A stretch of 64,000 nt of DNA from Fermentimonas sp. (GTDB taxonomy: Bacteria; Bacteroidota; Bacteroidia; Bacteroidales; Dysgonomonadaceae), in contig JADMKP010000008.1 of the NCBI GenBank assembly GCA_015478775.1, forward strand, positions 310,076 through 374,075. Direction: 5' to 3'. Positions 1 through 64,000 of the stretch are shown piece by piece. The position numbers were made by a program, and so were the translations under genes. The notes below the pieces were generated by a model. That model saw only the letters and a list, made by a program, of their open reading frames with translations, ran no database searches and was not told the origin of the DNA. The stretch's first letter is position 1; the number at the start of each line of letters is the position of its first letter.

Positions 1-409
1 TCTCCCTTGCCAATCTATCCATCCTCTCGGCATGCTCAACACTCACCGCCAACGGCTTCTCCACCATCACATGAATACCTTTTGGGGCACATACCTCAAC
101 CGTTTTCAAATGATCATAAATAGAGTTAAAAGCAACCACCCCCTGCGGCTCAGTTTCCTCAATCATACTCTGCAAATCATCATACACCAATTCCATGTCA
201 AAGCCATACCTGCCAGACAGCTCCTGCGCCCTCTTCTTGTTAGGCTCTGCAATACCCACAATTACAATATCAGTCCTGGTTTTATGATTATTCAAAAGAC
301 CATGCACATGATCATGCGACAAACCATCAATACCTATTCTTACTTGAGCATTAACCAATTGCAAGCTAAAAAGAGTTATAAACGCAAAAAGTATACTATA
401 TATTTTCAT
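1..409 (-). CDS. Gfo/Idh/MocA family oxidoreductase, N-terminal part (cut by window edge)
   Basis: The minus strand opens with ATG at 409 and stays open to the window edge (136 codons). The first ~21 residues form a signal peptide ending in VNAQ, so the product is exported. A Rossmann half follows: VRIGIDGLSHDHVHG, then IVIVGIAEPNKKRA, and near the end the family's conserved EKP lysine motif (HVMVEKPLAVS). Family knowledge: these enzymes are NAD(P)-dependent sugar or polyol oxidoreductases, and secreted forms are common in Bacteroidota glycan loci. The first glycine motif reads GIDGLSHDHVHG rather than a classic GxGxxG, as in the subgroup with GxxxxHxHxxG. The C-terminal substrate-binding half is off the window, so the substrate is unknown. 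Confidence 0.85.
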   Translation of the reverse strand, partial: MKIYSILFAFITLFSLQLVNAQVRIGIDGLSHDHVHGLLNNHKTRTDIVIVGIAEPNKKRAQELSGRYGFDMELVYDDLQSMIEETEPQGVVAFNSIYDHLKTVEVCAPKGIHVMVEKPLAVSVEHAERMDRLARE

Positions 410-456
410 ATGATTAATTTATTTTTTCTTGTTGGTATATGGAACCTTTTATGACT

Positions 457-494
457 AAAATAATCATTCCCTTCGGTTGTTTAATGATTATTTT
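457..494. repeat. Perfect 12-bp inverted repeat in the oxidoreductase leader
   Basis: AAAATAATCATT (457-468) and AATGATTATTTT (483-494) are exact reverse complements with a 14-base spacer. The pair lies 48 bases upstream of the start codon at 409, between the weak -7 candidate and the gene. It could be an operator for a dimeric regulator or a leader hairpin; the AT-rich stem makes an RNA terminator unlikely. Confidence 0.55.
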
Positions 495-731
495 AATCAT
501 GTCGGTTTCATATCATTTGATTTATCAATTAAGAATTTCAAAGATAAAGTTTTAATTCTATCAATTGCAATTCAAGATTAAGGGAAGTTAGGGGAAATTA
601 GAGGGGAATTTCCCTTAATTGTCTATTTCCAACTTTCAGGTCTTTCTAGTATATATCCATTTTCAAGTTCTATCTGTTCAGATAATACAGATTCTGCGAA
701 TACACTATAGCTTGAGTCAAGTTTTTCATAT

Positions 732-761
732 AAAAAATGACCGCCCTACAATTGGGCGGCC
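732..761 (-). terminator. Rho-independent terminator, minus strand
   Basis: Read on the minus strand, a GC-rich stem (GCCGCCC pairing with GGGCGGT, loop AATTGTA) is followed by CATTTTTT. It lies about 140 bases past the stop codon of the GDPD gene and is the natural end of the sigma/FecR/SusC/SusD/GDPD transcript. Confidence 0.8.
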
Positions 762-900
762 GACCTTTATCTATCCCAATAAAGGGTGTAATAATTCTAT
801 ATTACACAACTATATAATTATTCTTGATATATCAAATTTGATGTATCATTTCCAGTATGTTTTACAACATTTTATATGAAAATTATTCAACAGTCCCAAT

Positions 901-1785
901 CTAATTTTTGTAACCCTCTTTCTCCAAAAAGCTTGTCAACTCTTTAATCCTGTCAGTTTGAATAATATTTACATTATTGTTTATATACCACTCATAAACA
1001 TTAGGGTTTTCAAGTGAAACATCGTCGTGATTACCCGCATTATGATTATACCACAAAGAATTTACCCAAATACGAATTCCTTTATCCCTCAATGGCTTAA
1101 AGTCTATAAGACTATCTTCGTTTTCGCCCACTGTAAATTCAAAACCATAAGGACTGTAGTTTTCTATGAAATCATTAATAAGATCCCATCCTTCACCTCT
1201 CTCCAACCTTACAATAGGCATATACACTATTTCATCTTTTATATGGCCGTAGTTGTTATTGAAAGTCTTATACTCAGAATTACCCTTAAAAAGCACTTCA
1301 TTCAGCATATCATACTTTTCAAGCATCGGATATACCAAACCAATATAGTCAAATCCTTTATCTAAGTTAAGAAATATTTTCCCTTTCGATTCTAACAAAA
1401 TCTCTTCCAACGTAGGCACTCGCATCTGTGTAGCATGTCCGGCACCATCACGCAAATACAACTCCTTAATCTCGGCAAGCGTATAATCACTTGGCATACC
1501 TTTACCAGTAGTTGTGCGATCGATAGTCCTATCGTGCATTAAAATCAATACACTATCTCGTGTCAGTGCAATATCAATTTCAGCCATATCAGCCCCTGCC
1601 TCAATAGCCTTTCTAATTGCCCAAACCGAATTCTCAGGCGCCTCTCTCCAGTTGCCCCTATGAGCCACCACCATCACCTTGTCTTGCGGAAACTCATGAA
1701 GTGAAAACACTTTCTCGCTCTCAGTTTGAGTGCAACCTAACAGTACAAGCGAAAAAAATATAATTATTGTTCTTATCATTATCAT
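901..1785 (-). CDS. Glycerophosphodiester phosphodiesterase family lipoprotein
   Basis: The 294-residue product hydrolyses glycerophosphodiesters to an alcohol and glycerol 3-phosphate, by family. The N-terminus is a lipoprotein signal (FSLVLLGCTQ, lipobox Cys near residue 18), so it is probably anchored at the cell envelope. Family signatures are visible: VAHRGNWREAPENS (catalytic His/Arg, then Glu), the metal-binding EIDIALTRD, and MHDRTIDRTTTGKG with the second catalytic His. Length matches single-domain secreted GDPD proteins. It starts 17 bases after the SusD stop and is the last gene of the sigma/FecR/SusC/SusD run, implying that the SusCD complex imports a phosphodiester-containing compound. 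The exact substrate cannot be read from sequence. Confidence 0.92.
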   Translation of the reverse strand: MIMIRTIIIFFSLVLLGCTQTESEKVFSLHEFPQDKVMVVAHRGNWREAPENSVWAIRKAIEAGADMAEIDIALTRDSVLILMHDRTIDRTTTGKGMPSDYTLAEIKELYLRDGAGHATQMRVPTLEEILLESKGKIFLNLDKGFDYIGLVYPMLEKYDMLNEVLFKGNSEYKTFNNNYGHIKDEIVYMPIVRLERGEGWDLINDFIENYSPYGFEFTVGENEDSLIDFKPLRDKGIRIWVNSLWYNHNAGNHDDVSLENPNVYEWYINNNVNIIQTDRIKELTSFLEKEGYKN

Positions 1786-1801
1786 ACAAATATATTTCTA
1801 G

Positions 1802-3175
1802 CTACTGACCAATACTATACCCTTCGTTTTGCCAACCTTCTTTATTATTCACATTTTCAATTTCAGTCATTGGCACAGGGTAAAGCTGTCTGTATGGTTC
1901 AATACCACTAAATATACTAGCAAACTGCCCCGTTCTCACAATATCAAACCAGCGGTCGGCTTCCAAAGCAAGCTCTAATCTACGTTCTTGGTAAACAGCT
2001 TTTCTGAAATCATCTTTTGTTGTATAGTCGCTAATGGTTTTCGCAGGCAATCCAGCATTCATTCTTACAGCATTAAGCGCATCCAAAGCATCAGCGCTTA
2101 CAGTACTACTCTGCTCATTCAACGCTTCGGCATACATTAACATAACTTCAGCACAACGCATTATGGGGAAGTCGCTACTGGTCTCATTATTAGTGGCAGG
2201 AGCATTAAATTTCCCTGGGCGCTGACCACTTCCTGTGGGGCGCAACATTGCTTTTCTGTTGTCACTGTCGCTTTCAAATTGTGATTGTTCCAACGTGATA
2301 ACATTGCCATTATCGTTGTTTCTGTATCTGTTGTTCTGATGAACAGACTCTCCAACACCACCTTTCAAGTATTGAACTGCAAACAAAATATCCTTACTAG
2401 TTTTTAAATTATCCGGAAATGTTTCAGGAGTAGGAACAAGACCTATAGTTTGACCCAATTCTATTGCATCCACCAAAGGACTTAGCTCGGATATTGCATT
2501 ATCGAATGATTTTTGATATAAATATACCTTAGCCAAAAGAGCTTGTGCCGCATAAGAAGTAGCTCGCCCTCTTTCAGAATCAGGCCATGAAGTAGGCAGT
2601 TTCTTTGCATTTGTTAAATCAATAATAATTTGTTCATATATCTTACTTTTATCCTCTCTAAAGTTTTCTCGCGCTTCATCCACTGTTTGTACTTCAGTTA
2701 TTAAAGGCACATTTCCCCATAAACGAACTAAATTAAAATATGCCAAACCTCTTAAAAATGATGCTTGTCCAACAATGTTGTTTTTTTGTGTCTCAGACAT
2801 TTGAACGTTATCTACATTTTGCAAAATCAAATTCGTTCTATAAACAACTTTGTAAAGAGACTGCCACGCATTCTGAAAATTAGTGTTTGCAGGAGTTTCA
2901 GTAAACACTTCAATCTGATAGTGAATACCACCACTGGCGCCCGAGTTTTCGTTAGCAACATTATCACCCCTAATTTCCATAAGAGTCATAAAAGTTCCGT
3001 TGTACTGGTTGCCCGATTGCATTTCGTCATACGCACCAATAATACCACCTTCCAATCCTTCAATATCTTTATAAAATGTTTCCTCAGTTGGAAAATCAAT
3101 AGGTTTTAAATCTAAGAAATCTTCGCAACTATATAGTAGTATGATTGATAAACTTATTAATATTATTTTTTTCAT
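1802..3175 (-). CDS. SusD/RagB family nutrient-binding outer membrane lipoprotein
   Basis: The 457-residue protein has a lipoprotein signal (ISLSIILLYSCEDFLD; Cys ~17) followed by the hallmark start of SusD proteins, FLDLKPIDFPTEETFYKD. The TPR-like helical core (LRGLAYFNLVRLWGNVPL, AAQALLAKVYLYQKSFDNA) and the C-terminal RRLELALEADRWFDIVRTG are typical of the family. SusD proteins form the surface lid of the SusC channel. It follows the STN-type SusC by 12 bases and precedes the GDPD lipoprotein by 16, so the three form one unit. It is somewhat short for the family (often 500-600 residues). The ligand is unknown; the neighbour suggests a phosphodiester compound rather than a polysaccharide. 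Confidence 0.95.
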   Translation of the reverse strand: MKKIILISLSIILLYSCEDFLDLKPIDFPTEETFYKDIEGLEGGIIGAYDEMQSGNQYNGTFMTLMEIRGDNVANENSGASGGIHYQIEVFTETPANTNFQNAWQSLYKVVYRTNLILQNVDNVQMSETQKNNIVGQASFLRGLAYFNLVRLWGNVPLITEVQTVDEARENFREDKSKIYEQIIIDLTNAKKLPTSWPDSERGRATSYAAQALLAKVYLYQKSFDNAISELSPLVDAIELGQTIGLVPTPETFPDNLKTSKDILFAVQYLKGGVGESVHQNNRYRNNDNGNVITLEQSQFESDSDNRKAMLRPTGSGQRPGKFNAPATNNETSSDFPIMRCAEVMLMYAEALNEQSSTVSADALDALNAVRMNAGLPAKTISDYTTKDDFRKAVYQERRLELALEADRWFDIVRTGQFASIFSGIEPYRQLYPVPMTEIENVNNKEGWQNEGYSIGQ

Positions 3176-3187
3176 AATTGTCTAGAA

Positions 3188-6100
3188 TTAAAATTGAATA
3201 TTTAAACCTAAAGTAACAGTTCTTGCCAAAGGATACATACCATAGTCTTCGCCACTTGTAGTTGCAGATGACCGGTTAGAAACCTCAGGATTATAACCGT
3301 TATATTTAGTAAACGTAAAAGGATTTTGAACGGAGGTATAAATACGAAGATTTTCAACATAAAGTCTACTCATCAAACTTTTAGGCAGAGTGTATCCCAA
3401 TGTTATATTTTTAATTCTCAAGTATGAACCATCCTCTATATGCCATGTAGATGTTGTACCGTTTTGTCCTTTACTTACTCTATTTGCGCGTACATTCATT
3501 CCACTTCCCGGTTCAGATTCCGAAACCCATCTATTAAGCGCACCTTTATAGTTGTTCATATTTCCTTCATGATTGTAAAAATATCGTCTCGAAAGATTTA
3601 GTATCTCATTACCATAAACGCCTTGAAAAGCCATATTAAAGTCGAGATCTTTCCAACCTAAAGATGTTCCGAAACCATATGTGAAATCCGGAGCATAGTT
3701 TCCAACAACTGCACGGTCTGTATCTGAAATATCTAAAATACCATCACCATTTACATCTTTAAACTTAAAGTCACCAGGTTTGCTATCCTGAAAACCATAG
3801 TTGGCTGGAGAATCTTGATGGTGTAATGAAGCATCAACTTCAGCTTGATTCATAAATACCCCTTCTACTACTGGCAGATAGTATGATCCAATTGGATCAC
3901 CAACTTGGGTTATAAAGTAGGCATTACCAACAGATCCCGACTGAATTATAGGTGCGTTGCCCGGACCCAACTCTTTTACTTTATTAATATTACGCGAGAT
4001 GTTGAAGTATGTTCCCCAAGTAAAATCTCTTCTTGTATAGTTGGTTCCAAAATTAAATTCAATACCCTTATTATTTACTTTCCCAATATTCTCAAGTCGT
4101 GTAGCATAACCTGTTGTACGTGGAATAGGAACATTTAATAGTAGATCATAAGTATTACTGTCATATACATCTAAACCTAATGTCAGAAAATTATTGAAAA
4201 GAGAAGCATCAAAACCTATGTTAACCTGTGCTGTCTTTTCCCATTTTAATTCAGGGTTTGGCATACTGCTTGGAGCTGCACCAGTTATAACCGATGGAGT
4301 AGAACCACCCAATACGTAGCTGTAATAACTAATTTCACCCTGAGCACCATAATTTGGAATTCTGAAGTTTCCTGTTAATCCGTAACTAGCACGAAGTTTC
4401 AAATCATCAATAAAAGTCATTTCACTCATAAAATCTTCTTCTGATAATCTCCAACCTACAGATGCAGAAGGAAAAGTACCCCATCTATTGTCACTGCCAA
4501 AACGCGATGCACCATCGGCTCTAATTGCTGCAGTAGCCATATACTTTCCTAAATAGCTGTATTGCACACGAGCAAGAGCAGAAAGTAGTGCCCATTCTGA
4601 TGCACCCGAGTTACCACGTGTTACAGTTCCAGCATTTAATGTTTTAATAGAATTAGATATAAATCCATTTGCAAACATATAATTGTCATCATCTCTCTGA
4701 AATTGCATTGTCCAACCTCCTAGGGCAGAGATATCGTGCCCATTGCTGTTTTTTGCATAATTCAAAGTTTGCTCCAAAAGCCAATTATACCTTTGCGATG
4801 ATCGAGAAGTAGCTTCAGCTTCCGATTCAGGATTTCCTGCAGTATTCGAAACTGGTAAAGTAGAAGGGCGAAATGTTTGTCGTGCATCACTTGAAAAGTC
4901 TACACCAAAGTTTACTTTATATGATAAGCTAGGTAAGAACTGAGCTTCCCCAAAAACATTACCAAAAATCCGCGTTGCTTTTCTAATATCCGTTGGTAAA
5001 AGAGCCAGCGCAACCGGGTTCCAAACCTGTGTTTGAGAATTCCCTCTTCTTTCAACCCCGTTTACCGTAGTTATTGCATTAGGGCTCCAAGCATTCTGGT
5101 CGAAATTAAATGAGCCATCTGCATTATAAACCGGAAAAATAGGAGCACTGTGCAGGGCAGATGATATAATTCCACCTCCAGATGCATTGTAAGCACCGTT
5201 TGCATTTACAGCATTATCAACTATATAAGAAGGATTTAATCCCAAGCCAAACTTAAATATACCCTCTGTAACATCAAGGTTAAATCGAGCACTATATCTT
5301 TCAAAATCACTACCTAATACAACACCTTCTTGAGTGAGATAATCCAAAGACGTATAATATTTAATATTATCAGATCCGCCCGAAACCGATAAAGTGTGAT
5401 TTTGTATTCCTGCAGTTCTAAATATTTCATCTTGCCAATCAGTATCAGTAAGTCCTTTTTCTCCATTCAGATAAGGATATATTTCTACCGGCATTACCGT
5501 ATTGTAGTCGTTATTTGTGTTTTGTAATCTAATTACATTATCATCATTAGCACTATAAGCCAAGGGACTTTGGTTATTGGCAATTCTGCGATTATTAATT
5601 GATTCCATTCTATCTGAATAGGAATTATTTCTTGAATCGCGAACCAGCTCCGAGTATTCGTACGCATTAAGCATATCTATTTTTTTTGAAACATTCTGTG
5701 CTCCAAAATAACCGTTGTAAGTAACTTTTGCTTTACCTTCACTACCTTTCTTGGTTGTAATTAAAACTACCCCGTTAGAACCCCTCGATCCATAAATAGC
5801 AGAGGATGAAGCATCTTTTAGAACTTCTATAGATTCTACATCATTCATATTAAAAGAATTCAAATCTTCTTTAGCTAACGGCACGCCATCAACCACATAT
5901 AGCGGACTTGTTCCGGCAGTTATAGTACCGGTACCACGTACTTTAATTTGTAGGTTCGAACCTGGTTCTCCCGAATTCTGAGAGACTTGTACACCTGGCA
6001 TTCTACCAACCATTGCTTCTGCAAGAGAAGTAACTGGTTTGTCTTGCAAATCGCTGCTTCTTAAACTTGCAATAGCTGTTGTAACATCTCTTCTTCTTTG

Positions 6101-6700
6101 CACACCATACCCCACCACCACAACTTCATCAAGCATCTCAGTGTCTTCCTGCAAAACAATATTTGCAAGTTGCGTACTTTTAGCTGATAGTTCCAACGGT
6201 CTGTATCCCACATAAGAAATTGAGATTACAGCATCTTGTGGTACATCAATAAGAGAGTAATTACCATCGTAGTCTGTAACTGTGCCCTTAGTTGCATCAC
6301 CCTTCACCATCACGGTAGCCCCAATTACCGGTTCACCGGCAGCATCAGCAATATTTCCCTCTATATTGCGCCTCGGAGCAGCTTGTTGCACCTCTCTCTT
6401 CAATACAACCTGATTACCCGAGATCTCATAGCTAATATTCTTATCGCTAAAAAGACTTGTTAGCAGAGTTGCAATATTTTCTTCATTACTCTGCAAAGTA
6501 ACTCTTTGTTGCAATGGCACCGAATTGTCGAATACAAAACGGTAGTCAGACTGCAACTCAATAGACTTAATAGCCTCAGATAGAGTCACATTGTTTAAGT
6601 TCAGTTGTATTGCCGAATTATTCTGTGCATTTGCAGTCACCACACATAACGATAGTGACAGGCTGAATAGCACATTAAACAGCATTTTTTTCAAATTCAT
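3188..6700 (-). CDS. SusC/RagA TonB-dependent transporter with STN signalling domain
   Basis: The 1170-residue outer membrane transporter has these domains in order: signal peptide (cut near VVTANAQ, residue ~26), STN domain (~28-108, IQLNLNNVTLSEAIKSIELQ), carboxypeptidase-regulatory-like domain (~112-195, IEGNIADAAGEPVIGATVMV), TonB plug (from VVVGYGVQRRRD to the VDGVPL region), and a C-terminal beta-barrel ending in Phe (VTLGLNIQF). STN domains contact FecR-type anti-sigma factors, and a FecR gene lies directly upstream, so import and transcription are probably coupled. It sits 71 bases after fecR and 12 before susD. No frameshift is seen; length is usual for STN-bearing SusC proteins. Confidence 0.95.
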   Translation of the reverse strand: MNLKKMLFNVLFSLSLSLCVVTANAQNNSAIQLNLNNVTLSEAIKSIELQSDYRFVFDNSVPLQQRVTLQSNEENIATLLTSLFSDKNISYEISGNQVVLKREVQQAAPRRNIEGNIADAAGEPVIGATVMVKGDATKGTVTDYDGNYSLIDVPQDAVISISYVGYRPLELSAKSTQLANIVLQEDTEMLDEVVVVGYGVQRRRDVTTAIASLRSSDLQDKPVTSLAEAMVGRMPGVQVSQNSGEPGSNLQIKVRGTGTITAGTSPLYVVDGVPLAKEDLNSFNMNDVESIEVLKDASSSAIYGSRGSNGVVLITTKKGSEGKAKVTYNGYFGAQNVSKKIDMLNAYEYSELVRDSRNNSYSDRMESINNRRIANNQSPLAYSANDDNVIRLQNTNNDYNTVMPVEIYPYLNGEKGLTDTDWQDEIFRTAGIQNHTLSVSGGSDNIKYYTSLDYLTQEGVVLGSDFERYSARFNLDVTEGIFKFGLGLNPSYIVDNAVNANGAYNASGGGIISSALHSAPIFPVYNADGSFNFDQNAWSPNAITTVNGVERRGNSQTQVWNPVALALLPTDIRKATRIFGNVFGEAQFLPSLSYKVNFGVDFSSDARQTFRPSTLPVSNTAGNPESEAEATSRSSQRYNWLLEQTLNYAKNSNGHDISALGGWTMQFQRDDDNYMFANGFISNSIKTLNAGTVTRGNSGASEWALLSALARVQYSYLGKYMATAAIRADGASRFGSDNRWGTFPSASVGWRLSEEDFMSEMTFIDDLKLRASYGLTGNFRIPNYGAQGEISYYSYVLGGSTPSVITGAAPSSMPNPELKWEKTAQVNIGFDASLFNNFLTLGLDVYDSNTYDLLLNVPIPRTTGYATRLENIGKVNNKGIEFNFGTNYTRRDFTWGTYFNISRNINKVKELGPGNAPIIQSGSVGNAYFITQVGDPIGSYYLPVVEGVFMNQAEVDASLHHQDSPANYGFQDSKPGDFKFKDVNGDGILDISDTDRAVVGNYAPDFTYGFGTSLGWKDLDFNMAFQGVYGNEILNLSRRYFYNHEGNMNNYKGALNRWVSESEPGSGMNVRANRVSKGQNGTTSTWHIEDGSYLRIKNITLGYTLPKSLMSRLYVENLRIYTSVQNPFTFTKYNGYNPEVSNRSSATTSGEDYGMYPLARTVTLGLNIQF

Positions 6701-6771
6701 ATTAAATTCATTTAAAGTTTAAAGTTTGTTTTTTAATTATCTCTCTTTTCTATTATTTTTTATCTCTTCTA

Positions 6772-7767
6772 TTATTGTATTCCATTAATTTTAACATGCT
6801 TTTCATCAACAGTATAAGATATAGGAACTATTTTACTCATTATATTCAACATCTCTTCAAGCGATTCATTTTTGATAGTCATCCAATATCGTCTATCGCT
6901 ATCAATGTTGGTATAGTCAATTGTCATCCCATATCGTTTTTCGAGTTTCAATATAATTTCATCAAAAGTCGCATTCTCAAATTTAAGTTCATCAAGCAAC
7001 CAAATATCATAGTTGTAATTTGTAATCTTATCCACACTGCAATAGAGTGCACCATTTCTCTTTTCAATAATTGCCATCTCCATATTGCTTAAAACTGCAA
7101 GACTGGCATTATTTCTCCTGTCTTTAAGTTGCACGCTACCATTATTAAGGGCCACTTCAATTGCATCCATATCACTTTTCACATTAAACGAAGTGCCAAG
7201 AACAGTAAGCAAAACCTCATCCTCAATATTCAGGATAAAAGGCATCTCACGGTTTTCAGTTACATCAAAATAAACCTCACCAGTCATAGATATATCTCTG
7301 TTATCAACTGCAAACAAGTTAGAGTAGGAGATAGAGGCACCAGCATTTAGCCATACCTCGGTACCATCAGGCAATATAGCTTTAGATTTCTGCCCTTCAG
7401 GAGCTAAAATAGTTGTATAGGTATCAGAAAGTCCGTCGTTATTAAAAACAAATGCAGATAAGGCATATCCTGCAGTTAAAAATACCACTGCCACTATTGC
7501 CGCAACAGCTATAAACTGCTTTAGAGAATAAGTTACAGCCGGTTTATTAAAAGATATCCTCTGAGCAATCTCATTCCATACCTTTTCTTTGTTCGGTATA
7601 ATAAATTTTGTACTTTCTATTTCAGTAAAATGTTTTTCGTTCTTTAGTGAATTATAGACAAATTCATTTTCCGCCGATAAGTTTCGCCACAATTCCACCT
7701 TTTCTTTTTCAGATTCAGAAGCAGTTTCATTTAGCACTTTATCAATTAATTCGTACGGTATTTCCAT
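6772..7767 (-). CDS. FecR-type anti-sigma factor
   Basis: The 331-residue inner membrane protein has a short cytoplasmic N-terminal helix region (LIDKVLNETASESEKEKVELW) that binds the sigma factor, one transmembrane helix (~85-110, FIAVAAIVAVVFLTAGYAL), a periplasmic FecR domain (APEGQKSKAILPDGTEVWLN, then MTGEVYFDV) and a C-terminal DUF4974-type domain (FENATFDEIILKLEKRYGM) that resembles an STN fold. By family it relays the state of the STN-type SusC to the ECF sigma factor. It lies between the sigma gene (89 bases upstream) and that SusC. Confidence 0.95.
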   Translation of the reverse strand: MEIPYELIDKVLNETASESEKEKVELWRNLSAENEFVYNSLKNEKHFTEIESTKFIIPNKEKVWNEIAQRISFNKPAVTYSLKQFIAVAAIVAVVFLTAGYALSAFVFNNDGLSDTYTTILAPEGQKSKAILPDGTEVWLNAGASISYSNLFAVDNRDISMTGEVYFDVTENREMPFILNIEDEVLLTVLGTSFNVKSDMDAIEVALNNGSVQLKDRRNNASLAVLSNMEMAIIEKRNGALYCSVDKITNYNYDIWLLDELKFENATFDEIILKLEKRYGMTIDYTNIDSDRRYWMTIKNESLEEMLNIMSKIVPISYTVDEKHVKINGIQ

Positions 7768-7856
7768 ATTGTCATATAATAACTTTATCCTTATATCCTT
7801 TTAGACACAAGAAAAAGAAATACCCCTAAAAAAAATAAATAATTTAGAAAGAAATT

Positions 7857-8402
7857 TTATTTAGAAATAAATAGTACCGATATTAAAGTGGTTAGAGCAC
7901 TGTTTTTAGAAACATACTCTCTTATTTTTTTATAGGCAATGCCCATTTGGTTTTCCACTGTCTTCACCGAAATATTTTTAGTATTAGCAATCTGCCTATA
8001 AGTATTGTTTTCCACTTTACTCATCTTAAATACCTCTTTGCACTTTTCAGGCAATGACTCAATAGCCTCATTAGTCAGTAAGTATAACTCTTCATTAAAT
8101 GAGTTTTCATTATCGTCAGATATGCTCAAGTTGTTATGATGCTCCTCTAAAAGAGTTTCAAACTTCTTGCTATTTCTAAAAAGGTTAAACATTTTGTTTC
8201 TTGCAGCAGTAAAAAGATATGTTTTTATGTGCGATATACTCACGCTATCTCTATTTTCCCATAAGCTCACAAACACATCCTGCACAATATCCTCAATCAA
8301 TTCCACATCAGAGGTGTAGTAGTTAAGAGACTTGCATAGATCATTAAAATACAAATCATACAAATAACGAAACGACTGTTTGTCTATTTTTATTTGATTC
8401 AT
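7857..8402 (-). CDS. ECF RNA polymerase sigma factor (sigma-70 family)
   Basis: The 181-residue protein has region 2 (YDLYFNDLCKSLNYYTSD, then IEDIVQDVFVSLWENRD) and region 4 with a helix-turn-helix (TYRQIANTKNISVKTVENQM). The partial palindromic layout and length fit the Bacteroidota FecI-like group that pairs with FecR. It heads the fecR-susC-susD-GDPD set and probably drives that operon, possibly including itself. The C-terminus carries an extra hydrophobic tail (ALTTLISVLFISK), common in this group. A consensus vegetative promoter lies immediately upstream. Confidence 0.95.
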   Translation of the reverse strand: MNQIKIDKQSFRYLYDLYFNDLCKSLNYYTSDVELIEDIVQDVFVSLWENRDSVSISHIKTYLFTAARNKMFNLFRNSKKFETLLEEHHNNLSISDDNENSFNEELYLLTNEAIESLPEKCKEVFKMSKVENNTYRQIANTKNISVKTVENQMGIAYKKIREYVSKNSALTTLISVLFISK

Positions 8403-8431
8403 TTGTTTTGAAAATTCAATTTTGAGTACTG

Positions 8432-8462
8432 CAAATTTAAGGGGTTAATTTATGAATACAAA
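8432..8462 (-). promoter_or_regulatory. Bacteroidota consensus promoter for the ECF sigma operon
   Basis: On the minus strand TTTG (8462-8459) is followed after exactly 19 bases by TAAATTTG (8439-8432), matching the Bacteroidota primary-sigma pattern TTTG-N19-TAnnTTTG. Transcription would begin about 8425, giving a ~20-base leader before the start codon at 8402. This is the best promoter match in the window. Confidence 0.75.
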
Positions 8463-8521
8463 CATTATAGAAAAACTTAATTAAAATGTAACTAATTCAA
8501 GCATTTACGATTTAAGTATTA

Positions 8522-8553
8522 CCAAAAACAAAACGCCCGGATTTCTCCGGACG
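8522..8553 (-). terminator. Rho-independent terminator after the second SusD gene
   Basis: On the minus strand GTCCGGA-GAAA-TCCGGGC forms a stem with a GNRA-type GAAA tetraloop, followed by GTTTTGTTTTTGG. It lies ~95 bases past the SusD stop at 8649 and upstream of the sigma promoter, separating the two operons. Confidence 0.85.
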
Positions 8554-8648
8554 TCTGAGCAAAATTTCTAAGAATTAGAACAACAATTAATAACCTTAAA
8601 CTTACCTTTAAATTTATTTCATCCTTAACATTAATATAAACCTTAATC

Positions 8649-10349
8649 TCAATTCGAATAATAGGGTAAACTCTTAAATGTATAAGTATCATCCCAACCA
8701 GCATTTTGCTCTAATACCCCTTCGGAGAGGGTGATTTGCGAATCGGGAATCTTCCAGAAGCCGCCACCCGTAGCACTATATCTTTGCATGTAATCAAAAG
8801 ATCCAAATGTATATTTCGATGCAACGCCTCTGTTTGTGATATTCAATCCCTGTTGGTTCTCAACAATCTTCTGCACATCGCCCCATCTGCGGAGGTCGTT
8901 CCAGCGCAAAGCCTCAAAACAAAGTTCATACCTGCGCTCTTTCTTAATCGCTTCCAAAGAATAAGCAACTGGCGGAAGGTCGGCACGCTCTCTAACCCTG
9001 TTCAAATAAGTATTAGTTTGCGATAGCTCAGAGTGCATCAGGTAAACATCGGCAAGACGAATAAGAATCAAATCATTATTCAATCCACCCTGGCGATTGT
9101 TTGGTCCACCATAAAAATATCCAAAAGTCTGAATCATGTTCGATCCCTCATAAGCACTCACTCCCAAATATTTCTTAGCCCATAAGCGAGTTTTCTCCAC
9201 CTCTTTAGTCTTATCACCTGCATAATTAGGAATCTCATCCCCCTCATTTAAAATGGAACCAACCCTACGATAATCACCTGCATAATCAGGATCCTCAGCC
9301 CAATCGTTCCACAAATTAGTATTCACCGGACCGTTAGAGTAACCCTGCGCAGCAAACGGAAAGCTAGTAGCACTTGTCAAACGCATATTATAATACTCAA
9401 TAATTCTATTGAAATAACCATTCACGCCCGAGTTTGCAAACTTCATTGCAAAAAGCGTCTCCTTGCTGTTATCTCCTTCCCACACCAGGCCATTATCACT
9501 AACATACTCATAATCCTTACCAGTATATATATTCGTATATGGCCACAAATTACGCTGGTCGCTAACCAAAGAGTGCCCGCTGTTGGCAATACAGTCCTCA
9601 AGATACGATATCACTTGCTGTTTGGTTATTTCACCCCCACCTGCAATTGGCAAAGATGTTTTATTATAAAACCCTGTGTAAAACAAAAATGCACGAGCCA
9701 TAAGAGCCTCAGCCGCCCATTTCGATGCATGGCCGTTGCCATACTGCGGAAATGGATCCGAAGGAAACAATGAAATTGCCTGCTCCAGGTCATACCCAAT
9801 CTGAGCATACACCTCATCGGCACTGTTTTTAGGAATATTTTCAGGCGTAGTAGACAATTTTAGCGGCACCTGTCCAAATACCTGAATCAGATCCAGATAA
9901 AAATAAGCCCTCAAAAAATGAGTCTCGGCAAGCAATCTCTGTTTCACCTTATCGTCGTTCCACACCTCAATGTTATCAAGAGTCTCAAGAGCATTGTTAG
10001 CTCTAAAAATACCAGCGTAGCGAGTTTGCCACAAGTTCTCAAAAGCACTTATTTTGCTATTAAGAAGGCGGTCCAACGATTGTGCACCAACATTACTGGT
10101 GCTTCCCCCTCCCAATCGGTCGTCACTTGCAATATCAAAAACCATAAAAGGATGCTCCTCTGGGTCAGTTATCAAATCATTCATTGCCATGTATATACCC
10201 GTAATCATCTGTTCCGCTTCATCTTGCGTAGTTGGGAAATTAGAAGTATTCTTCTTTGTGAAACTTTCAGTATCCAGAAAACTCTCACAGCCGGCAAAAG
10301 CTAATAGTAATAGTGTCGCTGCTATTATTTGTATATATATATTTCTCAT
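8649..10349 (-). CDS. SusD/RagB family nutrient-binding outer membrane lipoprotein (second pair)
   Basis: The 566-residue protein has a lipoprotein signal (LLLLAFAGCESFLD) and the SusD start FLDTESFTKKNTSNFPTTQDEA. The helical core shows LRAYFYLDLIQVFGQVPL and AAEALMARAFLFYTGFYNK; the C-terminus has RRYELCFEALRWNDLRRWGD, the conserved family end motif. Length is typical. It follows its SusC partner by 16 bases and ends before a terminator, so the pair forms a two-gene operon in this window. No glycoside hydrolase is attached, so the substrate is open; the divergent hybrid sensor is its likely regulator. Confidence 0.95.
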   Translation of the reverse strand: MRNIYIQIIAATLLLLAFAGCESFLDTESFTKKNTSNFPTTQDEAEQMITGIYMAMNDLITDPEEHPFMVFDIASDDRLGGGSTSNVGAQSLDRLLNSKISAFENLWQTRYAGIFRANNALETLDNIEVWNDDKVKQRLLAETHFLRAYFYLDLIQVFGQVPLKLSTTPENIPKNSADEVYAQIGYDLEQAISLFPSDPFPQYGNGHASKWAAEALMARAFLFYTGFYNKTSLPIAGGGEITKQQVISYLEDCIANSGHSLVSDQRNLWPYTNIYTGKDYEYVSDNGLVWEGDNSKETLFAMKFANSGVNGYFNRIIEYYNMRLTSATSFPFAAQGYSNGPVNTNLWNDWAEDPDYAGDYRRVGSILNEGDEIPNYAGDKTKEVEKTRLWAKKYLGVSAYEGSNMIQTFGYFYGGPNNRQGGLNNDLILIRLADVYLMHSELSQTNTYLNRVRERADLPPVAYSLEAIKKERRYELCFEALRWNDLRRWGDVQKIVENQQGLNITNRGVASKYTFGSFDYMQRYSATGGGFWKIPDSQITLSEGVLEQNAGWDDTYTFKSLPYYSN

Positions 10350-10365
10350 TATCTGTTCCTCCTAA

Positions 10366-13300
10366 TTAAAATGTAAGATTCATACCAACCATAAGTGTGC
10401 GTGAGCTAGGATAGTAGCCGTTGTCAATTCCCGATGCCCAGTTGGTATCGGCACTAAAGCCAATCTCCGGATCCATCCCCGAATAGCCCGAGATAGTAAA
10501 TAAGTTCTGTGCTGTCACATAAAGCCTTAATCGTGATACAGGCAAATTTCTGAAACCCTTCTTAAAATCATAACCAAGGGTGATGTTAGACATCTTCACA
10601 TAATCGGCATCCTCCAGATATATATCCGAAATATCAATATGATTCACGTTCTTGCCATATGCAAAAGCAGGGTATTTGTTGGTCGATCCCTCACCATCCC
10701 AGTAACGAGTTACATCCTTATTGGTATAATTATCGTTGGGTGTATCAGAAAACGATCTGTAAGATCTCAAAATCTGCATACCAAAAGCACCATAAGCAGT
10801 AAGCGATAAATCAAAACCCTTATATGCCACATTGAGGTTAAAACTACCTGTAAAATCGGGGTGCGGATTGCCAATCATCGTTTTATCTTCCGCATTAATC
10901 TCACCATCACCATTAGTATCAGAGAAAATCAAATCACCCGGCTTTGGTGTATCCTGTCGCACAGCATTACCATCGCCCAGCCAACTGTCAATCTCACCCT
11001 GATTCTGAAACACCCCAAGCGTCTTATAACCCCAGAAATAACCCATTGGGTAACCCACCTCAACGCGGAACGATTCAGTAGTGTTTTCAGCAATAACCGC
11101 TTCCGGACCATGAATAATACCTTCACTATTGGCAAGTCTAATCACCTCATTGGCGTTGTGAGCCATGTTAAGCGAAGCCCCGTAAGTAAAATCATTGCCA
11201 ATTTTATCATTCCAGGTAAGAGCAAGTTCCACACCCTTATTCTGCACGTCACCACCATTAATAAACGGCGCACCTGCACCATAAATTAGCAATGTTGGCG
11301 CCACCACCAGCCAGTCTTTAGTAGTCTTAGTATACCAGTCGAAATTAACTCCCAACTTCGATTTCAAAAAGCGAGCATCAAAACCTAAGTCCAACTGCTC
11401 CGAAGTCTCCCAGGTTACATCTTTGTTTGCAAGCAAATCGGGATAACCTCCAGTAGAAGGAGTGGCCTTATCATTAAAATAATAAGCATTAGTATTAAAA
11501 GCGATAGTTGCCAGGTACTGAAAATTATCAATGTTAGCATTACCGTTTTGTCCCCAGCTACCACGCAACTTCAAAAAGTCCAGCCAGTTATCATTGCCCC
11601 TCATCCACTCTTCCGAAGTAACAATCCATCCAGCAGAAACAGAAGGAAAATAACCCCATCTGTTTCCTCTGGCAAAGTTAGATGAACCATCTGCACGCAT
11701 AATAAGCGAAGCCAAATATTTCTCACCATAATTATAATTAATGCGACCAAAGAATGAAGCCAAACTGCCGTCGGAGTTCGGTCCACCACCCATTTCAGAG
11801 TTAGTAGTGTCAAGTCCCTGCGTATTGTCAATATAAGCATGATCAAACGATCCGGGGAATAACGCATATGAGTTCTTCGCCGATAAATCTTCACCAAATC
11901 CCCATTTCTCAACAGACTGTCCAACAAGTGCATTGAAGTTATGAGCAGCCAAATTAAAATCGTAGTTCACCGTATTCTCAAGTGTCCACTGTGAGCTCCA
12001 CGATTGCGACTGGCTAATGTCGTCCGTCGGATTGGCTGTTTTAGAAGATAGTATATATTCCGCTACATAGCTGCGCGATGAGTTCTGAGAAAACTGATAA
12101 CCCACGCTACTCCTGAATGTAAGGTTGGCAAGCGGTGCAATCTCAAGATAAGCATTTGACTGCAACAATCGCGAAATAGAATTTCTGTTGTTACGGGTAT
12201 AATCAAGTTGTGCAAGCGGGTTGTTTATCGACTGATCAAACATCCATCCATTCTCCTGCATATCCTTGTAAATATAATAATCGCCATTAGCATTATATGC
12301 CGGTAGCAGTGGGGTCATCTTCAACAAGTTGCGCACGTTGTTGCTATACATCCTGCCAATCTGCACACCCTTTCTGTCGTAGTTAGAATAAACCACATTC
12401 TCACCAAACTTTACAATATCTCTGCCATCCTTTTTCCATAAAGAATGCTGAGAATTTATACGAGCTGTATACCTGTTGTACTTAGGAGTTGCAGGAAAAC
12501 CAATAGTTCCCACCTGCTTTAAATATGAAAAACCCATTGCAAACTTCGAGTAATCCGATCCACCCGTAAGATTAATAGAATGATTAGAAACGGGAGCATT
12601 TTTTACGGTCGATTCCTCCAGCCAGTTTGTGCCGTTCCATGAACCATTATTAATGGCGGTTAACAAGTCTGCTGGCAGTTCCTTAGTCCAGTCATACAAT
12701 AAACCACCCGTGGGGTCCTGCGTTAGAAATGCCGCATTAACCATAGTCATATACTCTTTGGCATTTGCCGGACGCACACCATTTGTTATAGCGTTTTGCA
12801 CACCATAATAACCATCGTACGAAACCTGTGTCTTTCCTGCTTTACCCTGTTTTGTGGTAACCAGCAACACACCATTGGCGGCACGAGCACCATATATAGC
12901 TGCAGAAGCCGCATCCTTCAAAATATCTATCGATTCAATATCACTAGGGTTAAGAGCATTAATAGAGCCACCCGGAACACCGTCAATAACGTACAAGGGA
13001 CTGTTGCTTGATGTGGTACCCAACCCTCGAATGTTAATTCTGTAATTCTCACCCACCTGTCCCGAGCTTTGCGTAATGTACACACCCGGGCTCTGGCTTT
13101 GCAGTGCACCCAGCACACTGGTGGTATTTAATTTCTCAATATCATCACCCTTCACCTGAATGGTGGCGCCGGTAACCAGTTTCTTTTGCTGTACACCATA
13201 TCCCACAACCACCAGTTCATTTAGCCATACATCATCTTCCACAAGCGTGACATTATATTGAGTTCTGTTACCTTCAACATTAACAAGTTGAGTGTTAAAC

Positions 13301-13536
13301 CCAATAAACGAAAATTCAAGTACTGAGTTTTCACTAACTGTAAGGCTAAACTGTCCATCAATATCGGTGGACGTACCGTTAAAAGTACCCTTTTCAATAA
13401 TAGAAACACCTGCCAGCGGTTCGTTAGCATCCGACACCACCCCTCTCACTGTAATAGTAGCCTGCGCCAAAGCACCCGTGGTAAACACTGATATTAGGAG
13501 GCAACCAACAAAAAGTCTGCGTAATTTCACTCTCAT
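10366..13536 (-). CDS. SusC/RagA TonB-dependent transporter (second pair, no STN domain)
   Basis: The 1056-residue transporter has a signal peptide (LLISVFTTGALAQ), a carboxypeptidase-regulatory-like domain (ITVRGVVSDANEPLAGVSII), the plug start ELVVVGYGVQQKKLVTGA, plug motifs LQSQSPGVYITQSSGQVG and LYVIDGVPGGSINALNPSDI, and a barrel ending in Phe (LMVGMNLTF). It lacks the STN domain of the other SusC here, which fits control by a hybrid two-component system rather than by sigma/anti-sigma. The region upstream is shared with that divergent regulator gene. Confidence 0.95.
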   Translation of the reverse strand: MRVKLRRLFVGCLLISVFTTGALAQATITVRGVVSDANEPLAGVSIIEKGTFNGTSTDIDGQFSLTVSENSVLEFSFIGFNTQLVNVEGNRTQYNVTLVEDDVWLNELVVVGYGVQQKKLVTGATIQVKGDDIEKLNTTSVLGALQSQSPGVYITQSSGQVGENYRINIRGLGTTSSNSPLYVIDGVPGGSINALNPSDIESIDILKDAASAAIYGARAANGVLLVTTKQGKAGKTQVSYDGYYGVQNAITNGVRPANAKEYMTMVNAAFLTQDPTGGLLYDWTKELPADLLTAINNGSWNGTNWLEESTVKNAPVSNHSINLTGGSDYSKFAMGFSYLKQVGTIGFPATPKYNRYTARINSQHSLWKKDGRDIVKFGENVVYSNYDRKGVQIGRMYSNNVRNLLKMTPLLPAYNANGDYYIYKDMQENGWMFDQSINNPLAQLDYTRNNRNSISRLLQSNAYLEIAPLANLTFRSSVGYQFSQNSSRSYVAEYILSSKTANPTDDISQSQSWSSQWTLENTVNYDFNLAAHNFNALVGQSVEKWGFGEDLSAKNSYALFPGSFDHAYIDNTQGLDTTNSEMGGGPNSDGSLASFFGRINYNYGEKYLASLIMRADGSSNFARGNRWGYFPSVSAGWIVTSEEWMRGNDNWLDFLKLRGSWGQNGNANIDNFQYLATIAFNTNAYYFNDKATPSTGGYPDLLANKDVTWETSEQLDLGFDARFLKSKLGVNFDWYTKTTKDWLVVAPTLLIYGAGAPFINGGDVQNKGVELALTWNDKIGNDFTYGASLNMAHNANEVIRLANSEGIIHGPEAVIAENTTESFRVEVGYPMGYFWGYKTLGVFQNQGEIDSWLGDGNAVRQDTPKPGDLIFSDTNGDGEINAEDKTMIGNPHPDFTGSFNLNVAYKGFDLSLTAYGAFGMQILRSYRSFSDTPNDNYTNKDVTRYWDGEGSTNKYPAFAYGKNVNHIDISDIYLEDADYVKMSNITLGYDFKKGFRNLPVSRLRLYVTAQNLFTISGYSGMDPEIGFSADTNWASGIDNGYYPSSRTLMVGMNLTF

Positions 13537-13735
13537 AATTTTACATTGTTTTTGATATTAGTTCACTTGAGAATTACACAAAGTAAAAAAATAAGTTAAT
13601 GCGATAATGATAATATCCTTTATAAAAATGAAAATATATTGGAAAAAAATAATTTTGTCATATATTTTCATTTCTTTGCGTGTTCTTTCTATATCCTTCT
13701 TGGCTAATTATACTATTTTTGTTGCATAGCCAAAT
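13537..13735. promoter_or_regulatory. Divergent promoter region between SusC and the hybrid two-component regulator
   Basis: This 199-base AT-rich gap separates oppositely oriented genes. On the plus strand TATTTTTG (13714-13721) fits a -7 box only ~14 bases before the regulator start, without a clear -33 TTTG. On the minus strand TTACTTTG (13586-13579) is a one-mismatch -7 box for susC. Weak core elements on the susC side would suit an activator-dependent promoter. Confidence 0.45.
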
Positions 13736-16700
13736 ATGTGTAACATGAATTATTTCCTCGCTTCTATACTATCTCTGTTTATGCTTTCCTCCATGTCGGG
13801 AGTAAACGAAAGCCTGTCTCATAATTCAGTTTGGGTTATGTTGCAGGACAGTCGCGGTGTAATGTGGTTTGGCACAAAAGAAGGTTTAAATTGTTATAAC
13901 GGATATGATAATACTGTTTATAAATACGACCCATCCGATTCACATTCATTAGGAAATAGTTTTATTAGGGCCCTGTATGAAGTCACTCCCGGCGAAGAAC
14001 TTTGGGTAGGCACAGACGAAGGATTATATATATGCGATATACCAAATGGGGAGTTCACCAGATTCAATGTCTCCACTCCCGATGGAACAATCATCAACGG
14101 TACTGTCAACGCTATCACCAAAATTCATGATGATCTTTGGATATCTGAAATTGATAAGGGCTTCTACCGCTACAACCTTTCCAATGGCGATTTAAAATTT
14201 TATCCAACCGGCAAATTCCACTGGAGCATTGCCACAGATAATTATGGAAGTATATGGGTTGCATCATTTGAAGGGGGTGTGTACAGATACAACAGGCAGA
14301 CAAACAGCTTCCTGTTTTCAGCTATTAATAATGAAGGAGTTGTAAACTCCGATTATGACACCCGTTCTTTTTTTTATGATGCTATAAATGATTGCATGTG
14401 GATTGGCACATTTATAAAGGGAATTGTAAGATATGATTTCAAAACTCACAAATGGAGTGAGTATCAAATCAATGATGGCAGCGATCTCCTCTACGAAATT
14501 AATTCCATTACAATGTACTCATCAAATGAGTTGGCATTGGGTACAGAAAAAGGACTCTACTCATTTAATACCATCTCTCACAAATTCGAAAAACAAGCCA
14601 ATATTCAGTCCATCTTTTCACTCATACACGATAGAGAAGGTGGTATTTGGGCAGGTACATATTACGACGGAGTACAATATTTGAGTCCCGGATACAAAGC
14701 AATCATTCAGCACACTATCCCCGATACGCAGGGAAGGGTGGTTTCTGCTTTTGTTACAGATCAAAACGATAAAAACAAGATATGGATCAGTGCCCGTGAC
14801 GTACTGGGAGGATTAACAAGATACGATAAGCTAACTGGTGATTATGTAGAGTTTGATAATCTTATGCCCTATCATAACATCCGCAGTCTCTCATATTTCG
14901 ACAATGCTTTATGGGTGGGAACATATTCCAATGGCATGATAAAGATTGGAGATAATGGCAGAACTCAACATTTTAGTCGTACCGAAGGCAACTTCACAAC
15001 ACTTTCTCATAATTCTGTTTATTCCATATTTCAGGCATCAGACAAAACAATTTACGTTGGTACAATAATGGGTCTCGATATATACGATCCTGTTAATAAT
15101 GTATTTACCAATGTTCCCGAAATTCGTAATACCCGCGTGCATAGTATCATAGAAGATCATTTGGGACTAATATGGGTTGCCACTTACCAGCAAGGACTTT
15201 ATTGTTATAACCCTGCCACTGACACATGGGTTTCATATCGTCATAATCACGAAAAAGGATCACTGCCCAGCGACCGTCTTATATGTTTGTACGGCGACAA
15301 GCAACAGCGTCTATTCATAGGAACCGAGGGCGCCGGGATGTGTCGCTTCAATTATCAAACACAAACATTTGAACCTATTTCCGATCAAATATCAATTTCA
15401 ACGGGAATCATCTGCTCAATAGTTGGTGATGAACAAGGTAATTTATGGATAAGCAAGAGTAATTCCATCAACAAAATCGATATCGAAAATGGTAAAATTC
15501 AGGTTCTCGAAGAGAGCATTGGCATGAAGGGAAACTACTATACATATAACAGCTCGTATATAGATGGAGACGGATTGCTATATTTTGGTTATACGGGCGG
15601 ATATGTAACCATCAACACTAGTTTGCTCACAACCCTCAAAGTGCCACCTCGTTTAATGTTAACAGGTGTGAGGAATTACGAGAATCTAACCGAATACGAC
15701 TACACAAAGCCTATCACCATCGGTCCATATAACCCCTCCATAAACTTCAATTTTGTAGCATTGAGCTATAAATTTCCCGCGCATAATAGTTACACGTACT
15801 ACCTTGAGGGTCATGAAGAAGAATGGTTGCACACAACAACAAACCGCTCAGCTTCATATATCAACCTGCCACCCGGAAAATACCGTTTTCATCTAAAAGC
15901 CGCAAACAGCGATGGGGTGTGGGCCGACGAATCGGAATGGATTTCACTTCCGCTTACCGTTAAAAAGGTGATATGGCAGCGCAACTTTATGATAATTCTA
16001 TATATAGCTTTTCTATTATTGCTTATATACTTCACAATATATCTATCTCGCAAAAAAGAGGGTAAGAAGCTCGAAGACAAAATGACTCACTATCAAATAG
16101 AGAAAGATAAAGAACTCTATAAGCGACAGATACAGTTTTTCACCAATATCATTCATGAGATACGTACACCGCTTAGTTTAATTAAGGCACCGCTCGAAAG
16201 TATCATACAAACTAGCACCGCCAATGAAGAAACAAGCGAAAATCTTCAGGTGATGGATCGCAACGTAGAAAGATTGCATACGCTGGCCGATCAACTACTC
16301 GACTTCAGAAAAATAGAGCAAAACACCATCGTCTTCAACTTCAAACCTCACGATTTAAGAGAAATAGTTCAGCGTGTATCTTACCGATTTAAAGCCGCTT
16401 GTCGTCTCAAATCCATCGATTATGAGGAGTCTCTGCCCGAGGAACCCCTAATTTGTAGTGTCGACTCAGAAGCAATCAATAAAATTCTCAGCAACCTCCT
16501 TTCTAATGCATTAAAGTATGCCGTATCAAAAATTAAAGTGCAATTAACTCGTACCGATAAAAATATATCTCTGGAAGTAATTAACGATGGCAGTCATATT
16601 CCCGAGAAGTATTGGGAAAGCATATTTCAGCCCTTCTTTCAGGTCAACGAAGATAAAGACATCTTTCGCAAAGAGGGTAGTGGCATCGGGCTGGCACTCG

Positions 16701-17662
16701 TAAAATCACTTGTCGAGAATCACACCGGAAAAATTAAGGTATATAGCGAACCCAATTATACAATATTCACGGTCACAATACCATACGTAAAATCGTCGCC
16801 CAACCTATCCTCGCTCACCGACGATCTACTGGATGAAGACATAATCCTCTCAGAAGAATTTGATTATCAAGATCAGGACGACAAAAAGGAGTTTGTGAAT
16901 ACACTACTTATAGTAGAAGATAATTTAGAGATGCTCAACTTCCTGAAGAATAATTTCGCGCGTCTCTACAATGTACTCACCGCCAAAAACGGCAACGAGG
17001 CACTAGCCCGTTTAGAAGAAAACACCATTATAGACGTAATCATCACCGATATATTAATGCCCGAGATGGATGGCGTGGAGCTATGCAAGGCAATCAGGTC
17101 GATGACCATGTTCTGCCACATACCCATCATTTTGCTTACTGCACAAACCGATATACGCTCAAAAACCGAAGGACTCGATTACGGTGCCGATGTTTTTATC
17201 GAGAAACCCTTCTCTCTAGAGTTTCTAAAAGCACAAGTTGCAAGCATCATAAAAAACCGCAACCAGCTAAAAGAGGTATTCACCACATCACCGTTTATAC
17301 CGCCACAAAGCATTGCACACAACACATACGATATTGAGTTTCTAACCAATATCAATAAAATAATTATGAACAACCTGTCGGAGTCGGGCAACATTATAGA
17401 AACCCTGGCAAACGAAATGGCTATAAGTCGCTCAAGCCTTCACAAGAAAATAAAATCCATCTCCGGCATGACGCCCAACGACTATATACAGCTCATCCGC
17501 CTCAAAAGAGCAGCCGAACTACTTAGTGGCAACGAATATCAAATCAGTGAAATTGCATATCTGGTAGGATTCAACAGTCCCTCATACTTTTCCAAATGCT
17601 TCTATAATCAATTTGGAATGCTGCCGAGGGATTTTGTGATGAAGACGAAGGTTGAGAGTTGA
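13736..17662 (+). CDS. Hybrid two-component system sensor kinase/response regulator (HTCS)
   Basis: The 1308-residue protein combines sensor and regulator. In order: signal region; two seven-bladed regulator propellers (~25-640) with repeated W-GT motifs (VMWFGTKEGLNCYN, ELWVGTDEGLYI); Y_Y_Y domain (~660-740, YYLEGHEEEWLHTT); one transmembrane helix (~755-775); histidine kinase with phospho-acceptor His ~806 (FTNIIHEIRTPLSLIKAPLE) and ATPase N box (NLLSNALKYA) and GSGIGLALVKSLVENHTG; receiver with Asp ~1105 (VIITDILMPEMDGVELC) and Lys in IEKPFSLEFL; C-terminal AraC-type helix-turn-helix (SEIAYLVGFNSPSYFSKCFY). HTCS proteins bind a glycan fragment in the periplasm and activate an adjacent SusCD operon, here the divergent one. 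ATG at 13745 is an alternative start. Confidence 0.95.
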   Translation: MCNMNYFLASILSLFMLSSMSGVNESLSHNSVWVMLQDSRGVMWFGTKEGLNCYNGYDNTVYKYDPSDSHSLGNSFIRALYEVTPGEELWVGTDEGLYICDIPNGEFTRFNVSTPDGTIINGTVNAITKIHDDLWISEIDKGFYRYNLSNGDLKFYPTGKFHWSIATDNYGSIWVASFEGGVYRYNRQTNSFLFSAINNEGVVNSDYDTRSFFYDAINDCMWIGTFIKGIVRYDFKTHKWSEYQINDGSDLLYEINSITMYSSNELALGTEKGLYSFNTISHKFEKQANIQSIFSLIHDREGGIWAGTYYDGVQYLSPGYKAIIQHTIPDTQGRVVSAFVTDQNDKNKIWISARDVLGGLTRYDKLTGDYVEFDNLMPYHNIRSLSYFDNALWVGTYSNGMIKIGDNGRTQHFSRTEGNFTTLSHNSVYSIFQASDKTIYVGTIMGLDIYDPVNNVFTNVPEIRNTRVHSIIEDHLGLIWVATYQQGLYCYNPATDTWVSYRHNHEKGSLPSDRLICLYGDKQQRLFIGTEGAGMCRFNYQTQTFEPISDQISISTGIICSIVGDEQGNLWISKSNSINKIDIENGKIQVLEESIGMKGNYYTYNSSYIDGDGLLYFGYTGGYVTINTSLLTTLKVPPRLMLTGVRNYENLTEYDYTKPITIGPYNPSINFNFVALSYKFPAHNSYTYYLEGHEEEWLHTTTNRSASYINLPPGKYRFHLKAANSDGVWADESEWISLPLTVKKVIWQRNFMIILYIAFLLLLIYFTIYLSRKKEGKKLEDKMTHYQIEKDKELYKRQIQFFTNIIHEIRTPLSLIKAPLESIIQTSTANEETSENLQVMDRNVERLHTLADQLLDFRKIEQNTIVFNFKPHDLREIVQRVSYRFKAACRLKSIDYEESLPEEPLICSVDSEAINKILSNLLSNALKYAVSKIKVQLTRTDKNISLEVINDGSHIPEKYWESIFQPFFQVNEDKDIFRKEGSGIGLALVKSLVENHTGKIKVYSEPNYTIFTVTIPYVKSSPNLSSLTDDLLDEDIILSEEFDYQDQDDKKEFVNTLLIVEDNLEMLNFLKNNFARLYNVLTAKNGNEALARLEENTIIDVIITDILMPEMDGVELCKAIRSMTMFCHIPIILLTAQTDIRSKTEGLDYGADVFIEKPFSLEFLKAQVASIIKNRNQLKEVFTTSPFIPPQSIAHNTYDIEFLTNINKIIMNNLSESGNIIETLANEMAISRSSLHKKIKSISGMTPNDYIQLIRLKRAAELLSGNEYQISEIAYLVGFNSPSYFSKCFYNQFGMLPRDFVMKTKVES

Positions 17663-17984
17663 TGGGAGTATTTCCATTCCTCCATTATATTAATTATACA
17701 GTGGAACAAATAAGTGATCGAGGGAATCTTTTTTAATTTTAATAATTCTGAACCCCGATTTTGCTTCCCCCAATGGTCTTCATTAAGTAATACGATGAAA
17801 TATAAGATATGCGATATTCTTTTTCAATTCGACTATCTTAACGAGCCAGCTTTATTTTATAAATGTAAAATATTATATAATGAGGGAAAAAAGGAATCGC
17901 AAAAAACATTTATGATAGTTTTTGCATAGAGTACCAAAACTCATTGGGCTTACCATATGCCATATCATTTATGAATGTATGTAA

Positions 17985-18155
17985 AATGAAGCCGGAGTTT
18001 TAGAATGCTTTTTGAGTAGTTGCCACTATCCAACCTTTGGTGATACCTCATATGCACATGGCCGTGAGATGAGCTATTTACGCGCATCTGTTTACACAAC
18101 CGTTGTACATAAGAGAGTAGGTACTTCCGTACGTTGTGTAAGAGACAACTACTGA
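17985..18155 (+). pseudogene. Remnant of a fibrobacter succinogenes major paralogous (FISUMP)-type domain, C-terminal end
   Basis: The plus-strand frame at 17985-18155 ends in RVGTSVRCVRDNY, which resembles the C-terminal G-SVRCVRD signature of FISUMP surface domains. Only ~56 codons remain open; a stop lies directly upstream (TAA at 17982) and no start or signal peptide is present. Intact family members are secreted lipoproteins of 200 residues or more. I read it as a decayed fragment; the identification rests on the short C-terminal motif. Confidence 0.5.
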
Positions 18156-18234
18156 TATAATTTATTAGTTCATGAATGAAATGAACGATATTTAGCAAAC
18201 TTCTTTTTTAGATTATCAAAAATTAGATGTTTTA

Positions 18235-18463
18235 GTGAAGTTTGTGAAGTTTGTGAAGTTTGTTATTCAAACTTATTTTTTTAAACCAGAAAAAAGTAAT
18301 TTTTGTGAATCATGAATTGAGGTTGATTATGTGAATTACGTGAACAATATAGGTTTTTATAGATGTAAAAATAAATATTAATACATTATTGTTAATAAAA
18401 ATTAGCTATATAATTAAATTAAAAAGTTTTGATTATATTCTTCACAAACTTCACAAACTTCAC
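18235..18463. repeat. Perfect 24-bp inverted repeat built of 9-bp units
   Basis: Three tandem copies of GTGAAGTTT occupy 18235-18261. The reverse complement, CTTCACAAA-type units at 18440-18463, pairs exactly with 18235-18258. The arms are separated by 181 bases of AT-rich DNA with no gene. More GTGAA words follow the left arm (18305-18345) and more TTCAC words follow the right arm (18548-18672), so the symmetry extends beyond the perfect core. Function unknown. Confidence 0.85.
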
Positions 18464-18794
18464 CGATGCTCTATAACCCTTATGTCTGCAATGTTTCAAA
18501 ATAGACCTAGGTAAAAATATCAATAAAATTGGTGTATTTTAGTGCACAGACTTCACTTTTTCTTCACCTCAAATGTTAATTGTAACCAGTTGCTCCCTTA
18601 TAATAGTATGTTATATTATTCAAATTATATATTAAAAAAATTATTGTTTGATTTCTCGTTCACTTCATTCACCTTATTCATCCAACAAATGTAAAATAAA
18701 CAATAAATAGTTTAAAATACTACGCTAAGCTCTCTTTAATTAACTATTGATACTTTTTAAATTCACTGTAAAAAAAAATAGAAAGTTTAGAAAA

Positions 18795-18830
18795 TATGCT
18801 TCATATGCTTCATATGGTTCATATGGCTTC
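18795..18830 (+). repeat. 9-bp tandem direct repeat array
   Basis: Four contiguous units: TATGCTTCA, TATGCTTCA, TATGGTTCA, TATGGCTTC. It lies 148 bases before the DUF6266-type start codon and shares the 9-base period of the inverted repeat at 18235-18463, although the unit differs. Confidence 0.8.
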
Positions 18831-18977
18831 AAAATCATACATTCTCCGTCCTTCGCTCGGATCCTCCTCGAAAATTTCAATGAGAATCCAGCCAAAGTCC
18901 AGCCCATCTCGTCACTTAAAAGCATGGCAGTTCTCATAATTTTTACTATATTGTGCTTATTATAAAATATTGATATC

Positions 18978-19631
18978 ATGGAAGAAATTGATTTAAATAA
19001 ACTAAGCCGTTCAGGCAAAATAGGACCAGTTGTAGTATATACAACCAAGTATGGAACGGAAGTTTTACGAAAACACGTAATACCAAAAGACCCAAAATCT
19101 CCAAAGCAGCTTGCATATCGAATGAAGTTTACACTTGTGAGCAGCAGCATCTCACCATTTAGCAAGATTATCAAAGATGGATACAATCAAAAGCGTGGTG
19201 CATACAGAGCTGTCATTTCAAATGCATTAAGAGAGGCAATTGAGAGTGAATATCCCAACTTTCGTTTCAATTACAGCAAAATTCAGCTCACAGAGGGTAA
19301 GTTAAAACTACCTTCAAAAATTGAGGCTTCTATACAAAATAATTCATTGATAATCACGTGGAATCCTCAAACTAAGGGGCAACCAGCACTAAATCGGTCA
19401 GACGACAAAGTAAATATTATATGTTTAGATGAAAGCACAAATGAAGTGTTTGTAAAGTATAACGCGGCTAAAAGAGGTGATGGGGAAGTTAATATTGATA
19501 TTTATAATTTCTTGAAAAGAGATGGTGAGTCACAAACAATAAATTCCGAGAAGTTGCATTTCTGGTTGTATCTGAGCTCTAAATATGGAGAGGATAATTC
19601 GGGGAGTGGGTATGTGGATAGAATAAGTTGA
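18978..19631 (+). CDS. DUF6266 family protein (function unknown)
   Basis: The 217-residue protein begins with a short Gly-rich stretch (SRSGKIGPVVVYTTKYGTEV) and a polar block (KHVIPKDPKSPKQLAYRMKF), then a region with conserved aromatic residues (ISPFSKIIKDGYNQKRGAYR, YPNFRFNYSKIQLTEGKL). This layout matches the DUF6266 family of Bacteroidota, whose function is not known. There is no signal peptide or membrane segment. The beta-rich C-terminal half (QNNSLIITWNPQ) looks like a small sandwich domain. It stands alone behind the repeat-rich region; 65 bases separate it from the SDR gene. I am fairly sure of the family and cannot assign a role. Confidence 0.7.
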   Translation: MEEIDLNKLSRSGKIGPVVVYTTKYGTEVLRKHVIPKDPKSPKQLAYRMKFTLVSSSISPFSKIIKDGYNQKRGAYRAVISNALREAIESEYPNFRFNYSKIQLTEGKLKLPSKIEASIQNNSLIITWNPQTKGQPALNRSDDKVNIICLDESTNEVFVKYNAAKRGDGEVNIDIYNFLKRDGESQTINSEKLHFWLYLSSKYGEDNSGSGYVDRIS

Positions 19632-19696
19632 TCATAGAAACAATTCCCTCTCCTTCACCGTTATAACCATATCACACATTTAAAAATCACAAGCAA

Positions 19697-20494
19697 ATGA
19701 AAAAGTTCGAAGGAAAAACAATAGTTATCACCGGAGCAGCAGCAGGCTTAGGATATGCAGCAGCAGAGAATCTAGCATCGCAGGGAGCAAACTTATCATT
19801 GATAGATTATAATGAAGAAACACTGAAAGAAGCCGAGCAACAATTATTACAAAAGTATTCCGGAATAAAGGTTTTGGCTATTGTAGCCGATGTATCAGAT
19901 GAGGCGGCTGTAAAAAATTACGTAGATCAAACCGTAAAGGAATTTGGCACCATAGATGGGTTTTACAACAATGCCGGTATCGAAGGAAAGCAAACCCCGC
20001 TGATAGAATATGACACAAATATATTCAAAAAAGTAATCGATATTAATCTCCTTGGCGTATTTTACGGAATGAAATACATAATACCGGTAATGATCAAAAA
20101 TGGAGGAGGAAAAATTGTTAATGTATCGTCGGTAGGCGGATTAAGAGGAGTGTTGAATCAAGCGGCCTATGTAGCCACCAAACATGCCGTGGCTGGATTA
20201 ACCAAACAGGCGGCGCTTGAATACGGTTCGGATGGCATATTAACCAACGCCATTGCACCCGGCGCCATTATGACACCCATGGTGGAAGAGGCCTTCAGAC
20301 AAGTGAATCCAGATAACCCCGAAGCGGCCGAAAAAGAATATGCAAGCCGTAATCCCGTCAAACGATTGGGAACTCCAGCAGAAGTTGCTAGTGTAGTAAG
20401 TTTCTTGCTGAGTGATGATAATGGTTACCTCAATGGTCAGGTTATCGCAATTGATGGTGGGGAGGCTAATTTTTATGGGAATGAAAAGAAGTAA
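19697..20494 (+). CDS. SDR family NAD(P)-dependent oxidoreductase
   Basis: The 265-residue classical short-chain dehydrogenase has the cofactor motif TGAAAGLG near the N-terminus, the NNAG motif, the catalytic Ser (IVNVSSVGG), the YxxxK pair (AAYVATKHAVAGL) and the C-terminal GQVIAIDGG. The Asp in LSLIDYNEE after the second strand suggests NAD preference. It is complete, unlike the genes that follow. Substrate cannot be assigned; glucose 1-dehydrogenase or cyclohexanol-type relatives share this pattern. It has no clear operon partner. Confidence 0.9.
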   Translation: MKKFEGKTIVITGAAAGLGYAAAENLASQGANLSLIDYNEETLKEAEQQLLQKYSGIKVLAIVADVSDEAAVKNYVDQTVKEFGTIDGFYNNAGIEGKQTPLIEYDTNIFKKVIDINLLGVFYGMKYIIPVMIKNGGGKIVNVSSVGGLRGVLNQAAYVATKHAVAGLTKQAALEYGSDGILTNAIAPGAIMTPMVEEAFRQVNPDNPEAAEKEYASRNPVKRLGTPAEVASVVSFLLSDDNGYLNGQVIAIDGGEANFYGNEKK

Positions 20495-20497
20495 CCT

Positions 20498-20713
20498 TTG
20501 TTGCCATATGAAATGAAAGATATGTATAGTTTGGCAAAAGAAGTAGTGGCGCGATCGGTAACAGTGCCGGGTGTTCAAATGATTCTTAATAATGATAAAT
20601 GGCTTTTTTCACCTGCATACGATTTACTAAATGTAATTTCTTTTTTGTCAGATGATTATAAAAAAGATTACTCAGATACCATAAAAGAACATGTTTCTCG
20701 CTTTAAATACTAG
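20498..20713 (+). pseudogene. HipA-type serine kinase, in-frame remnant with two internal deletions
   Basis: Only 71 codons, starting TTG. Three pieces of HipA-type proteins appear in the right order with the rest missing: the N-terminal lobe start (LAKEVVARSVTVPGVQ, where intact relatives continue with PKLSL), the C-lobe motif WLFSPAYDLLNV, and the last residues (SFLSDDYKKDYSDTIKEHVSRF). The catalytic Asp and ATP-binding parts are gone. HipA toxins are ~300-440 residues and are paired with a HipB antitoxin, which is not seen here. The reading frame has survived both deletions, but the product cannot be a kinase. Identification is from motif order. Confidence 0.65.
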
Positions 20714-20730
20714 TTCTTAGCCTCAATCTG

Positions 20731-20874
20731 ATGGAGATTCGTGTTTATACAAACACATTGCAGGCAATTGCGGTGGGTTATCTCATTGCTGCAATGATGA
20801 TACTCCATATTTCTAAACGTTGGCAAATTATAATAACACTTTTACTATTGATAAGCTCTATCTTTGTGAACTGA
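20731..20874 (+). pseudogene. COG4299/DUF5009-like membrane protein, copy A, 5' fragment
   Basis: An ATG-started frame of 47 codons contains NTLQAIAVGYLIAAMMILHI and a second hydrophobic stretch (QIIITLLLLIS), as in heparan-alpha-glucosaminide N-acetyltransferase-like membrane proteins (COG4299, DUF5009). From 20777 to 20862 the DNA closely matches 22599-22680. After 20862 the similarity stops and the AbiE-like genes begin. The missing 3' end of this copy reappears at 21898-21969. Confidence 0.6.
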
Positions 20875-20919
20875 TAACATCAAAAATTAGTGTTATTGGT
20901 TCACGAATGAAAGGAGTAG

Positions 20920-21324
20920 AATGCCAAGCCAGGTTATAATCCCCTTGAGTTTGCCAACCTCCTTTACACTCCATCTTATATCTCTTTAGAGTATGTATTA
21001 CAACAGGCTGGAGTTGTTTTTCAGTATGATTCGCGCTATACAAGTGTGAGTTATCTTAGCCGGGAGGTAGAGGTTGATGGCAATACTTTCAGTTATCGCA
21101 GAATCAAAGAGGATATAATAATAAATATAATAGGTATTATTCGTAAGGATAATATTAATATAGCTACACCAGAAAGAGCATCTCTGGACGTATTGTATCT
21201 CTATAAAGATTATTATTTCGATAATCTTAACCCACTCAACAAGCTTCTAATCTCACAGATTCTTCCGGTTTATCAATCGGCAGCATTAGAAAAACGAGTA
21301 TTTAAAATTCTTGAAAATGGTTGA
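20920..21324 (+). pseudogene. AbiEi-type antitoxin (type IV toxin-antitoxin), 5'-truncated
   Basis: The frame is open from a TAG at 20917 to 21324 and lacks a start at the proper place. It reads like the middle and end of AbiEi-family antitoxins: NPLEFANLLYTPSYISLEYV, then FSYRRIKEDI, then IATPERASLDVLYLYKDYYF. The N-terminal winged helix that binds DNA is missing; relatives have ~60-80 more residues there. In type IV systems AbiEi represses its promoter and counters the AbiEii nucleotidyltransferase. Its end overlaps the toxin start, as usual for the pair. An internal GTG at 21046 could still start a 92-residue product. Confidence 0.7.
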
Positions 21325-21866
21325 TATTAACAAACATAGGTTTTAAAGGTGGTACCGCATTAACGTTCTTTTATGACCTTCCTAGGTTCTCGGTCGATTT
21401 AGACTTCAATCTACTTAATAGTAGCAAAGAGGATATGGTATATGAGAAAGTTCGTAAAATCATTCTTAAACATGGATCTATTCATGATGAGGCTAAGAAA
21501 TTTTATGGAATTATTTGTGTGCTCGATTATGGTATGAGAGAACGCAAGCTCAAAGTAGAGATTTCTAATAGGAATTATGATGACAAATATGAGATAAAAA
21601 ACCTGCTTGGAGTTAATATGCAGGTAATGGTTGCCCCCGACATGTTTGCTCACAAACTATGTGCCGTGCTCGATCGTTCATCTATATCCAACAGAGATAT
21701 TTTCGATTGCTGGTTCTTTATGAATAATAAAACTCCTGTGAATAAATCGATCATAGAAACACGTATGGAAATGCCTTTTACCCATTATCTTCAAAAATGT
21801 ATCGATGCCTTGGAAGCGATGAGCGACAAAGGTATGCTTAATGGCCTTGGTGAGTACGTTACTTAA
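21317..21866 (+). pseudogene. AbiEii/AbiGii-type nucleotidyltransferase toxin with N-terminal deletion and frameshift
   Basis: ATG at 21317 starts MVDINKHRF, the expected toxin N-terminus, but the frame stops at 21346. The body continues in another frame: FKGGTALTFFYDLPRFSVDL carries the GG-T/S and DxD-type nucleotidyltransferase motif, then EISNRNYDDKYEIKNLLG, PDMFAHKLCAVLDR and RDIFDCWFFM, ending in the family-typical NGLGEYVT. About 20 codons between HRF and GFKGG appear deleted. A TTG start at 21321 would give a shortened 181-residue protein. The core motifs are intact, so residual activity is not excluded, but the broken N-terminus and broken antitoxin point to decay. Confidence 0.75.
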
Positions 21867-21897
21867 GTTTTATAAGCAGTTTCCCATTTTTTAAACC

Positions 21898-21969
21898 TTT
21901 GCCAATTTCATGATTCTATTTCTAATACTGAATTTGAGCTATAAATTGAGAGTGTTTGTAAAGATATGA
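21898..21969 (+). pseudogene. COG4299/DUF5009-like membrane protein, copy A, 3' fragment
   Basis: The 23 codons up to TGA at 21967 encode FANFMILFLILNLSYKLRVF plus VKI, aligning residue by residue with the end of copy B (22811-22882, LANFMILFLILNLMYRMRVF). Many differences are synonymous. It is the tail of the gene whose head lies at 20731-20862; the AbiE-like pair lies between. The stretch 21970-22200 that follows holds no recognisable gene. Confidence 0.6.
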
Positions 21970-22200
21970 GGAATGTTTTCCCTTAGATCTTTATCAGAAA
22001 AGAAAGAAAATGTTAAACCTTACTGATAAAAATACAATACTTCCAAATCACCTGCAAATTCCAAGAACAACAAAATTTACTCCATTAGTAAAGATATAAA
22101 GTGCAATTTCATATAAGAGATTATCTTGGTAGTATAATATTTTGTTGTTAACTTTACGTACTGAAGATAAGATAGTATAAATGTATTAAAGCTTGTGATT

Positions 22201-22359
22201 ATGAAATATAAAATAGAAGAAGATAAGAGACAGGTTGCTCGTAGTTTCTTCCTTAAATCAATAGAAGACAAGCGAGCAATTAATAAATGTATAAGAGAAG
22301 GAGGTAATTTAAATAAAGTTATAGATGAGCGAAAAGTTAAATTTTCCGCTCCCATATGA
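22201..22359 (+). CDS. Small conserved-looking protein upstream of the DUF6169-like gene
   Basis: ATG at 22201 opens 52 charged residues: helical and polar, with KSIEDKRAINKCIREGGNLN and a KFSAPI end. There is no signal peptide or membrane segment. The stop overlaps the start of the next reading frame by 35 bases, an arrangement typical of translationally coupled small pairs such as antitoxin-toxin genes. I do not recognise a named family. If the pair is a toxin-antitoxin module, the partner is broken, so this gene may be drifting too. Confidence 0.5.
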   Translation: MKYKIEEDKRQVARSFFLKSIEDKRAINKCIREGGNLNKVIDERKVKFSAPI

Positions 22360-22598
22360 TTATTCCAAGGATGAACTTAATGTATATATTTTATTGAAAT
22401 AAATTATTTTGAAACATCAAAAGCTTATTCATTTAGTTTCGAGAAAGAGAAAGAGGGAGGCAGAAAAACACACGACATAAGAGTTGCAGCTACTATTATA
22501 AGTATTATCAAAGATTTTTTTATAAAAAACTCAGACTCTTTGATATATACATGTGATAATACAGATAATAGGCACCAATCAAGAAAAAAATATATTCA
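22325..22598 (+). pseudogene. DUF6169-like gene, frameshifted and cut at its 3' end
   Basis: ATG at 22325 starts MSEKLNFPLPYDYSKDELNV and stops at 22402. A different frame starting at 22402 continues with similar character (YFETSKAYSFSFEKEKEGGR, IIKDFFIKNSDSLIYTCDNT, ending in HQSRKKYIQ). The order resembles DUF6169 proteins of Bacteroidota: short N-terminus, SFSFE strand, helix, YTCD strand, R-K end. A segment between the pieces is missing, and at 22599 the gene runs into copy B of the COG4299-like fragment. Family assignment is from memory of motifs only. Confidence 0.5.
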
Positions 22599-22882
22599 GT
22601 TATCTCATTGCTGCAATGATGTTACTTCATATTTCTAAGCGTTGGCAAATTATTATAACACTCTTACTATTGATAAGCTATTGGGCTTTGCTCACATTCG
22701 CGGGCGACTTTACAGCAGATGGCAATTTTGCAGAAAGAATAGATCGTGCCAACTCGCTGTTATGGGGATTAGAAAGATACGTGGGCGATTATTACGGAGC
22801 TATACTTACCCTTGCCAATTTCATGATACTTTTTTTGATTTTGAATTTGATGTATAGGATGAGGGTTTTTGTGAAGATATGA
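22599..22882 (+). pseudogene. COG4299/DUF5009-like membrane protein, copy B, truncated
   Basis: An open stretch of ~94 codons with three hydrophobic segments (YLIAAMMLLHISKRW; IIITLLLLISYWALLTFAGD; LANFMILFLILNLMYRMRVF). The layout matches the middle of COG4299 acetyltransferase-like membrane proteins joined directly to their last residues, with the intervening helices missing. Intact family members have ~370-400 residues. There is no start of its own; the frame opens inside the broken DUF6169-like gene. It is the second copy of the fragments at 20731-20862 and 21898-21969. Confidence 0.6.
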
Positions 22883-22972
22883 GGTGATATTTGCAATCTC
22901 AACATAATCACTTTATTTTGTATTCTTAATCACATATTTTAAGCTTGGTGCAACTAATTTAAATGGTAGGTT

Positions 22973-25332
22973 GTGAATACAATATTATTTCTGATAATCG
23001 CTCTCGTAACTGTTCTAATATTTGTTGTAGTATATAAACAGTTAGAAGGAAAGAAGAGGTATACTAATGCTCTTTACTTGCAAAGCTTAGGGCGGATAGC
23101 TATATTTTTCGAATTGGTAAATTCATTTAGCGATTATGTAACCTGGGTGGAGCGTGACATAATTAAAGCTGAATTTTCGGATATTGGTAAATTCTTCAGA
23201 AACAAAACTAATTATTATAAGAAAGAGCCTATTGTTGGGAGGTTCAATGAGGTTTTCCATGATTTTGATGCCTATATTGCTCGATATAACCAAAACTACG
23301 TAAAGGCGCAAAAAATTAAGCTAAAAGAGTATTTTGATAATGTAGAGTGCAAGATGCTTGACGACCAACAGCGTACTGCACTAATTACAGACGAATACTC
23401 AAATTTAATACTAGCAGGTGCTGGTTCGGGTAAAACGCTTACTATACTTGGTAAGGTTAAATATTTAATTGAGCAGAAAGGTGTAGACCCTAAGAATATA
23501 TTACTTCTGTCGTTTACTAAGAAAACCGTAGAGGAGTTGAATGAAAGGTTGCAAAACATTGAGCTTGGTACAAAAGCAACTACATTTCATAAGCTTGGTT
23601 ACGATATAATCAAGAAGCATCATCAATATATTCCGGTACTTACAAATGATAATACTTTAAAATTAGTAATAGAGGAATATCTGAAGAAAGATATATTCAA
23701 TAACCCAACTGCGCTGCAGTCTTATATAGAATATATTGCTTGCTACATGAATATTCCTGAAAAGGATGAGAATTTAGGCTCGTTGGGAGAAAAGCTAGAC
23801 CTGGAAAAAGGTATCGACATGCAAACATTAAAGTCGAAATGCGAACCTTTGAATATTGTGGCAAAAGCTAATCTCGACACAATGAAGGGCGAAAAAGTAA
23901 AAAGTGTTGAGGAGCTTATGATTGCCAATTTTTTATATCTCAATGGAGTTGAATATGAATATGAGAAAACCTATCCATTTGGTCCATCTGTTTATCGTCC
24001 CGACTTTTACTTAACCGAATATAATATCTATTTAGAACATTTTGGTGTAGATGAGCATAATAGGGCGAAATGGCTTACTCCTTTTTATGAACAGAAATAC
24101 ATCGAAGAGATGAAGTTGAAAAGAGAGACCCACAATGCAAACAATACCAAATTATTAGAAACTTATTCATACTATAACAGAGATAAGGTGTTGCTCCAGA
24201 AGTTAAGGCAAATTCTGGAGGATGAGGATGTTGTTTTTAAACCAAGAGATTTTAAGAGTATATACTCTAAAGTGTCTAATTATGACAAAAATTTTGGGAA
24301 GGAGCTCTTTAAACTAATCGAAAGTTTTATCAACCTTAGCAAATCGAGACAATTGAACAACGACTCTTTAATCAGTCTTTTTTCTAGCAATTCTAAACTT
24401 ATAAACGAGTTCTTGTTTGAAAGACAAAGTATGTTCTTGCAGTTTGTAATTCCAATAATAGAGAAATATAACACTGTTTTAGAACAACGTAATGAGATTG
24501 ATTTCAACGACATGATAAACAGAGCTGCTTATATTGTGAAAATGAATAAACCTGATTATAAATATCAGTATATAATTATAGATGAATATCAGGATATTTC
24601 ATTTGCCCGGTTCAATTTAATTAAAGAGATAAGAAATCAGTCAGGATCAATAAGTCGATTTTAGTTTTAGGTCGCCACAGCTTTGATATTAACGAATTGA
24701 TAAAACTTACCCAAGTGAGTAGAGTGAAATACATCGAAAGAACGGGTAAGCTAGTAGTTAAAGGTTTTGAAGATGTTGATATTAGTTACTTGACTATACA
24801 TAAATCTAAAGGGACAGAGGCTGATAATGTTATTATATTGAATCTTAGAAATGATATACTTGGTTTTCCCAACAAAATGACCGACGACCCTATATTATCT
24901 CATTTGCTTAATGATAGCGAAGGGTATAGGTATGCAGAAGAGCGCAGGTTGTTTTATGTGGCACTAACGAGAACCAAAAATGAGGTAGTGTTATTGATTC
25001 CGCCTGAGGCTTCTTCATTTGCCGAAGAGTTGATTAACGAAAATGGTTATATAATAACTTCCAACAACGGTTCACTCAATACTGTAAATTGCACTTATTG
25101 TAAAACAGGGAAACTTGTGCTTAGGAAAAATCAGTTGAATGGAAATCAGTTTCTGGGATGTTCGCATTATCCCGCTTGCAATCGGACCTATAACAACATT
25201 GATATTTTGTTCGATAACATAGTTTGTCCCCATTGTAATAGCGGCTTTATGACAAAGAGGAGAGGGAAATTTGGCAATTTCCTTGGGTGCACAAATTATC
25301 CTGATTGTAGAAAAACCATCGATTTAAAGTGA
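22973..25332 (+). pseudogene. UvrD/helicase IV-type DNA helicase with zinc ribbons, central deletion and frameshift
   Basis: Part one (22973-24664, GTG start) has a membrane helix (~3-22), Walker A AGAGSGKT (Lys ~154), motif Ia (LLSFTKKTVEELNERL), an internal nuclease-like insert (IANFLYLNGVEYEYEKTYPF, YRPDFYL, IYLEHFG), and Walker B IIIDEYQD. It stops at 24662. Part two starts in another frame near 24646 (SILVLGRHSFDINELIKL) and carries motifs V and VI (YLTIHKSKGTEAD, LFYVALTRT) and two topoisomerase-type zinc ribbons (CTYCKTG...CSHYPAC; CPHCNSG...CTNYPDC). The segment holding motifs III-IV (GDDWQSI-type) is absent. Without it the protein cannot be a helicase. Intact relatives are ~900-1000 residues. 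Confidence 0.85.
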
Positions 25333-25776
25333 TAACTTATTACTTTCTTAACAATAACTTATTATTGACATGGAGTGTCATAAAAGCTAACATGTGTATA
25401 TAAATATCATTTTATTTTGATGATTAATAGCCAATTGGTAAATATTACTACTCTGTGGAAAGAAATCCCTATTAAATTAATTAGAAGGAATATAATTCCC
25501 TTTATACGATATTTTGAGTATTTTTGCACATTGAATTAAAAGTACAGCCGACTTGTTATTTTATATAAGACAAATAGTTGCAAATTTACTCAAAGTTAGT
25601 TGTAGTGCGGATCTTTAATCGCACTACATTTGTTTGTATAGATTGAACTAAATAACCACTTGTTGGTTTAAGGACGAGATGATTTATGTGCTTTTGAAGG
25701 ATTACCTCCATTTGAAAGATGGGACAGGTAGTCACGAAGTGTATCCGGACGTGAAAGAATAACTAATATATCACCT
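25333..25776 (+). promoter_or_regulatory. Leader region of the polysaccharide locus with a strong hairpin
   Basis: A -7-like box TATTTTTG lies at 25519-25526 (no clear -33). A perfect 8-bp stem, GTAGTGCG (25602-25609) with CGCACTAC (25620-25627), follows, with a U-rich but interrupted tail (ATTTGTTTGTAT); TACATTTG at 25625-25632 is a second possible -7 box. If transcription starts at the first box, the hairpin lies in a ~240-base leader and could act as an attenuator. A 27-codon open frame at 25679-25762 (MIYVLLKDYLHLKDG...) resembles nothing I can name. The UpxY/UpxZ regulators typical of Bacteroides capsule loci are not present here. Confidence 0.45.
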
Positions 25777-27090
25777 ATGAAAGTTAAAGAAGATATTATT
25801 AATAAAGTAAACCAAGGTAACGAAGTGATAGGAATAATAGGCCTTGGTTATGTAGGTCTCCCCCTAGCAGTAGGTTTTGCCGAAGCTGGTGTGCATGTAA
25901 TTGGATTTGATAAGAACTCACAGAAGGTTGAAATGATTAACCGTGGTGAGAATTATATTGGTGATATCAGAGATGCAGTTCTAAGAGAGGTTGTTATAGA
26001 TACTTTAACTTTAACTGCAACTACAGATTTTACAAGAATAAAAGAGTGTGATGCTGTATTAATATGTGTGCCTACTCCACTAGATAAGTTTCGTAAGCCA
26101 GATATGAGCTATATCGAAAGTGCTTGCACCGAGATAGGCCAACATATGAAACCAGGTACATTCATCTGCTTAGAGAGTACCACTTACCCAACCACAACAG
26201 AGGATTTAATGCTTCCCATCATCGAAAATGAATCAGGATTGAAAGAGGGTGAGGATTTTTGGCTTGCATATTCGCCCGAGAGAGTGGACCCAGGTAATGT
26301 AAACTTCCACACAAAAAATACACCTAAGATTATTGGTGCAATTTCTGAAGAAGGACTAGAAATAGGGGTGAAGATCTATTCAAAAGCTATTGATACACTT
26401 CACCCAGTGAGTTCGCCACGTGTTGCCGAGATGGTAAAGATATTAGAGAACACTTACCGATTGGTTAATATCAGTCTTATAAATGAGCTTGCTCTGTTAT
26501 CTGGAAAGATGGGTATAAACATTTGGGAGGTTATAGATGCAGCTAAAACAAAACCATTTGGGTTTCAAGCATTCTATCCGGGTCCAGGAATTGGAGGTCA
26601 CTGTATACCATTGGATCCTTTCTATCTTGAGCATATCGCCAAGAAATACGACTTCGACCTTTCTATGATACATGCTGCAGGACACATTAATATGCGTATG
26701 CCACATTATATGTATATAAAGATATCAACAGCACTCAATCGACACAAAAAAGCAGTAAATGGAAGCAAGATTCTCTTTTTGGGAGTAGCTTATAAGCCTA
26801 ATATTAACGACGAAAGAGAATCGCCCGCACTAGAAATTATGGATACAGTGAAACACAAAGGTGGCGAAGTGCAGTACCACGACCCACACATTGATAAAGT
26901 AAGAACCCCACACGGACGCAGCTTCAACTCTATGGAACTTTCAGCAGAAACTCTAAGCTCTGCCGATGTTGTTGTACTCACCACTAACCACTCCGCATTT
27001 GATATTGCTTTCATTCAACAACACGCTAAGTTGATTGTTGATTTGAGGAATATGATTAAAGAGGGTGGGGAGAATGTCTATAAATTATAG
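25777..27090 (+). CDS. wbpA: UDP-N-acetylglucosamine 6-dehydrogenase, WbpA type
   Basis: The 437-residue NAD-dependent enzyme oxidises C6 of a UDP-HexNAc to the uronic acid. Visible: Rossmann motif GIIGLGYVGLPLAVGFAEAG, substrate motif CVPTPLDKFRKPDMSY, the EST element (LESTTYPTTTEDL), AYSPERVDPGN, the catalytic Cys region in GPGIGGHCIPLDPFYL, and the C-terminal Rossmann domain FLGVAYKPNINDERESPALE. The GHCIPLDPFYL wording is characteristic of the WbpA branch (UDP-GlcNAc to UDP-GlcNAcA) rather than of UDP-glucose or WecC-type enzymes. It is the first intact gene of the surface-polysaccharide locus. Confidence 0.9.
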   Translation: MKVKEDIINKVNQGNEVIGIIGLGYVGLPLAVGFAEAGVHVIGFDKNSQKVEMINRGENYIGDIRDAVLREVVIDTLTLTATTDFTRIKECDAVLICVPTPLDKFRKPDMSYIESACTEIGQHMKPGTFICLESTTYPTTTEDLMLPIIENESGLKEGEDFWLAYSPERVDPGNVNFHTKNTPKIIGAISEEGLEIGVKIYSKAIDTLHPVSSPRVAEMVKILENTYRLVNISLINELALLSGKMGINIWEVIDAAKTKPFGFQAFYPGPGIGGHCIPLDPFYLEHIAKKYDFDLSMIHAAGHINMRMPHYMYIKISTALNRHKKAVNGSKILFLGVAYKPNINDERESPALEIMDTVKHKGGEVQYHDPHIDKVRTPHGRSFNSMELSAETLSSADVVVLTTNHSAFDIAFIQQHAKLIVDLRNMIKEGGENVYKL

Positions 27091-27120
27091 AGTTCACTCT
27101 ATATATTGATTTTTAAATAA

Positions 27121-27222
27121 TTGGAAGAAACTACATCTCCATCTACATCATCGCAGAAGAATAGGCGTATTGCAAAGAATACGCTTATGTTGTATTTCAG
27201 AATAAAGGTTTCTATCTTTTGA
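27121..27222 (+). pseudogene. Remnant of a polysaccharide flippase N-terminus
   Basis: The frame at 27121-27222 reads SSQKNRRIAKNTLMLYFRIK before it ends. The RRIAKNTLMLYFR wording is the usual start of a group of Bacteroidota Wzx-like flippases (which continue into MLLIMLVSLYTSRV). Only 33 codons remain and the first codon would be TTG. Another frame continues (GFYLLNISGRYPIYIDEDSY) without a match that I recognise. It suggests that an earlier flippase gene was replaced at this spot. Confidence 0.45.
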
Positions 27223-27319
27223 ATATTTCGGGTAGATATCCTATTTACATAGATGAAGATAGCTATTTGCATATTGCGCCCTGCATCAAAGTGACCGAAG
27301 CTGGCCAAGATATTAAACA

Positions 27320-27784
27320 TTGAACGATAGCATGGCTGGGCATGTAGCCTCGCAAGTGGTAAAAACAATGATTCAGAAAGGAATCAATGTAAACAACTCA
27401 CACGTGTTGATGCTGGGCATCACTTTCAAAGAGAACTGCCCCGATGTGCGCAACACTAAAATTGTGGATGTTATTCGTGCCTTGGAGGAGTATGGTGTAA
27501 ATGTATGTGTGTATGACCCTTGGGCAAATCCTGAAGAAGTGTATCACGAATACGGAATAAAACCACTGAACAACATCAATGATGTGCAGAATGGTGAATT
27601 AAACAACGCTCCCCCCTCTGATCACTCATCACTGATCACTGATCACTTATTTGACGCAGTCGTCCTTGGTGTTGCTCACAATGAATTTCTTGATATGAAT
27701 CTTGATGCATTGAAGAAAGATGTGAGTGTGGTGTATGATGTGAAGGGGGTGTTGGATAGTAATGTGGTTGATGCGAAACTTTAA
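27320..27784 (+). pseudogene. UDP-sugar dehydrogenase (TviB/WbpO-like), C-terminal fragment
   Basis: Only the last ~150 residues of a nucleotide-sugar dehydrogenase remain: INDSMAGHVASQVVKTMIQ in its original frame (the fragment's first codon is TTG), then VLMLGITFKENCPDVRNTKI, YDPWANPEEVYHEYGI and DAVVLGVAHNEFLDM. These match the TviB/WbpO branch (UDP-GlcNAc or UDP-GalNAc oxidation). The N-terminal cofactor domain and catalytic Cys (~270 residues) are absent; an in-frame TAA lies just upstream. A block of TGATCAC-type repeats (27618-27647) is inserted in frame, adding the unusual PPSDHSSLITDHL segment. Confidence 0.8.
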
Positions 27785-27786
27785 TT

Positions 27787-28234
27787 AGTTGACAATTGAT
27801 AGTTGACAGTTGATAGTTGAATGGTTATTGTATGGATAGAAAAGATGATAATAGGGTAGCACCGAAGTCTTATGCTTTTGCATTGAGGATTATAAAGCTC
27901 TATAAGTTTCTGATAGGAGAGAAGAAAGAGTATGTCTTGTCAAAACAGATTCTTAGAAGTGGCACTGCTATTGGTGCATTGATAAAAGAGGCTGAACATG
28001 CACAATCTAGACCCGATTTCATTCATAAAATGAATATTGCATTAAAAGAAGCTAATGAAACAGTATATTGGCTCATGCTATTAAAAGACAGTGAATATAT
28101 AGATGAAAGCAGTTTTAATTCAATACATGCTGATTGTGTGGAAGTGTTGAAAATGCTAATAGCAATAGTAAAAACAAGCAAGAAAAAATAGTTGATAGTG
28201 GACAGTTGATAATGGAAACTATCAATTGTCAACT
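27787..28234 (+). mobile_element. Four-helix-bundle gene unit bounded by 18-bp perfect inverted repeats
   Basis: AGTTGACAATTGATAGTT at 27787-27804 is the exact reverse complement of 28217-28234. Both ends continue in related words: TTGACAGTTGATAGTTGA after the left copy and TTGATAGTGGACAGTTGATA before the right one. The unit holds one complete gene and sits between a dehydrogenase remnant and the fnlA-like gene. Similar four-helix-bundle proteins are encoded in intervening sequences of 23S rRNA genes, which are also bounded by inverted repeats. Mobility is inferred; no transposase is present. Confidence 0.55.
27832..28191 (+). CDS. Four-helix bundle protein (23S rRNA intervening-sequence protein / S23 family)
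   Basis: I place the start at ATG 27832; the upstream in-frame TTG at 27817 lies inside the flanking repeat. The 119-residue product has the family pattern: YAFALRIIKLYKFLIGEKKE, LSKQILRSGTAIGALIKEAE, then FIHKMNIALKEANETVYWL and a lysine-rich end. The conserved R-SGT-IG--I-EA motif is intact. These small helical proteins form pentamers in solved relatives; a subset acts as the Avd accessory in diversity-generating retroelements, but no reverse transcriptase is nearby. Its role in this locus is unknown, and it is probably a passenger. Confidence 0.88.
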   Translation: MDRKDDNRVAPKSYAFALRIIKLYKFLIGEKKEYVLSKQILRSGTAIGALIKEAEHAQSRPDFIHKMNIALKEANETVYWLMLLKDSEYIDESSFNSIHADCVEVLKMLIAIVKTSKKK

Positions 28235-28259
28235 GTCACCTATCAATTAAATTAATATT

Positions 28260-29282
28260 ATGTTGAAAAATAAAACGTTATTAATTACTGGAGGAACAGG
28301 GTCTTTTGGTAATGCTGTATTAAATGGTTTTTTGGATTCAGACTTAAAAGAGATAAGAATTTTTAGTCGTGATGAGAAAAAACAAGAAGACATGCGAATT
28401 CGATACAAAAATGATAAATTAAATTTCATTATTGGTGATGTTCGCGATTTTAAAAGTATTAATAGGGCAATGGATGGAGTTGATTTTGTTTTTAGTGCAG
28501 CTGCATTAAAACAAGTGCCTTCATGTGAGTTTTATCCTATGCAAGCTGTTCAAACAAATATTTTAGGTTCTGAAAATGTGTTAGAGGCTGCAGCTATTAA
28601 CAAAGTGAAAAAGTTAGTCGTTCTTAGTACTGACAAAGCTGTTTATCCAATCAATGTAATGGGCATTTCTAAAGCAATGATGGAGAAACTTTGCGTAGCC
28701 AAAGCTCGAGATTCTCGAGTAACACGCGAGCATGGCGTTTATACTGCTACTCGTTATGGTAACGTTATGTGTTCTCGTGGTTCAATTATTCCATTATTTA
28801 TAAGTCAAATTAAAGAAGGCAAACCACTTACTATAACCAATCCGAATATGACTCGATTCATGATGACTTTAGATAATTCGGTTGAGTTGGTTATGTATGC
28901 TTTTCAAAATGGACACCCTGGAGATATATTTGTTCAGAAAGCACCAGCTGCAACCATTCAAACTCTGGCTATTGCATTGAAAGAATTATTTAATGCAGAT
29001 AATGAAATAGTTGTTATTGGGGAAAGACATGCTGAGAAGATGTATGAAACATTATGTTCTAAAGAGGAAATGTCAAAAGCAGAAGATATGGGAGGGTTTT
29101 ATAGAATTCCTGCAGACTATAGAGATTTGAATTACACAAAGTACATTCAGAAAGAAGGACCTAAATTATTAGATGCTGAGTATAATTCAGATACTACTAA
29201 GAGATTAAATGTAGAAGAATTAAAAGAATTATTGCTAACTCTTGATTACGTTCAAGAAGAGTTAGTGTCATATAAAAAATAA
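28260..29282 (+). CDS. UDP-GlcNAc 4,6-dehydratase/epimerase, FnlA/WbjB/CapE-like
   Basis: The 340-residue SDR-type enzyme starts LLITGGTGSFGNAVLNGFLD (Rossmann TGGTGSFG), followed by IRIFSRDEKKQEDMR, the substrate segment AAALKQVPSCEFYPMQAV and the catalytic LSTDKAVYPINVMGISKAMM (TDKA, with Y replacing nothing in the YPxNxMGxSK motif). This wording is that of FnlA/WbjB/CapE, which remove water from UDP-GlcNAc and epimerise it at the start of UDP-L-FucNAc synthesis. The usual partners CapF/FnlB and FnlC are not next to it; instead two DegT-family genes follow, so the 4-keto product may be aminated here. The next gene starts 4 bases later. Confidence 0.88.
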   Translation: MLKNKTLLITGGTGSFGNAVLNGFLDSDLKEIRIFSRDEKKQEDMRIRYKNDKLNFIIGDVRDFKSINRAMDGVDFVFSAAALKQVPSCEFYPMQAVQTNILGSENVLEAAAINKVKKLVVLSTDKAVYPINVMGISKAMMEKLCVAKARDSRVTREHGVYTATRYGNVMCSRGSIIPLFISQIKEGKPLTITNPNMTRFMMTLDNSVELVMYAFQNGHPGDIFVQKAPAATIQTLAIALKELFNADNEIVVIGERHAEKMYETLCSKEEMSKAEDMGGFYRIPADYRDLNYTKYIQKEGPKLLDAEYNSDTTKRLNVEELKELLLTLDYVQEELVSYKK

Positions 29283-29286
29283 ATTT

Positions 29287-30375
29287 ATGTTACCATTAAT
29301 CAAAACAAGTATCCCCCCTCGAGAAATATTAATGCCTCGGTTAGAGGAAGTATTATATAGTGGATATGTTGCACAAGGTGAAATTGTAGAAGAGTTTGAA
29401 AGAGAATTTGAAAAATATATCGGCAGTGGTTATACATTATCTTTAAATTCAGGTACAGCTGCTTTACATATTGCCTTAATATTAGCCGGAGTAAAAGAAG
29501 GTGATGAAGTAATCAGCACACCTTTAACTGCTGAGCCTACAAATGTTGCAATAAAAATGGTAGGTGCAAAGGTGAGATGGGCGGATATAGACCCTGACAC
29601 TGGAAACATTTGTCCTAATTCCATAGAGGAAAATATAAATTCTAAAACAAAAGCCATCATAGTTGTTGATTATGCTGGGATACCAGTAGATGTACTTAGG
29701 ATACAAGCAATCTCAAAAAAATATAATATACCTGTTATAGAAGATGCAGCTCATGCTTTAGGTGCTAAGACCAATGGCAAGAAAACAGGCAATCATTTTC
29801 CTTTCACAGTTTATTCTTTTCAAGCAATCAAGCATCTAACAACTATTGATGGTGGGGCATTACAAATACAGGATAAAGAATTATACGAAAAGGGGAAAAC
29901 TATAAGATGGTTTGGTCTTGATAAGTCAAAGACAAGGCTTGAAAACAATATACAGATACAAGGATACAAATATCATATGAACAATGTGAATGCTATGATT
30001 GGCATTGTACAGTTGGAAAATATTGAGTCATTGATTCAAAAGTATATCGACAACGGAAAGTATTTAGATGAAAACTTAAAAGGAATCGAAGGTGTAGAGC
30101 TTATCAAGTATTATCCAAATAGTGAACCTTCCTATTGGCTTTATACTTTAAAAGTAGACAATAGAAAAGGTTTTATAGATATGATGACAGCAAACAGTAT
30201 AACTGCTACAGAACTTCACAAAAGAAATGATAAACATACCTTCTTAAACGATTTTCCTACTACTTTGCCAAATCTAGATTCATTCTATAGTAAAATGGTA
30301 CATATCCCATGCGGATGGTGGGTTACTAAAGAAGACTTAGATAAAATGATTAGTTTAATAAAAAAAGGTTGGTAA
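29287..30375 (+). CDS. DegT/DnrJ/EryC1/StrS family PLP-dependent aminotransferase
   Basis: The 362-residue protein has the N-terminal family pattern (LEEVLYSGYVAQGEIVEEFE, TLSLNSGTAALHIALI), the PLP-binding Asp-Ala segment IPVIEDAAHALGAKTNGK, the catalytic Lys at residue 182 in YSFQAIKHLTTIDGGAL and the C-terminal VHIPCGWWVTKEDLDKM. All key residues for a nucleotide-sugar transaminase are present. It follows the FnlA-like dehydratase by 4 bases and probably aminates a 4-keto-6-deoxy sugar nucleotide. Its end lies just before the related next gene, suggesting a working pair. Confidence 0.92.
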   Translation: MLPLIKTSIPPREILMPRLEEVLYSGYVAQGEIVEEFEREFEKYIGSGYTLSLNSGTAALHIALILAGVKEGDEVISTPLTAEPTNVAIKMVGAKVRWADIDPDTGNICPNSIEENINSKTKAIIVVDYAGIPVDVLRIQAISKKYNIPVIEDAAHALGAKTNGKKTGNHFPFTVYSFQAIKHLTTIDGGALQIQDKELYEKGKTIRWFGLDKSKTRLENNIQIQGYKYHMNNVNAMIGIVQLENIESLIQKYIDNGKYLDENLKGIEGVELIKYYPNSEPSYWLYTLKVDNRKGFIDMMTANSITATELHKRNDKHTFLNDFPTTLPNLDSFYSKMVHIPCGWWVTKEDLDKMISLIKKGW

Positions 30376-30377
30376 CT

Positions 30378-31433
30378 ATGATACCTTTATATAAACCTTA
30401 TATGCCAAAAGAGCTACCCGAATTAAATGAAATTTTATATTCTGGTGCACTTGCTTATGGCAAATGGGGGAGGAAGTTTGAGGAAATGTTGTCTAATTAT
30501 ATTGGTAATACTCACATAGCAGTAGTTAACTCATTTAATTCAGCTATGTTGGTTACAATAGCAACACTTGGAATAAAAGCGGGAGACGATGTCATAGCTT
30601 CTCCTATGAGTTGCCTTGCATCAAATCAGCCTTTTGCTTCTATGGGAATTAATGTTATATGGGCTGATATAGATCCAGAGATAGGTACGCTATGTCCTAA
30701 AAGCGTAAAAGAAAAAATAACCTCTAAAACAAAAGCGATATTTCATAATCATTATTGTGGATATCCTGGATATATAGATGAAATAAATGAAATAGGACGA
30801 CAAAAAGGTATTTATGTTGTTGATGATGCGATAGAAGCTTTTGGTACCGAATATAAAGGTCGCAAAATTGGAAATGCTGGTTCAGATGCAACAGTGTTTT
30901 CTTTTCAAGCTGTAAGAATTCCAAATACTATTGATGGTGGAGCTGTTGTTTTTAAAGATAAATCGCTTCATGAAAAGGCGAAAAAAGTAAGAGATTTTGG
31001 AATTGAAAGAAGTACATTTCGTGATCAACTAGGAGAAATTTCAAAAGAAAGTGATATTGTAGAACCAGGATTTGGTGCAACTTTAAGTGATGTTAATAGC
31101 TATATAGGATGCATTCAATTAGAGCATATTGAAGAGTTATTACGAATTCATATAGATAATGCTCAAAAATGGAAAGTAAAATTAGAAGATAAAGAGTATT
31201 CAGAATTAAAAGTTCTTGGGAAGTCATTTCAAAAACCAAATTACTGGGTGTTTGGATTGTTATCTGATAATAAGATTAAAACAATTAAACATTTCAGAGA
31301 AAAGGGTTTTTATGCTTCTGGTGTGCATTTACCGAACAATAATTACTCTGTTTTCGGAAATCAAAAAGTACTACTTGGAGTTGAAGAGTTTTATTCAAAG
31401 TTTGTCGCACTGCCATGTGGTTGGTGGTTTTAA
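30378..31433 (+). CDS. DegT/DnrJ/EryC1/StrS family protein with Arg replacing the PLP lysine
   Basis: I take ATG 30378 as start, two bases after the previous stop; an upstream in-frame TTG overlaps that gene. The 351-residue protein aligns with its neighbour along its length: LNEILYSGALAYGKWGRKFE, IYVVDDAIEAFGTEYKGRKI and LPCGWWF at the end. At the Schiff-base position the neighbour has FQAIKHLTTIDGG, while this protein has FQAVRIPNTIDGG, so Arg180 (AGA) stands where Lys is needed for transamination. Family members without that lysine include ColD-type dehydratases, which use His. This could be a dehydratase, a partner subunit of the upstream enzyme, or a non-catalytic relative. Confidence 0.88.
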   Translation: MIPLYKPYMPKELPELNEILYSGALAYGKWGRKFEEMLSNYIGNTHIAVVNSFNSAMLVTIATLGIKAGDDVIASPMSCLASNQPFASMGINVIWADIDPEIGTLCPKSVKEKITSKTKAIFHNHYCGYPGYIDEINEIGRQKGIYVVDDAIEAFGTEYKGRKIGNAGSDATVFSFQAVRIPNTIDGGAVVFKDKSLHEKAKKVRDFGIERSTFRDQLGEISKESDIVEPGFGATLSDVNSYIGCIQLEHIEELLRIHIDNAQKWKVKLEDKEYSELKVLGKSFQKPNYWVFGLLSDNKIKTIKHFREKGFYASGVHLPNNNYSVFGNQKVLLGVEEFYSKFVALPCGWWF

Positions 31434-31444
31434 CCTATATAATT

Positions 31445-31948
31445 ATGTTTGATTTAAAAATTATATCACATTCCGAATTAGAATCAGAAATACTTAACGA
31501 GATAATCTCTGTAAAATCTGTACCATGGGACTATTCATATGAGAATCAATTAGAGTGGATAAATAATAACTTAAAGAATAACGATCTGCACTTGCTTCTG
31601 TTTATGAGAAACAAATCGGTAGCATATTTAAATCTTATTTCAATTGATCTTATTATTGATAAAGTTTCCTACAAAGCATTCGGAGTAGGAAATGTTTGTG
31701 CAATTGAAAAGGCAAAAGGATATGGAAAAGAATTGATGAAACTTACAAATAAATTTATTGTAGACAATCAAAAATTAGGATTATTATTTTGTAAATCTGA
31801 GCTTGCGAGTTTTTATCTAATGAATAATTGGAGGTTAGTTGATAAGAATAAAATTACTCTTTCATTTGATGATTCTAATATTACTTCTATGTTATATAAT
31901 TTTAAAGGAGAATATAACTCGATAATTTATAATAGCAGACCTTTTTAA
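31445..31948 (+). CDS. GNAT-family N-acetyltransferase-like protein
   Basis: The start is chosen at ATG 31445; an in-frame ATG at 31415 would overlap the previous gene. The 167-residue protein shows the GNAT order: N-terminal strand-helix (LKIISHSELESEILNEIISV), central strand (HLLLFMRNKSVAYLNLISID), the acetyl-CoA segment FGVGNVCAIEKAKGYGKELM, and FYLMNNWRLVDKNKITLSFD. The usual R/Q-x-x-G-x-G/A loop reads KAKGYG, an acceptable variant. It starts 12 bases after the DegT-like gene and ends 2 bases before the flippase. It may N-acylate the amino sugar made by the preceding enzymes. Confidence 0.7.
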   Translation: MFDLKIISHSELESEILNEIISVKSVPWDYSYENQLEWINNNLKNNDLHLLLFMRNKSVAYLNLISIDLIIDKVSYKAFGVGNVCAIEKAKGYGKELMKLTNKFIVDNQKLGLLFCKSELASFYLMNNWRLVDKNKITLSFDDSNITSMLYNFKGEYNSIIYNSRPF

Positions 31949-31949
31949 A

Positions 31950-33431
31950 ATGACAGAAGAAAAAGGATATAAAAATATATTCAAGACAACTTTCCTTTTC
32001 GGATTTGTACAAGTTTTTAATATTCTTGTTAAAGTAGGGACTAATAAAGCTGTTGCTTTATTTCTTGGTGCTGAAGGAATGGGTATAATTGGGCTGTTTA
32101 ATTCTGCTATTGGGATGTTGAAAACTGGTGCAGGATTGGGAGTTTCTCAAAGTGCCGTTCGTGATATTTCAGAAGCTAATGCATGTAAAGATGACAAAAA
32201 GCTTTCAAGAATTATATCTTTAACCAATAAAGTTATAATTATTACTTCTTTATTGGGGATATTAATAACATTAGTTTTGTCTCCCTTTTTAAGTAAATGG
32301 TCTTTTGGCAACAATCATTATACAATTGCTTTTGTTTGGATTTCCATAGTTGTTGGTTTAAATATTCTTTCTGAAGGGCAATTATCTATATTGAAAGGTA
32401 TGAGGCAATTGAGAGCTTTAGCAAAAGCAAGTATGATAGGTTCTCTAGTTGGTTTAATTACTGCTGTGCCATTTTATTATTTCTTTGGTAAAGGTGGTAT
32501 TGTACCCTCCTTAATAATTACTGCTTTCTCCGCTTTATTTTTCTCTAATTATTTTGTTAGAAGAATAAAGTACGATCGCATTAAATTAACTTGGAGAGAG
32601 GTTTATAGTGAATCATCTCTAATGGTTAAAATGGGTTCAGCGTTAATGTTTTCATCTTTTCTAGCGTCTTTCTCAGCCTTAGTTATTTCGAGTTATATTA
32701 GACGGGAAACTGGGTTAGCTGATGTTGGTTTCTACAATGCAGGTACTGCAATTATGACTGGTTATTTTGGTGTGATTATTACTGCCTTGTCTACTGATTA
32801 TTATCCTAGAATAGCAGCTGTTAATAAAGATAATGTTAAACTACAGTCCGAATTAAACAAACAATCTTTAGTAAGTTTGATTTTGACAGGTCCCATAATT
32901 GTTCTATTCTTATTCCTTTTGCCTTTTTTTGTGACCATATTATATTCAAGCGAATTTCTGCCTATTGTTGATTTTGTGAAAATTGGAATTTTTGGAACAT
33001 TGATAACTATTGTATCAAATCAAGTAGATATGATTTTAGTTGCCAAATTCAATATAAAAGTCTTTACAATTATCTCTGTTATCTACAGGGTTATTCAAGT
33101 CCTTTTAAGCATTGTCCTATATAAATATTTTGGATTAATAGGAATGGGGTTTACATTAATGCTATTAGGAGTTATTCACTTATTAATAATGACAATTACG
33201 GTTAATAAGTTATATAAGATTAGATTTAACAAGTTGTTTATAAAGATAGCATTAGTTGTTTTATTATTCACAATTTCAGCTATTTTTATATCTGAAATTG
33301 ATAATCTTTTTTTCAGATATTCAATTGGAGTATTATTATTTGTTTCATCATGTTTGTTTTCTTTGTATATTTTAAAAAAGCATTTAAATATGGATTTTGT
33401 GAAAATGTTAAATAATAAGTATAATAGATGA
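31950..33431 (+). CDS. Lipid-linked oligosaccharide flippase (Wzx/O-antigen translocase type)
   Basis: The 493-residue protein has about 12-14 hydrophobic helices and starts with the family pattern IFKTTFLFGFVQVFNILVKV, VALFLGAEGMGIIGLFNSAI, then GAGLGVSQSAVRDISEA. The charged loops and the GLADVGFYNAGTAIM segment resemble WzxE/RfbX-like translocases of the MOP superfamily. It would move undecaprenyl-pyrophosphate-linked repeat units across the inner membrane. Its base composition is much more AT-rich than the flanking genes, as for the other repeat-unit-specific genes up to ~37 kb. A remnant at 27121 suggests an earlier flippase was lost. Confidence 0.92.
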   Translation: MTEEKGYKNIFKTTFLFGFVQVFNILVKVGTNKAVALFLGAEGMGIIGLFNSAIGMLKTGAGLGVSQSAVRDISEANACKDDKKLSRIISLTNKVIIITSLLGILITLVLSPFLSKWSFGNNHYTIAFVWISIVVGLNILSEGQLSILKGMRQLRALAKASMIGSLVGLITAVPFYYFFGKGGIVPSLIITAFSALFFSNYFVRRIKYDRIKLTWREVYSESSLMVKMGSALMFSSFLASFSALVISSYIRRETGLADVGFYNAGTAIMTGYFGVIITALSTDYYPRIAAVNKDNVKLQSELNKQSLVSLILTGPIIVLFLFLLPFFVTILYSSEFLPIVDFVKIGIFGTLITIVSNQVDMILVAKFNIKVFTIISVIYRVIQVLLSIVLYKYFGLIGMGFTLMLLGVIHLLIMTITVNKLYKIRFNKLFIKIALVVLLFTISAIFISEIDNLFFRYSIGVLLFVSSCLFSLYILKKHLNMDFVKMLNNKYNR

Positions 33432-33607
33432 AGTTTTAGATATCGATGTACATAATAATGGATTAGTACTAATGAAACATTCACAGATGTCGATATAGCA
33501 ACTGATTTATAAATCAATGTTAACAAAAAATAGATATGAGTCATTAGACTTTGGTATTGGATTATTTAATGAAAAATGAATATTAATTATTTTTTTAATA
33601 GAAAAAT

Positions 33608-34750
33608 ATGAATAACAAACCACTTTTAAGCATTGTAGTACCTACAAAAAACAGGTATAAATATTTAAAACATCTTATTGAGTTAATTGATAATTTCGAT
33701 ACTAATAAAATTGAACTAGTTATACAAGATAATACTAAGGATAATAAAGAGATATTGAATTTCATAAATGAAAATTCGTATTCATTTATGAAATATTCTC
33801 ATTGTGAAGAAAATATTTCTGTTGGTGAAAATTTTGATTTGGGAATATTAAATTCCTCGGGTAAATTTGTTATTGGTATTGGAGATGATGATGGTCTAAG
33901 TCGAAACATAATAAATTATGTAGAATGGATGGATGAAAATAATATTGATTCATTCCGACCACAAGTTGTCGTATATAAATGGCCATCTGTAAAAGGATAC
34001 AAATTTGATTTTTCATCACAATTGCAATTAAAAAAACCTACTAAAACTATCAAATATATTTTTAATTTTGATAAAATACGTAAAACTGTTTTAAATAAGG
34101 GTGCTACGACATTACATAATTTACCAAGAGTATATTATGGAATTATAAGAAGACGTATACTTGACCAGGTTTATGAAACAACAAATACTTTCTTTCCAGG
34201 ACCTAGTCCAGATATGGCAAGTTCTATAGCACTTAGTTTTTATGTAAAAAAACATGTAATATTTGATGTTCCAATTGTAATTGCAGGACATAGTCCAAAA
34301 AGTGCAGGGGGTTTAGGTACCGCACACAATCATATATCAAAGATTAATGAGGTTCCATGGCTCCCAACTTCTACTGAAAAGTATTGGGAGAGGTTTATAC
34401 CTAAATATTGGACAGGTCAAACAATATATGCTGAAACTGCTATTAAAGCTCTCAGAGCTTTGAATAAAGAAAATGAAATTAAACATTTCAATTATGCATA
34501 TTTATATGGATCAATTTTGTCATTTGATCCAGTTTTATTGAAATCTCTAAAACAATTTATTAATTACAAAAATATTATCCCTATATTTTTCTATTATTCA
34601 AAAATTATGTTGGTGCGTGCAAGGATATTTGCATCCAATCTTTTGAAGAAGTATAATATAAAGTCAAACAATATAGTAGTAAAAAATATTTATACAATAG
34701 AAGAATGTGAATCTTATCTTTTTAAAAAATCTCTGAATCAATTCGATTAA
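33608..34750 (+). CDS. Glycosyltransferase family 2
   Basis: The 380-residue protein starts LLSIVVPTKNRYKYLKHLIE, has the nucleotide-binding ELVIQDNTKD strand and a metal-binding motif GIGDDDGLSRNIINYVEWMD (DDD in place of DxD). C-terminal residues (from ~290) contain amphipathic helices but no clear transmembrane anchor. By family it adds one sugar to the lipid-linked repeat unit at the cytoplasmic face; donor and acceptor are not readable. Its stop codon overlaps the next start by one base. A 176-base gap before it holds no gene that I recognise. Confidence 0.9.
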   Translation: MNNKPLLSIVVPTKNRYKYLKHLIELIDNFDTNKIELVIQDNTKDNKEILNFINENSYSFMKYSHCEENISVGENFDLGILNSSGKFVIGIGDDDGLSRNIINYVEWMDENNIDSFRPQVVVYKWPSVKGYKFDFSSQLQLKKPTKTIKYIFNFDKIRKTVLNKGATTLHNLPRVYYGIIRRRILDQVYETTNTFFPGPSPDMASSIALSFYVKKHVIFDVPIVIAGHSPKSAGGLGTAHNHISKINEVPWLPTSTEKYWERFIPKYWTGQTIYAETAIKALRALNKENEIKHFNYAYLYGSILSFDPVLLKSLKQFINYKNIIPIFFYYSKIMLVRARIFASNLLKKYNIKSNNIVVKNIYTIEECESYLFKKSLNQFD

Positions 34751-36027
34751 TGTACTTTATAAATAAAATAGAAAATAAAAATCCTAATCTTAAAAACGAT
34801 TTAAGATTAAGTATATATATAGTTATATATTTTGTTCTGATAGCTCTAAATGGTAGTCTTAAGCACATATTCAAAATAAATGAATCTCAATCTTCTTTTT
34901 TGAGTATAATGATTGGTGCTGTTATATTGTTTTTTATTTTATTAGGCATCAGAATTGTTTTAAAAAGAAATTCGAAAATTATATTGTTTTCTTCACTATT
35001 TATTTTCACATTATTGTATGTGATAAGTTTTATTTTTGCAGATATATATAGTTTTCCATTGAAACCATTAATAAACAAATCATTGATACCAACTTTCCTT
35101 TGGTATATTCCACTTGGGGTTTTAGTCTTTTCAATAAACAATAAAGAAATATTATATAAAATTCTACTCAAATCTTCATATTTTATATCCGCTATAGTTT
35201 TTATAGTATTTATACAAATATTTGTTGGTAATTCAGAGGAAATCAAAAATTACAACATGTTCTTTTCATATACTTTACTATTACCAACACTAATTCATAT
35301 AACAGAGTTTGTAAGAACTAAAAAAAAATATTTATTATTTCTTTCATTATTTGAGATTCTAGAAATATTAATATATGGCGCGAGGGGACCTCTTTTGTGG
35401 ATAATTATTTTTTCTTTCTTTGTTATTTTTATTAATAAAAATAAAATAAAAAAAACTTTTTTAGTTGCAATAACAGTATTTGCAATCTTTATTTTTATTA
35501 ATACAGATTCATTTCTTCTTTATCTTACTAAGCAACTTGATTATTACGATATTAATAGTAGAACAATCACATTACTTACATCTAACGATATAACATTACT
35601 TTCATCAAGAGATTTAATTTGGAATTCAAGTATAAGTTTGATACTTGAAAAACCCATTTTAGGATACGGGCTAGGTAACGAGTTTTATGCAATCTCTAAT
35701 GATATGAATATGGGAAGAGATGAAATAGTTTCACCTCATAATGGGATTCTACAACTTGCTTTAAATTTTGGTATACTTTCAGGAGTAATCCTAAGTGTAT
35801 TAATTATAATATCCTTCTTTATAATAAGAAAAATTAATAATGTTTTCCATAGAAATTTATTATTAATTTTTTTCTTTGCATTTATTTTACCATCAATTAC
35901 TGTAGGAGATGGTTTATTAACCAAGCCAGGAGCCGCCGTTTATTTTTACTTGTTTTTAAATTACATATTTCAAAAAAATAAATATCAAAATGAAATCAAA
36001 TTACAAAAAAAAATTATCCACAATTAG
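34750..36027 (+). CDS. Probable Wzy-type O-antigen/capsule polymerase
   Basis: The 425-residue protein is very hydrophobic with about 10-12 membrane segments (SFLSIMIGAVILFFILLGIR; LWIIIFSFFVIFINKN). A long periplasmic loop before the last helices has GYGLGNEFYAIS and SPHNGILQLALNFGILSGVI, matching the Wzy/O-antigen ligase pattern (G-G-G-x, then H-N-x-x-L). By family it joins repeat units in the periplasm. Its ATG overlaps the GT2 stop, and its last 38 bases overlap the next gene. Base composition is among the most AT-rich in the window. Confidence 0.88.
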   Translation: MYFINKIENKNPNLKNDLRLSIYIVIYFVLIALNGSLKHIFKINESQSSFLSIMIGAVILFFILLGIRIVLKRNSKIILFSSLFIFTLLYVISFIFADIYSFPLKPLINKSLIPTFLWYIPLGVLVFSINNKEILYKILLKSSYFISAIVFIVFIQIFVGNSEEIKNYNMFFSYTLLLPTLIHITEFVRTKKKYLLFLSLFEILEILIYGARGPLLWIIIFSFFVIFINKNKIKKTFLVAITVFAIFIFINTDSFLLYLTKQLDYYDINSRTITLLTSNDITLLSSRDLIWNSSISLILEKPILGYGLGNEFYAISNDMNMGRDEIVSPHNGILQLALNFGILSGVILSVLIIISFFIIRKINNVFHRNLLLIFFFAFILPSITVGDGLLTKPGAAVYFYLFLNYIFQKNKYQNEIKLQKKIIHN

Positions 36028-36841
36028 TGTAAAAATTTTAGGAAAAAAGAATGCATATAAACTGCGGTATTTTCGTAAAAGAAAAAAACTGCCAAACTTA
36101 AAGAATCCTTCTGATTTAAGCGAAAGATTAATTGCTTCAATTCTGTCACCCGATTTTGAGAAATATGCTTATTATACTGATAAAGTAGAAGTACGCAACT
36201 ACGTACAAAATAAAGGACTGGATAGAATATTATTAGAACATTATGGAAATTGGGAAGATCCAAAAGATATAAATTTGAGCCTTTTACCTAATAAGTTTAT
36301 ATTAAAAACAAATAATGGTAGTGGTAACCATGTAATATGTAAAGATAAAGCTACTTTTAATCTCAATGAAGCGATAATAAAATTAAATAATCAGTTAGAA
36401 AAAAAATATTTATATGAATTACATTACAATGCAATTAAGCCAAAGGTTTTTTGTGAGGAGCTTATTGACACAGGTTCGGATTCATGGCCAACCGACTATA
36501 AGTTCACTTGTATAAATGGGAATCCATATGATATTTTTGTTGCAACAGAAAGAGAAACAAAAGTCAGATATAGTACATTTGATATGAATTGGAATCACCT
36601 ACCTTATACAAAAAAAGAATTCATGCCTGAAAAATTACCCGAAAAGCCTTCGCAATTATCTGACATGATTTCCATTGCTAAGACTTTATCCAAAGATTTT
36701 GAATTTGTAAGAGTAGATTTGTATGAATATAAAGATAAAGTTTACTTCAGTGAACTGACCTTCTCCCCCTGGGGAGGTATTATGCATTCTTACACCAATA
36801 AGGCTATAGAAATATTAGGTGAGAAATTTGATGTTAAATAA
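35990..36841 (+). CDS. TupA-like ATP-grasp family protein
   Basis: The 283-residue protein carries the TupA-like signatures: a basic N-terminus (ISVKILGKKNAYKLRYFRKR), YAYYTDKVEVRNYVQNKG, the ATP-binding strand FILKTNNGSGNHVICKDK, FCEELIDTGSDSWPTDYKF, and the metal-binding VRVDLYEYKDKVYFSELTFS followed by PWGG. Such proteins are frequent in capsule and teichuronic-acid loci and are thought to attach an amino acid or similar group to a sugar carboxylate by ATP-driven amide formation. That fits a locus that makes uronic acids. It overlaps the polymerase gene by 38 bases. Confidence 0.88.
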   Translation: MKSNYKKKLSTISVKILGKKNAYKLRYFRKRKKLPNLKNPSDLSERLIASILSPDFEKYAYYTDKVEVRNYVQNKGLDRILLEHYGNWEDPKDINLSLLPNKFILKTNNGSGNHVICKDKATFNLNEAIIKLNNQLEKKYLYELHYNAIKPKVFCEELIDTGSDSWPTDYKFTCINGNPYDIFVATERETKVRYSTFDMNWNHLPYTKKEFMPEKLPEKPSQLSDMISIAKTLSKDFEFVRVDLYEYKDKVYFSELTFSPWGGIMHSYTNKAIEILGEKFDVK

Positions 36842-36959
36842 ATATTGGTATTTTGGAAACAATGCTACTTTTCGATTAAATCATGAAAGATTGAACAGCT
36901 TTTACCAGATACTATGTCAGAAATATTAGAATTAGTTACATAATACAAATATTAAGTAA

Positions 36960-38111
36960 ATGGAAAGAGTTCTTCATATCAGCAATGATTATGCTGGTTC
37001 AAAAGTGTATATGAATTTAATTTCAGAGTTGGATAATTTAAACTTAAAACAAATTATTTATACACCTCTTAAAGAACAAATTAAAATCGGAAGTAATTCT
37101 ATAGAATTTGAAACTATAGAGTCGAGAATAGTATATTCTCATATTTTAAATTGTCATCTGGATAGGATATTATACAGGAGAAAAATTAAGAAAATACTCA
37201 AAGATATAGAATCAAAATTTGATTTTTCTGAGATTTCTATAAACCATGCACACACGTGGTACAGCGATGGTGGTGTAGCTTATTTACTTCACAAAAAATA
37301 CAATATTCCCTATATTATAACAATAAGAAATACGGATTTAAATGTTTTTCAAAAGTATTTGATTCATGAGAGAGCATTTGGAAGGAATATTTTGAAAAAT
37401 GCTCAAAACATTATTTTAATTTCTGCTTCTTATAAGGACAGAATTTTAAAGGAGAAATCTTTACAATCAATTAAGAGTAATATTCTGGATAAGCTTATGA
37501 TTATTCCTAATGGAGTAGATAAATTCTGGATTGATAATACAGCCCATTCAAGGAAAAATATTAACTCTGATAAAATTAAATGCTTGTACGTAGGTAGATT
37601 CACAAAAGGTAAGAATGTTGATTTATTACAGCATGCTATTAAGGAACTAAACCACGAATCTTTAAATGTTCATTTGGATTTGGTAGGAGGTGGTGGTAAA
37701 GATCATCAGAAAGTGTTGAAGATTGTCAATGAGAACAAGGATATAATGACTTATCATGGACAGGTGAGAGATAAGAATACTCTAAAGGAATATTACAAAA
37801 AAGCAGATATTTTTACAATGCCTTCGAGTTACGAGACATTTGGTTTAGTATATGTAGAAGCTATGCTACAAGGATTGCCCATACTTTATACTCATGATGA
37901 AGGTATTGATGGTTTTTATGATGAAAAAATAGGAGAAAAGATTATCTCTAATGATGTTGTAGAAATCAAAAAGAAATTACTTTCTTTAGTGAATAATTAT
38001 AATGAATATGCAATTCCTACCGATAGATTAATAGAAAATCATGATTGGAGTAAAATTGCAAAAAAGTACGTTTATATTTACAAATCAGTAAAAAGGTCAA
38101 TCAAAAGATAA
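36960..38111 (+). CDS. Glycosyltransferase family 4
   Basis: The 383-residue GT-B enzyme has an N-terminal acceptor domain (ERVLHISNDYAGSKVYMNLI, INHAHTWYSDGGVAYLLHKK) and a C-terminal donor domain with KCLYVGRFTKGKNVDLLQHA and the EX7E-type motif around MPSSYETFGLVYVEAMLQGL. By family it is a retaining transferase working on the lipid-linked oligosaccharide. It is the last of the strongly AT-rich genes; the next gene (wecC) is clearly richer in G. The gap before it (36842-36959) holds nothing recognisable. Confidence 0.92.
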   Translation: MERVLHISNDYAGSKVYMNLISELDNLNLKQIIYTPLKEQIKIGSNSIEFETIESRIVYSHILNCHLDRILYRRKIKKILKDIESKFDFSEISINHAHTWYSDGGVAYLLHKKYNIPYIITIRNTDLNVFQKYLIHERAFGRNILKNAQNIILISASYKDRILKEKSLQSIKSNILDKLMIIPNGVDKFWIDNTAHSRKNINSDKIKCLYVGRFTKGKNVDLLQHAIKELNHESLNVHLDLVGGGGKDHQKVLKIVNENKDIMTYHGQVRDKNTLKEYYKKADIFTMPSSYETFGLVYVEAMLQGLPILYTHDEGIDGFYDEKIGEKIISNDVVEIKKKLLSLVNNYNEYAIPTDRLIENHDWSKIAKKYVYIYKSVKRSIKR

Positions 38112-38120
38112 ACATATAAT

Positions 38121-39326
38121 ATGAAAGCATGTTTCATAGGACTGGGGTACATTGGTCTCCCCACAGCAATTGTTGCTGCAGATAATGGTATTGAGGTAGT
38201 GGGGGTGGATGTGAATCCTCATGTTGTTGAAACTATCAACAAGGGTAAGATACACATTGTGGAGCCGGGGTTGGCCGATTTGGCTGCTAAGGTGGTTAAC
38301 AACAGTTGGCTGAAGGCACAAATGGTGCCGGAGGTGAGTGATGTTTACCTGATTGTGGTGCCAACGCCTTTTACGGGTGATCATGAGCCGGATATTTCGT
38401 ATGTGGAGGCGGCTACTCGTAATGTTTTGCCTTTCTTAAAGGAAGGGGATCTGTTTATTATTGAGTCTACTTCGCCGGTTGGTACTACTGAGCAGATGGC
38501 GGAGCTGATTTTTAGTGAGCGTCCTGAACTTAAAGATAAGATATATATTGCCTATTGTCCTGAGAGGGTTCTTCCGGGTAATATTATTCATGAGTTGGTG
38601 AATAATGATAGGGTGATTGGTGGTATTAATCTGGAGTCAACCGATAAGGCTATTGAGTTTTATAGCAAGTTTGTGAAGGGTGTTTCGCACAAGACTAATG
38701 CTCGTACGGCAGAGATGTGTAAGCTTACAGAGAATTCATCGCGCGATGTGCAGATTGCTTTTGCTAACGAGTTGTCGATAATTTGTGATAAGGCGGGTAT
38801 TAATGTGTGGGAGCTGATTGAACTGGCTAACAAGCATCCGAGGGTGAATATTCTTCAACCGGGTAGTGGTGTGGGTGGTCACTGTATTGCGGTGGATCCA
38901 TATTTTATTACTTCGGCATTCCCAATGGAGAGTCAGATTATTGGTAAGGCTCGTGAACTGAATAATTATAAGGCATTTTGGTGTTCTGAGAAGACACAAG
39001 ATGCTATGAAGAGTTTTGAGTTGGAGCATGGTAGGGAGCCGGTGGTTGCGCTTATGGGACTTGCTTTTAAGCCTAATATCGACGATTTGCGTGAGTCGCC
39101 CGCTAAGTATATTGCTACTAAGGTGATGCAGGGGCATAATAATGCTGATTTCCTTATTGTTGAGCCTAATATTGAGAATCATAAGGTTTTTAAACTGACC
39201 GATTACAGAGAGGCTTATGAGAAGGCTGATATTATTGCTATGCTTGTTGCACATAATCAGTTTAAAGAGTTGCCCTGGAGAGATGATAAGGTGATTCTTG
39301 ATTTTGCAGGGGTTTTTAAGAGATAA
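38121..39326 (+). CDS. wecC: UDP-N-acetyl-D-mannosamine dehydrogenase
   Basis: The 401-residue NAD-dependent enzyme oxidises UDP-ManNAc to UDP-ManNAcA. Visible: KACFIGLGYIGLPTAIVAAD, VPTPFTGDHEPDISYVEAAT, ESTSPVGTTEQMAELIF, AYCPERVLPGNIIHELVNND, and the catalytic Cys region GVGGHCIAVDPYFITSAFP. The GHCIAVDPYF wording separates WecC from the WbpA-type enzyme at 25777. Together with wecB, which follows after 120 bases, it gives the pathway from UDP-GlcNAc to UDP-ManNAcA. Codon use is G-rich compared with the AT-rich genes just upstream, marking a composition boundary at ~38.1 kb. Confidence 0.95.
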   Translation: MKACFIGLGYIGLPTAIVAADNGIEVVGVDVNPHVVETINKGKIHIVEPGLADLAAKVVNNSWLKAQMVPEVSDVYLIVVPTPFTGDHEPDISYVEAATRNVLPFLKEGDLFIIESTSPVGTTEQMAELIFSERPELKDKIYIAYCPERVLPGNIIHELVNNDRVIGGINLESTDKAIEFYSKFVKGVSHKTNARTAEMCKLTENSSRDVQIAFANELSIICDKAGINVWELIELANKHPRVNILQPGSGVGGHCIAVDPYFITSAFPMESQIIGKARELNNYKAFWCSEKTQDAMKSFELEHGREPVVALMGLAFKPNIDDLRESPAKYIATKVMQGHNNADFLIVEPNIENHKVFKLTDYREAYEKADIIAMLVAHNQFKELPWRDDKVILDFAGVFKR

Positions 39327-39446
39327 GTTTTAACTTAGGTTTTCTTAGTTCTTCTGACTTTATTATTATCTTTTCAATTAATATAATTTCGATTCTCGAT
39401 TAGAGAAACAAACAGATCTGAAATATTGATCTTTATTTAAAAATAA

Positions 39447-40655
39447 ATGGAACAAAAAAAACGAGTGATGCTGGTTTTCGGTACACGCCCCGAAGCTATT
39501 AAAGTGGCACCTCTGGTAAAGGCGTTTCAGAAACATACAGATAGGTTTGAAACAATTGTGTGTGTAACGGGTCAGCACCGCGAGATGCTTGATCAGGTGT
39601 TGCACCTTTTTGATATTAAGCCTGATTATGATCTTAACATTATGAAGCAGGGGCAGGATTTATATGATGTTACTGCTCGAGTGATTACAGGTTTAAGGGA
39701 TGTTTACAAAGAGGCTAAGCCTGATGTTGTGTTTGTGCATGGTGATACTTCTACATCGATGGCTGCCGCACTGGCTGCATTTTATCAGCAGATTCCTGTA
39801 GCACATATAGAAGCGGGATTGCGCACTCACAATATATACAGTCCGTGGCCTGAGGAGATGAACAGACAGATTACAAGTAGAATTTCGGTATATAATCTGG
39901 CACCTACTGCTCTTAGTAAAGAGAATTTGTTGAAGGAGGGAATTGATGAATCTACAATAACCGTAACTGGTAACACTGTTATTGATGCTCTCTATTTAGT
40001 TTTAGATAAGATTAAAAGCGACAAGAGTCTGCAGTCGGAAATAAAAGAGACACTTTTAGAAAGTGGCTTACCGGGTGTGATGGTTGAAGATTATATGTCG
40101 CCACTACCTAACAAACGTAAATTGGTACTTATCACTGGTCACAGAAGAGAGAATTTTGGTGATGGTTTCATCAATATGTGCAATGCCATAAAAACCCTCA
40201 CAGAGAAATATCCTGATGTGGATTTTGTTTATCCTATGCACCTAAACCCAAATGTGCGTAAGCCCATTAAAGAGATTTTTGGTGAAACTGCAGTTTCAAA
40301 GAATATTGAAGAGTCTTCAGGTTCCAATATCTACTTTATTGAACCATTGGAGTACCTGCCATTTGTGTATCTTATGAATCAGAGTACATTGGTATTAACC
40401 GATAGTGGCGGTATACAGGAAGAAGCTCCCGGCTTAGGTAAACCAGTTTTGGTTATGCGCGACACAACAGAGCGCCCCGAAGCAGTAGATGCCGGCACAG
40501 TGAAGCTTGTTGGCACTGATTATGATCTGATTGTTTCTGAAACCTCACGCTTGTTAGACGACCAGGAGTATTATAATACTATGTCGCATGCAAATAACCC
40601 ATATGGCGATGGACAGGCTTGTGAGAGGATTATAGAGTTTGTGGGGGAGAGGTAG
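39447..40655 (+). CDS. wecB: UDP-N-acetylglucosamine 2-epimerase, non-hydrolysing
   Basis: The 402-residue GT-B-fold enzyme interconverts UDP-GlcNAc and UDP-ManNAc. Motifs: VMLVFGTRPEAIKVAPLVKA, VCVTGQHREMLDQVLHLFDI, FVHGDTSTSMAAALAAFYQQ, HIEAGLRTHNIYSPWPEEMN, LITGHRRENFG and LTDSGGIQEEAPGLGKPVLV. All conserved catalytic residues are in place. It follows wecC, so the gene pair is in the order C-B, the reverse of the enterobacterial order. It ends 12 bases before the heparinase-type gene. Confidence 0.95.
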   Translation: MEQKKRVMLVFGTRPEAIKVAPLVKAFQKHTDRFETIVCVTGQHREMLDQVLHLFDIKPDYDLNIMKQGQDLYDVTARVITGLRDVYKEAKPDVVFVHGDTSTSMAAALAAFYQQIPVAHIEAGLRTHNIYSPWPEEMNRQITSRISVYNLAPTALSKENLLKEGIDESTITVTGNTVIDALYLVLDKIKSDKSLQSEIKETLLESGLPGVMVEDYMSPLPNKRKLVLITGHRRENFGDGFINMCNAIKTLTEKYPDVDFVYPMHLNPNVRKPIKEIFGETAVSKNIEESSGSNIYFIEPLEYLPFVYLMNQSTLVLTDSGGIQEEAPGLGKPVLVMRDTTERPEAVDAGTVKLVGTDYDLIVSETSRLLDDQEYYNTMSHANNPYGDGQACERIIEFVGER

Positions 40656-40667
40656 TGAAATATACTG

Positions 40668-42550
40668 ATGTTTAAACAGGCAGTTCATATTATTAAGAAC
40701 ATGGGAATGCGATACACATTGTATCGCGTTCGTCATGAATTGGAAAAGAGGATAGGGGTACTAAAGAAAAGACACCCAGCTAATCCTCCTTTAAAGAATT
40801 TTATTTCTTTAGCTGAGTTTAGAGATAATACTCCTGCTTTTGTTATATCACCCAGAGAGAGTATTAGTTTTGAGAAACATCCGAATAGTGGACTAAAACA
40901 GAATGCTGAAAGACTAATTAATGGTGAGTTGCAGTTTTTTAATAGCGAGTGGAAGATTCTAGGTAAGGATTATGATTGGGTAACCAATCCTGATAATGGT
41001 TATCGGTATGATACAAGCAAACATTGGTCGGAAATACCCGACTTCTCTTCTTCTACAGGTGATATAAAATTTGTTTGGGAGAAGTTGCGCTTCTCATGGT
41101 TATTGACATTAATCCGGAACGATTTTCATAATGATGAGGATCATTCCGGTTTTGTTTTTTCTGAGATTGAGAGTTGGATTGATGCAAATCCTATTAATAG
41201 GGGGCCAAATTGGCGGTGTAGTCAGGAGACTTCACTGCGTATTTTTAACTGGTGCTTTGCTTTGCATTTTTATAGAGACTCGGAAATTCTAACTGAGGAG
41301 CTTTGGAGTAAGATTCAGAATGTTATTTACTGGTCGCTGCACCATGTGTATCATCATATTGATTTCTCGAGAATTGCTGTAAGAAATAATCATGCCATTA
41401 CTGAGACACTTTTTCTTACTTTAAGCAATATGCTTTTTCCTTTTATTCCTGAGACTGAAAGATGGGCACAGGATGGAAGGAGATGGTTTGAGGAGGAGAT
41501 TGACTATCAAATATATTATGATGGTACTTTTTTGCAATTTTCTATGAATTATCATAGGGTTGTTGTTCAATTGCTTTCTTTAGGGATTTCTGTTGCTGAA
41601 TATAATGGTGAGCCATTTTCTGAGAAGGTTCATGAGAAAGCTTATAAGAGCTTGAATTTCCTTTATCAATGTGCGCAGAATGAGACTGGACATCTTCCTA
41701 ATTATGGACCTAATGATGGTGCTTGGTTTTTTCCTTTATCTGATACGGATTATAGGGATTTTAGACCACAACTGAATGCTTTACATCAACTTCTTACAGG
41801 TGAGTCGCTTTATAATGAAGATGAAGTAACGGAAGAGGCTAAATGGATGAGAGCTTATGAAAGCTTTATAATTAATAGGTTTCCCCCTATAGTGAACAAG
41901 ATGGGGGTTATGAAGTTCCCGTTTGGGGGGTATTATTTAATACGTGAGCAGGATACTTTAATTTTATCAAGTGTGGTCGATATAAAAATCGTCCGACACA
42001 TGCAGATAATTTGCATATTGATATTTGGTATAAGGGTGAGAATGTTTTGATTGATGGTGGTTCTTACAAATATAATACGGATGAAGATACGGTGAAATAT
42101 TTTGGAGGTACTGAGTCTCATAATACGGTTATGTTAGGTGAGCTTGATCAAATGCTTAAGGGTCCTCGTTTTATTTGGCTTAACTGGTCGCAAGCGATTG
42201 GTGTATCCATAACTGAAACAGAAACTGAATTTGTTTTTGACGGTTCTGTTAGTTGTTTTACATACTTGGAAAAGGATATTGTTCACAACAGGAAGATTGT
42301 AAAAACTAAAGGAATACCTGAGTGGTATGTTAAAGATGAGATTTTAAATAAGCCGGAAGGACTAAATATGCGTCAGTTATGGCATAGCCCGGTAGGGACT
42401 GAAACATTTGAGATAATTTCAAAAGATGCAGACAAATCTGTTAAAGAAGGATGGAGTTCTTTGTATTATGGTGTAAAAGAGAATACCGAACAGACTGAAT
42501 TAATTACTAATAACACAATAATTGAAACAACAATTAATATAAAAAAATGA
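40668..42550 (+). pseudogene. Heparinase II/III family protein interrupted by a one-base frameshift
   Basis: Two frames make one ~627-residue protein. Frame one (40668-42050) has the N-terminal helical domain of these proteins: WKILGKDYDWVTNPDNGYRY, LRFSWLLTLIRNDFH, NWRCSQETSLRIFNWCFALH, RNNHAITETLFLT. At 41960 onward the second frame continues (KCGRYKNRPTHADNLHIDIW, NVLIDGGSYKYNTDEDTVKY, GGTESHNTVMLGE), the beta-sandwich with the conserved His. The shift maps to TTTT at 41962-41965; one more T restores the full frame. Relatives in capsule loci are probable polysaccharide lyases that trim or release the product. It may be a true mutation, a phase-variable tract or a sequencing error. Confidence 0.88.
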
Positions 42551-43755
42551 AGGTATTATATTTTCATCAACATTTTACTACTCCTTCAATTGGTGGAGGT
42601 ACAAGATCGTATGAGTTTGCCAGAAAATTAATTGACTGTGGTCACAAAGTAACACTTGTATGTGGCGAGACGGCCAAATTGAATCTTCCTTCTACTGATA
42701 TTAAAGGTGTTTATAGAGGAGATATTGATGGGATAGATGTAATTCAAATCAATATTCCATATTCTAATAATGATGGAATTGCTAAACGTGCGTTGATTTT
42801 TGTAAAGTTTGCATGGAAAGGGATTCAGGTAGCTATGAAAGAGGAGTACGACCTGCTTTTTGCAACATCAACTCCTTTAACAGCAGGTATTCCTGGAATA
42901 TGGATGAAATGGTTTTCTCGTAAAAAACGTAAGTTCGTTTTTGAAGTACGTGATCTTTGGCCTGAATTGCCTAAAGCATTAGGCATGAAGAATCCTTTCC
43001 TGTTGTGGGGAATGGGAGTCTTAGAGAAATTGAGTTACAAAAAAGCAGATGGCTGTATAGGTTTGTCACCGGGTATTTGTGAAGGAATTAAGCGAATAGT
43101 ACCAGATAAAGAAGTTGAGTTGGTGCCCAATGGATGCGATCTTGATATTTTTAAACCGGGTAAGAGAGAGGATCTAAAATTGGAAGGTGTGTTGCCAGCA
43201 GATACAGTTGCAGTATTTACTGGTGCTCATGGTATTGCAAATGGTCTTGAAGCCGTGCTTGATATGGCATCTATTTTGAAACAACGTGGTCGCAATGACA
43301 TTAAGATTGCCTTTATTGGTGATGGTAGGGTTAAGCCTGATTTGGTGAAGAGAGCAATGAAGGAAGGTTTGGATAATTGCCTATTCTTTGACCCTGTACC
43401 TAAAACAGACTTAAACAGGATTGTTGCTTCAGCAGATATTGGTTTGATGGTTCTGAAAAATGTACCGGCATTTTATTACGGCACATCGCCTAACAAGTTT
43501 TTTGATTATATAGCTTCAGGTCTTCCTGTTGTTAATAATTACCCCGGTTGGCTTAGCGACATGATAAATGAAAACAATTGTGGTATGGTAGTTTCACCCG
43601 ATAATGCCGCAGCCTTTGCAGACGCCTTAATCGAATTGGCTGATAATCCTGAGAAACGCAGTGCTATGGGTGCTAACTCTCGAATACTTGCAGAAAAACA
43701 ATTCTCAAGAGATGAGTTGGCTGATAAATTTGTGAGGTTTTTGGAGGGGGTATAG
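42547..43755 (+). CDS. Glycosyltransferase family 4, WbuB-like
   Basis: The 402-residue GT-B enzyme starts VLYFHQHFTTPSIGGGTRSY, continues with LLFATSTPLTAGIPGIWMKW and VFEVRDLWPELPKALGMKNP, and ends with the donor domain VAVFTGAHGIANGLEAVLDM and YYGTSPNKFFDYIASGLPVV. This wording fits the WbuB-like branch, several members of which transfer L-FucNAc as the second sugar. A FnlA-like dehydratase is present at 28260, but the rest of the FucNAc pathway is not seen here. It overlaps the heparinase gene by 4 bases and lies just before the initiating transferase, as is usual in such loci. Confidence 0.92.
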   Translation: MKVLYFHQHFTTPSIGGGTRSYEFARKLIDCGHKVTLVCGETAKLNLPSTDIKGVYRGDIDGIDVIQINIPYSNNDGIAKRALIFVKFAWKGIQVAMKEEYDLLFATSTPLTAGIPGIWMKWFSRKKRKFVFEVRDLWPELPKALGMKNPFLLWGMGVLEKLSYKKADGCIGLSPGICEGIKRIVPDKEVELVPNGCDLDIFKPGKREDLKLEGVLPADTVAVFTGAHGIANGLEAVLDMASILKQRGRNDIKIAFIGDGRVKPDLVKRAMKEGLDNCLFFDPVPKTDLNRIVASADIGLMVLKNVPAFYYGTSPNKFFDYIASGLPVVNNYPGWLSDMINENNCGMVVSPDNAAAFADALIELADNPEKRSAMGANSRILAEKQFSRDELADKFVRFLEGV

Positions 43756-43765
43756 TCAATCAATT

Positions 43766-44380
43766 ATGATTTATAAAAGATATATCAAACGTATTTTCGA
43801 TTTCATACTTTCACTTATCGGATTTATAGTTATTAGTCCGATATTCATCATTTTATTGATATGGCTTACAATTGTGAATAAAGGTGCTGGTGCTTTGTTC
43901 TTTCAGGAACGCCCAGGTAAAGATGAAAGGATTTTTAAGGTGATTAAGTTTAAAACGATGACGGACGAGCGGGATGCTTCGGGTAATCTGCTTCCGGATG
44001 CTCAGCGGTTGACTAAGGTTGGCAGGTTTGTTCGCTCTACTTCTCTGGATGAGATACCGCAGCTTTTAAACGTGATTAAGGGGGATATGTCGCTTATTGG
44101 GCCTAGGCCTTTATTGGTGCAGTATCTGCCTTTATACAACGATGCGCAGAGGCGTAGGCATGAGGTTAGACCTGGTATTACCGGTTGGGCTCAGGTGAAC
44201 GGGCGTAACGCTATCAGCTGGACACAGAAATTTGAGTACGACGTGTGGTACGTGGATAATATTTCGTTATCTTTGGATGTTAAGATTCTTGTACGAACCA
44301 TTATGAAGGTTTTCAAACGTGAAGGGATTAGCTCGGATACGAGTTCTACTATGGAGGCGTTTAGAGGGAATGATATATGA
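43766..44380 (+). CDS. Initiating sugar phosphate transferase, PglC-like
   Basis: The 204-residue monotopic phosphoglycosyl transferase has one N-terminal hydrophobic segment (~10-35, IFDFILSLIGFIVISPIFII) and the bacterial sugar transferase domain: LFFQERPGKDERIFKVIKFK, STSLDEIPQLLNVIKGDMSL (with the catalytic Asp-Glu), IGPRPLLVQYLPLY and RPGITGWAQVNGRNAISW. It transfers a sugar-1-phosphate to undecaprenyl phosphate to start the repeat unit. Its small size and its position next to PglD-like and PglE-like genes suggest that the first sugar is a bacillosamine-type 2,4-diamino-trideoxy sugar. It overlaps the next gene by 4 bases. Confidence 0.95.
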   Translation: MIYKRYIKRIFDFILSLIGFIVISPIFIILLIWLTIVNKGAGALFFQERPGKDERIFKVIKFKTMTDERDASGNLLPDAQRLTKVGRFVRSTSLDEIPQLLNVIKGDMSLIGPRPLLVQYLPLYNDAQRRRHEVRPGITGWAQVNGRNAISWTQKFEYDVWYVDNISLSLDVKILVRTIMKVFKREGISSDTSSTMEAFRGNDI

Positions 44381-45018
44381 AAAAAATTGCTATTTATGGT
44401 GCAGGTGGTTTTGGTAGAGAGATTGCCTGTTTGATTAATAAAATAAATGAGAAGTCACCTGTATGGGAGCTAGTAGGTTTCTTTGATGATGGTAAAGCTA
44501 AAGGAACTAAAAATGAGTATGGTGAAGTATTGGGTGGTATTAATGAAGTTAATGAATACCCCGAAGATTTAGCAATTGCGATTGCTATTGCATCTCCCAA
44601 GATAGTGGAAAAGATTGTTAGTAATATTACTTCATCAAAAATTTACTATCCAAATATAATTGCACCAGATGTTATTTTTATTGATGAGGCTAATATACAA
44701 TTAGGTGTAGGAAATATAATCACATTTGGTTGTATTATTAGTTGTAACGTGAATATTGGTGATTTCAATATATTCAACTGGGCTGTAACCGTTGGTCATG
44801 ATGCATCTATTTGTAATTACAATTCTTTTATGCCGGATGTGAAAATTTCTGGTGAAGTTATAATAGGAAATAGAAATTTCTTTGGTGTAAATTCAACGGT
44901 TTTGCAGCAAATTAAAATTGGTAATGATACGATAATAGGTGCAAGTAGTTTAGTCTTAAGGAAGACAAAAGATGGGATGACTTATGTGGGCAATCCCGCT
45001 TCAATAATAAAATATTAA
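44377..45018 (+). CDS. Sugar O/N-acyltransferase, PglD/NeuD-like
   Basis: The 213-residue protein has the PglD-type N-terminal Rossmann-like domain (KKIAIYGAGGFGREIACLIN, LVGFFDDGKAKGTKNEYGEV) and a left-handed beta-helix of hexapeptide repeats (IQLGVGNIITFGCIISCNVN, with WAVTVGHDASICNYNSF containing the catalytic His, and VTVGHD-type turn). It ends GMTYVGNPASIIKY. PglD acetylates UDP-4-amino sugars on N4 using acetyl-CoA. Here an ACP, a reductase and a KAS III follow immediately, so the acyl donor may instead be an acyl-ACP made by the next genes. Confidence 0.92.
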   Translation: MKKIAIYGAGGFGREIACLINKINEKSPVWELVGFFDDGKAKGTKNEYGEVLGGINEVNEYPEDLAIAIAIASPKIVEKIVSNITSSKIYYPNIIAPDVIFIDEANIQLGVGNIITFGCIISCNVNIGDFNIFNWAVTVGHDASICNYNSFMPDVKISGEVIIGNRNFFGVNSTVLQQIKIGNDTIIGASSLVLRKTKDGMTYVGNPASIIKY

Positions 45019-45035
45019 TAAAAAATATATATAAA

Positions 45036-45266
45036 ATGCAGATAGAAGAATTTGTAGACAATTTTGCAAATCAGTTTGATGATACTGATGCTTCAGAAAT
45101 AACAACAAATACTATTTTCAAAGAATTGGATGAATGGAGTTCATTAACCGCATTAACAGTCATAGCTATGTGTGATGAAGAGTATTCTGTTAAAGTAACG
45201 GGTGATGATATAAAGAATACTGAGACAGTTGAAGATTTATTTAACCTAGTAAAGAGCAGAAAGTAA
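45036..45266 (+). CDS. Acyl carrier protein
   Basis: The 76-residue acidic protein has the ACP fold pattern with the attachment site ELDEWSSLTALTVIAMCDEE; Ser36 before Leu is the probable 4'-phosphopantetheine site, with W-S-S-L in place of the usual G-x-D-S-L. It ends with a helix (TETVEDLFNLVKSRK). It lies between the PglD-like acyltransferase (17 bases) and a FabG-like reductase (2 bases), so it is a dedicated carrier for the locus rather than the housekeeping ACP. Confidence 0.93.
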   Translation: MQIEEFVDNFANQFDDTDASEITTNTIFKELDEWSSLTALTVIAMCDEEYSVKVTGDDIKNTETVEDLFNLVKSRK

Positions 45267-45268
45267 TC

Positions 45269-46015
45269 ATGATTAATCCTTTTTCTTTAGAAAGTAAAAC
45301 AATCTTCGTAACTGGTGCCTCTTCGGGTATTGGTAAAGCTATTGCTATTGAGTGTTCTAAAATGGGGGCTAAAGTAATAATTAGCGGTAGGAACGAAGAA
45401 CGGCTTAAAGAAACTTTGTCTAATCTAAAAGGTGATAATCATGAATTTGTTTTAGCCGACTTATCAAGTAAGGATGACTTGATTGCTCTTCACAAAAGAT
45501 TGCCTGTTTTAGATGGATTAGTTAATTGTGCCGGTTTAACAAAAGTAGCCCCTTTTGCTTTTGCTACACGTGAAAGTTTTGAGGAGGTGATGAATGTAAA
45601 CTTTTTCGCACCTACCGAATTAACTCGTCTTCTGGTGAAGTCTAAGAAGATTCCTAAAAACGGGTCTATTGTTTTTATTTCATCTGTTTCTGGTGTGTAT
45701 TGTTCTGCTGTGGCATCTTCCATCTACTCGTCTTCTAAAGGTGCAGTAAATGGACTTGTAAAGGGTGTAGCTCTAGATTTAGCACCAAGAGGTATTAGGG
45801 TGAATTCTGTTAATCCTGGTATGATAGATACAGATATTTTTTCTGATTCGACTATTACTCAGGATCAGTTGAATGAAGATATGAAGCGTTACCCACTTGG
45901 GCGTTACGGGAAGCCTGAAGAGGTTGCATATGCAGTAATATATTTATTGTCTGATGCCAGTACATGGACAACGGGTTCAAATATCTTAATTGATGGTGGT
46001 TATACTTTAATATGA
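45269..46015 (+). CDS. SDR family 3-oxoacyl-ACP reductase (FabG-like)
   Basis: The 248-residue SDR has TGASSGIGKAIAIECSKMGA, DGLVNCAGLTKVAPF (N-CAG in place of NNAG), SIVFISSVSGVYCSAVASSI with catalytic Ser, YSSSKGAVNGLVKGVALDLA with the YxxxK pair, and GSNILIDGGYTLI at the end. The GR after the second strand (IISGRNEERL) suggests NADPH. Placed between an ACP gene and a KAS III gene with a 4-base overlap to the latter, it most likely reduces a 3-oxoacyl-ACP to a 3-hydroxyacyl-ACP. Confidence 0.92.
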   Translation: MINPFSLESKTIFVTGASSGIGKAIAIECSKMGAKVIISGRNEERLKETLSNLKGDNHEFVLADLSSKDDLIALHKRLPVLDGLVNCAGLTKVAPFAFATRESFEEVMNVNFFAPTELTRLLVKSKKIPKNGSIVFISSVSGVYCSAVASSIYSSSKGAVNGLVKGVALDLAPRGIRVNSVNPGMIDTDIFSDSTITQDQLNEDMKRYPLGRYGKPEEVAYAVIYLLSDASTWTTGSNILIDGGYTLI

Positions 46016-47019
46016 TTTTAATGAAGGCTTTTATTAAGGCAATATCATACGCATTACCTGATAAACAACTGACTAATGAGGAGTTGGTTGGTGAGTTTCC
46101 TGAATGGAGTGTTGACAAGATTGCAAACAAGGTTGGTATCAACAAGAGATTTGTTGTGGAAGAGAATGAGACATCGGCTGATTTGGCAGTAAAGGCTGCT
46201 GAGAAGTTATTTGAAGATAATTCTGAAATAGACAAGAGTTCGATAGATTTTGTTCTGTTTTGTACTCAGAGCCCAGATTACTTCTTACCAACATCTGCTT
46301 GTGTGATTCAGGATAGGTTGGGTTTGCCAACATCGTGTGGAGCATTGGATTTTAATTTAGGTTGCTCGGGTTACGTTTATGGTCTTTCGTTGGCAAAGGG
46401 TTTGATATTTGGTGGTATTGCAAATAATGTTTTACTGCTAACAGGTGAGACTTATTCGAAATTTATGCATCAGAAAGATAAGGGTAATCGTACAATCTTT
46501 GGTGATGCAGGTTCTGCAACTTTAATTTCGAAAGAAGGTTTTGCTGAGATTGGTAACTTCAGTCTTGGTACAGACGGTAAGGGTGCTGAGAATTTAATGG
46601 TTAAATCGGGTGGAATGCGCTTCAGAGAGCAATTCAATGATTTGCAGTTTGAAGAAAACGGAAATCCGCTCTCTTCGGATCATCTTTTTATGAATGGTTC
46701 GGAGATATTCAACTTTACAATCGATGCCGTACCACCGTTGATAGAGGATACATTGTTGAAAAATGGACTCACACGGGAGGATGTAGATGGTTATGTATTT
46801 CATCAGGCTAATAAATTCATGATTAATTTTCTTCGCAAGAAGCTTAAGATTAAACCTGATATTTTCCATATGTATATGAGTGAAGTAGGCAACACTGTTT
46901 CTAACACTATTCCTATTGTACTATCAGAGAAATTAAAAGAAAAGGCCCTCAAAGGGAGTATCCTATTAGCTGGCTTCGGTGTGGGATACTCATGGGGAGG
47001 GTGTGTGGTGAAAATATAA
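46012..47019 (+). CDS. 3-oxoacyl-ACP synthase III (KAS III/FabH-like)
   Basis: The 335-residue thiolase-fold enzyme has the full Cys-His-Asn triad: Cys118 (DFNLGCSGYVYGLSLAKG), His264 (YVFHQANKFMINFLRK) and Asn294 (EVGNTVSNTIPIVLSE). The GDAGSATLIS loop and the C-terminal LLAGFGVGYSWGGCVVKI are also typical. It condenses a short acyl-CoA with malonyl-ACP. With the ACP and reductase it can make a short 3-oxo- or 3-hydroxyacyl group such as 3-hydroxybutyryl, a known N-acyl substituent of amino sugars in O-antigens. ATG at 46012 overlaps the SDR stop; ATG 46021 is an alternative. Confidence 0.93.
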   Translation: MILMKAFIKAISYALPDKQLTNEELVGEFPEWSVDKIANKVGINKRFVVEENETSADLAVKAAEKLFEDNSEIDKSSIDFVLFCTQSPDYFLPTSACVIQDRLGLPTSCGALDFNLGCSGYVYGLSLAKGLIFGGIANNVLLLTGETYSKFMHQKDKGNRTIFGDAGSATLISKEGFAEIGNFSLGTDGKGAENLMVKSGGMRFREQFNDLQFEENGNPLSSDHLFMNGSEIFNFTIDAVPPLIEDTLLKNGLTREDVDGYVFHQANKFMINFLRKKLKIKPDIFHMYMSEVGNTVSNTIPIVLSEKLKEKALKGSILLAGFGVGYSWGGCVVKI

Positions 47020-47028
47020 ATCAATATC

Positions 47029-47166
47029 ATGGCAAAGCCAAGATTACTCATTAGTTCTACCTTTTATGATCTAAGACAAATACGTGTTGAATTAGACAAG
47101 TTCATTGTAAGACTAGGGCCCTCTTGCCAAACAACTGAAAACAATAGGAGTTTAATAAAACTCTAA
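47029..47166 (+). pseudogene. DUF4062 domain remnant
   Basis: A 45-codon frame starts MAKPRLLISSTFYDLRQIRV, the nearly invariant start of DUF4062 proteins (ISSTFYDL), then loses similarity after FIVRLG and stops at 47166. DUF4062 is normally the N-terminal domain of large proteins, many with NTPase or TPR regions and some linked to defence. A small hairpin (GAGTTT/AAACTC) lies at the broken end. It marks the left edge of the 47.0-49.2 kb insert. Confidence 0.8.
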
Positions 47167-47267
47167 AAATAGTCTAAAGAAACTCTAATAAATATCTGAG
47201 GACCTAATGGCCAAAAGCGATTAGGAGAAAATCAAAGGGTATTTGCTTAGGCTTACAATAATCGGTT

Positions 47268-48365
47268 ATGAGAGATAAAAGAACACTAAAATTTGGAGAT
47301 ATTGTTAATTCCAATGCAATCATTATTAATGGAGATGTTTCGATTGATGGGGAAGTGTTTAATAATGTCAAGAATATATTTTTTGAAATCTTACGAGATG
47401 ATTTTTTAAGATATTCTGGTGAGGCAATTATTCAGGCAAAAATAGAAATCAATAATCTCATGTTGAATGTCTTTGAAAGATTAGTAAAAGAACAATTAAC
47501 ACAATTAACAGAAAAATTTAAGAGCCCATCAATTCAAGTTTTTTTACATGATACCCTTGTTGGATATATTACAAATGAAAATGATGATGTTAAGGACCTG
47601 ATTGTTGATATACTGATAGATAGACTTAAAATTGATAATGTAGGTACTGAAAAAGCAATCTTAAATGATGCAATTAAACTCATACCAAATTTGAATAGTT
47701 CCACTTCAAGTCTGATTGCGTTGTTGAACCTAAGAAATCAGGTAGCAATACCCGCAATCTCGTTTATGCTAGAAAGCTTCTTTATGCAAATTTCACCGAT
47801 TATTAATAATTCATGTAATATAAATAATATTGATATTGAATATATTAAGCAAGCCAATTGTACTCAACAAATAACAGGAATTTATCATATAGACAGTTAT
47901 GAGAATCATTTACTAAAGCAATACGATTTATATTTCAGACAAAAGGGCAGTATTGAAATATTTAATAATTTTAGAAATGACCATCCTGAAATTATGCATC
48001 AAGTTAACGATATGGGAACTTGTATGTTTTGTTTAATTGACAAAGAAAAAAAATGGTGGAGGTTTTGTGATGTTAACACAAATTTGTTTTACAAGCGATT
48101 GATTAAAAGAAGACAAGAATATTTAATTCCTTTAATAGAGAAACTGAAGGCAACAGTACCTCCATTAAGCAACAGCGAAGTGAGAGAGTATCTTTGTAAT
48201 ATAAATATGAATTGGAAATACGTCTTTGATTTATTAAACTCTTCGGAATTGAATACTGTGAGTTTAAATGTTTTGGGCAGTTACATTGGAAGTAAGATAA
48301 TTAGTAAATATACTAATGGAAAAGCTCTCTCCTTTACGAGTATATCTAATCCTGTCGCATTATGA
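47268..48365 (+). CDS. Protein of unknown function, LPO_1073/Vpar_1526-like
   Basis: The 365-residue soluble protein begins with a short beta motif (FGDIVNSNAIIINGDVSIDG), then helices (VKNIFFEILRDDFLRYSGEA), a helical middle, and a C-terminal half with YHIDSYENHLLKQYDLYFRQ and EIMHQVNDMGTCMFCLIDKE. The start (repeat of N/G strands, then an IFxEIxxxDFxxxxxEA helix) resembles proteins annotated LPO_1073/Vpar_1526 family, whose function is not established. It overlaps the next small membrane gene by 4 bases (ATGA). The position next to a DUF4062 remnant suggests an accessory, possibly defence-related, cassette. Confidence 0.6.
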   Translation: MRDKRTLKFGDIVNSNAIIINGDVSIDGEVFNNVKNIFFEILRDDFLRYSGEAIIQAKIEINNLMLNVFERLVKEQLTQLTEKFKSPSIQVFLHDTLVGYITNENDDVKDLIVDILIDRLKIDNVGTEKAILNDAIKLIPNLNSSTSSLIALLNLRNQVAIPAISFMLESFFMQISPIINNSCNINNIDIEYIKQANCTQQITGIYHIDSYENHLLKQYDLYFRQKGSIEIFNNFRNDHPEIMHQVNDMGTCMFCLIDKEKKWWRFCDVNTNLFYKRLIKRRQEYLIPLIEKLKATVPPLSNSEVREYLCNINMNWKYVFDLLNSSELNTVSLNVLGSYIGSKIISKYTNGKALSFTSISNPVAL

Positions 48366-48556
48366 CTATAATTGAATTTATTTATGAAAACCATATTTGG
48401 GTAACTCCAATAATCATTGCAGTATTATCTGGTATAATAGCAGGTGTCTTTAAACTATTTGCTAAAAATGGCAGAGTTCATAAACAAAAGTTTGGAGCAA
48501 TTAAAAAAAGTAAGATAACTAATATCAATGGAGATTATCTAAGTAAAAAGAAATAA
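48362..48556 (+). CDS. Small single-span membrane protein
   Basis: The 64-residue protein has one hydrophobic helix (~12-33, HIWVTPIIIAVLSGIIAGVF) followed by a basic tail ending in KKSKITNINGDYLSKKK. The tail's short strand (KITNINGDY) is similar in type to the N-terminal NAIIINGDVSI strand of the preceding protein, whose gene it overlaps by 4 bases. The two are almost certainly co-translated and could interact through these strands. No named family recognised. Confidence 0.75.
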   Translation: MTIIEFIYENHIWVTPIIIAVLSGIIAGVFKLFAKNGRVHKQKFGAIKKSKITNINGDYLSKKK

Positions 48557-48609
48557 GTATAACTATTAGAGTGAAATTATAAGAGGATATAGAAGTTTGC
48601 TTTCTCATA

Positions 48610-49170
48610 ATGACACGTAAATCTAGAATAAAACTCGAATATCTTTTAGATTCTCTAAGATTACTTCTTGCTGAAGAAGAAGACGAAGAGGTGGTCGATA
48701 TTAACTTATTAAATAGTGGTGATATTGAAGTAAAGGGATATAAACGTGTTTGTGTTATGATTATAACAATACCTTTTATCTTTGTAATGGTATTATTTCA
48801 ACTGCCTTTCCTTCTTATATCTAACTTAGTAATTTTAATAAAAGCCATAATATATGGCATTCCGATACAGATTGTATATCCAATTATTGGAGCGGCGAAG
48901 GAGGTTGATCGAGTTGATAACAATATTAAAATAGAAATTAGACATAAAGAACATCCCCCACCTCATTTTCACGTGATCATTGATAATGAAGATTGCTCCT
49001 TTGATATTATAACAGGCAGTCGACTTAAGGGGATTTTCACACAAAAGAAATATTATAAGAGAATTGATAGATGGTTTATAAAAAATAGAAAAATCTTAAT
49101 TAGATTTTGGAATGAAACACGTCCATCGGATTGTCCTGTTGGTCATATATCTGATTATGGCAAATATTAA
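48610..49170 (+). CDS. Membrane protein with C-terminal DUF4160-like domain
   Basis: The 186-residue protein has an acidic N-terminus (LLAEEEDEEVVDINLL), one or two hydrophobic helices (~46-90, VMIITIPFIFVMVLFQLPFL and ISNLVILIKAIIYGIPIQIV) and a C-terminal domain with EHPPPHFHVIIDNEDCSFDI, the diagnostic H-P-PHFHV motif of DUF4160, a family often found in small toxin-antitoxin-like pairs. A DUF4160 domain tethered to the membrane is unusual; most members are ~80-residue soluble proteins. It is the last gene of the accessory insert. Confidence 0.75.
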   Translation: MTRKSRIKLEYLLDSLRLLLAEEEDEEVVDINLLNSGDIEVKGYKRVCVMIITIPFIFVMVLFQLPFLLISNLVILIKAIIYGIPIQIVYPIIGAAKEVDRVDNNIKIEIRHKEHPPPHFHVIIDNEDCSFDIITGSRLKGIFTQKKYYKRIDRWFIKNRKILIRFWNETRPSDCPVGHISDYGKY

Positions 49171-49472
49171 CCATCGTAGTTTGAATTATTCTCTTGTTGT
49201 TAACCCACATCGCCCTCTAATTGGGCTATTTCTATCAACCTTATTTCTTAACTATTAATAATTTATTTCAATTATATTTATAATTGAAGTGTATACACTC
49301 TAGTAACACGTAGCTCAGATAGTCGCCTAATTGAGCTATAGCTAACAATTCTCTTCATTTTAAAGAGTAATCGTTCATCAGTTACTATTATTCGAATGAT
49401 AATTTAAGAATTAGCTGTTTAATTTTGTAAATTTGCATCTTCATAGTTTCACAGATAAGAAATCATCAAATA
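49171..49472 (+). promoter_or_regulatory. Intergenic region with a candidate promoter for the last locus gene
   Basis: No gene is seen in these ~300 bases. TAAATTTG at 49428-49435 fits the Bacteroidota -7 box; TTTA at 49403-49406, 21 bases upstream, is a one-mismatch -33 box. Transcription would start about 49442, ~30 bases before the aminotransferase. Two short GC stems (GCCC/GGGC around 49212-49226 and GCTC/GAGC around 49314-49335) are present without U-tracts. Confidence 0.45.
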
Positions 49473-50609
49473 ATGAATAAAAGAATATGGCTGTCGCTTG
49501 CTCACATGGGTGGGCATGAGCAGAAGTTTATACAAGAGGCGTTTGATACTAATTGGGTGGTGCCGCTTGGTCCCAACGTGAATGGGTTTGAGCAGGATTT
49601 GAGGGGTTATCTCAATGATGATGTGCATGTGGTGGCGCTGAGCTCGGGTACTGCGGCTATTCACCTTGCATTGATCCAGCTGGGTGTGGGGCCTGGGGAT
49701 GAGGTGATTTGCCAGAGTTTTACTTTTGCGGCTTCGGCCAATCCTATAAAGTATTTGGGCGCTTCTCCGGTGTTTATTGATAGTGAGTCTGACAGTTGGA
49801 ATATGTCGCCTGTGCATCTTCGGGAGGCTATTGTGGATAGGATTGCTAAGACGGGTAAGAAGCCTAAGGCTGTTATTCCGGTGCACCTTTATGGTATGCC
49901 GGCTAAGATGGATGATATTATGGCTATTGCCAATGAGTTTGAGATTCCTGTGTTGGAGGATGCAGCAGAGGCACTGGGGTCGGAGTACAAGGGTAAGAGG
50001 TGCGGTTCTTTTGGTGAGTTTGCTTGTTTGTCGTTTAACGGTAATAAGATGATTACTACTTCGGGTGGGGGTGCGCTAGTGTGCTCTACTGAGGAGGAGG
50101 CTATGCGTACGATGTTTTATGCTACTCAGGCGCGTGATGATGCTCCGCACTATCAGCATTCGCATATTGGGTATAACTATAGGATGAGTAATATTTGTGC
50201 AGGTATTGGTCGTGGCCAGATGATGGTGCTCGACAATCATGTGGATCGCCGAAGGGCTATTCATCAGTTGTATAAGAAGGAGCTTGAGGGTATTGCTGGT
50301 ATTTCGGTTTTTGATAATCCTTCTTCCGATTTTAACTCTAATCACTGGCTTACTTGCATTGTGGTTGATCCTGCTATTGCGGGCTTCTCTCGCGAGGATA
50401 TTCGTCTTAAGATGGAGGCTGAGGATATTGAGTCTCGTCCGTTATGGAAGCCTATGCATATGCAACCTGTATTTGAAGGTACGCCTTTCTATGGGGATGG
50501 CACAAGCGAGGCTTTATTCGACAAGGGGTTGTGCTTGCCATCGGGTTCTTCGCTCTCTGATGATGATGTTTTAAGAGTGATTGAGGTGATTAAAGGGCTT
50601 GCGAAGTAG
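49473..50609 (+). CDS. UDP-4-amino-sugar aminotransferase, PglE/DegT family
   Basis: The 378-residue PLP enzyme starts KRIWLSLAHMGGHEQKFIQE, the wording of PglE/PseC-like aminotransferases, then VVALSSGTAAIHLALIQLGV, FEIPVLEDAAEALGSEYKGK and the catalytic Lys192 in SFNGNKMITTSGGGALVCST. It converts UDP-2-acetamido-4-keto-2,4,6-trideoxyhexose to the 4-amino sugar. With the PglC-like and PglD-like genes at 43.8-45.0 kb it would form a bacillosamine-type pathway; the membrane-bound PglF dehydratase usually found with it is not in this window. It is separated from them by the accessory insert and is followed by a strong terminator. Confidence 0.93.
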   Translation: MNKRIWLSLAHMGGHEQKFIQEAFDTNWVVPLGPNVNGFEQDLRGYLNDDVHVVALSSGTAAIHLALIQLGVGPGDEVICQSFTFAASANPIKYLGASPVFIDSESDSWNMSPVHLREAIVDRIAKTGKKPKAVIPVHLYGMPAKMDDIMAIANEFEIPVLEDAAEALGSEYKGKRCGSFGEFACLSFNGNKMITTSGGGALVCSTEEEAMRTMFYATQARDDAPHYQHSHIGYNYRMSNICAGIGRGQMMVLDNHVDRRRAIHQLYKKELEGIAGISVFDNPSSDFNSNHWLTCIVVDPAIAGFSREDIRLKMEAEDIESRPLWKPMHMQPVFEGTPFYGDGTSEALFDKGLCLPSGSSLSDDDVLRVIEVIKGLAK

Positions 50610-50652
50610 TTTGCGATTCATGAAATATTAAGGTCTTCTAAGACGACCTGTT

Positions 50653-50686
50653 TAACCCCCGACGATGTGTTGGGGGTTATTTTTTT
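50653..50686 (+). terminator. Rho-independent terminator ending the polysaccharide locus
   Basis: TAACCCCC (50653-50660) pairs with GGGGGTTA (50672-50679) around a GACGATGTGTT-type loop, followed by TTTTTTT (50680-50686). It is nearly the same sequence as the terminator at 57979-58014. The stop codon of the convergent lipoprotein gene lies inside its stem and T-tract, and the mirrored A/T flanks could let it act on both strands. Confidence 0.9.
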
Positions 50687-51129
50687 CGTATCATCTGCAT
50701 CCAAACTGTCTCATTTTTCGCATTCTTAAACATTATATCGTCGGCTTTAAATGCATAGCTAGTTATTGTTCCGGTGATTACCTCGTTATCATCATTAGTT
50801 GAAGTAAGTGTAATGGTGGGATATTTGAAGCTGTATGTATATTTAGCGAGGGTGTTGTCTGTTTCACTCTTCTGATAAGTATAGGTGCACTCTTTGCTAT
50901 CGAACTCAATTTTCATGGTGTATCCAAATAGTGAGTGGCTTTCCCACAAGGTCCCACTTATAGTGGTACGGGGTTGCGATAGGTCGCTTAACATATTGTA
51001 GTTTGGCCTTGAGGCTCCAAGATTATCATCATCTTCATTGTCTACGTTATCTTTGCTACATCCATTTAAAGAGAGACTTCCCATCAGAAGGAATAATACC
51101 ATTAAGTTCCACGCGCATTTCTTTTTCAT
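50677..51129 (-). CDS. Lipoprotein of unknown function
   Basis: The 150-residue protein has a clear lipoprotein signal (VLFLLMGSLSLNGCSKDN, Cys ~25) followed by an acidic linker (NVDNEDDDNL). The rest is beta-rich (TISGTLWESHSLFGYTMKIE, CTYTYQKSETDNTLAKYTYS, TITLTSTNDDNEVITGTITS), like the small lipocalin-type lipoproteins common in Bacteroidota. No named family is recognised. A -7-like box (TACATTTG at 51192-51185, minus strand) lies upstream. The gene ends inside the convergent terminator, so its last codons (RKK, AAAAAA-rich) are part of that structure. Confidence 0.8.
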   Translation of the reverse strand: MKKKCAWNLMVLFLLMGSLSLNGCSKDNVDNEDDDNLGASRPNYNMLSDLSQPRTTISGTLWESHSLFGYTMKIEFDSKECTYTYQKSETDNTLAKYTYSFKYPTITLTSTNDDNEVITGTITSYAFKADDIMFKNAKNETVWMQMIRKK

Positions 51130-51322
51130 GATATTTGTTTTTCATTTTTAAGAACATATTGCTTACTAGTCAGTTATAGTTTCGCAAATGTAAGATATTT
51201 TAAATATAACTTGCTACACTTGTGAGGTTTTTTTTAAGCTTATAATTTCACCTCTTCCTTAAAATGAGTTACTTTTGCTATACTTCATAGGTTTTACTTA
51301 AAACAGATTTATACAATAATTT
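51130..51322. promoter_or_regulatory. Divergent promoter region, lipoprotein / fkp
   Basis: On the plus strand TACTTTTG (51270-51277) fits the -7 box, with TTTC (51246-51249) 20 bases upstream as a one-mismatch -33 box; transcription would start ~40 bases before fkp. On the minus strand TACATTTG (51192-51185) fits the -7 box for the lipoprotein, without a clear -33 element. Confidence 0.5.
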
Positions 51323-54079
51323 ATGCGTAAACTACTTTCCTTACCTCCCAATGCTGTAAAGGATTATTACAAGCTTAATAATCGTAATAGTGAAGATTGG
51401 TTTTGTACGTCCGACCCTCGTGATATGAGGTTGGGATCGGGTAGTGGTACTACATGGTTGCTGGAGGAGTGTTTTAGGGAGGAGGCGTCGGGCACTAATT
51501 TTATGGAGTGGCTATCGTCTGAGAAAAGGATATTGATTCATGCGGGTGGGCAGAGCCGCCGTTTGCCTGCGTATGCTGTGACGGGAAAGATTGGTTTGCC
51601 TGTGCCGGTGTTTAGATGGGCCAGGGGGCAGAGGTTGTCGCAGGATTTGTTGAGTTTGCAGCTGCCGTTGTATAAGAAGATTATGAGGTTGGCGCCTGAA
51701 TCTATGCGCACGTTGGTGGTGAGTGGTGATGTTTATATTCATACCGACAAGCCTTTGCAGGTGATATCGGAGGCGGATGTGGTGTGCTATGGTTTGTGGG
51801 TGGATGCTTCGCTGGCAACTCGTCATGGTGTGTTTGCTGCTAAGAGGGAGAGCCCCGAGGTGCTGGACTTTATGTTGCAGAAGCCGTCGCTGGGTGAGCT
51901 GGAGGGCTTGTCTGATTCGCACTTCTTCTTGATGGATATTGGTTTATGGTTATTGAGCGATCGTGCCGTGGCCCTTTTGCGAGAGCGCTCGTATGGTGAT
52001 GGTGAAGGCTTGAGGTTTTATGATCTTTATAGTGAGTTTGGACTGGCATTGGGCGACTCTCCGTTGATTAGTGATGGTGATATTAATGGTTTGAAGGTGA
52101 AGATTCTTCCGCTTAATGGTGGTGAGTTTTATCATTTTGGTACTAGTCGCGAGATGATTTCTTCTTCTTTAGCTTTGCAAAACAGGGTGTATGATCAGAG
52201 GTTGATTATGCATCGTAAGATTAAGCCTAATCCTGCAATTTTTACGCAGAATGCGGTGGTGGACATTGCTTTTGATGAGGGCAACAGGAATATTTGGATT
52301 GAGAATTCTGTTGTTGGCAAGGGCTGGTCTGTGTCTACAGATAATGTTATTACTGGGGTTCCCCCAAATGATTGGCAAATTGATGTGCCCAAAGGTGTGT
52401 GCATTGATATGGTGCCTGTGGGTGATAGAGGTTTTGTGGTTCGCACGTATGGTATTGATGATGCGTTTAAGGGTGATCTTCAAAAGGATGCGCTGTTTCC
52501 ATATCTTGAGTCTAATGATGATATAGAGAAGGTTTTACTTTGGATGATTGGTGGCGATTCTTTATCGAATGAGGGTAGAGAGATTTGGATGAATGCTCAG
52601 CGGTTCTCGGCCGATGAGTTGATGGATGTTGCTTCTTTATCTAGGTTGTATGAGCAGCGTAAAGGGTTGAGACGCAGCAATTATTCTATGCTGGAGAAGA
52701 ATTTTGGGAAGAGTGTTTTTTATCAGCTCGATTTGAGTGATGTGGCCAATGATTATATTGATTTGGGGTTGCCTGTGCCATCTACTTTAACTGATGATGC
52801 TGATGTTATGCATAGGATTCATAATAGGATGTTGCGCTCTCGTCTTTTGGGCTTGAAGGGTGATATGGTGAACTCTAAGTCTGAAGAGATGGAGTCGTTT
52901 GCTCTTTTGAGAAATGGCTTGATTAGTGCTGTTAGTGAGCATAAGAGGATGCCTCGGTTGGCTGCTTTGCCCGATCAGATTGTGTGGGGCAGGAGCCCGG
53001 TGAGGATTGATTTGGCGGGGGGGTGGACCGATACTCCGCCTTTTTCGCTTTACTCGGGTGGCTCGGTTGTGAATATGGCTATTGAACTTAACGGACAGCC
53101 ACCATTGCAGGTGTATGCTAAGCCGTGTGCCGATTTTAATATCGTGTTGCGCTCTATTGATATGGGTGCCACGGAGGTGGTGCGCTCTTATGAGGAGCTG
53201 GGTGATTTTAGGTTATTGCAATCGCCCTTTTCTATTCCTAAGGCTGCTTTGGCGCTTTGTGGTTTTATTGCTGAGTTTGCTGCCGAAAGGTTTGACTCGC
53301 TTGAGGAGCAGTTGAGGGCGTTTGGATCGGGTATTGAGATTACGTTGCTTTCGGCTATTCCGGCGGGGTCGGGACTGGGTACTAGTTCTATTTTGGCTTC
53401 TACGGTGTTGGGTGCTTTAAACGAGTTTTGTGGTTTGGAGTGGAGTAAGCAGGATATTTGTACTAATACGTTGGTGTTGGAGCAGTTGCTAACTAGTGGT
53501 GGTGGCTGGCAGGATCAGTATGGGGGTTTTATGCATGGTGTGAAGTTGCTTGAATCGGATAGTGGTTTTGTGCAGACTCCTAAAGTGAGTTGGTTGCCCC
53601 AGACAATTTTTACAGACGCTGTTTATTCTTCTTGTCACTTGTTGTATTACACGGGTATTACGCGTGTGGCTAAAAATATATTGGGTGAGATTGTGAAGTC
53701 GATGTTCCTAAACTCGGGCAAGCATCTTTCTATTCTTAATGATATGAAAGCGCATGCCATTGATATGGCTGAGTGCATACAGCGAGGTGATTTTGATAGG
53801 TTCGGAAAACTGATACTGAAAACATGGCACCAGAATAAAGGTCTGGATATAGGTACCAATCCTCCTGAAGTGGCCGCTATTATCGATCTGATAAAGGATT
53901 ATACACTGGGTTATAAGTTGCCTGGTGCAGGGGGTGGTGGTTATTTATACATGGTTGCCAAAGACCCCGATGCTGCCCTCCGTATCAGAAAGGTGCTGAG
54001 CGATAACCCGCCAAATAACAAGGCCCGCTTTGTTGAAATGCAACTTTCTAATAAGGGGTTTCAGGTTTCTAGATCGTGA
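51323..54079 (+). CDS. fkp: Bifunctional L-fucokinase / GDP-L-fucose pyrophosphorylase
   Basis: The 918-residue enzyme makes GDP-fucose from free L-fucose in two steps. The N-terminal half is the pyrophosphorylase (ILIHAGGQSRRLPAYAVTGK, then FRWARGQRLSQDLLSLQLPL, VVSGDVYIH); the C-terminal half (~550-918) is a GHMP kinase with RSPVRIDLAGGWTDTPPFSL, the ATP loop IPAGSGLGTSSILASTVLGA and GAGGGGYLYMVAKD. Bacteroides Fkp has 949 residues and the same order. It lets the cell put scavenged fucose on surface polysaccharides and glycoproteins. It follows the polysaccharide locus and precedes a GH2 gene by 6 bases, which could help release fucosylated or other host/plant sugars. Codon use is G-rich like wecC. 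Confidence 0.96.
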   Translation: MRKLLSLPPNAVKDYYKLNNRNSEDWFCTSDPRDMRLGSGSGTTWLLEECFREEASGTNFMEWLSSEKRILIHAGGQSRRLPAYAVTGKIGLPVPVFRWARGQRLSQDLLSLQLPLYKKIMRLAPESMRTLVVSGDVYIHTDKPLQVISEADVVCYGLWVDASLATRHGVFAAKRESPEVLDFMLQKPSLGELEGLSDSHFFLMDIGLWLLSDRAVALLRERSYGDGEGLRFYDLYSEFGLALGDSPLISDGDINGLKVKILPLNGGEFYHFGTSREMISSSLALQNRVYDQRLIMHRKIKPNPAIFTQNAVVDIAFDEGNRNIWIENSVVGKGWSVSTDNVITGVPPNDWQIDVPKGVCIDMVPVGDRGFVVRTYGIDDAFKGDLQKDALFPYLESNDDIEKVLLWMIGGDSLSNEGREIWMNAQRFSADELMDVASLSRLYEQRKGLRRSNYSMLEKNFGKSVFYQLDLSDVANDYIDLGLPVPSTLTDDADVMHRIHNRMLRSRLLGLKGDMVNSKSEEMESFALLRNGLISAVSEHKRMPRLAALPDQIVWGRSPVRIDLAGGWTDTPPFSLYSGGSVVNMAIELNGQPPLQVYAKPCADFNIVLRSIDMGATEVVRSYEELGDFRLLQSPFSIPKAALALCGFIAEFAAERFDSLEEQLRAFGSGIEITLLSAIPAGSGLGTSSILASTVLGALNEFCGLEWSKQDICTNTLVLEQLLTSGGGWQDQYGGFMHGVKLLESDSGFVQTPKVSWLPQTIFTDAVYSSCHLLYYTGITRVAKNILGEIVKSMFLNSGKHLSILNDMKAHAIDMAECIQRGDFDRFGKLILKTWHQNKGLDIGTNPPEVAAIIDLIKDYTLGYKLPGAGGGGYLYMVAKDPDAALRIRKVLSDNPPNNKARFVEMQLSNKGFQVSRS

Positions 54080-54085
54080 TTTGAT

Positions 54086-56842
54086 ATGAAAAATAAATGT
54101 AGCATCAAAATTCAAATAGCATTATATTTACTTATAATGATTTTTGCTAATCTGTTTATGTTGTCGTGTTCTACCTCTGCAAAAAAAGAATTGGCTCAGC
54201 GTGAGAAAATCTCTCTAAACGAAAATTGGACTTTTTATCGATATGATATGTCAGAAGAGGCCGATGATCTGAATTATGACATACGGCCTGTAATTGAAGA
54301 TGATAGTGAATATTTGGTTGCAGATGCTAAACCAACAGAGGCTATTAAAGCTAGTGATTCAGCAGAGGTACTAAAACCATGGGTGCTACCCACAGCAAAT
54401 GCTTTTATAAAAGATCCCCAAAAGCATTATATCCGTCCCAATAGCGAAGCACCTGGAAAAGATTTTCCATTTCTTCAACTAGATTTCAATGACTCTGATT
54501 GGGAGAGTGTAACTTTACCGCACGACTGGGCAATAGATGGTCCGTTTTACGAAGGTGATAATCCTGAAGTAGGTGGTGGAATGGGGCGTCTTCCTGTTCA
54601 AGGAATAGCCTGGTATCGGAAAAAGCTGAATATTACTTCAGATGATGTTGGTAAGTCAATCTTTTTAGAAGTGGAGGGTGCCATGTCGTATGCCATGGTC
54701 TGGCTCAACGGTACTCTAGTGGGCGGTTGGCCCTATGGCTACAACTCGTGGCAACTGGATATTACTCCATATATTATCTTTGGGGAAGACAACCAGCTGG
54801 CCATCCGCATCGACAACCCTAACTACTCTTCACGCTGGTATCCGGGTGCAGGAATCTACAGAAATGTTTGGCTTATCAAAACACACCCCATACACATCGG
54901 TCAATGGGGTACGTATATAACAACAAGTGAGGTCTCTTCGGCATCAGCAATGGTAGACCTTGAAATAAGTGTAAATAATGATTCCAAATCGGTAGTAGAG
55001 GTAACAATAGAAACAGAAATATTTGAGTTGGATAGCTTGGGAGTTAAAGGGGAGAAAAGTATCAACCGTTTTCCTGATTCGGTAATTTCTCTAGATCCTG
55101 GCGAAAGAGGTAAAACTAAACTTACAACTGAGATTAATAATCCGAAATTATGGGGACCAAAACCTACTCAAATTCCTAATCTATATCAGGCGGTAACTAC
55201 ATTAAAACAAAACAATAGGGTAGTGGATCGTTACGAAACTAATTTCGGTATTAGGGACCTTCAGTTTAACCCTAATGAGGGTGTTTTGGTAAATGGTGAG
55301 TTAATTGAACTTAAGGGTGTAAACCAACATCATGATTTGGGTGCTCTTGGGGCTGCGTTTAACCGAGGTGCTGCAGAGCGACAACTTGAACTTTTGCAGG
55401 AGATGGGGTGTAATGCTATTCGTATGGCACATAATCCTCCTGCTCCTGAACTGCTGGAGTTAACCGACCGAATGGGTTTTATGGTGGTTAATGAGATATA
55501 CGACTCGTGGGAGAGGAAAAAGACTCCGCACGACTTCCACCTAATATTCCCCGAGTGGGAGGAGGCTGATACTCGTTCTTTTGTGCGCCGCGACAGAAAT
55601 CATCCTTCTATAATCATGTGGAGTTATGGTAATGAGGTAGGTGAACAGTACACGGGCGAAGAGGGGGCGGCTATGGCTGAACGTTTAAATAGAATTGTAA
55701 AAGAGGAGGATCCCACACGTCCTACCACTCTTTCTATGAACTATGCAAAGCCGAATATGCCTTTTGCCAGAGTTGCCGATGTTATCGGTCTCAATTATCA
55801 AGGTGAGGGTATTCGTCAGGAGCCAGAATTTAAAGGTACAGACAGGATTCGTACTGAACCGCAATATGATTATTTCCACGCTGCCTTTCCCGATAAAGTT
55901 ATCTTCGGTAGCGAAATTGCATCTTCTTTTAGTAGTAGAGGTATTTATCTCTTCCCGGTAACCGATGCTAGCAGCTCCATCACTCGCGATGGTAGGGGCG
56001 GAGATTCTAATATGGCACAGGTAAGTAGTTATGAGTTATATGCGGTAGACTTTGGGTCGGCTCCAGATAAAGTATTTAGGATGCAAGATTTACATCCTTT
56101 TGTTGCTGGCGGTTTTGTATGGACGGGATGGGATCACTTAGGAGAGCCTACTCCCTATTATTCGGCACGAAGTTCCTATTGTGGTATTATAGATCTGGCA
56201 GGGTTTAAAAAGGACCGTTTCTATCTTTATCAGGCGCGTTGGAGACCCAACTTCCCGATGGTTCACATTTTGCCTCACTGGAATTGGCCTGATAGAGTAG
56301 GACAAGTTACTCCCGTTCACCTTTTCACCACTGGTGATGAGGCTGAGCTATTTCTAAACGGGCGTTCTATGGGTCGCAAGAAGAAAGGTGATTTAGAATA
56401 TCGTATCCGATGGGACGATATACTTTATGAACCTGGAGAACTAAAAGCTATTGCCTATAAAGATGGAGATAAATGGGCAGAGGAGGTTGTCTTCACAACC
56501 GGAGAGCCATTCTCTTTGCAGATGGAAGCAGATAGGAGTATAATTGCAGCTAATGGAGATGACCTATCATTCGTCACAGTTAAGGTAATTGATAGTGAGG
56601 GTCGCGTTGTACCCGATGCCGTACTTCCCGTTAATTTCACAATTGAAGGATTGGGAGAGATTGTGGCAACTGATAATGGCAATGCTACCGACATGACTCC
56701 TTTTCATTCCACTTCAAGGGATACTTTCAGTGGTCGATGCCTGGTTATAGTGCGAGGAAATAGAGGTAATCCAGGTGAAATTACAATTAAAGCCGAATCA
56801 CAAGGATTGAAAGAGAGCAGTATTACACTTATAACTGAATAA
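54086..56842 (+). CDS. Glycoside hydrolase family 2 lipoprotein (beta-galactosidase-like)
   Basis: The 918-residue protein has a lipoprotein signal (LLIMIFANLFMLSCSTSA) and the GH2 order: sugar-binding domain (VTLPHDWAIDGPFYEG, GIAWYRKKLNITSDDVGKSI), immunoglobulin-like domain, TIM barrel with GVNQHHDLGALGAAFNRGAA, NAIRMAHNPPAPELLELTDR, the acid/base in IIMWSYGNEVGEQ and the nucleophile in KVIFGSEIASSFSSRG, then C-terminal beta domains (DUF4982-like, FTTGDEAELFLNGRSMGRKK). The GNE and SE glutamates are present. Substrate specificity (galactoside, glucuronide, other) cannot be fixed. An extra ~80-residue insertion follows the signal peptide before the sugar-binding domain. Confidence 0.93.
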   Translation: MKNKCSIKIQIALYLLIMIFANLFMLSCSTSAKKELAQREKISLNENWTFYRYDMSEEADDLNYDIRPVIEDDSEYLVADAKPTEAIKASDSAEVLKPWVLPTANAFIKDPQKHYIRPNSEAPGKDFPFLQLDFNDSDWESVTLPHDWAIDGPFYEGDNPEVGGGMGRLPVQGIAWYRKKLNITSDDVGKSIFLEVEGAMSYAMVWLNGTLVGGWPYGYNSWQLDITPYIIFGEDNQLAIRIDNPNYSSRWYPGAGIYRNVWLIKTHPIHIGQWGTYITTSEVSSASAMVDLEISVNNDSKSVVEVTIETEIFELDSLGVKGEKSINRFPDSVISLDPGERGKTKLTTEINNPKLWGPKPTQIPNLYQAVTTLKQNNRVVDRYETNFGIRDLQFNPNEGVLVNGELIELKGVNQHHDLGALGAAFNRGAAERQLELLQEMGCNAIRMAHNPPAPELLELTDRMGFMVVNEIYDSWERKKTPHDFHLIFPEWEEADTRSFVRRDRNHPSIIMWSYGNEVGEQYTGEEGAAMAERLNRIVKEEDPTRPTTLSMNYAKPNMPFARVADVIGLNYQGEGIRQEPEFKGTDRIRTEPQYDYFHAAFPDKVIFGSEIASSFSSRGIYLFPVTDASSSITRDGRGGDSNMAQVSSYELYAVDFGSAPDKVFRMQDLHPFVAGGFVWTGWDHLGEPTPYYSARSSYCGIIDLAGFKKDRFYLYQARWRPNFPMVHILPHWNWPDRVGQVTPVHLFTTGDEAELFLNGRSMGRKKKGDLEYRIRWDDILYEPGELKAIAYKDGDKWAEEVVFTTGEPFSLQMEADRSIIAANGDDLSFVTVKVIDSEGRVVPDAVLPVNFTIEGLGEIVATDNGNATDMTPFHSTSRDTFSGRCLVIVRGNRGNPGEITIKAESQGLKESSITLITE

Positions 56843-57120
56843 TTATTCAAATACTAAATAACATGATAAGAAATTGCTTCAGATTATTAACCGCAGTTGT
56901 GTTGATAACTTTCAATTGATGGCTATGGTGGCACCACATCCCTATTCTAATGAGAAAGTTGCTTTGTGGATGGATTGGTAATTTCGTAAGAAATGTTATT
57001 AATATTAAACCTTCTTCTATATCTTTAACTGTGAGAGGTAAACATTTTGTTTGTATAGGGTTGTTATAGTTGTAGTGTTATTGAAATGAACAAACTATTT
57101 TTAATTAAAACCAAACAGTT
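56843..57120 (+). other. Intergenic region with short gene debris
   Basis: A 19-codon frame starting at 56863 (MIRNCFRLLTAVVLITFN) looks like a signal peptide and then stops; another frame right after reads APHPYSNEKVALWMDW before a stop. These look like the joined head and tail of a lost secreted enzyme, but are too short to name. No clear promoter for the DUF4382 gene is seen. Confidence 0.35.
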
Positions 57121-57948
57121 ATGAAAAGAAGAATTTTTAAGACCGGCTTACTGGCACTGGCATCGTTGGCGATGCTGTGGGGTGCTGTGGGCTGTGATAT
57201 CAATGATGATGTGAATGAGAAAAAGGCATCTATTCAGATTAAACTGACTGATGCTCCTGCTTTGAATTATGATGAGGTGAATGTTGATATTCGTGGCGTT
57301 AGTGTGGGTGTTGCCGGTGGTGACGCTGATGGCGACTGGATTGATTTGAATATCAATAACCCGGGTGTTTATAATTTGCTTGACTTGCGTAATGGGAATA
57401 CTGTTTTACTTGCGGGTGGTGATATTCCTGCAGGTGACATTTCTCAAATTAGATTGATGCTTGGTGAGAATAATAGTGTGGTGGTTGATGGTGTGGAGTA
57501 TGATTTGGATACGCCGTCGGCACAGCAGAGTGGTATTAAGCTGAATCTGCACCAGACATTGCTGCCGGGGGTGGCTTATAGTTTTGTGATGGACTTTGAT
57601 GCGGCGCGCTCAGTTGTGGCAAGAGGTAACGGTTCATACGGGTTGAAGCCTGTAATTCGTACTTATGCTGAAGCTTTTGGTGGTTCGATTAAGGGTGTTG
57701 TTTTGCCTGCCAGAGTGGATACTGTGGGTGTTGCATACGTTCAGATAGTGAATGATGGTGACACGCTGATATCTATCCCAGAGGATGATGGTTTCTTCCT
57801 ATTCGCCGGTTTGGCTCCTGCGATGTGGGACTTGACTGTTGTTGCTGATGAGTCTACCTCATATGTGGATGAAGCGATTGATGATATTGTGGTGAAAGTT
57901 GGTGAGGTTGTTGATTTGGGTGTTATTGAATTGGATGTTATAGAGTAG
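57121..57948 (+). CDS. DUF4382 domain-containing lipoprotein
   Basis: The 275-residue protein has a lipoprotein signal (LALASLAMLWGAVGCDIND, Cys ~25) and a DUF4382 domain (~35-185): IQIKLTDAPALNYDEVNVDI, then GVYNLLDLRNGNTVLLAGGD, IPAGDISQIRLMLGENNSVV, GIKLNLHQTLLPGVAYSFVM and FDAARSVVARGNGSYGLKPV. The C-terminal ~85 residues form a second beta domain (GSIKGVVLPARVDTVGVAYV, LFAGLAPAMWDLTVVADE) like a carboxypeptidase-regulatory fold. The function of DUF4382 is not known. It stands alone with its own strong terminator. Confidence 0.9.
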   Translation: MKRRIFKTGLLALASLAMLWGAVGCDINDDVNEKKASIQIKLTDAPALNYDEVNVDIRGVSVGVAGGDADGDWIDLNINNPGVYNLLDLRNGNTVLLAGGDIPAGDISQIRLMLGENNSVVVDGVEYDLDTPSAQQSGIKLNLHQTLLPGVAYSFVMDFDAARSVVARGNGSYGLKPVIRTYAEAFGGSIKGVVLPARVDTVGVAYVQIVNDGDTLISIPEDDGFFLFAGLAPAMWDLTVVADESTSYVDEAIDDIVVKVGEVVDLGVIELDVIE

Positions 57949-57978
57949 ATTATACTACATCTGTTTTTATGTTATGTA

Positions 57979-58014
57979 TAACCCCCAACGATTGTGTTGG
58001 GGGTTATTTTTTTT
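57979..58014 (+). terminator. Rho-independent terminator after the DUF4382 gene
   Basis: TAACCCCCAAC (57979-57989) pairs with GTTGGGGGTTA (57996-58006), an 11-bp perfect stem with a 6-base loop, followed by TTTTTTTT. It is almost the same sequence as the terminator at 50653-50686. Confidence 0.95.
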
Positions 58015-58027
58015 ATTTACCTCGTTT

Positions 58028-58478
58028 TTAATTTAATATTTTATCAATATCTATCCAGAAGAATCTAGGTCGATAGGTACTAACATCGCTAAATTGCTGT
58101 GCAAATACTTGCGTATTCACGTTATAGCTTACAAGTATCATGTTTAAAAGTATATATCTCTCCGGAATTGAATGTCTTTTTCTGTGTAAGCAATACATAT
58201 TTGTCTCGCAACTTAAATACATTGAATTGCGACGAAACAGGTACAGTTGACAGACCCTCTAGCTTTACTGCATCTTGCGAGTTTGCACTCCACCCGTTAC
58301 CATTATAATATTGCCAATTCTCATATGGGTTGCCAATTGCAGTGCGTGCAAGATGCACTTCTGTGATCGGATCAAAATCATTTCTTATATCTACTTGTGC
58401 ATATATATAATTATAATTTCCTTCACTTAGTGCTGCCATTCCATAATGAATATCTGCCGACCCTATCGCCAGCCACAT
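58028..58478 (-). pseudogene. Secreted glycan-active beta-propeller protein (DUF4185/DUF5005-like), C-terminal remnant
   Basis: Two minus-strand frames make the end of one gene. The first (58478-58122) has YGMAALSEGNYNYIYAQVDI, EVHLARTAIGNPYENWQYYN, GWSANSQDAVKLEG and FKLRDKYVLLTQKKTF; the second (to 58028) has ILVSYNVNTQVFAQQFSDVS and YRPRFFWIDIDKILN. This order matches propeller-type enzymes annotated DUF4185/DUF5005 in Bacteroidota glycan loci. A segment between the pieces is missing, the frame shifts, and the N-terminal half is absent. It is convergent with the DUF4382 terminator. Confidence 0.6.
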
Positions 58479-58798
58479 CAGTAATGCCTATTTTTGGTGC
58501 TAGGGCTGCAAATGGAGCAATACAGATAGCCTTGGAGTGGCTAATTTAACTTTCTATTCTGCTGACTCCTCATCTAATTACGGAATAATCATAGAAGGAA
58601 CAAGTAGTTTAGGCCACCTTATATATACATCGAGCGAAGTTGTTGAGGTGGAATAATATTTGCAAATAAAGTGAAAGATAGTTTATCAAAACAGGGCTTT
58701 TTACAAATAAATTAACTAAACTTGTACTTGTACTTGTTACAATATCTGCACTTAGATTACGGTTTCTAGATATTATTGAAAGACAGAATTAAAAAAAA
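58479..58798. other. Gap ahead of the GH127 gene with a plus-strand gene tail
   Basis: A plus-strand frame at 58504-58656 ends WSNTDSLGVANLTFYSADSS ... SSEVVEVE and then TAA. The turn-rich pattern resembles the end of a parallel beta-helix protein such as a pectate-lyase-type enzyme, but it is too short to name. From 58657 to 58798 there is AT-rich DNA with a GTACTTGTACTTGT repeat; TAAACTTG (58716 area) is a poor -7 match. No intact gene. Confidence 0.35.
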
Positions 58799-61189
58799 AT
58801 GAAAAGAATGAATGTAAAAACTATCGGGTTGTTTGTAGCACTGTTTATCTGCTATACTTATATAAAGGCACAGGAGAAATTGTATAACAACGAGTTCCCT
58901 ATTTCTGATGTAACGCTTCTTGATGGACCGTTTAAGCGTGCTCGCGATTTGAATCTTGAGGTGCTTCTGCAATATGATGTGGATCGTCTTTTAGCTCCAT
59001 ATCGTAAAGTGGCGGGTTTGCCGAAGAAGGCCGAAAGCTATCCAAATTGGGATGGTCTGGATGGTCATGTGGCGGGTCATTATCTTTCTGCAATGGCAAT
59101 TAATTATGCTGCAACGGGAGAAGAAATCTGCAAAGAACGTATGGATTATATGTTATCTGAGCTTAAGGAGTGTTTTGATGGAAATGCGGTAAATAGCGCA
59201 GAATGGGGAAGAGGCTATATAGGTGGGTTCCCAAATAGCGATGCATTATGGTCGACATTTAAGAAGGGCGATTTAGGTATTTATCAATCGTCATGGGCTC
59301 CTTTCTACAACTTGCATAAGATGTATGCTGGTTTACGTGATGCTTGGCTTTATTGCGACAATGAGCTTGGTAAGGAGTTGTTTTTGCAGTTCTGTGATTG
59401 GGGTATTGATATTACTTCTGGTTTTAGCGATGAGAAGATGCAAACGATGCTTAATATGGAGCACGGGGGCATGAATGAGGTATTTGCGGATGCTTATCAG
59501 ATTAGTGGAGACGAAAAATATCTTGAGGCGGCTAAGAGGTATTCACATAATATATTTCTTGACCCCTTGTCAAAAGGGATTGATAACCTCGACAATTGGC
59601 ATGCGAACACTCAAATTCCTAAGTTTATAGGATTTGCTAGGATAGCTGAACTTAGTAATGACAAGGATTATGAAAATGCAGCACGCTTTTCGTGGGAGAC
59701 CATTGTGAATAATCGCACCCTGGCTTTTGGAGGGAATAGTCGCCGAGAACATTTCCCAAGCATTGAATCGAGTGGCGATTATATTAATGATGTTGATGGA
59801 CCGGAGACTTGTAATTCGTATAATATGTTGAAACTAACTGAGGATTTGTATAGAATGCAACCATCGGCATACTATGCAGATTATTACGAAAGAACTCTTT
59901 TTAATCACATCCTTTCTACTCAGCATCCTGAGCATGGCGGGTATGTTTATTTTACTACTGCACGACCTCGTCATTACCGTGTTTATTCTACTCCAAATAA
60001 TGCTATGTGGTGCTGTGTGGGCACGGGTATGGAGAATCATAGTAAATATAATCAGTTTATCTACACCCACTCGGGCGATTCTCTGTTTTTGAACCTTTTT
60101 ATTGCTAGTGAGCTTAATTGGAAGGATAAAAAGATTAGAATTAAACAAGAAACTAAATTTCCTTATGAGGAAAGTACAAAGCTGACTGTTACTAAAGGTT
60201 CTGCAAGGTTCCCTCTTATGTTGCGTTATCCCGAATGGGTGAAGGAGGGGGCGCTAAAGGTGTTTGTTAACAAGAAAGAGGTTAAGCATTCAGCTCTTCC
60301 TTCTTCGTATATCTCTATCGACAGGAAATGGAAAAAGGGTGATGTTGTTGAGGTGGTGTTGCCAATGACCAATAGGGTGGAGCAGTTGCCTAATGTGAGT
60401 AATTATATTGCATTTTTACATGGTCCTATTTTGCTTGGTGCGAACACGGGCAAAGAGGATTTGAGAGGGCTGCTTGCTGATGATGGTAGATGGGCTCAAT
60501 ATCCTGGTGGTAGGTTGTTGCCGGTTGATCAGGCTCCTATTTTGGTAGAGGATGACATACAGCGTATTGCAGAGAAGTTGGTTCCTATTGAGAATGAGCC
60601 TTTGCATTTTAAGTTGAAAGTGGATATGGAGAACAGGATGGATGTTACTTTAGAGCCTTTTGCCAATATTCATGATGCAAGGTATATGATTTATTGGCTG
60701 GCGCTCACAAATAGTGGGTTAAAGTCGTATAAAGATTCGCTTACGGCAATTGAAAACGAAAAGATTGCTATTGAGAAACGTACAATCGATTTTGTTGCAA
60801 CGGGTGAGCAGCAGCCTGAAACTGATCATGCTATGGAAAATGAGTTTTCTGTTTCGGGTAATAATCATAACCAGTTTTATCGTGAAGCAAACAAAGATGG
60901 GTTCTTTAGCTATGAAATGAAGACCGATTCTGAAGCCAACGTCAGACTTATGGTTCGTTATTGGGGGGCTGAATATGGAGGCAGAAAGTTTGATATTTAT
61001 ATAGATGATGAGAAATTGTTGACCGAAGATAATACTGGTCGATGGAACCAATCTACATTTCATGAAGTGGAGTATGAGATTCCCAGCAGGATGGTTGAAG
61101 GGAAAGAGAAAATAAGGGTTAAGTTTCAGTCCCTTCCCGGTAATACGGCGGGTGCAGTTTACTTTATCCGTTTGCTAAAACAGAATTAA
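58799..61189 (+). CDS. Glycoside hydrolase family 127 (beta-L-arabinofuranosidase-type)
   Basis: The 796-residue secreted protein has a signal peptide (TIGLFVALFICYTYIKAQE) and a GH127 core: PISDVTLLDGPFKRARDLNL, the active-site segment DGHVAGHYLSAMAINYAATG, and the zinc/catalytic set Glu336 and Cys338 (DGPETCNSYNMLKL) with Cys405-Cys406 (AMWCCVGTGMENHSKYNQ), matching the arrangement of the characterised bifidobacterial enzyme, where one of the paired cysteines is the nucleophile. A C-terminal ~120-residue beta-sandwich (DUF6805-like, VRLMVRYWGAEYGGRKFDIY) follows. It should release beta-L-arabinofuranose. The GH43-CBM6 gene follows 37 bases later, so they are likely co-transcribed. Confidence 0.95.
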   Translation: MKRMNVKTIGLFVALFICYTYIKAQEKLYNNEFPISDVTLLDGPFKRARDLNLEVLLQYDVDRLLAPYRKVAGLPKKAESYPNWDGLDGHVAGHYLSAMAINYAATGEEICKERMDYMLSELKECFDGNAVNSAEWGRGYIGGFPNSDALWSTFKKGDLGIYQSSWAPFYNLHKMYAGLRDAWLYCDNELGKELFLQFCDWGIDITSGFSDEKMQTMLNMEHGGMNEVFADAYQISGDEKYLEAAKRYSHNIFLDPLSKGIDNLDNWHANTQIPKFIGFARIAELSNDKDYENAARFSWETIVNNRTLAFGGNSRREHFPSIESSGDYINDVDGPETCNSYNMLKLTEDLYRMQPSAYYADYYERTLFNHILSTQHPEHGGYVYFTTARPRHYRVYSTPNNAMWCCVGTGMENHSKYNQFIYTHSGDSLFLNLFIASELNWKDKKIRIKQETKFPYEESTKLTVTKGSARFPLMLRYPEWVKEGALKVFVNKKEVKHSALPSSYISIDRKWKKGDVVEVVLPMTNRVEQLPNVSNYIAFLHGPILLGANTGKEDLRGLLADDGRWAQYPGGRLLPVDQAPILVEDDIQRIAEKLVPIENEPLHFKLKVDMENRMDVTLEPFANIHDARYMIYWLALTNSGLKSYKDSLTAIENEKIAIEKRTIDFVATGEQQPETDHAMENEFSVSGNNHNQFYREANKDGFFSYEMKTDSEANVRLMVRYWGAEYGGRKFDIYIDDEKLLTEDNTGRWNQSTFHEVEYEIPSRMVEGKEKIRVKFQSLPGNTAGAVYFIRLLKQN

Positions 61190-61226
61190 AAATACTATTA
61201 ATAATAAAAGAATAAAACCTCTTACA

Positions 61227-62615
61227 ATGAGCAAATTTAAGAACACATGTTTAAAAACTCTAATATTGGGTGCAGTAGTGCTTACTGCATTAACTATTAA
61301 TGCCCAAAATCCAATTGTACAAACTTATTTTACTGCTGATCCGGCGCCAATGGTTTATGATGGTACTGTTTATATGTATTCGTCGCACGACGAGGATACG
61401 ACGGTTAATAACTTTTTTACTATGTACGACTGGCGCTGTTACTCGTCGAAGGATATGGTGAATTGGACCGACCATGGGATGGTGGCGTCATTAAAGGATT
61501 TTGATTGGATGGATAAAACAAACGGAGCATGGGCGCCGCAAGCTATTGAGCGTGATGGTAAGTTCTACTTATATGTGCCTATTCATGGTGAGGGAATTTC
61601 GGTGTTGGTTGCCGATTCCCCTACTGGCCCGTTTTCTGATCCAATTGGTAAGCGTTTGATTGATAGTGATCATATATGGCAAGATATCGACCCCACAGTG
61701 GCAATTGATGATGACGGGCAAGCGTATTTGTATTGGGGTAACCCAGGTTTGTGGTATGTGAAGTTAAACCAGGATATGATATCGTACGACCGTAGCATTG
61801 GGCAGGATGGTGTTGTTACTGTAGAAATGACTGCCGAGGCTTTTGGTTATAAAGAGAGCCGCGATGGGCAGGCTGGTACTACTTATACTGAGGGACCTTG
61901 GTTTTATAAGCGTAACGACCTCTATTATATGGTTTATGCTGCTGAGGGTATTCCTGAATATATTGCTTATTCTACTGCGCCTTCTCCTGTAGGGCCATGG
62001 ACGTACAGAGGGCATATTATGGAAAGGGCCGATCATTTAGCTTTTACGAATCATGCTGGTACAATAGATTTTAAGGGAAATTCATATATCTTTTATCACG
62101 ATCAGGCTTTGTCTAAGCAAGGCTTTAAGCGCTCGGTTAGTGTTGAGCAGTTTACCTATAATGCCGATGGCAGCATTCCGCTAATCACCCCTACTAAAGA
62201 GGGCGTGACCAAAAGTGTTGCCAACCTTAATCCTTATCAAAAGGTGGAAGCCGAGACCATCGCATGGAGCGAAGGTTTGAAAACTGCTGGTAATACTAAG
62301 GATGGTGGTGTTTATGTTGCTAATATAGAGAACGGTGATTATCTGAAGGTGCGCAGTGTCGATTTTGGGAAAGGTGCCAAAAGTATTGAAGCGGGTGTTG
62401 CTTCGGCTTCTAATGGGGGCAAGATTGAGATTAGACTTGATAATCTGAACGGTGAGCTAATTGGCACGGTTGATGTGAAGAATACGGGTGGTTGGCAGAA
62501 ATGGGCAACCGTGAAAAGTAGTGTGAAGAAGACTACTGGTGTGCATGATGTTTATTTTGTGTTCACAGGTGGTGAGGGTGAGTTGTTTAACTTCGATTTC
62601 TGGAAATTAAAATAG
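61227..62615 (+). CDS. Glycoside hydrolase family 43 with C-terminal CBM6
   Basis: The 462-residue secreted protein has a signal peptide (LGAVVLTALTINAQN), a five-bladed propeller with the three GH43 carboxylates: Asp in TYFTADPAPMVYDGTVYMYS, Asp in DIDPTVAIDDDGQAYLYWGN and Glu in TTYTEGPWFYKRNDLYYMVY, and a CBM6 module (~335-462: KVEAETIAWSEGLKTAG, GGWQKWATVKSSV, FNFDFWKLK). The group is typically arabinofuranosidase or xylosidase. It is followed by a decayed relative and then by a third GH43 gene, pointing to tandem duplication. Confidence 0.94.
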   Translation: MSKFKNTCLKTLILGAVVLTALTINAQNPIVQTYFTADPAPMVYDGTVYMYSSHDEDTTVNNFFTMYDWRCYSSKDMVNWTDHGMVASLKDFDWMDKTNGAWAPQAIERDGKFYLYVPIHGEGISVLVADSPTGPFSDPIGKRLIDSDHIWQDIDPTVAIDDDGQAYLYWGNPGLWYVKLNQDMISYDRSIGQDGVVTVEMTAEAFGYKESRDGQAGTTYTEGPWFYKRNDLYYMVYAAEGIPEYIAYSTAPSPVGPWTYRGHIMERADHLAFTNHAGTIDFKGNSYIFYHDQALSKQGFKRSVSVEQFTYNADGSIPLITPTKEGVTKSVANLNPYQKVEAETIAWSEGLKTAGNTKDGGVYVANIENGDYLKVRSVDFGKGAKSIEAGVASASNGGKIEIRLDNLNGELIGTVDVKNTGGWQKWATVKSSVKKTTGVHDVYFVFTGGEGELFNFDFWKLK

Positions 62616-62642
62616 TAATTAAAAAATATAAAGAACTTTACT

Positions 62643-62878
62643 ATGGATAAATTATACCAAAATTATAGCATTGAATTGTTATTTCTTTTGATAGTTGTTT
62701 ACTTTTATTTAGCAATAACACTTATTCCCAAAGCGAAGTGCTCGCTCACTGGCGCTTTGAACAGGTTCAGCATCTCAATGGCGATTCCGCTTCGACTTCA
62801 TGCGTTGAATACCTCTACTTCGATAAAGATGGCAGTATAAAACCAATCGGCCTAACTGTTGAAGGGGTTAGTATATAA
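62643..62878 (+). pseudogene. GH43-type gene, reduced to its ends
   Basis: ATG at 62643 opens a signal-like hydrophobic segment (IELLFLLIVVYFYLAITLI). From ~62732 another frame reads HWRFEQVQHLNGDSA and then CVEYLYFDKDGSIKPIGLTV plus EGVSI before TAA at 62876. The last segment is the usual link after the catalytic propeller in GH43 enzymes (compare VEQFTYNADGSIPLI in the intact gene upstream). The catalytic core is deleted. It lies exactly between two intact GH43-CBM6 genes. Confidence 0.6.
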
Positions 62879-62910
62879 CCGAAAAAATGATCACAATAAT
62901 CATATTTAAA

Positions 62911-64000
62911 ATGAAAAAAGTACTGATAATTAATATCTTTATGGCAATTGCTCTTCTTGGTGTTGCACAGAAACCTATGACTTTGCCAATTATCTCAACA
63001 AAATATACGGCGGATCCTGCGCCATTGGTGTATAACGATACGGTGTTTTTATATACTTCGCACGATGAGGATGATGCGATGGGTTTTAAGATGCTCGACT
63101 GGCTCTTGTATTATTCTACCGATATGGTAAACTGGACAGAGTACGGTGCGGTGGCGTCGTTAAAGGATTTTGACTGGGTGCCGTATGATAATGGTGCTTG
63201 GGCGGTGCAGTGTATTGAGCGGAATGGTAAGTTTTATCTGTATTGCCCCATGCCGGGTGGTGTGGGTATTGGTGTTTTGGTGGCGGACACTCCTTATGGT
63301 CCTTTTAAAGATCCGCTGGGAAAGGCTTTGATTAAGAATAGCAACCATGATATCGACCCAACAATAATGATTGATGATGATGGCCAGGCGTATATGTACT
63401 GGGGTAATCCTAAGGTGTATTGGGTAAAGCTTAACGAGGATATGATTTCTTACTCGGGCGAAATTATGCAGGATGCTACTACTCCCGCAAAATACCAAGA
63501 GGGGCCTTGGGTGTGGAAGCATGATGGTATGTATTATATGGCATATGCGTCTACTTGTTGCCCCGAGGGTATTGGTTACGCTATGAGCACTAAGCCTACA
63601 GGTGCTTGGGAGTATAAGGGTATGATTGTGGATGCTTCTGAGAAGACGCGCGGTAATCACCCGGGTATTATTGAATTTAAGGGAAAGTGGTATTGTTTTG
63701 GACATAGTTATGATTTGCTGAAACAGATTACGGACAAGTTTTATGAGAGGCGCTCGGTTGATATGGATGAGATGGTGTTTAATGCGGATGGGACTATTCA
63801 GAATCGTGCGTATTGGTCGGTTGAGGGTCCTGCTCAAGTTGGCACTCTTAATCCATTTAATCGTGTGGAGGCCGAAACAATGGCTTGGAGTGAGGGTGTG
63901 AAGACTCATTTTGAGACTGAGTGGACGGGCGACTTTGACTGGGACCGTGGCACTAAGATTGATGATCATTTGTTTGTGACTTCTATTAATAACGGTGATT
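62911..64000 (+). CDS. Glycoside hydrolase family 43 with start of a CBM6 (cut by window edge)
   Basis: ATG at 62911 opens a frame that runs without a stop to the window edge (363 codons). Signal peptide (NIFMAIALLGVAQ), then the GH43 propeller with Asp in KYTADPAPLVYNDTVFLYTS, Asp in NHDIDPTIMIDDDGQAYMYW and Glu in AKYQEGPWVWKHDGMYYMAY. HSYDLLKQITDKFYERRSVD leads into FNADGTIQNRAYW and a CBM6 start (RVEAETMAWSEGVKTHFETE). It parallels the gene at 61227 closely in layout (same order, similar spacing) and is probably a paralogue with different specificity. The C-terminus is off the window. Confidence 0.93.
   Translation, partial: MKKVLIINIFMAIALLGVAQKPMTLPIISTKYTADPAPLVYNDTVFLYTSHDEDDAMGFKMLDWLLYYSTDMVNWTEYGAVASLKDFDWVPYDNGAWAVQCIERNGKFYLYCPMPGGVGIGVLVADTPYGPFKDPLGKALIKNSNHDIDPTIMIDDDGQAYMYWGNPKVYWVKLNEDMISYSGEIMQDATTPAKYQEGPWVWKHDGMYYMAYASTCCPEGIGYAMSTKPTGAWEYKGMIVDASEKTRGNHPGIIEFKGKWYCFGHSYDLLKQITDKFYERRSVDMDEMVFNADGTIQNRAYWSVEGPAQVGTLNPFNRVEAETMAWSEGVKTHFETEWTGDFDWDRGTKIDDHLFVTSINNGD

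Follow-up and report, generated by a model that had tools for sequence, protein, structure and literature searches.

Deletion-dominated decay as the probable origin of a gene graveyard between SDR and wbpA genes in Fermentimonas sp.

What process reduces one gene after another to short remnants while the genes on either side remain whole? This question is raised by a 4.8-kb corridor (20498..25332) in a Fermentimonas sp. contig (JADMKP010000008.1), where all coordinates are positions in the window, meaning the entire 64,000-nt stretch of DNA that was analysed. The corridor extends from an SDR oxidoreductase gene to wbpA and contains remnants of a HipA-type kinase, an AbiEi/AbiEii pair, a DUF6169 gene, a UvrD-type helicase, and a NagX-like (COG4299) gene that is present in three pieces. 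All genes and remnants located below between 19697 and 27784 lie on the plus strand. A sequence-only reading of this DNA had described both flanking genes as intact, and this description holds. The SDR gene (19697..20494) has 88% DNA identity to its match in genome G036 through the stop codon, and the wbpA-like UDP-sugar dehydrogenase gene (25777..27090) has 93% protein identity to its match in G013.

We consider it probable, at roughly 85%, that the corridor is a genuine gene graveyard created by deletion-dominated decay, which is a known process. The HipA kinase, the AbiE pair, the DUF6169 gene, the helicase, and the NagX-like gene would all have been released from selection, and all of these except the last were most likely acquired horizontally. 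The unselected genes would then have been erased by one deletion after another, each removing tens to several hundred bases. Such deletions may have been illegitimate events (slipped-strand or end-joining) that came soon after loss of function, and the toxin-like genes were presumably not under selection to stay.

Judged against their intact homologues, several neighboring genes are truncated, as is expected of a pseudogene cluster. The HipA remnant (20495..20713) begins directly 3′ of the SDR stop codon and, as originally proposed, consists of three joined pieces (approximately residues 35-64, 215-234, and 298 to the end) that retain 72 of about 318-322 codons in a single open frame. The kinase core is absent, with about 150 residues missing between the VPGVQ and MILNN..SPAYDLLNV segments. 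This comparison rests on loci L102, L104, and L124, and the third piece was placed by eye. The AbiEi remnant (20923..21321; about residues 82-214 of 215) indeed has no start, as its first ~80 residues are gone, and the AbiEii remnant (21330..21866; about residues 33-205 of 236) has lost its last ~30 residues. Where some 20 codons of AbiEii had been reported missing, the joint between the two genes is about 62 nt shorter than in three intact copies. AbiE is a type IV toxin–antitoxin pair; the AbiEii remnant matches both the Pfam and PADLOC models for this protein, and the AbiEi remnant shares 62% identity with an AbiEi homologue that the PADLOC AbiEi model recognizes. However, with the AbiEi N-terminus and the AbiEii C-terminus lost and the joint shortened, there is no full-length tandem, and the corridor copy is unlikely to be a working pair.

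The NagX-like pieces are interspersed among these remnants, and both copies lack their middles, as had been claimed. Copy A retains residues 127-174 (20713..20857) and 362-385 of 385, although the latter piece, which includes the stop codon (21894..21969), could belong to a further copy. In copy B (22600..22882), residues ~148-198 are fused in frame to 342-385 by a 432-nt deletion. We call this gene only NagX-like because its intact homologue in G013 scores 179 bits with the NCBIfam model NF046061, for which the curated cut-off is 480. The DUF6169 remnant (22325..22596) is in two frames, again as claimed, with a short internal loss near 22379-22384 and no C-terminus. Its start is overlapped by a 54-aa open frame (22195..22359) that has no family match and is possibly whole. 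Finally, the helicase gene (22973..25332), whose product carries C-terminal zinc ribbons, is divided into open reading frames at 22973-24664 and 24697-25332. Near 24649 it has lost both its frame and 104 codons, equivalent to residues 558-661 of the 888-residue L022 protein. The internal loss that had been noted is therefore real, and it removes the GDDWQSIYRFAGS segment, which we take to be a helicase motif.

Could these short forms be working small proteins? The frame does remain open across the two joins of HipA, the single join of NagX-like copy B, and an AbiEii deletion in genome G034. However, large middle parts are missing, no independent strain carries the same forms, and the frame is kept at three of the five junctions that fall within single genes (HipA twice, NagX-like copy B, DUF6169, and the helicase), which is not significantly different from one in three. 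We therefore regard this explanation as extremely improbable. Only slightly better is the idea that the corridor is an assembly artefact, such as a chimeric contig or collapsed strain variants. The assembly does comprise 13 contigs, but misassembly could hardly generate eleven unrelated joins within 4.8 kb while leaving the frames otherwise clean, and similar remnants are present in G013, which is a single contig, and in G024, which has three. We judge an artefact to be very improbable.

The character of the losses is more informative. Eleven junctions were counted, six of which are internal to genes or to the AbiE pair. HipA, AbiEi, and both COG4299 copies have also lost their N-termini, and AbiEii and DUF6169 their C-termini. 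Thus, the earlier proposal that most losses are internal and preserve both ends holds only in part, since terminal losses make up about half of the total. The companion claim, that genes were damaged by deletions rather than by scattered stops, is well borne out. No premature stop is present in the 1,418 retained codons, as counted with piece limits that we set from alignments. Because 3.2% of substitutions would create a stop in these codons, this absence implies that neutral substitution since the death of the genes has been less than about 0.022 per site (95%). The similarity of the AbiEii remnant to intact copies (0.67-0.73 over 175 residues) is about that of the intact copies to each other (0.68-0.75), which suggests that death was probably recent, and perhaps too recent for relaxed selection on the remaining sequence to be visible.

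A preference for deletions was reportedly noted by Mira, Ochman and Moran in 2001 for the erosion of bacterial pseudogenes. The corridor resembles such erosion in that unselected genes shrink mainly by deletion and intact genes flank the remnants. Erosion through deletional bias is described for bacterial pseudogenes, and in Salmonella premature stops and short indels are among the commonest lesions, with few pseudogenes having lost more than 20% of their length (Kuo and Ochman 2010; PMC2916853). In contrast, the corridor genes carry no stop and have lost from about 12% (helicase) to about 80% (NagX-like copy A and HipA) of their lengths. The lean toward large deletions is stronger here than in that description of Salmonella, and we count this more extreme absence of stops against our preferred explanation. 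The matches listed in our literature search included nothing on deletion-first decay of AbiE or of pseudogenes from this genus.

The extent of the decay is also evident from open-frame content. Within positions 20495-25776, 62% of the sequence falls in open reading frames of 100 aa or longer, compared with a median of 93% for 390 overlapping control bins taken from 13 sampled 20-kb stretches of this genome. None of the 390 bins is as poor in open frames as the corridor, and its low content is more than chance.

If deletions are responsible, the junctions might preserve traces of how they formed, and microhomologies of 3-10 bp had been predicted. An overlap could be read at two of the 11 junctions. 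At the NagX-like copy B junction it is the 3-nt sequence TGC (22747-22749), for which the chance of an overlap of at least 3 nt is 0.063, and at the roughly placed helicase junction it is about 3 nt. These two cases would amount to a weak microhomology signal. Alternatively, the NagX-like pieces themselves might have acted as repeated joints, through recombination among copies of this gene and between those copies and incoming DNA. The order HipA, NagX, AbiE, NagX, DUF6169, NagX, helicase, in which three NagX-like pieces alternate with other genes, would suit such a history. So would the finding that between copies A and B the 5′ pieces show 5 differences in 81 sites and the 3′ pieces 15 in 75 (Fisher P = 0.015), a contrast that partial conversion would leave. 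However, the pieces are just 75-145 nt long (283 nt for copy B), and around seven of eight close intact NagX-like genes the stretch examined contains no HipA, AbiE, helicase, or second NagX gene. We find this explanation quite unlikely.

Comparison with related genomes was expected to reveal intact versions of the corridor. Neither the corridor nor its flanks side by side were found in 60 relatives and 38 other genomes of the genus, where only single genes or pieces matched; the searches with corridor DNA scored the best 4 or best 7 candidates per genome. The SDR and wbpA genes did not occur together in any relative examined; in G036, a GH92 gene comes after SDR, and in G013, a TonB-receptor gene is located above wbpA. 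The anticipated full-length copies do exist for each corridor gene, but at other loci and never at this one in the relatives examined. With no close relative found that keeps the corridor whole, we reconstructed how many events there were, and in what order, from homologues that are distant (mostly 45-75% protein identity).

These comparisons bear on the proposal that the locus is a defence hotspot, a neighborhood into which transfer repeatedly brings toxin and defence genes that a deletion-prone process then erodes. This proposal is partly compatible with a graveyard. Degraded toxin–antitoxin and defence genes occur in variable regions, and the AbiE, HipA, and helicase remnants similarly adjoin one another. 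Toxin- or defence-like genes make up three or four of the gene groups, the corridor is locally the emptiest region, and a search of 38 further genomes of the genus gave no close orthologue of the helicase at E ≤ 1e-40. G024 encodes a protein 31% identical to the helicase, and 15 of the 16 helicase loci that were read have frames of 887-924 aa from stop to stop, with L042 interrupted at 383. A hint of a hotspot also comes from G013, where a Fic gene and an HTH/IrrE gene flank the NagX-like gene. This NagX-like gene is 22 kb upstream of wbpA and shares its strand, and a GH92 gene is nearby. Since a GH92 gene also follows the SDR gene in G036, the wider neighborhood may be shared and variable.

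Unlike other degraded defence regions, however, the corridor has no intact defence gene between its flanks, and genes unrelated to defence decay alongside. The sequence-only reading described the contents as toxin, defence-like, or DNA-processing genes, but sugar genes have decayed too, namely the NagX-like gene and a second UDP-sugar dehydrogenase gene just past the corridor, of which only the C-terminal third remains (27320..27784). Moreover, 15 stretches of relatives carry no HipA, AbiE, or helicase gene beside or between SDR, NagX, and wbpA, and six further GH92 stretches gave no match to SDR, NagX, HipA, AbiE, or helicase. The only GH92 homologue in G000 at the cut-off used is 38% identical and located on another contig. 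The window holds no tRNA gene, and AbiE remnants formed in the same mode occur at unrelated loci. We consider a hotspot at this locus possible but doubtful.

The AbiE remnants elsewhere indicate that the deletion-dominated decay we favor is not confined to the corridor, because AbiE and HipA genes at further loci of the genus have decayed in the same way. A search of the genus gave nine distinct AbiEii loci, with G012 and G013 treated as one; two of these retain the full length, and the other seven are remnants. In G000, G024, G034, and G018, AbiEii pieces flank an internal loss, the breakpoints differ, and no stop codons were found inside the matched AbiE stretches of the genus loci. G013 carries a second, internally shortened HipA, and the HipA remnant of this genome contains a stop. 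Related strains sharing the same short forms under selection would have argued against decay; the one shared form, an AbiEii remnant in G013 and G012, sits in a 1,779-bp stretch with 100% identity between the two genomes, which points to a recent transfer, to contamination, or to a shared assembly.

Recurrent cuts in AbiEii might instead reflect selection, if costly AbiEii and HipA toxins favor toxin-cutting deletions that spread before stops accumulate. AbiEi is whole and AbiEii internally cut in G024 and G034, and the matched stretches without stops fit as well. However, AbiEi is also damaged in G000 and G018, the NagX-like gene and the helicase, which are not known toxins, have decayed in the same mode, and selection alone leaves the preference for deletions over stops unexplained. 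Selected inactivation therefore seems unlikely to us. A broader conjecture, which we advance with low confidence, is that this genus erases unneeded toxin and defence genes deletion-first, with internal cuts of ~60 to 900 bases arising and becoming fixed faster than point lesions. The cause would perhaps be a mutational process or selection for toxin-cutting deletions. Ku, a candidate cause through end joining, exceeded the cut-off in 11 of 39 genomes, including G000, but not in G013 or G024 (the G024 match falls below it), though both hold remnants.

Taken alone, the corridor is a well-preserved gene graveyard. Its many large deletions and near lack of point lesions would make the ratio of deletion to substitution measurable and the corridor a test case, for which the recurrent AbiEii cuts across the genus could serve as replicates. 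If erasure is deletion-first, the AbiE operons of the genus would be a natural record of it, and a wider census that upheld the ratio would bear on the speed at which toxin and defence genes disappear once they no longer pay.

Decay also extends beyond the two flanking genes. In addition to the dehydrogenase remnant, a nearly gene-free, AT-rich stretch assigned to no strand (17663..18977), with five tandem arrays of 9-bp period at 18235-18831, forms the upstream part of the decayed region. Within it, positions 17985-18152 gave no Pfam match worth keeping and resemble a stretch of G013. Farther downstream, a heparinase II/III gene is interrupted near 42011-42050, either by a true split or by a sequencing error.

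The corridor (20498..25332) between the SDR oxidoreductase gene (19697..20494) and the wbpA-like gene (25777..27090) is best classified as a gene graveyard left by deletion-dominated decay. It lies in a 2.9-Mb genome of 13 contigs (G000; the window is C8:310076-374075). The remnants named in the sequence-only reading are all present, and mapping of the missing segments against intact homologues bore out most of that description.

The SDR stop codon (20494) is followed at once by a HipA-type remnant (20495..20713), a single open frame of 72 codons. Measured against a HipA_C protein of 318-322 residues, it keeps approximately residues 35-64 and 215-234 and the final ~20, with the third piece placed by eye against the stretch L124. 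Next is the 5' piece of copy A of a COG4299 gene (20713..20857), equivalent to residues 127-174 of the 385-residue copy in the related genome G013. We call this gene only NagX-like because its match falls below the curated NCBIfam cut-off. An AbiEi remnant (20923..21321) missing its first ~80 residues is followed by an AbiEii remnant (21330..21866) missing its start and last ~30 residues, and their joint lacks about 62 nt relative to three intact AbiE pairs (G043, G030, and G021). The NagX-like 3' piece (21894..21969; residues 362-385) comes after AbiEii.

A 54-amino-acid open frame (22195-22359), which gave no family match, overlaps with its end the start of the DUF6169 remnant (22325..22596) and may be the leading member of a two-gene system. 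The DUF6169 remnant has lost its C terminus and shifts to another frame near 22379-22384. In NagX-like copy B (22600..22882), a 432-nt deletion fuses residues ~148-198 in frame to 342-385. The UvrD-type helicase (22973..25332) aligns to residues 18-557 and 662-888 of an 888-residue homologue (L022), and therefore has lost 104 codons and its frame. The lost part includes the GDDWQSIYRFAGS segment, which we take to be a helicase motif. Frames of 887-924 amino acids are present at 15 of the 16 homologous loci read, and the other (L042) is interrupted.

We count 11 junctions. HipA has two internal ones, and the AbiE joint, DUF6169, NagX-like copy B, and the helicase have one apiece, for a total of six; the remaining five connect one remnant to another or to the SDR gene. 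It had been proposed that every gene lost internal segments, mostly by deletions that keep both ends. This accounts for some of the damage, but termini are gone as well: the N termini of HipA, AbiEi, and both NagX-like copies, and the C termini of AbiEii and DUF6169. No premature stop occurs in the 1,418 codons retained in pieces, whose limits were drawn from alignments and which exclude stops caused by frame changes at junctions. Given these codons, 3.2% of substitutions would create a stop, and thus pooled neutral divergence since gene death is less than about 0.022 per site (95%), a bound that presumes the joint death of all genes and an immediate end of selection. The similarity of AbiEii remnants to intact copies is about that seen among the intact copies themselves, which suggests recent death.

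Illegitimate deletion is the likely origin of the losses. NagX-like copy B provides the sole junction read at base level, because its reference alone is close enough. The overlap there is TGC, and overlaps of at least 3 nt accompany 6.3% of random 100-499-nt deletions in the same gene. An overlap of about 3 nt is suggested at the helicase junction. A Ku gene scores over the cut-off in G000 and ten other genomes, but G013 and G024 carry remnants without one. Between the two NagX-like copies, 5 of 81 sites differ in the 5' pieces (20777-20857 versus 22599-22679) and 15 of 75 in the 3' pieces (21895-21969 versus 22808-22882), with 13 of these 20 differences at third codon positions. Partial conversion may explain this uneven divergence.

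A study of Salmonella describes deletions as the primary force of pseudogene erosion, places short indels and premature stops among the commonest lesions, and reports few pseudogenes shortened by over 20% of their length (PMC2916853). In contrast, the corridor remnants, the helicase excepted, have each lost more than 20% and carry no stops. Three explanations may apply: large deletions are more frequent here relative to substitutions, selection favours the rapid loss of toxins, or the sequence-only reading singled out a conspicuous locus. A lean toward deletion is not universal, since insertions are in excess among the large variants of wild-type E. coli accumulation lines (PMC10292909).

Open reading frames of at least 100 amino acids cover 62% of positions 20495-25776. 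The control, 260 kb of G000 drawn from three contigs as 13 stretches of 20 kb, has a median of 93%, and none of its 390 bins is as low, although overlap between bins reduces the independent number to nearer 40-50. Coverage drops even further (51%) in a window bin from 17501, since 17663-18977 holds almost no genes. Directly after the intact wbpA-like gene is a UDP-sugar dehydrogenase remnant (27320-27784) that keeps only the C-terminal domain (the C-terminal third). Farther along, a heparinase II/III gene (40668-42550) consists of two overlapping frames split near 42011-42050, by either a small frameshift or a sequencing error. Together with the gene-poor stretch, these two genes beyond wbpA indicate that the decayed zone is wider than the corridor and is not restricted to defence genes.

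Within the gene-poor stretch, five short arrays of 9-bp units occupy 600 bp (18235-18831), and two of them, GTGAAGTTT and CTTCACAAA, are mutual reverse complements up to rotation. A neighboring stretch at about 18832-18902 recurs on two other G000 contigs (86-91% over 54-71 bp).

The SDR-wbpA DNA has partial matches in 22 of 61 genomes, its own included. None spans the corridor among the four first-look candidates scored per genome, and the intact version anticipated at the same locus in relatives did not emerge. A full-length DNA match to the SDR gene occurs in G036 only (88%), where a GH92 gene follows. DNA identity to the wbpA-like gene is 86% in G013, where a gene with a TonB-receptor plug domain lies next upstream, and 76% in G004, whose contig starts about 650 bp ahead of the match. 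At 50% identity and above, an intact NagX-like gene is present in eight further genomes of the genus, and G030 has a C-terminal scrap, possibly owing to a contig end. Stretches fetched around seven of the eight intact genes contain no HipA, AbiE, helicase, or SDR gene, and no close helicase orthologue (E <= 1e-40) turned up in the remaining 38 genomes of the genus.

In G013, the NagX-like gene is flanked by a Fic gene on one side and an HTH/IrrE-like gene on the other (L081 6218-10166). The wbpA gene lies 22 kb downstream of it on the same strand, and 2.5 kb away is a GH92 gene whose orthologue (88%) adjoins SDR in G036. Judging from the arrangements in these two genomes, the SDR, NagX-like, GH92, and wbpA genes may once have shared a variable neighborhood that took up toxin-like genes. 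The same arrangements lend some support to the proposal that the corridor is a worn defence hotspot, but six further GH92 stretches (G008, G062, G034, G061, G007, and G027) contain no SDR, NagX-like, HipA, AbiE, or helicase gene, and decay reaches genes of other kinds. Two genomes are too few to establish a hotspot, which we regard as rather unlikely.

Deletion-dominated decay was followed through the genus for three gene families. An intact AbiEii query against 39 genomes gave 12 matches in 9 genomes, representing nine distinct loci when the G012 copy, which reaches the end of its contig, is pooled with the identical G013 copy. Two of the nine are full length (G030 and contig C13 of G021) and seven are remnants with different breakpoints. 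In G000, G024, G034, and G018, an internal loss has left sequence on either side; AbiEi is whole and AbiEii alone is cut in G024 and G034, and the G018 loss begins at AbiEi residue 52 and ends at AbiEii residue 146. Only C-terminal parts persist in G013 and G010. On contig C118 of G021 (L094 1629-3936), AbiEii residues 19-57 and 57-90 are about 2.1 kb apart, as if split by an insertion. No stops were found inside matched AbiE stretches, and single TGA codons in G030 and G018 are both at the outer edge of the match.

HipA loci, classed at 44% identity or more, are full length at seven sites (G005, G036, G020, G031, G013, G030, and G003), nearly so in G021, and N-terminally short in G025 and G017. 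The second copy in G013 has an internal loss and one stop. The AbiEii remnant shared by G013 and G012 (L129 and L130) lies within 1,779 bp that are 100% identical, and is therefore counted as one event. The two genomes are classed as different species of the genus.
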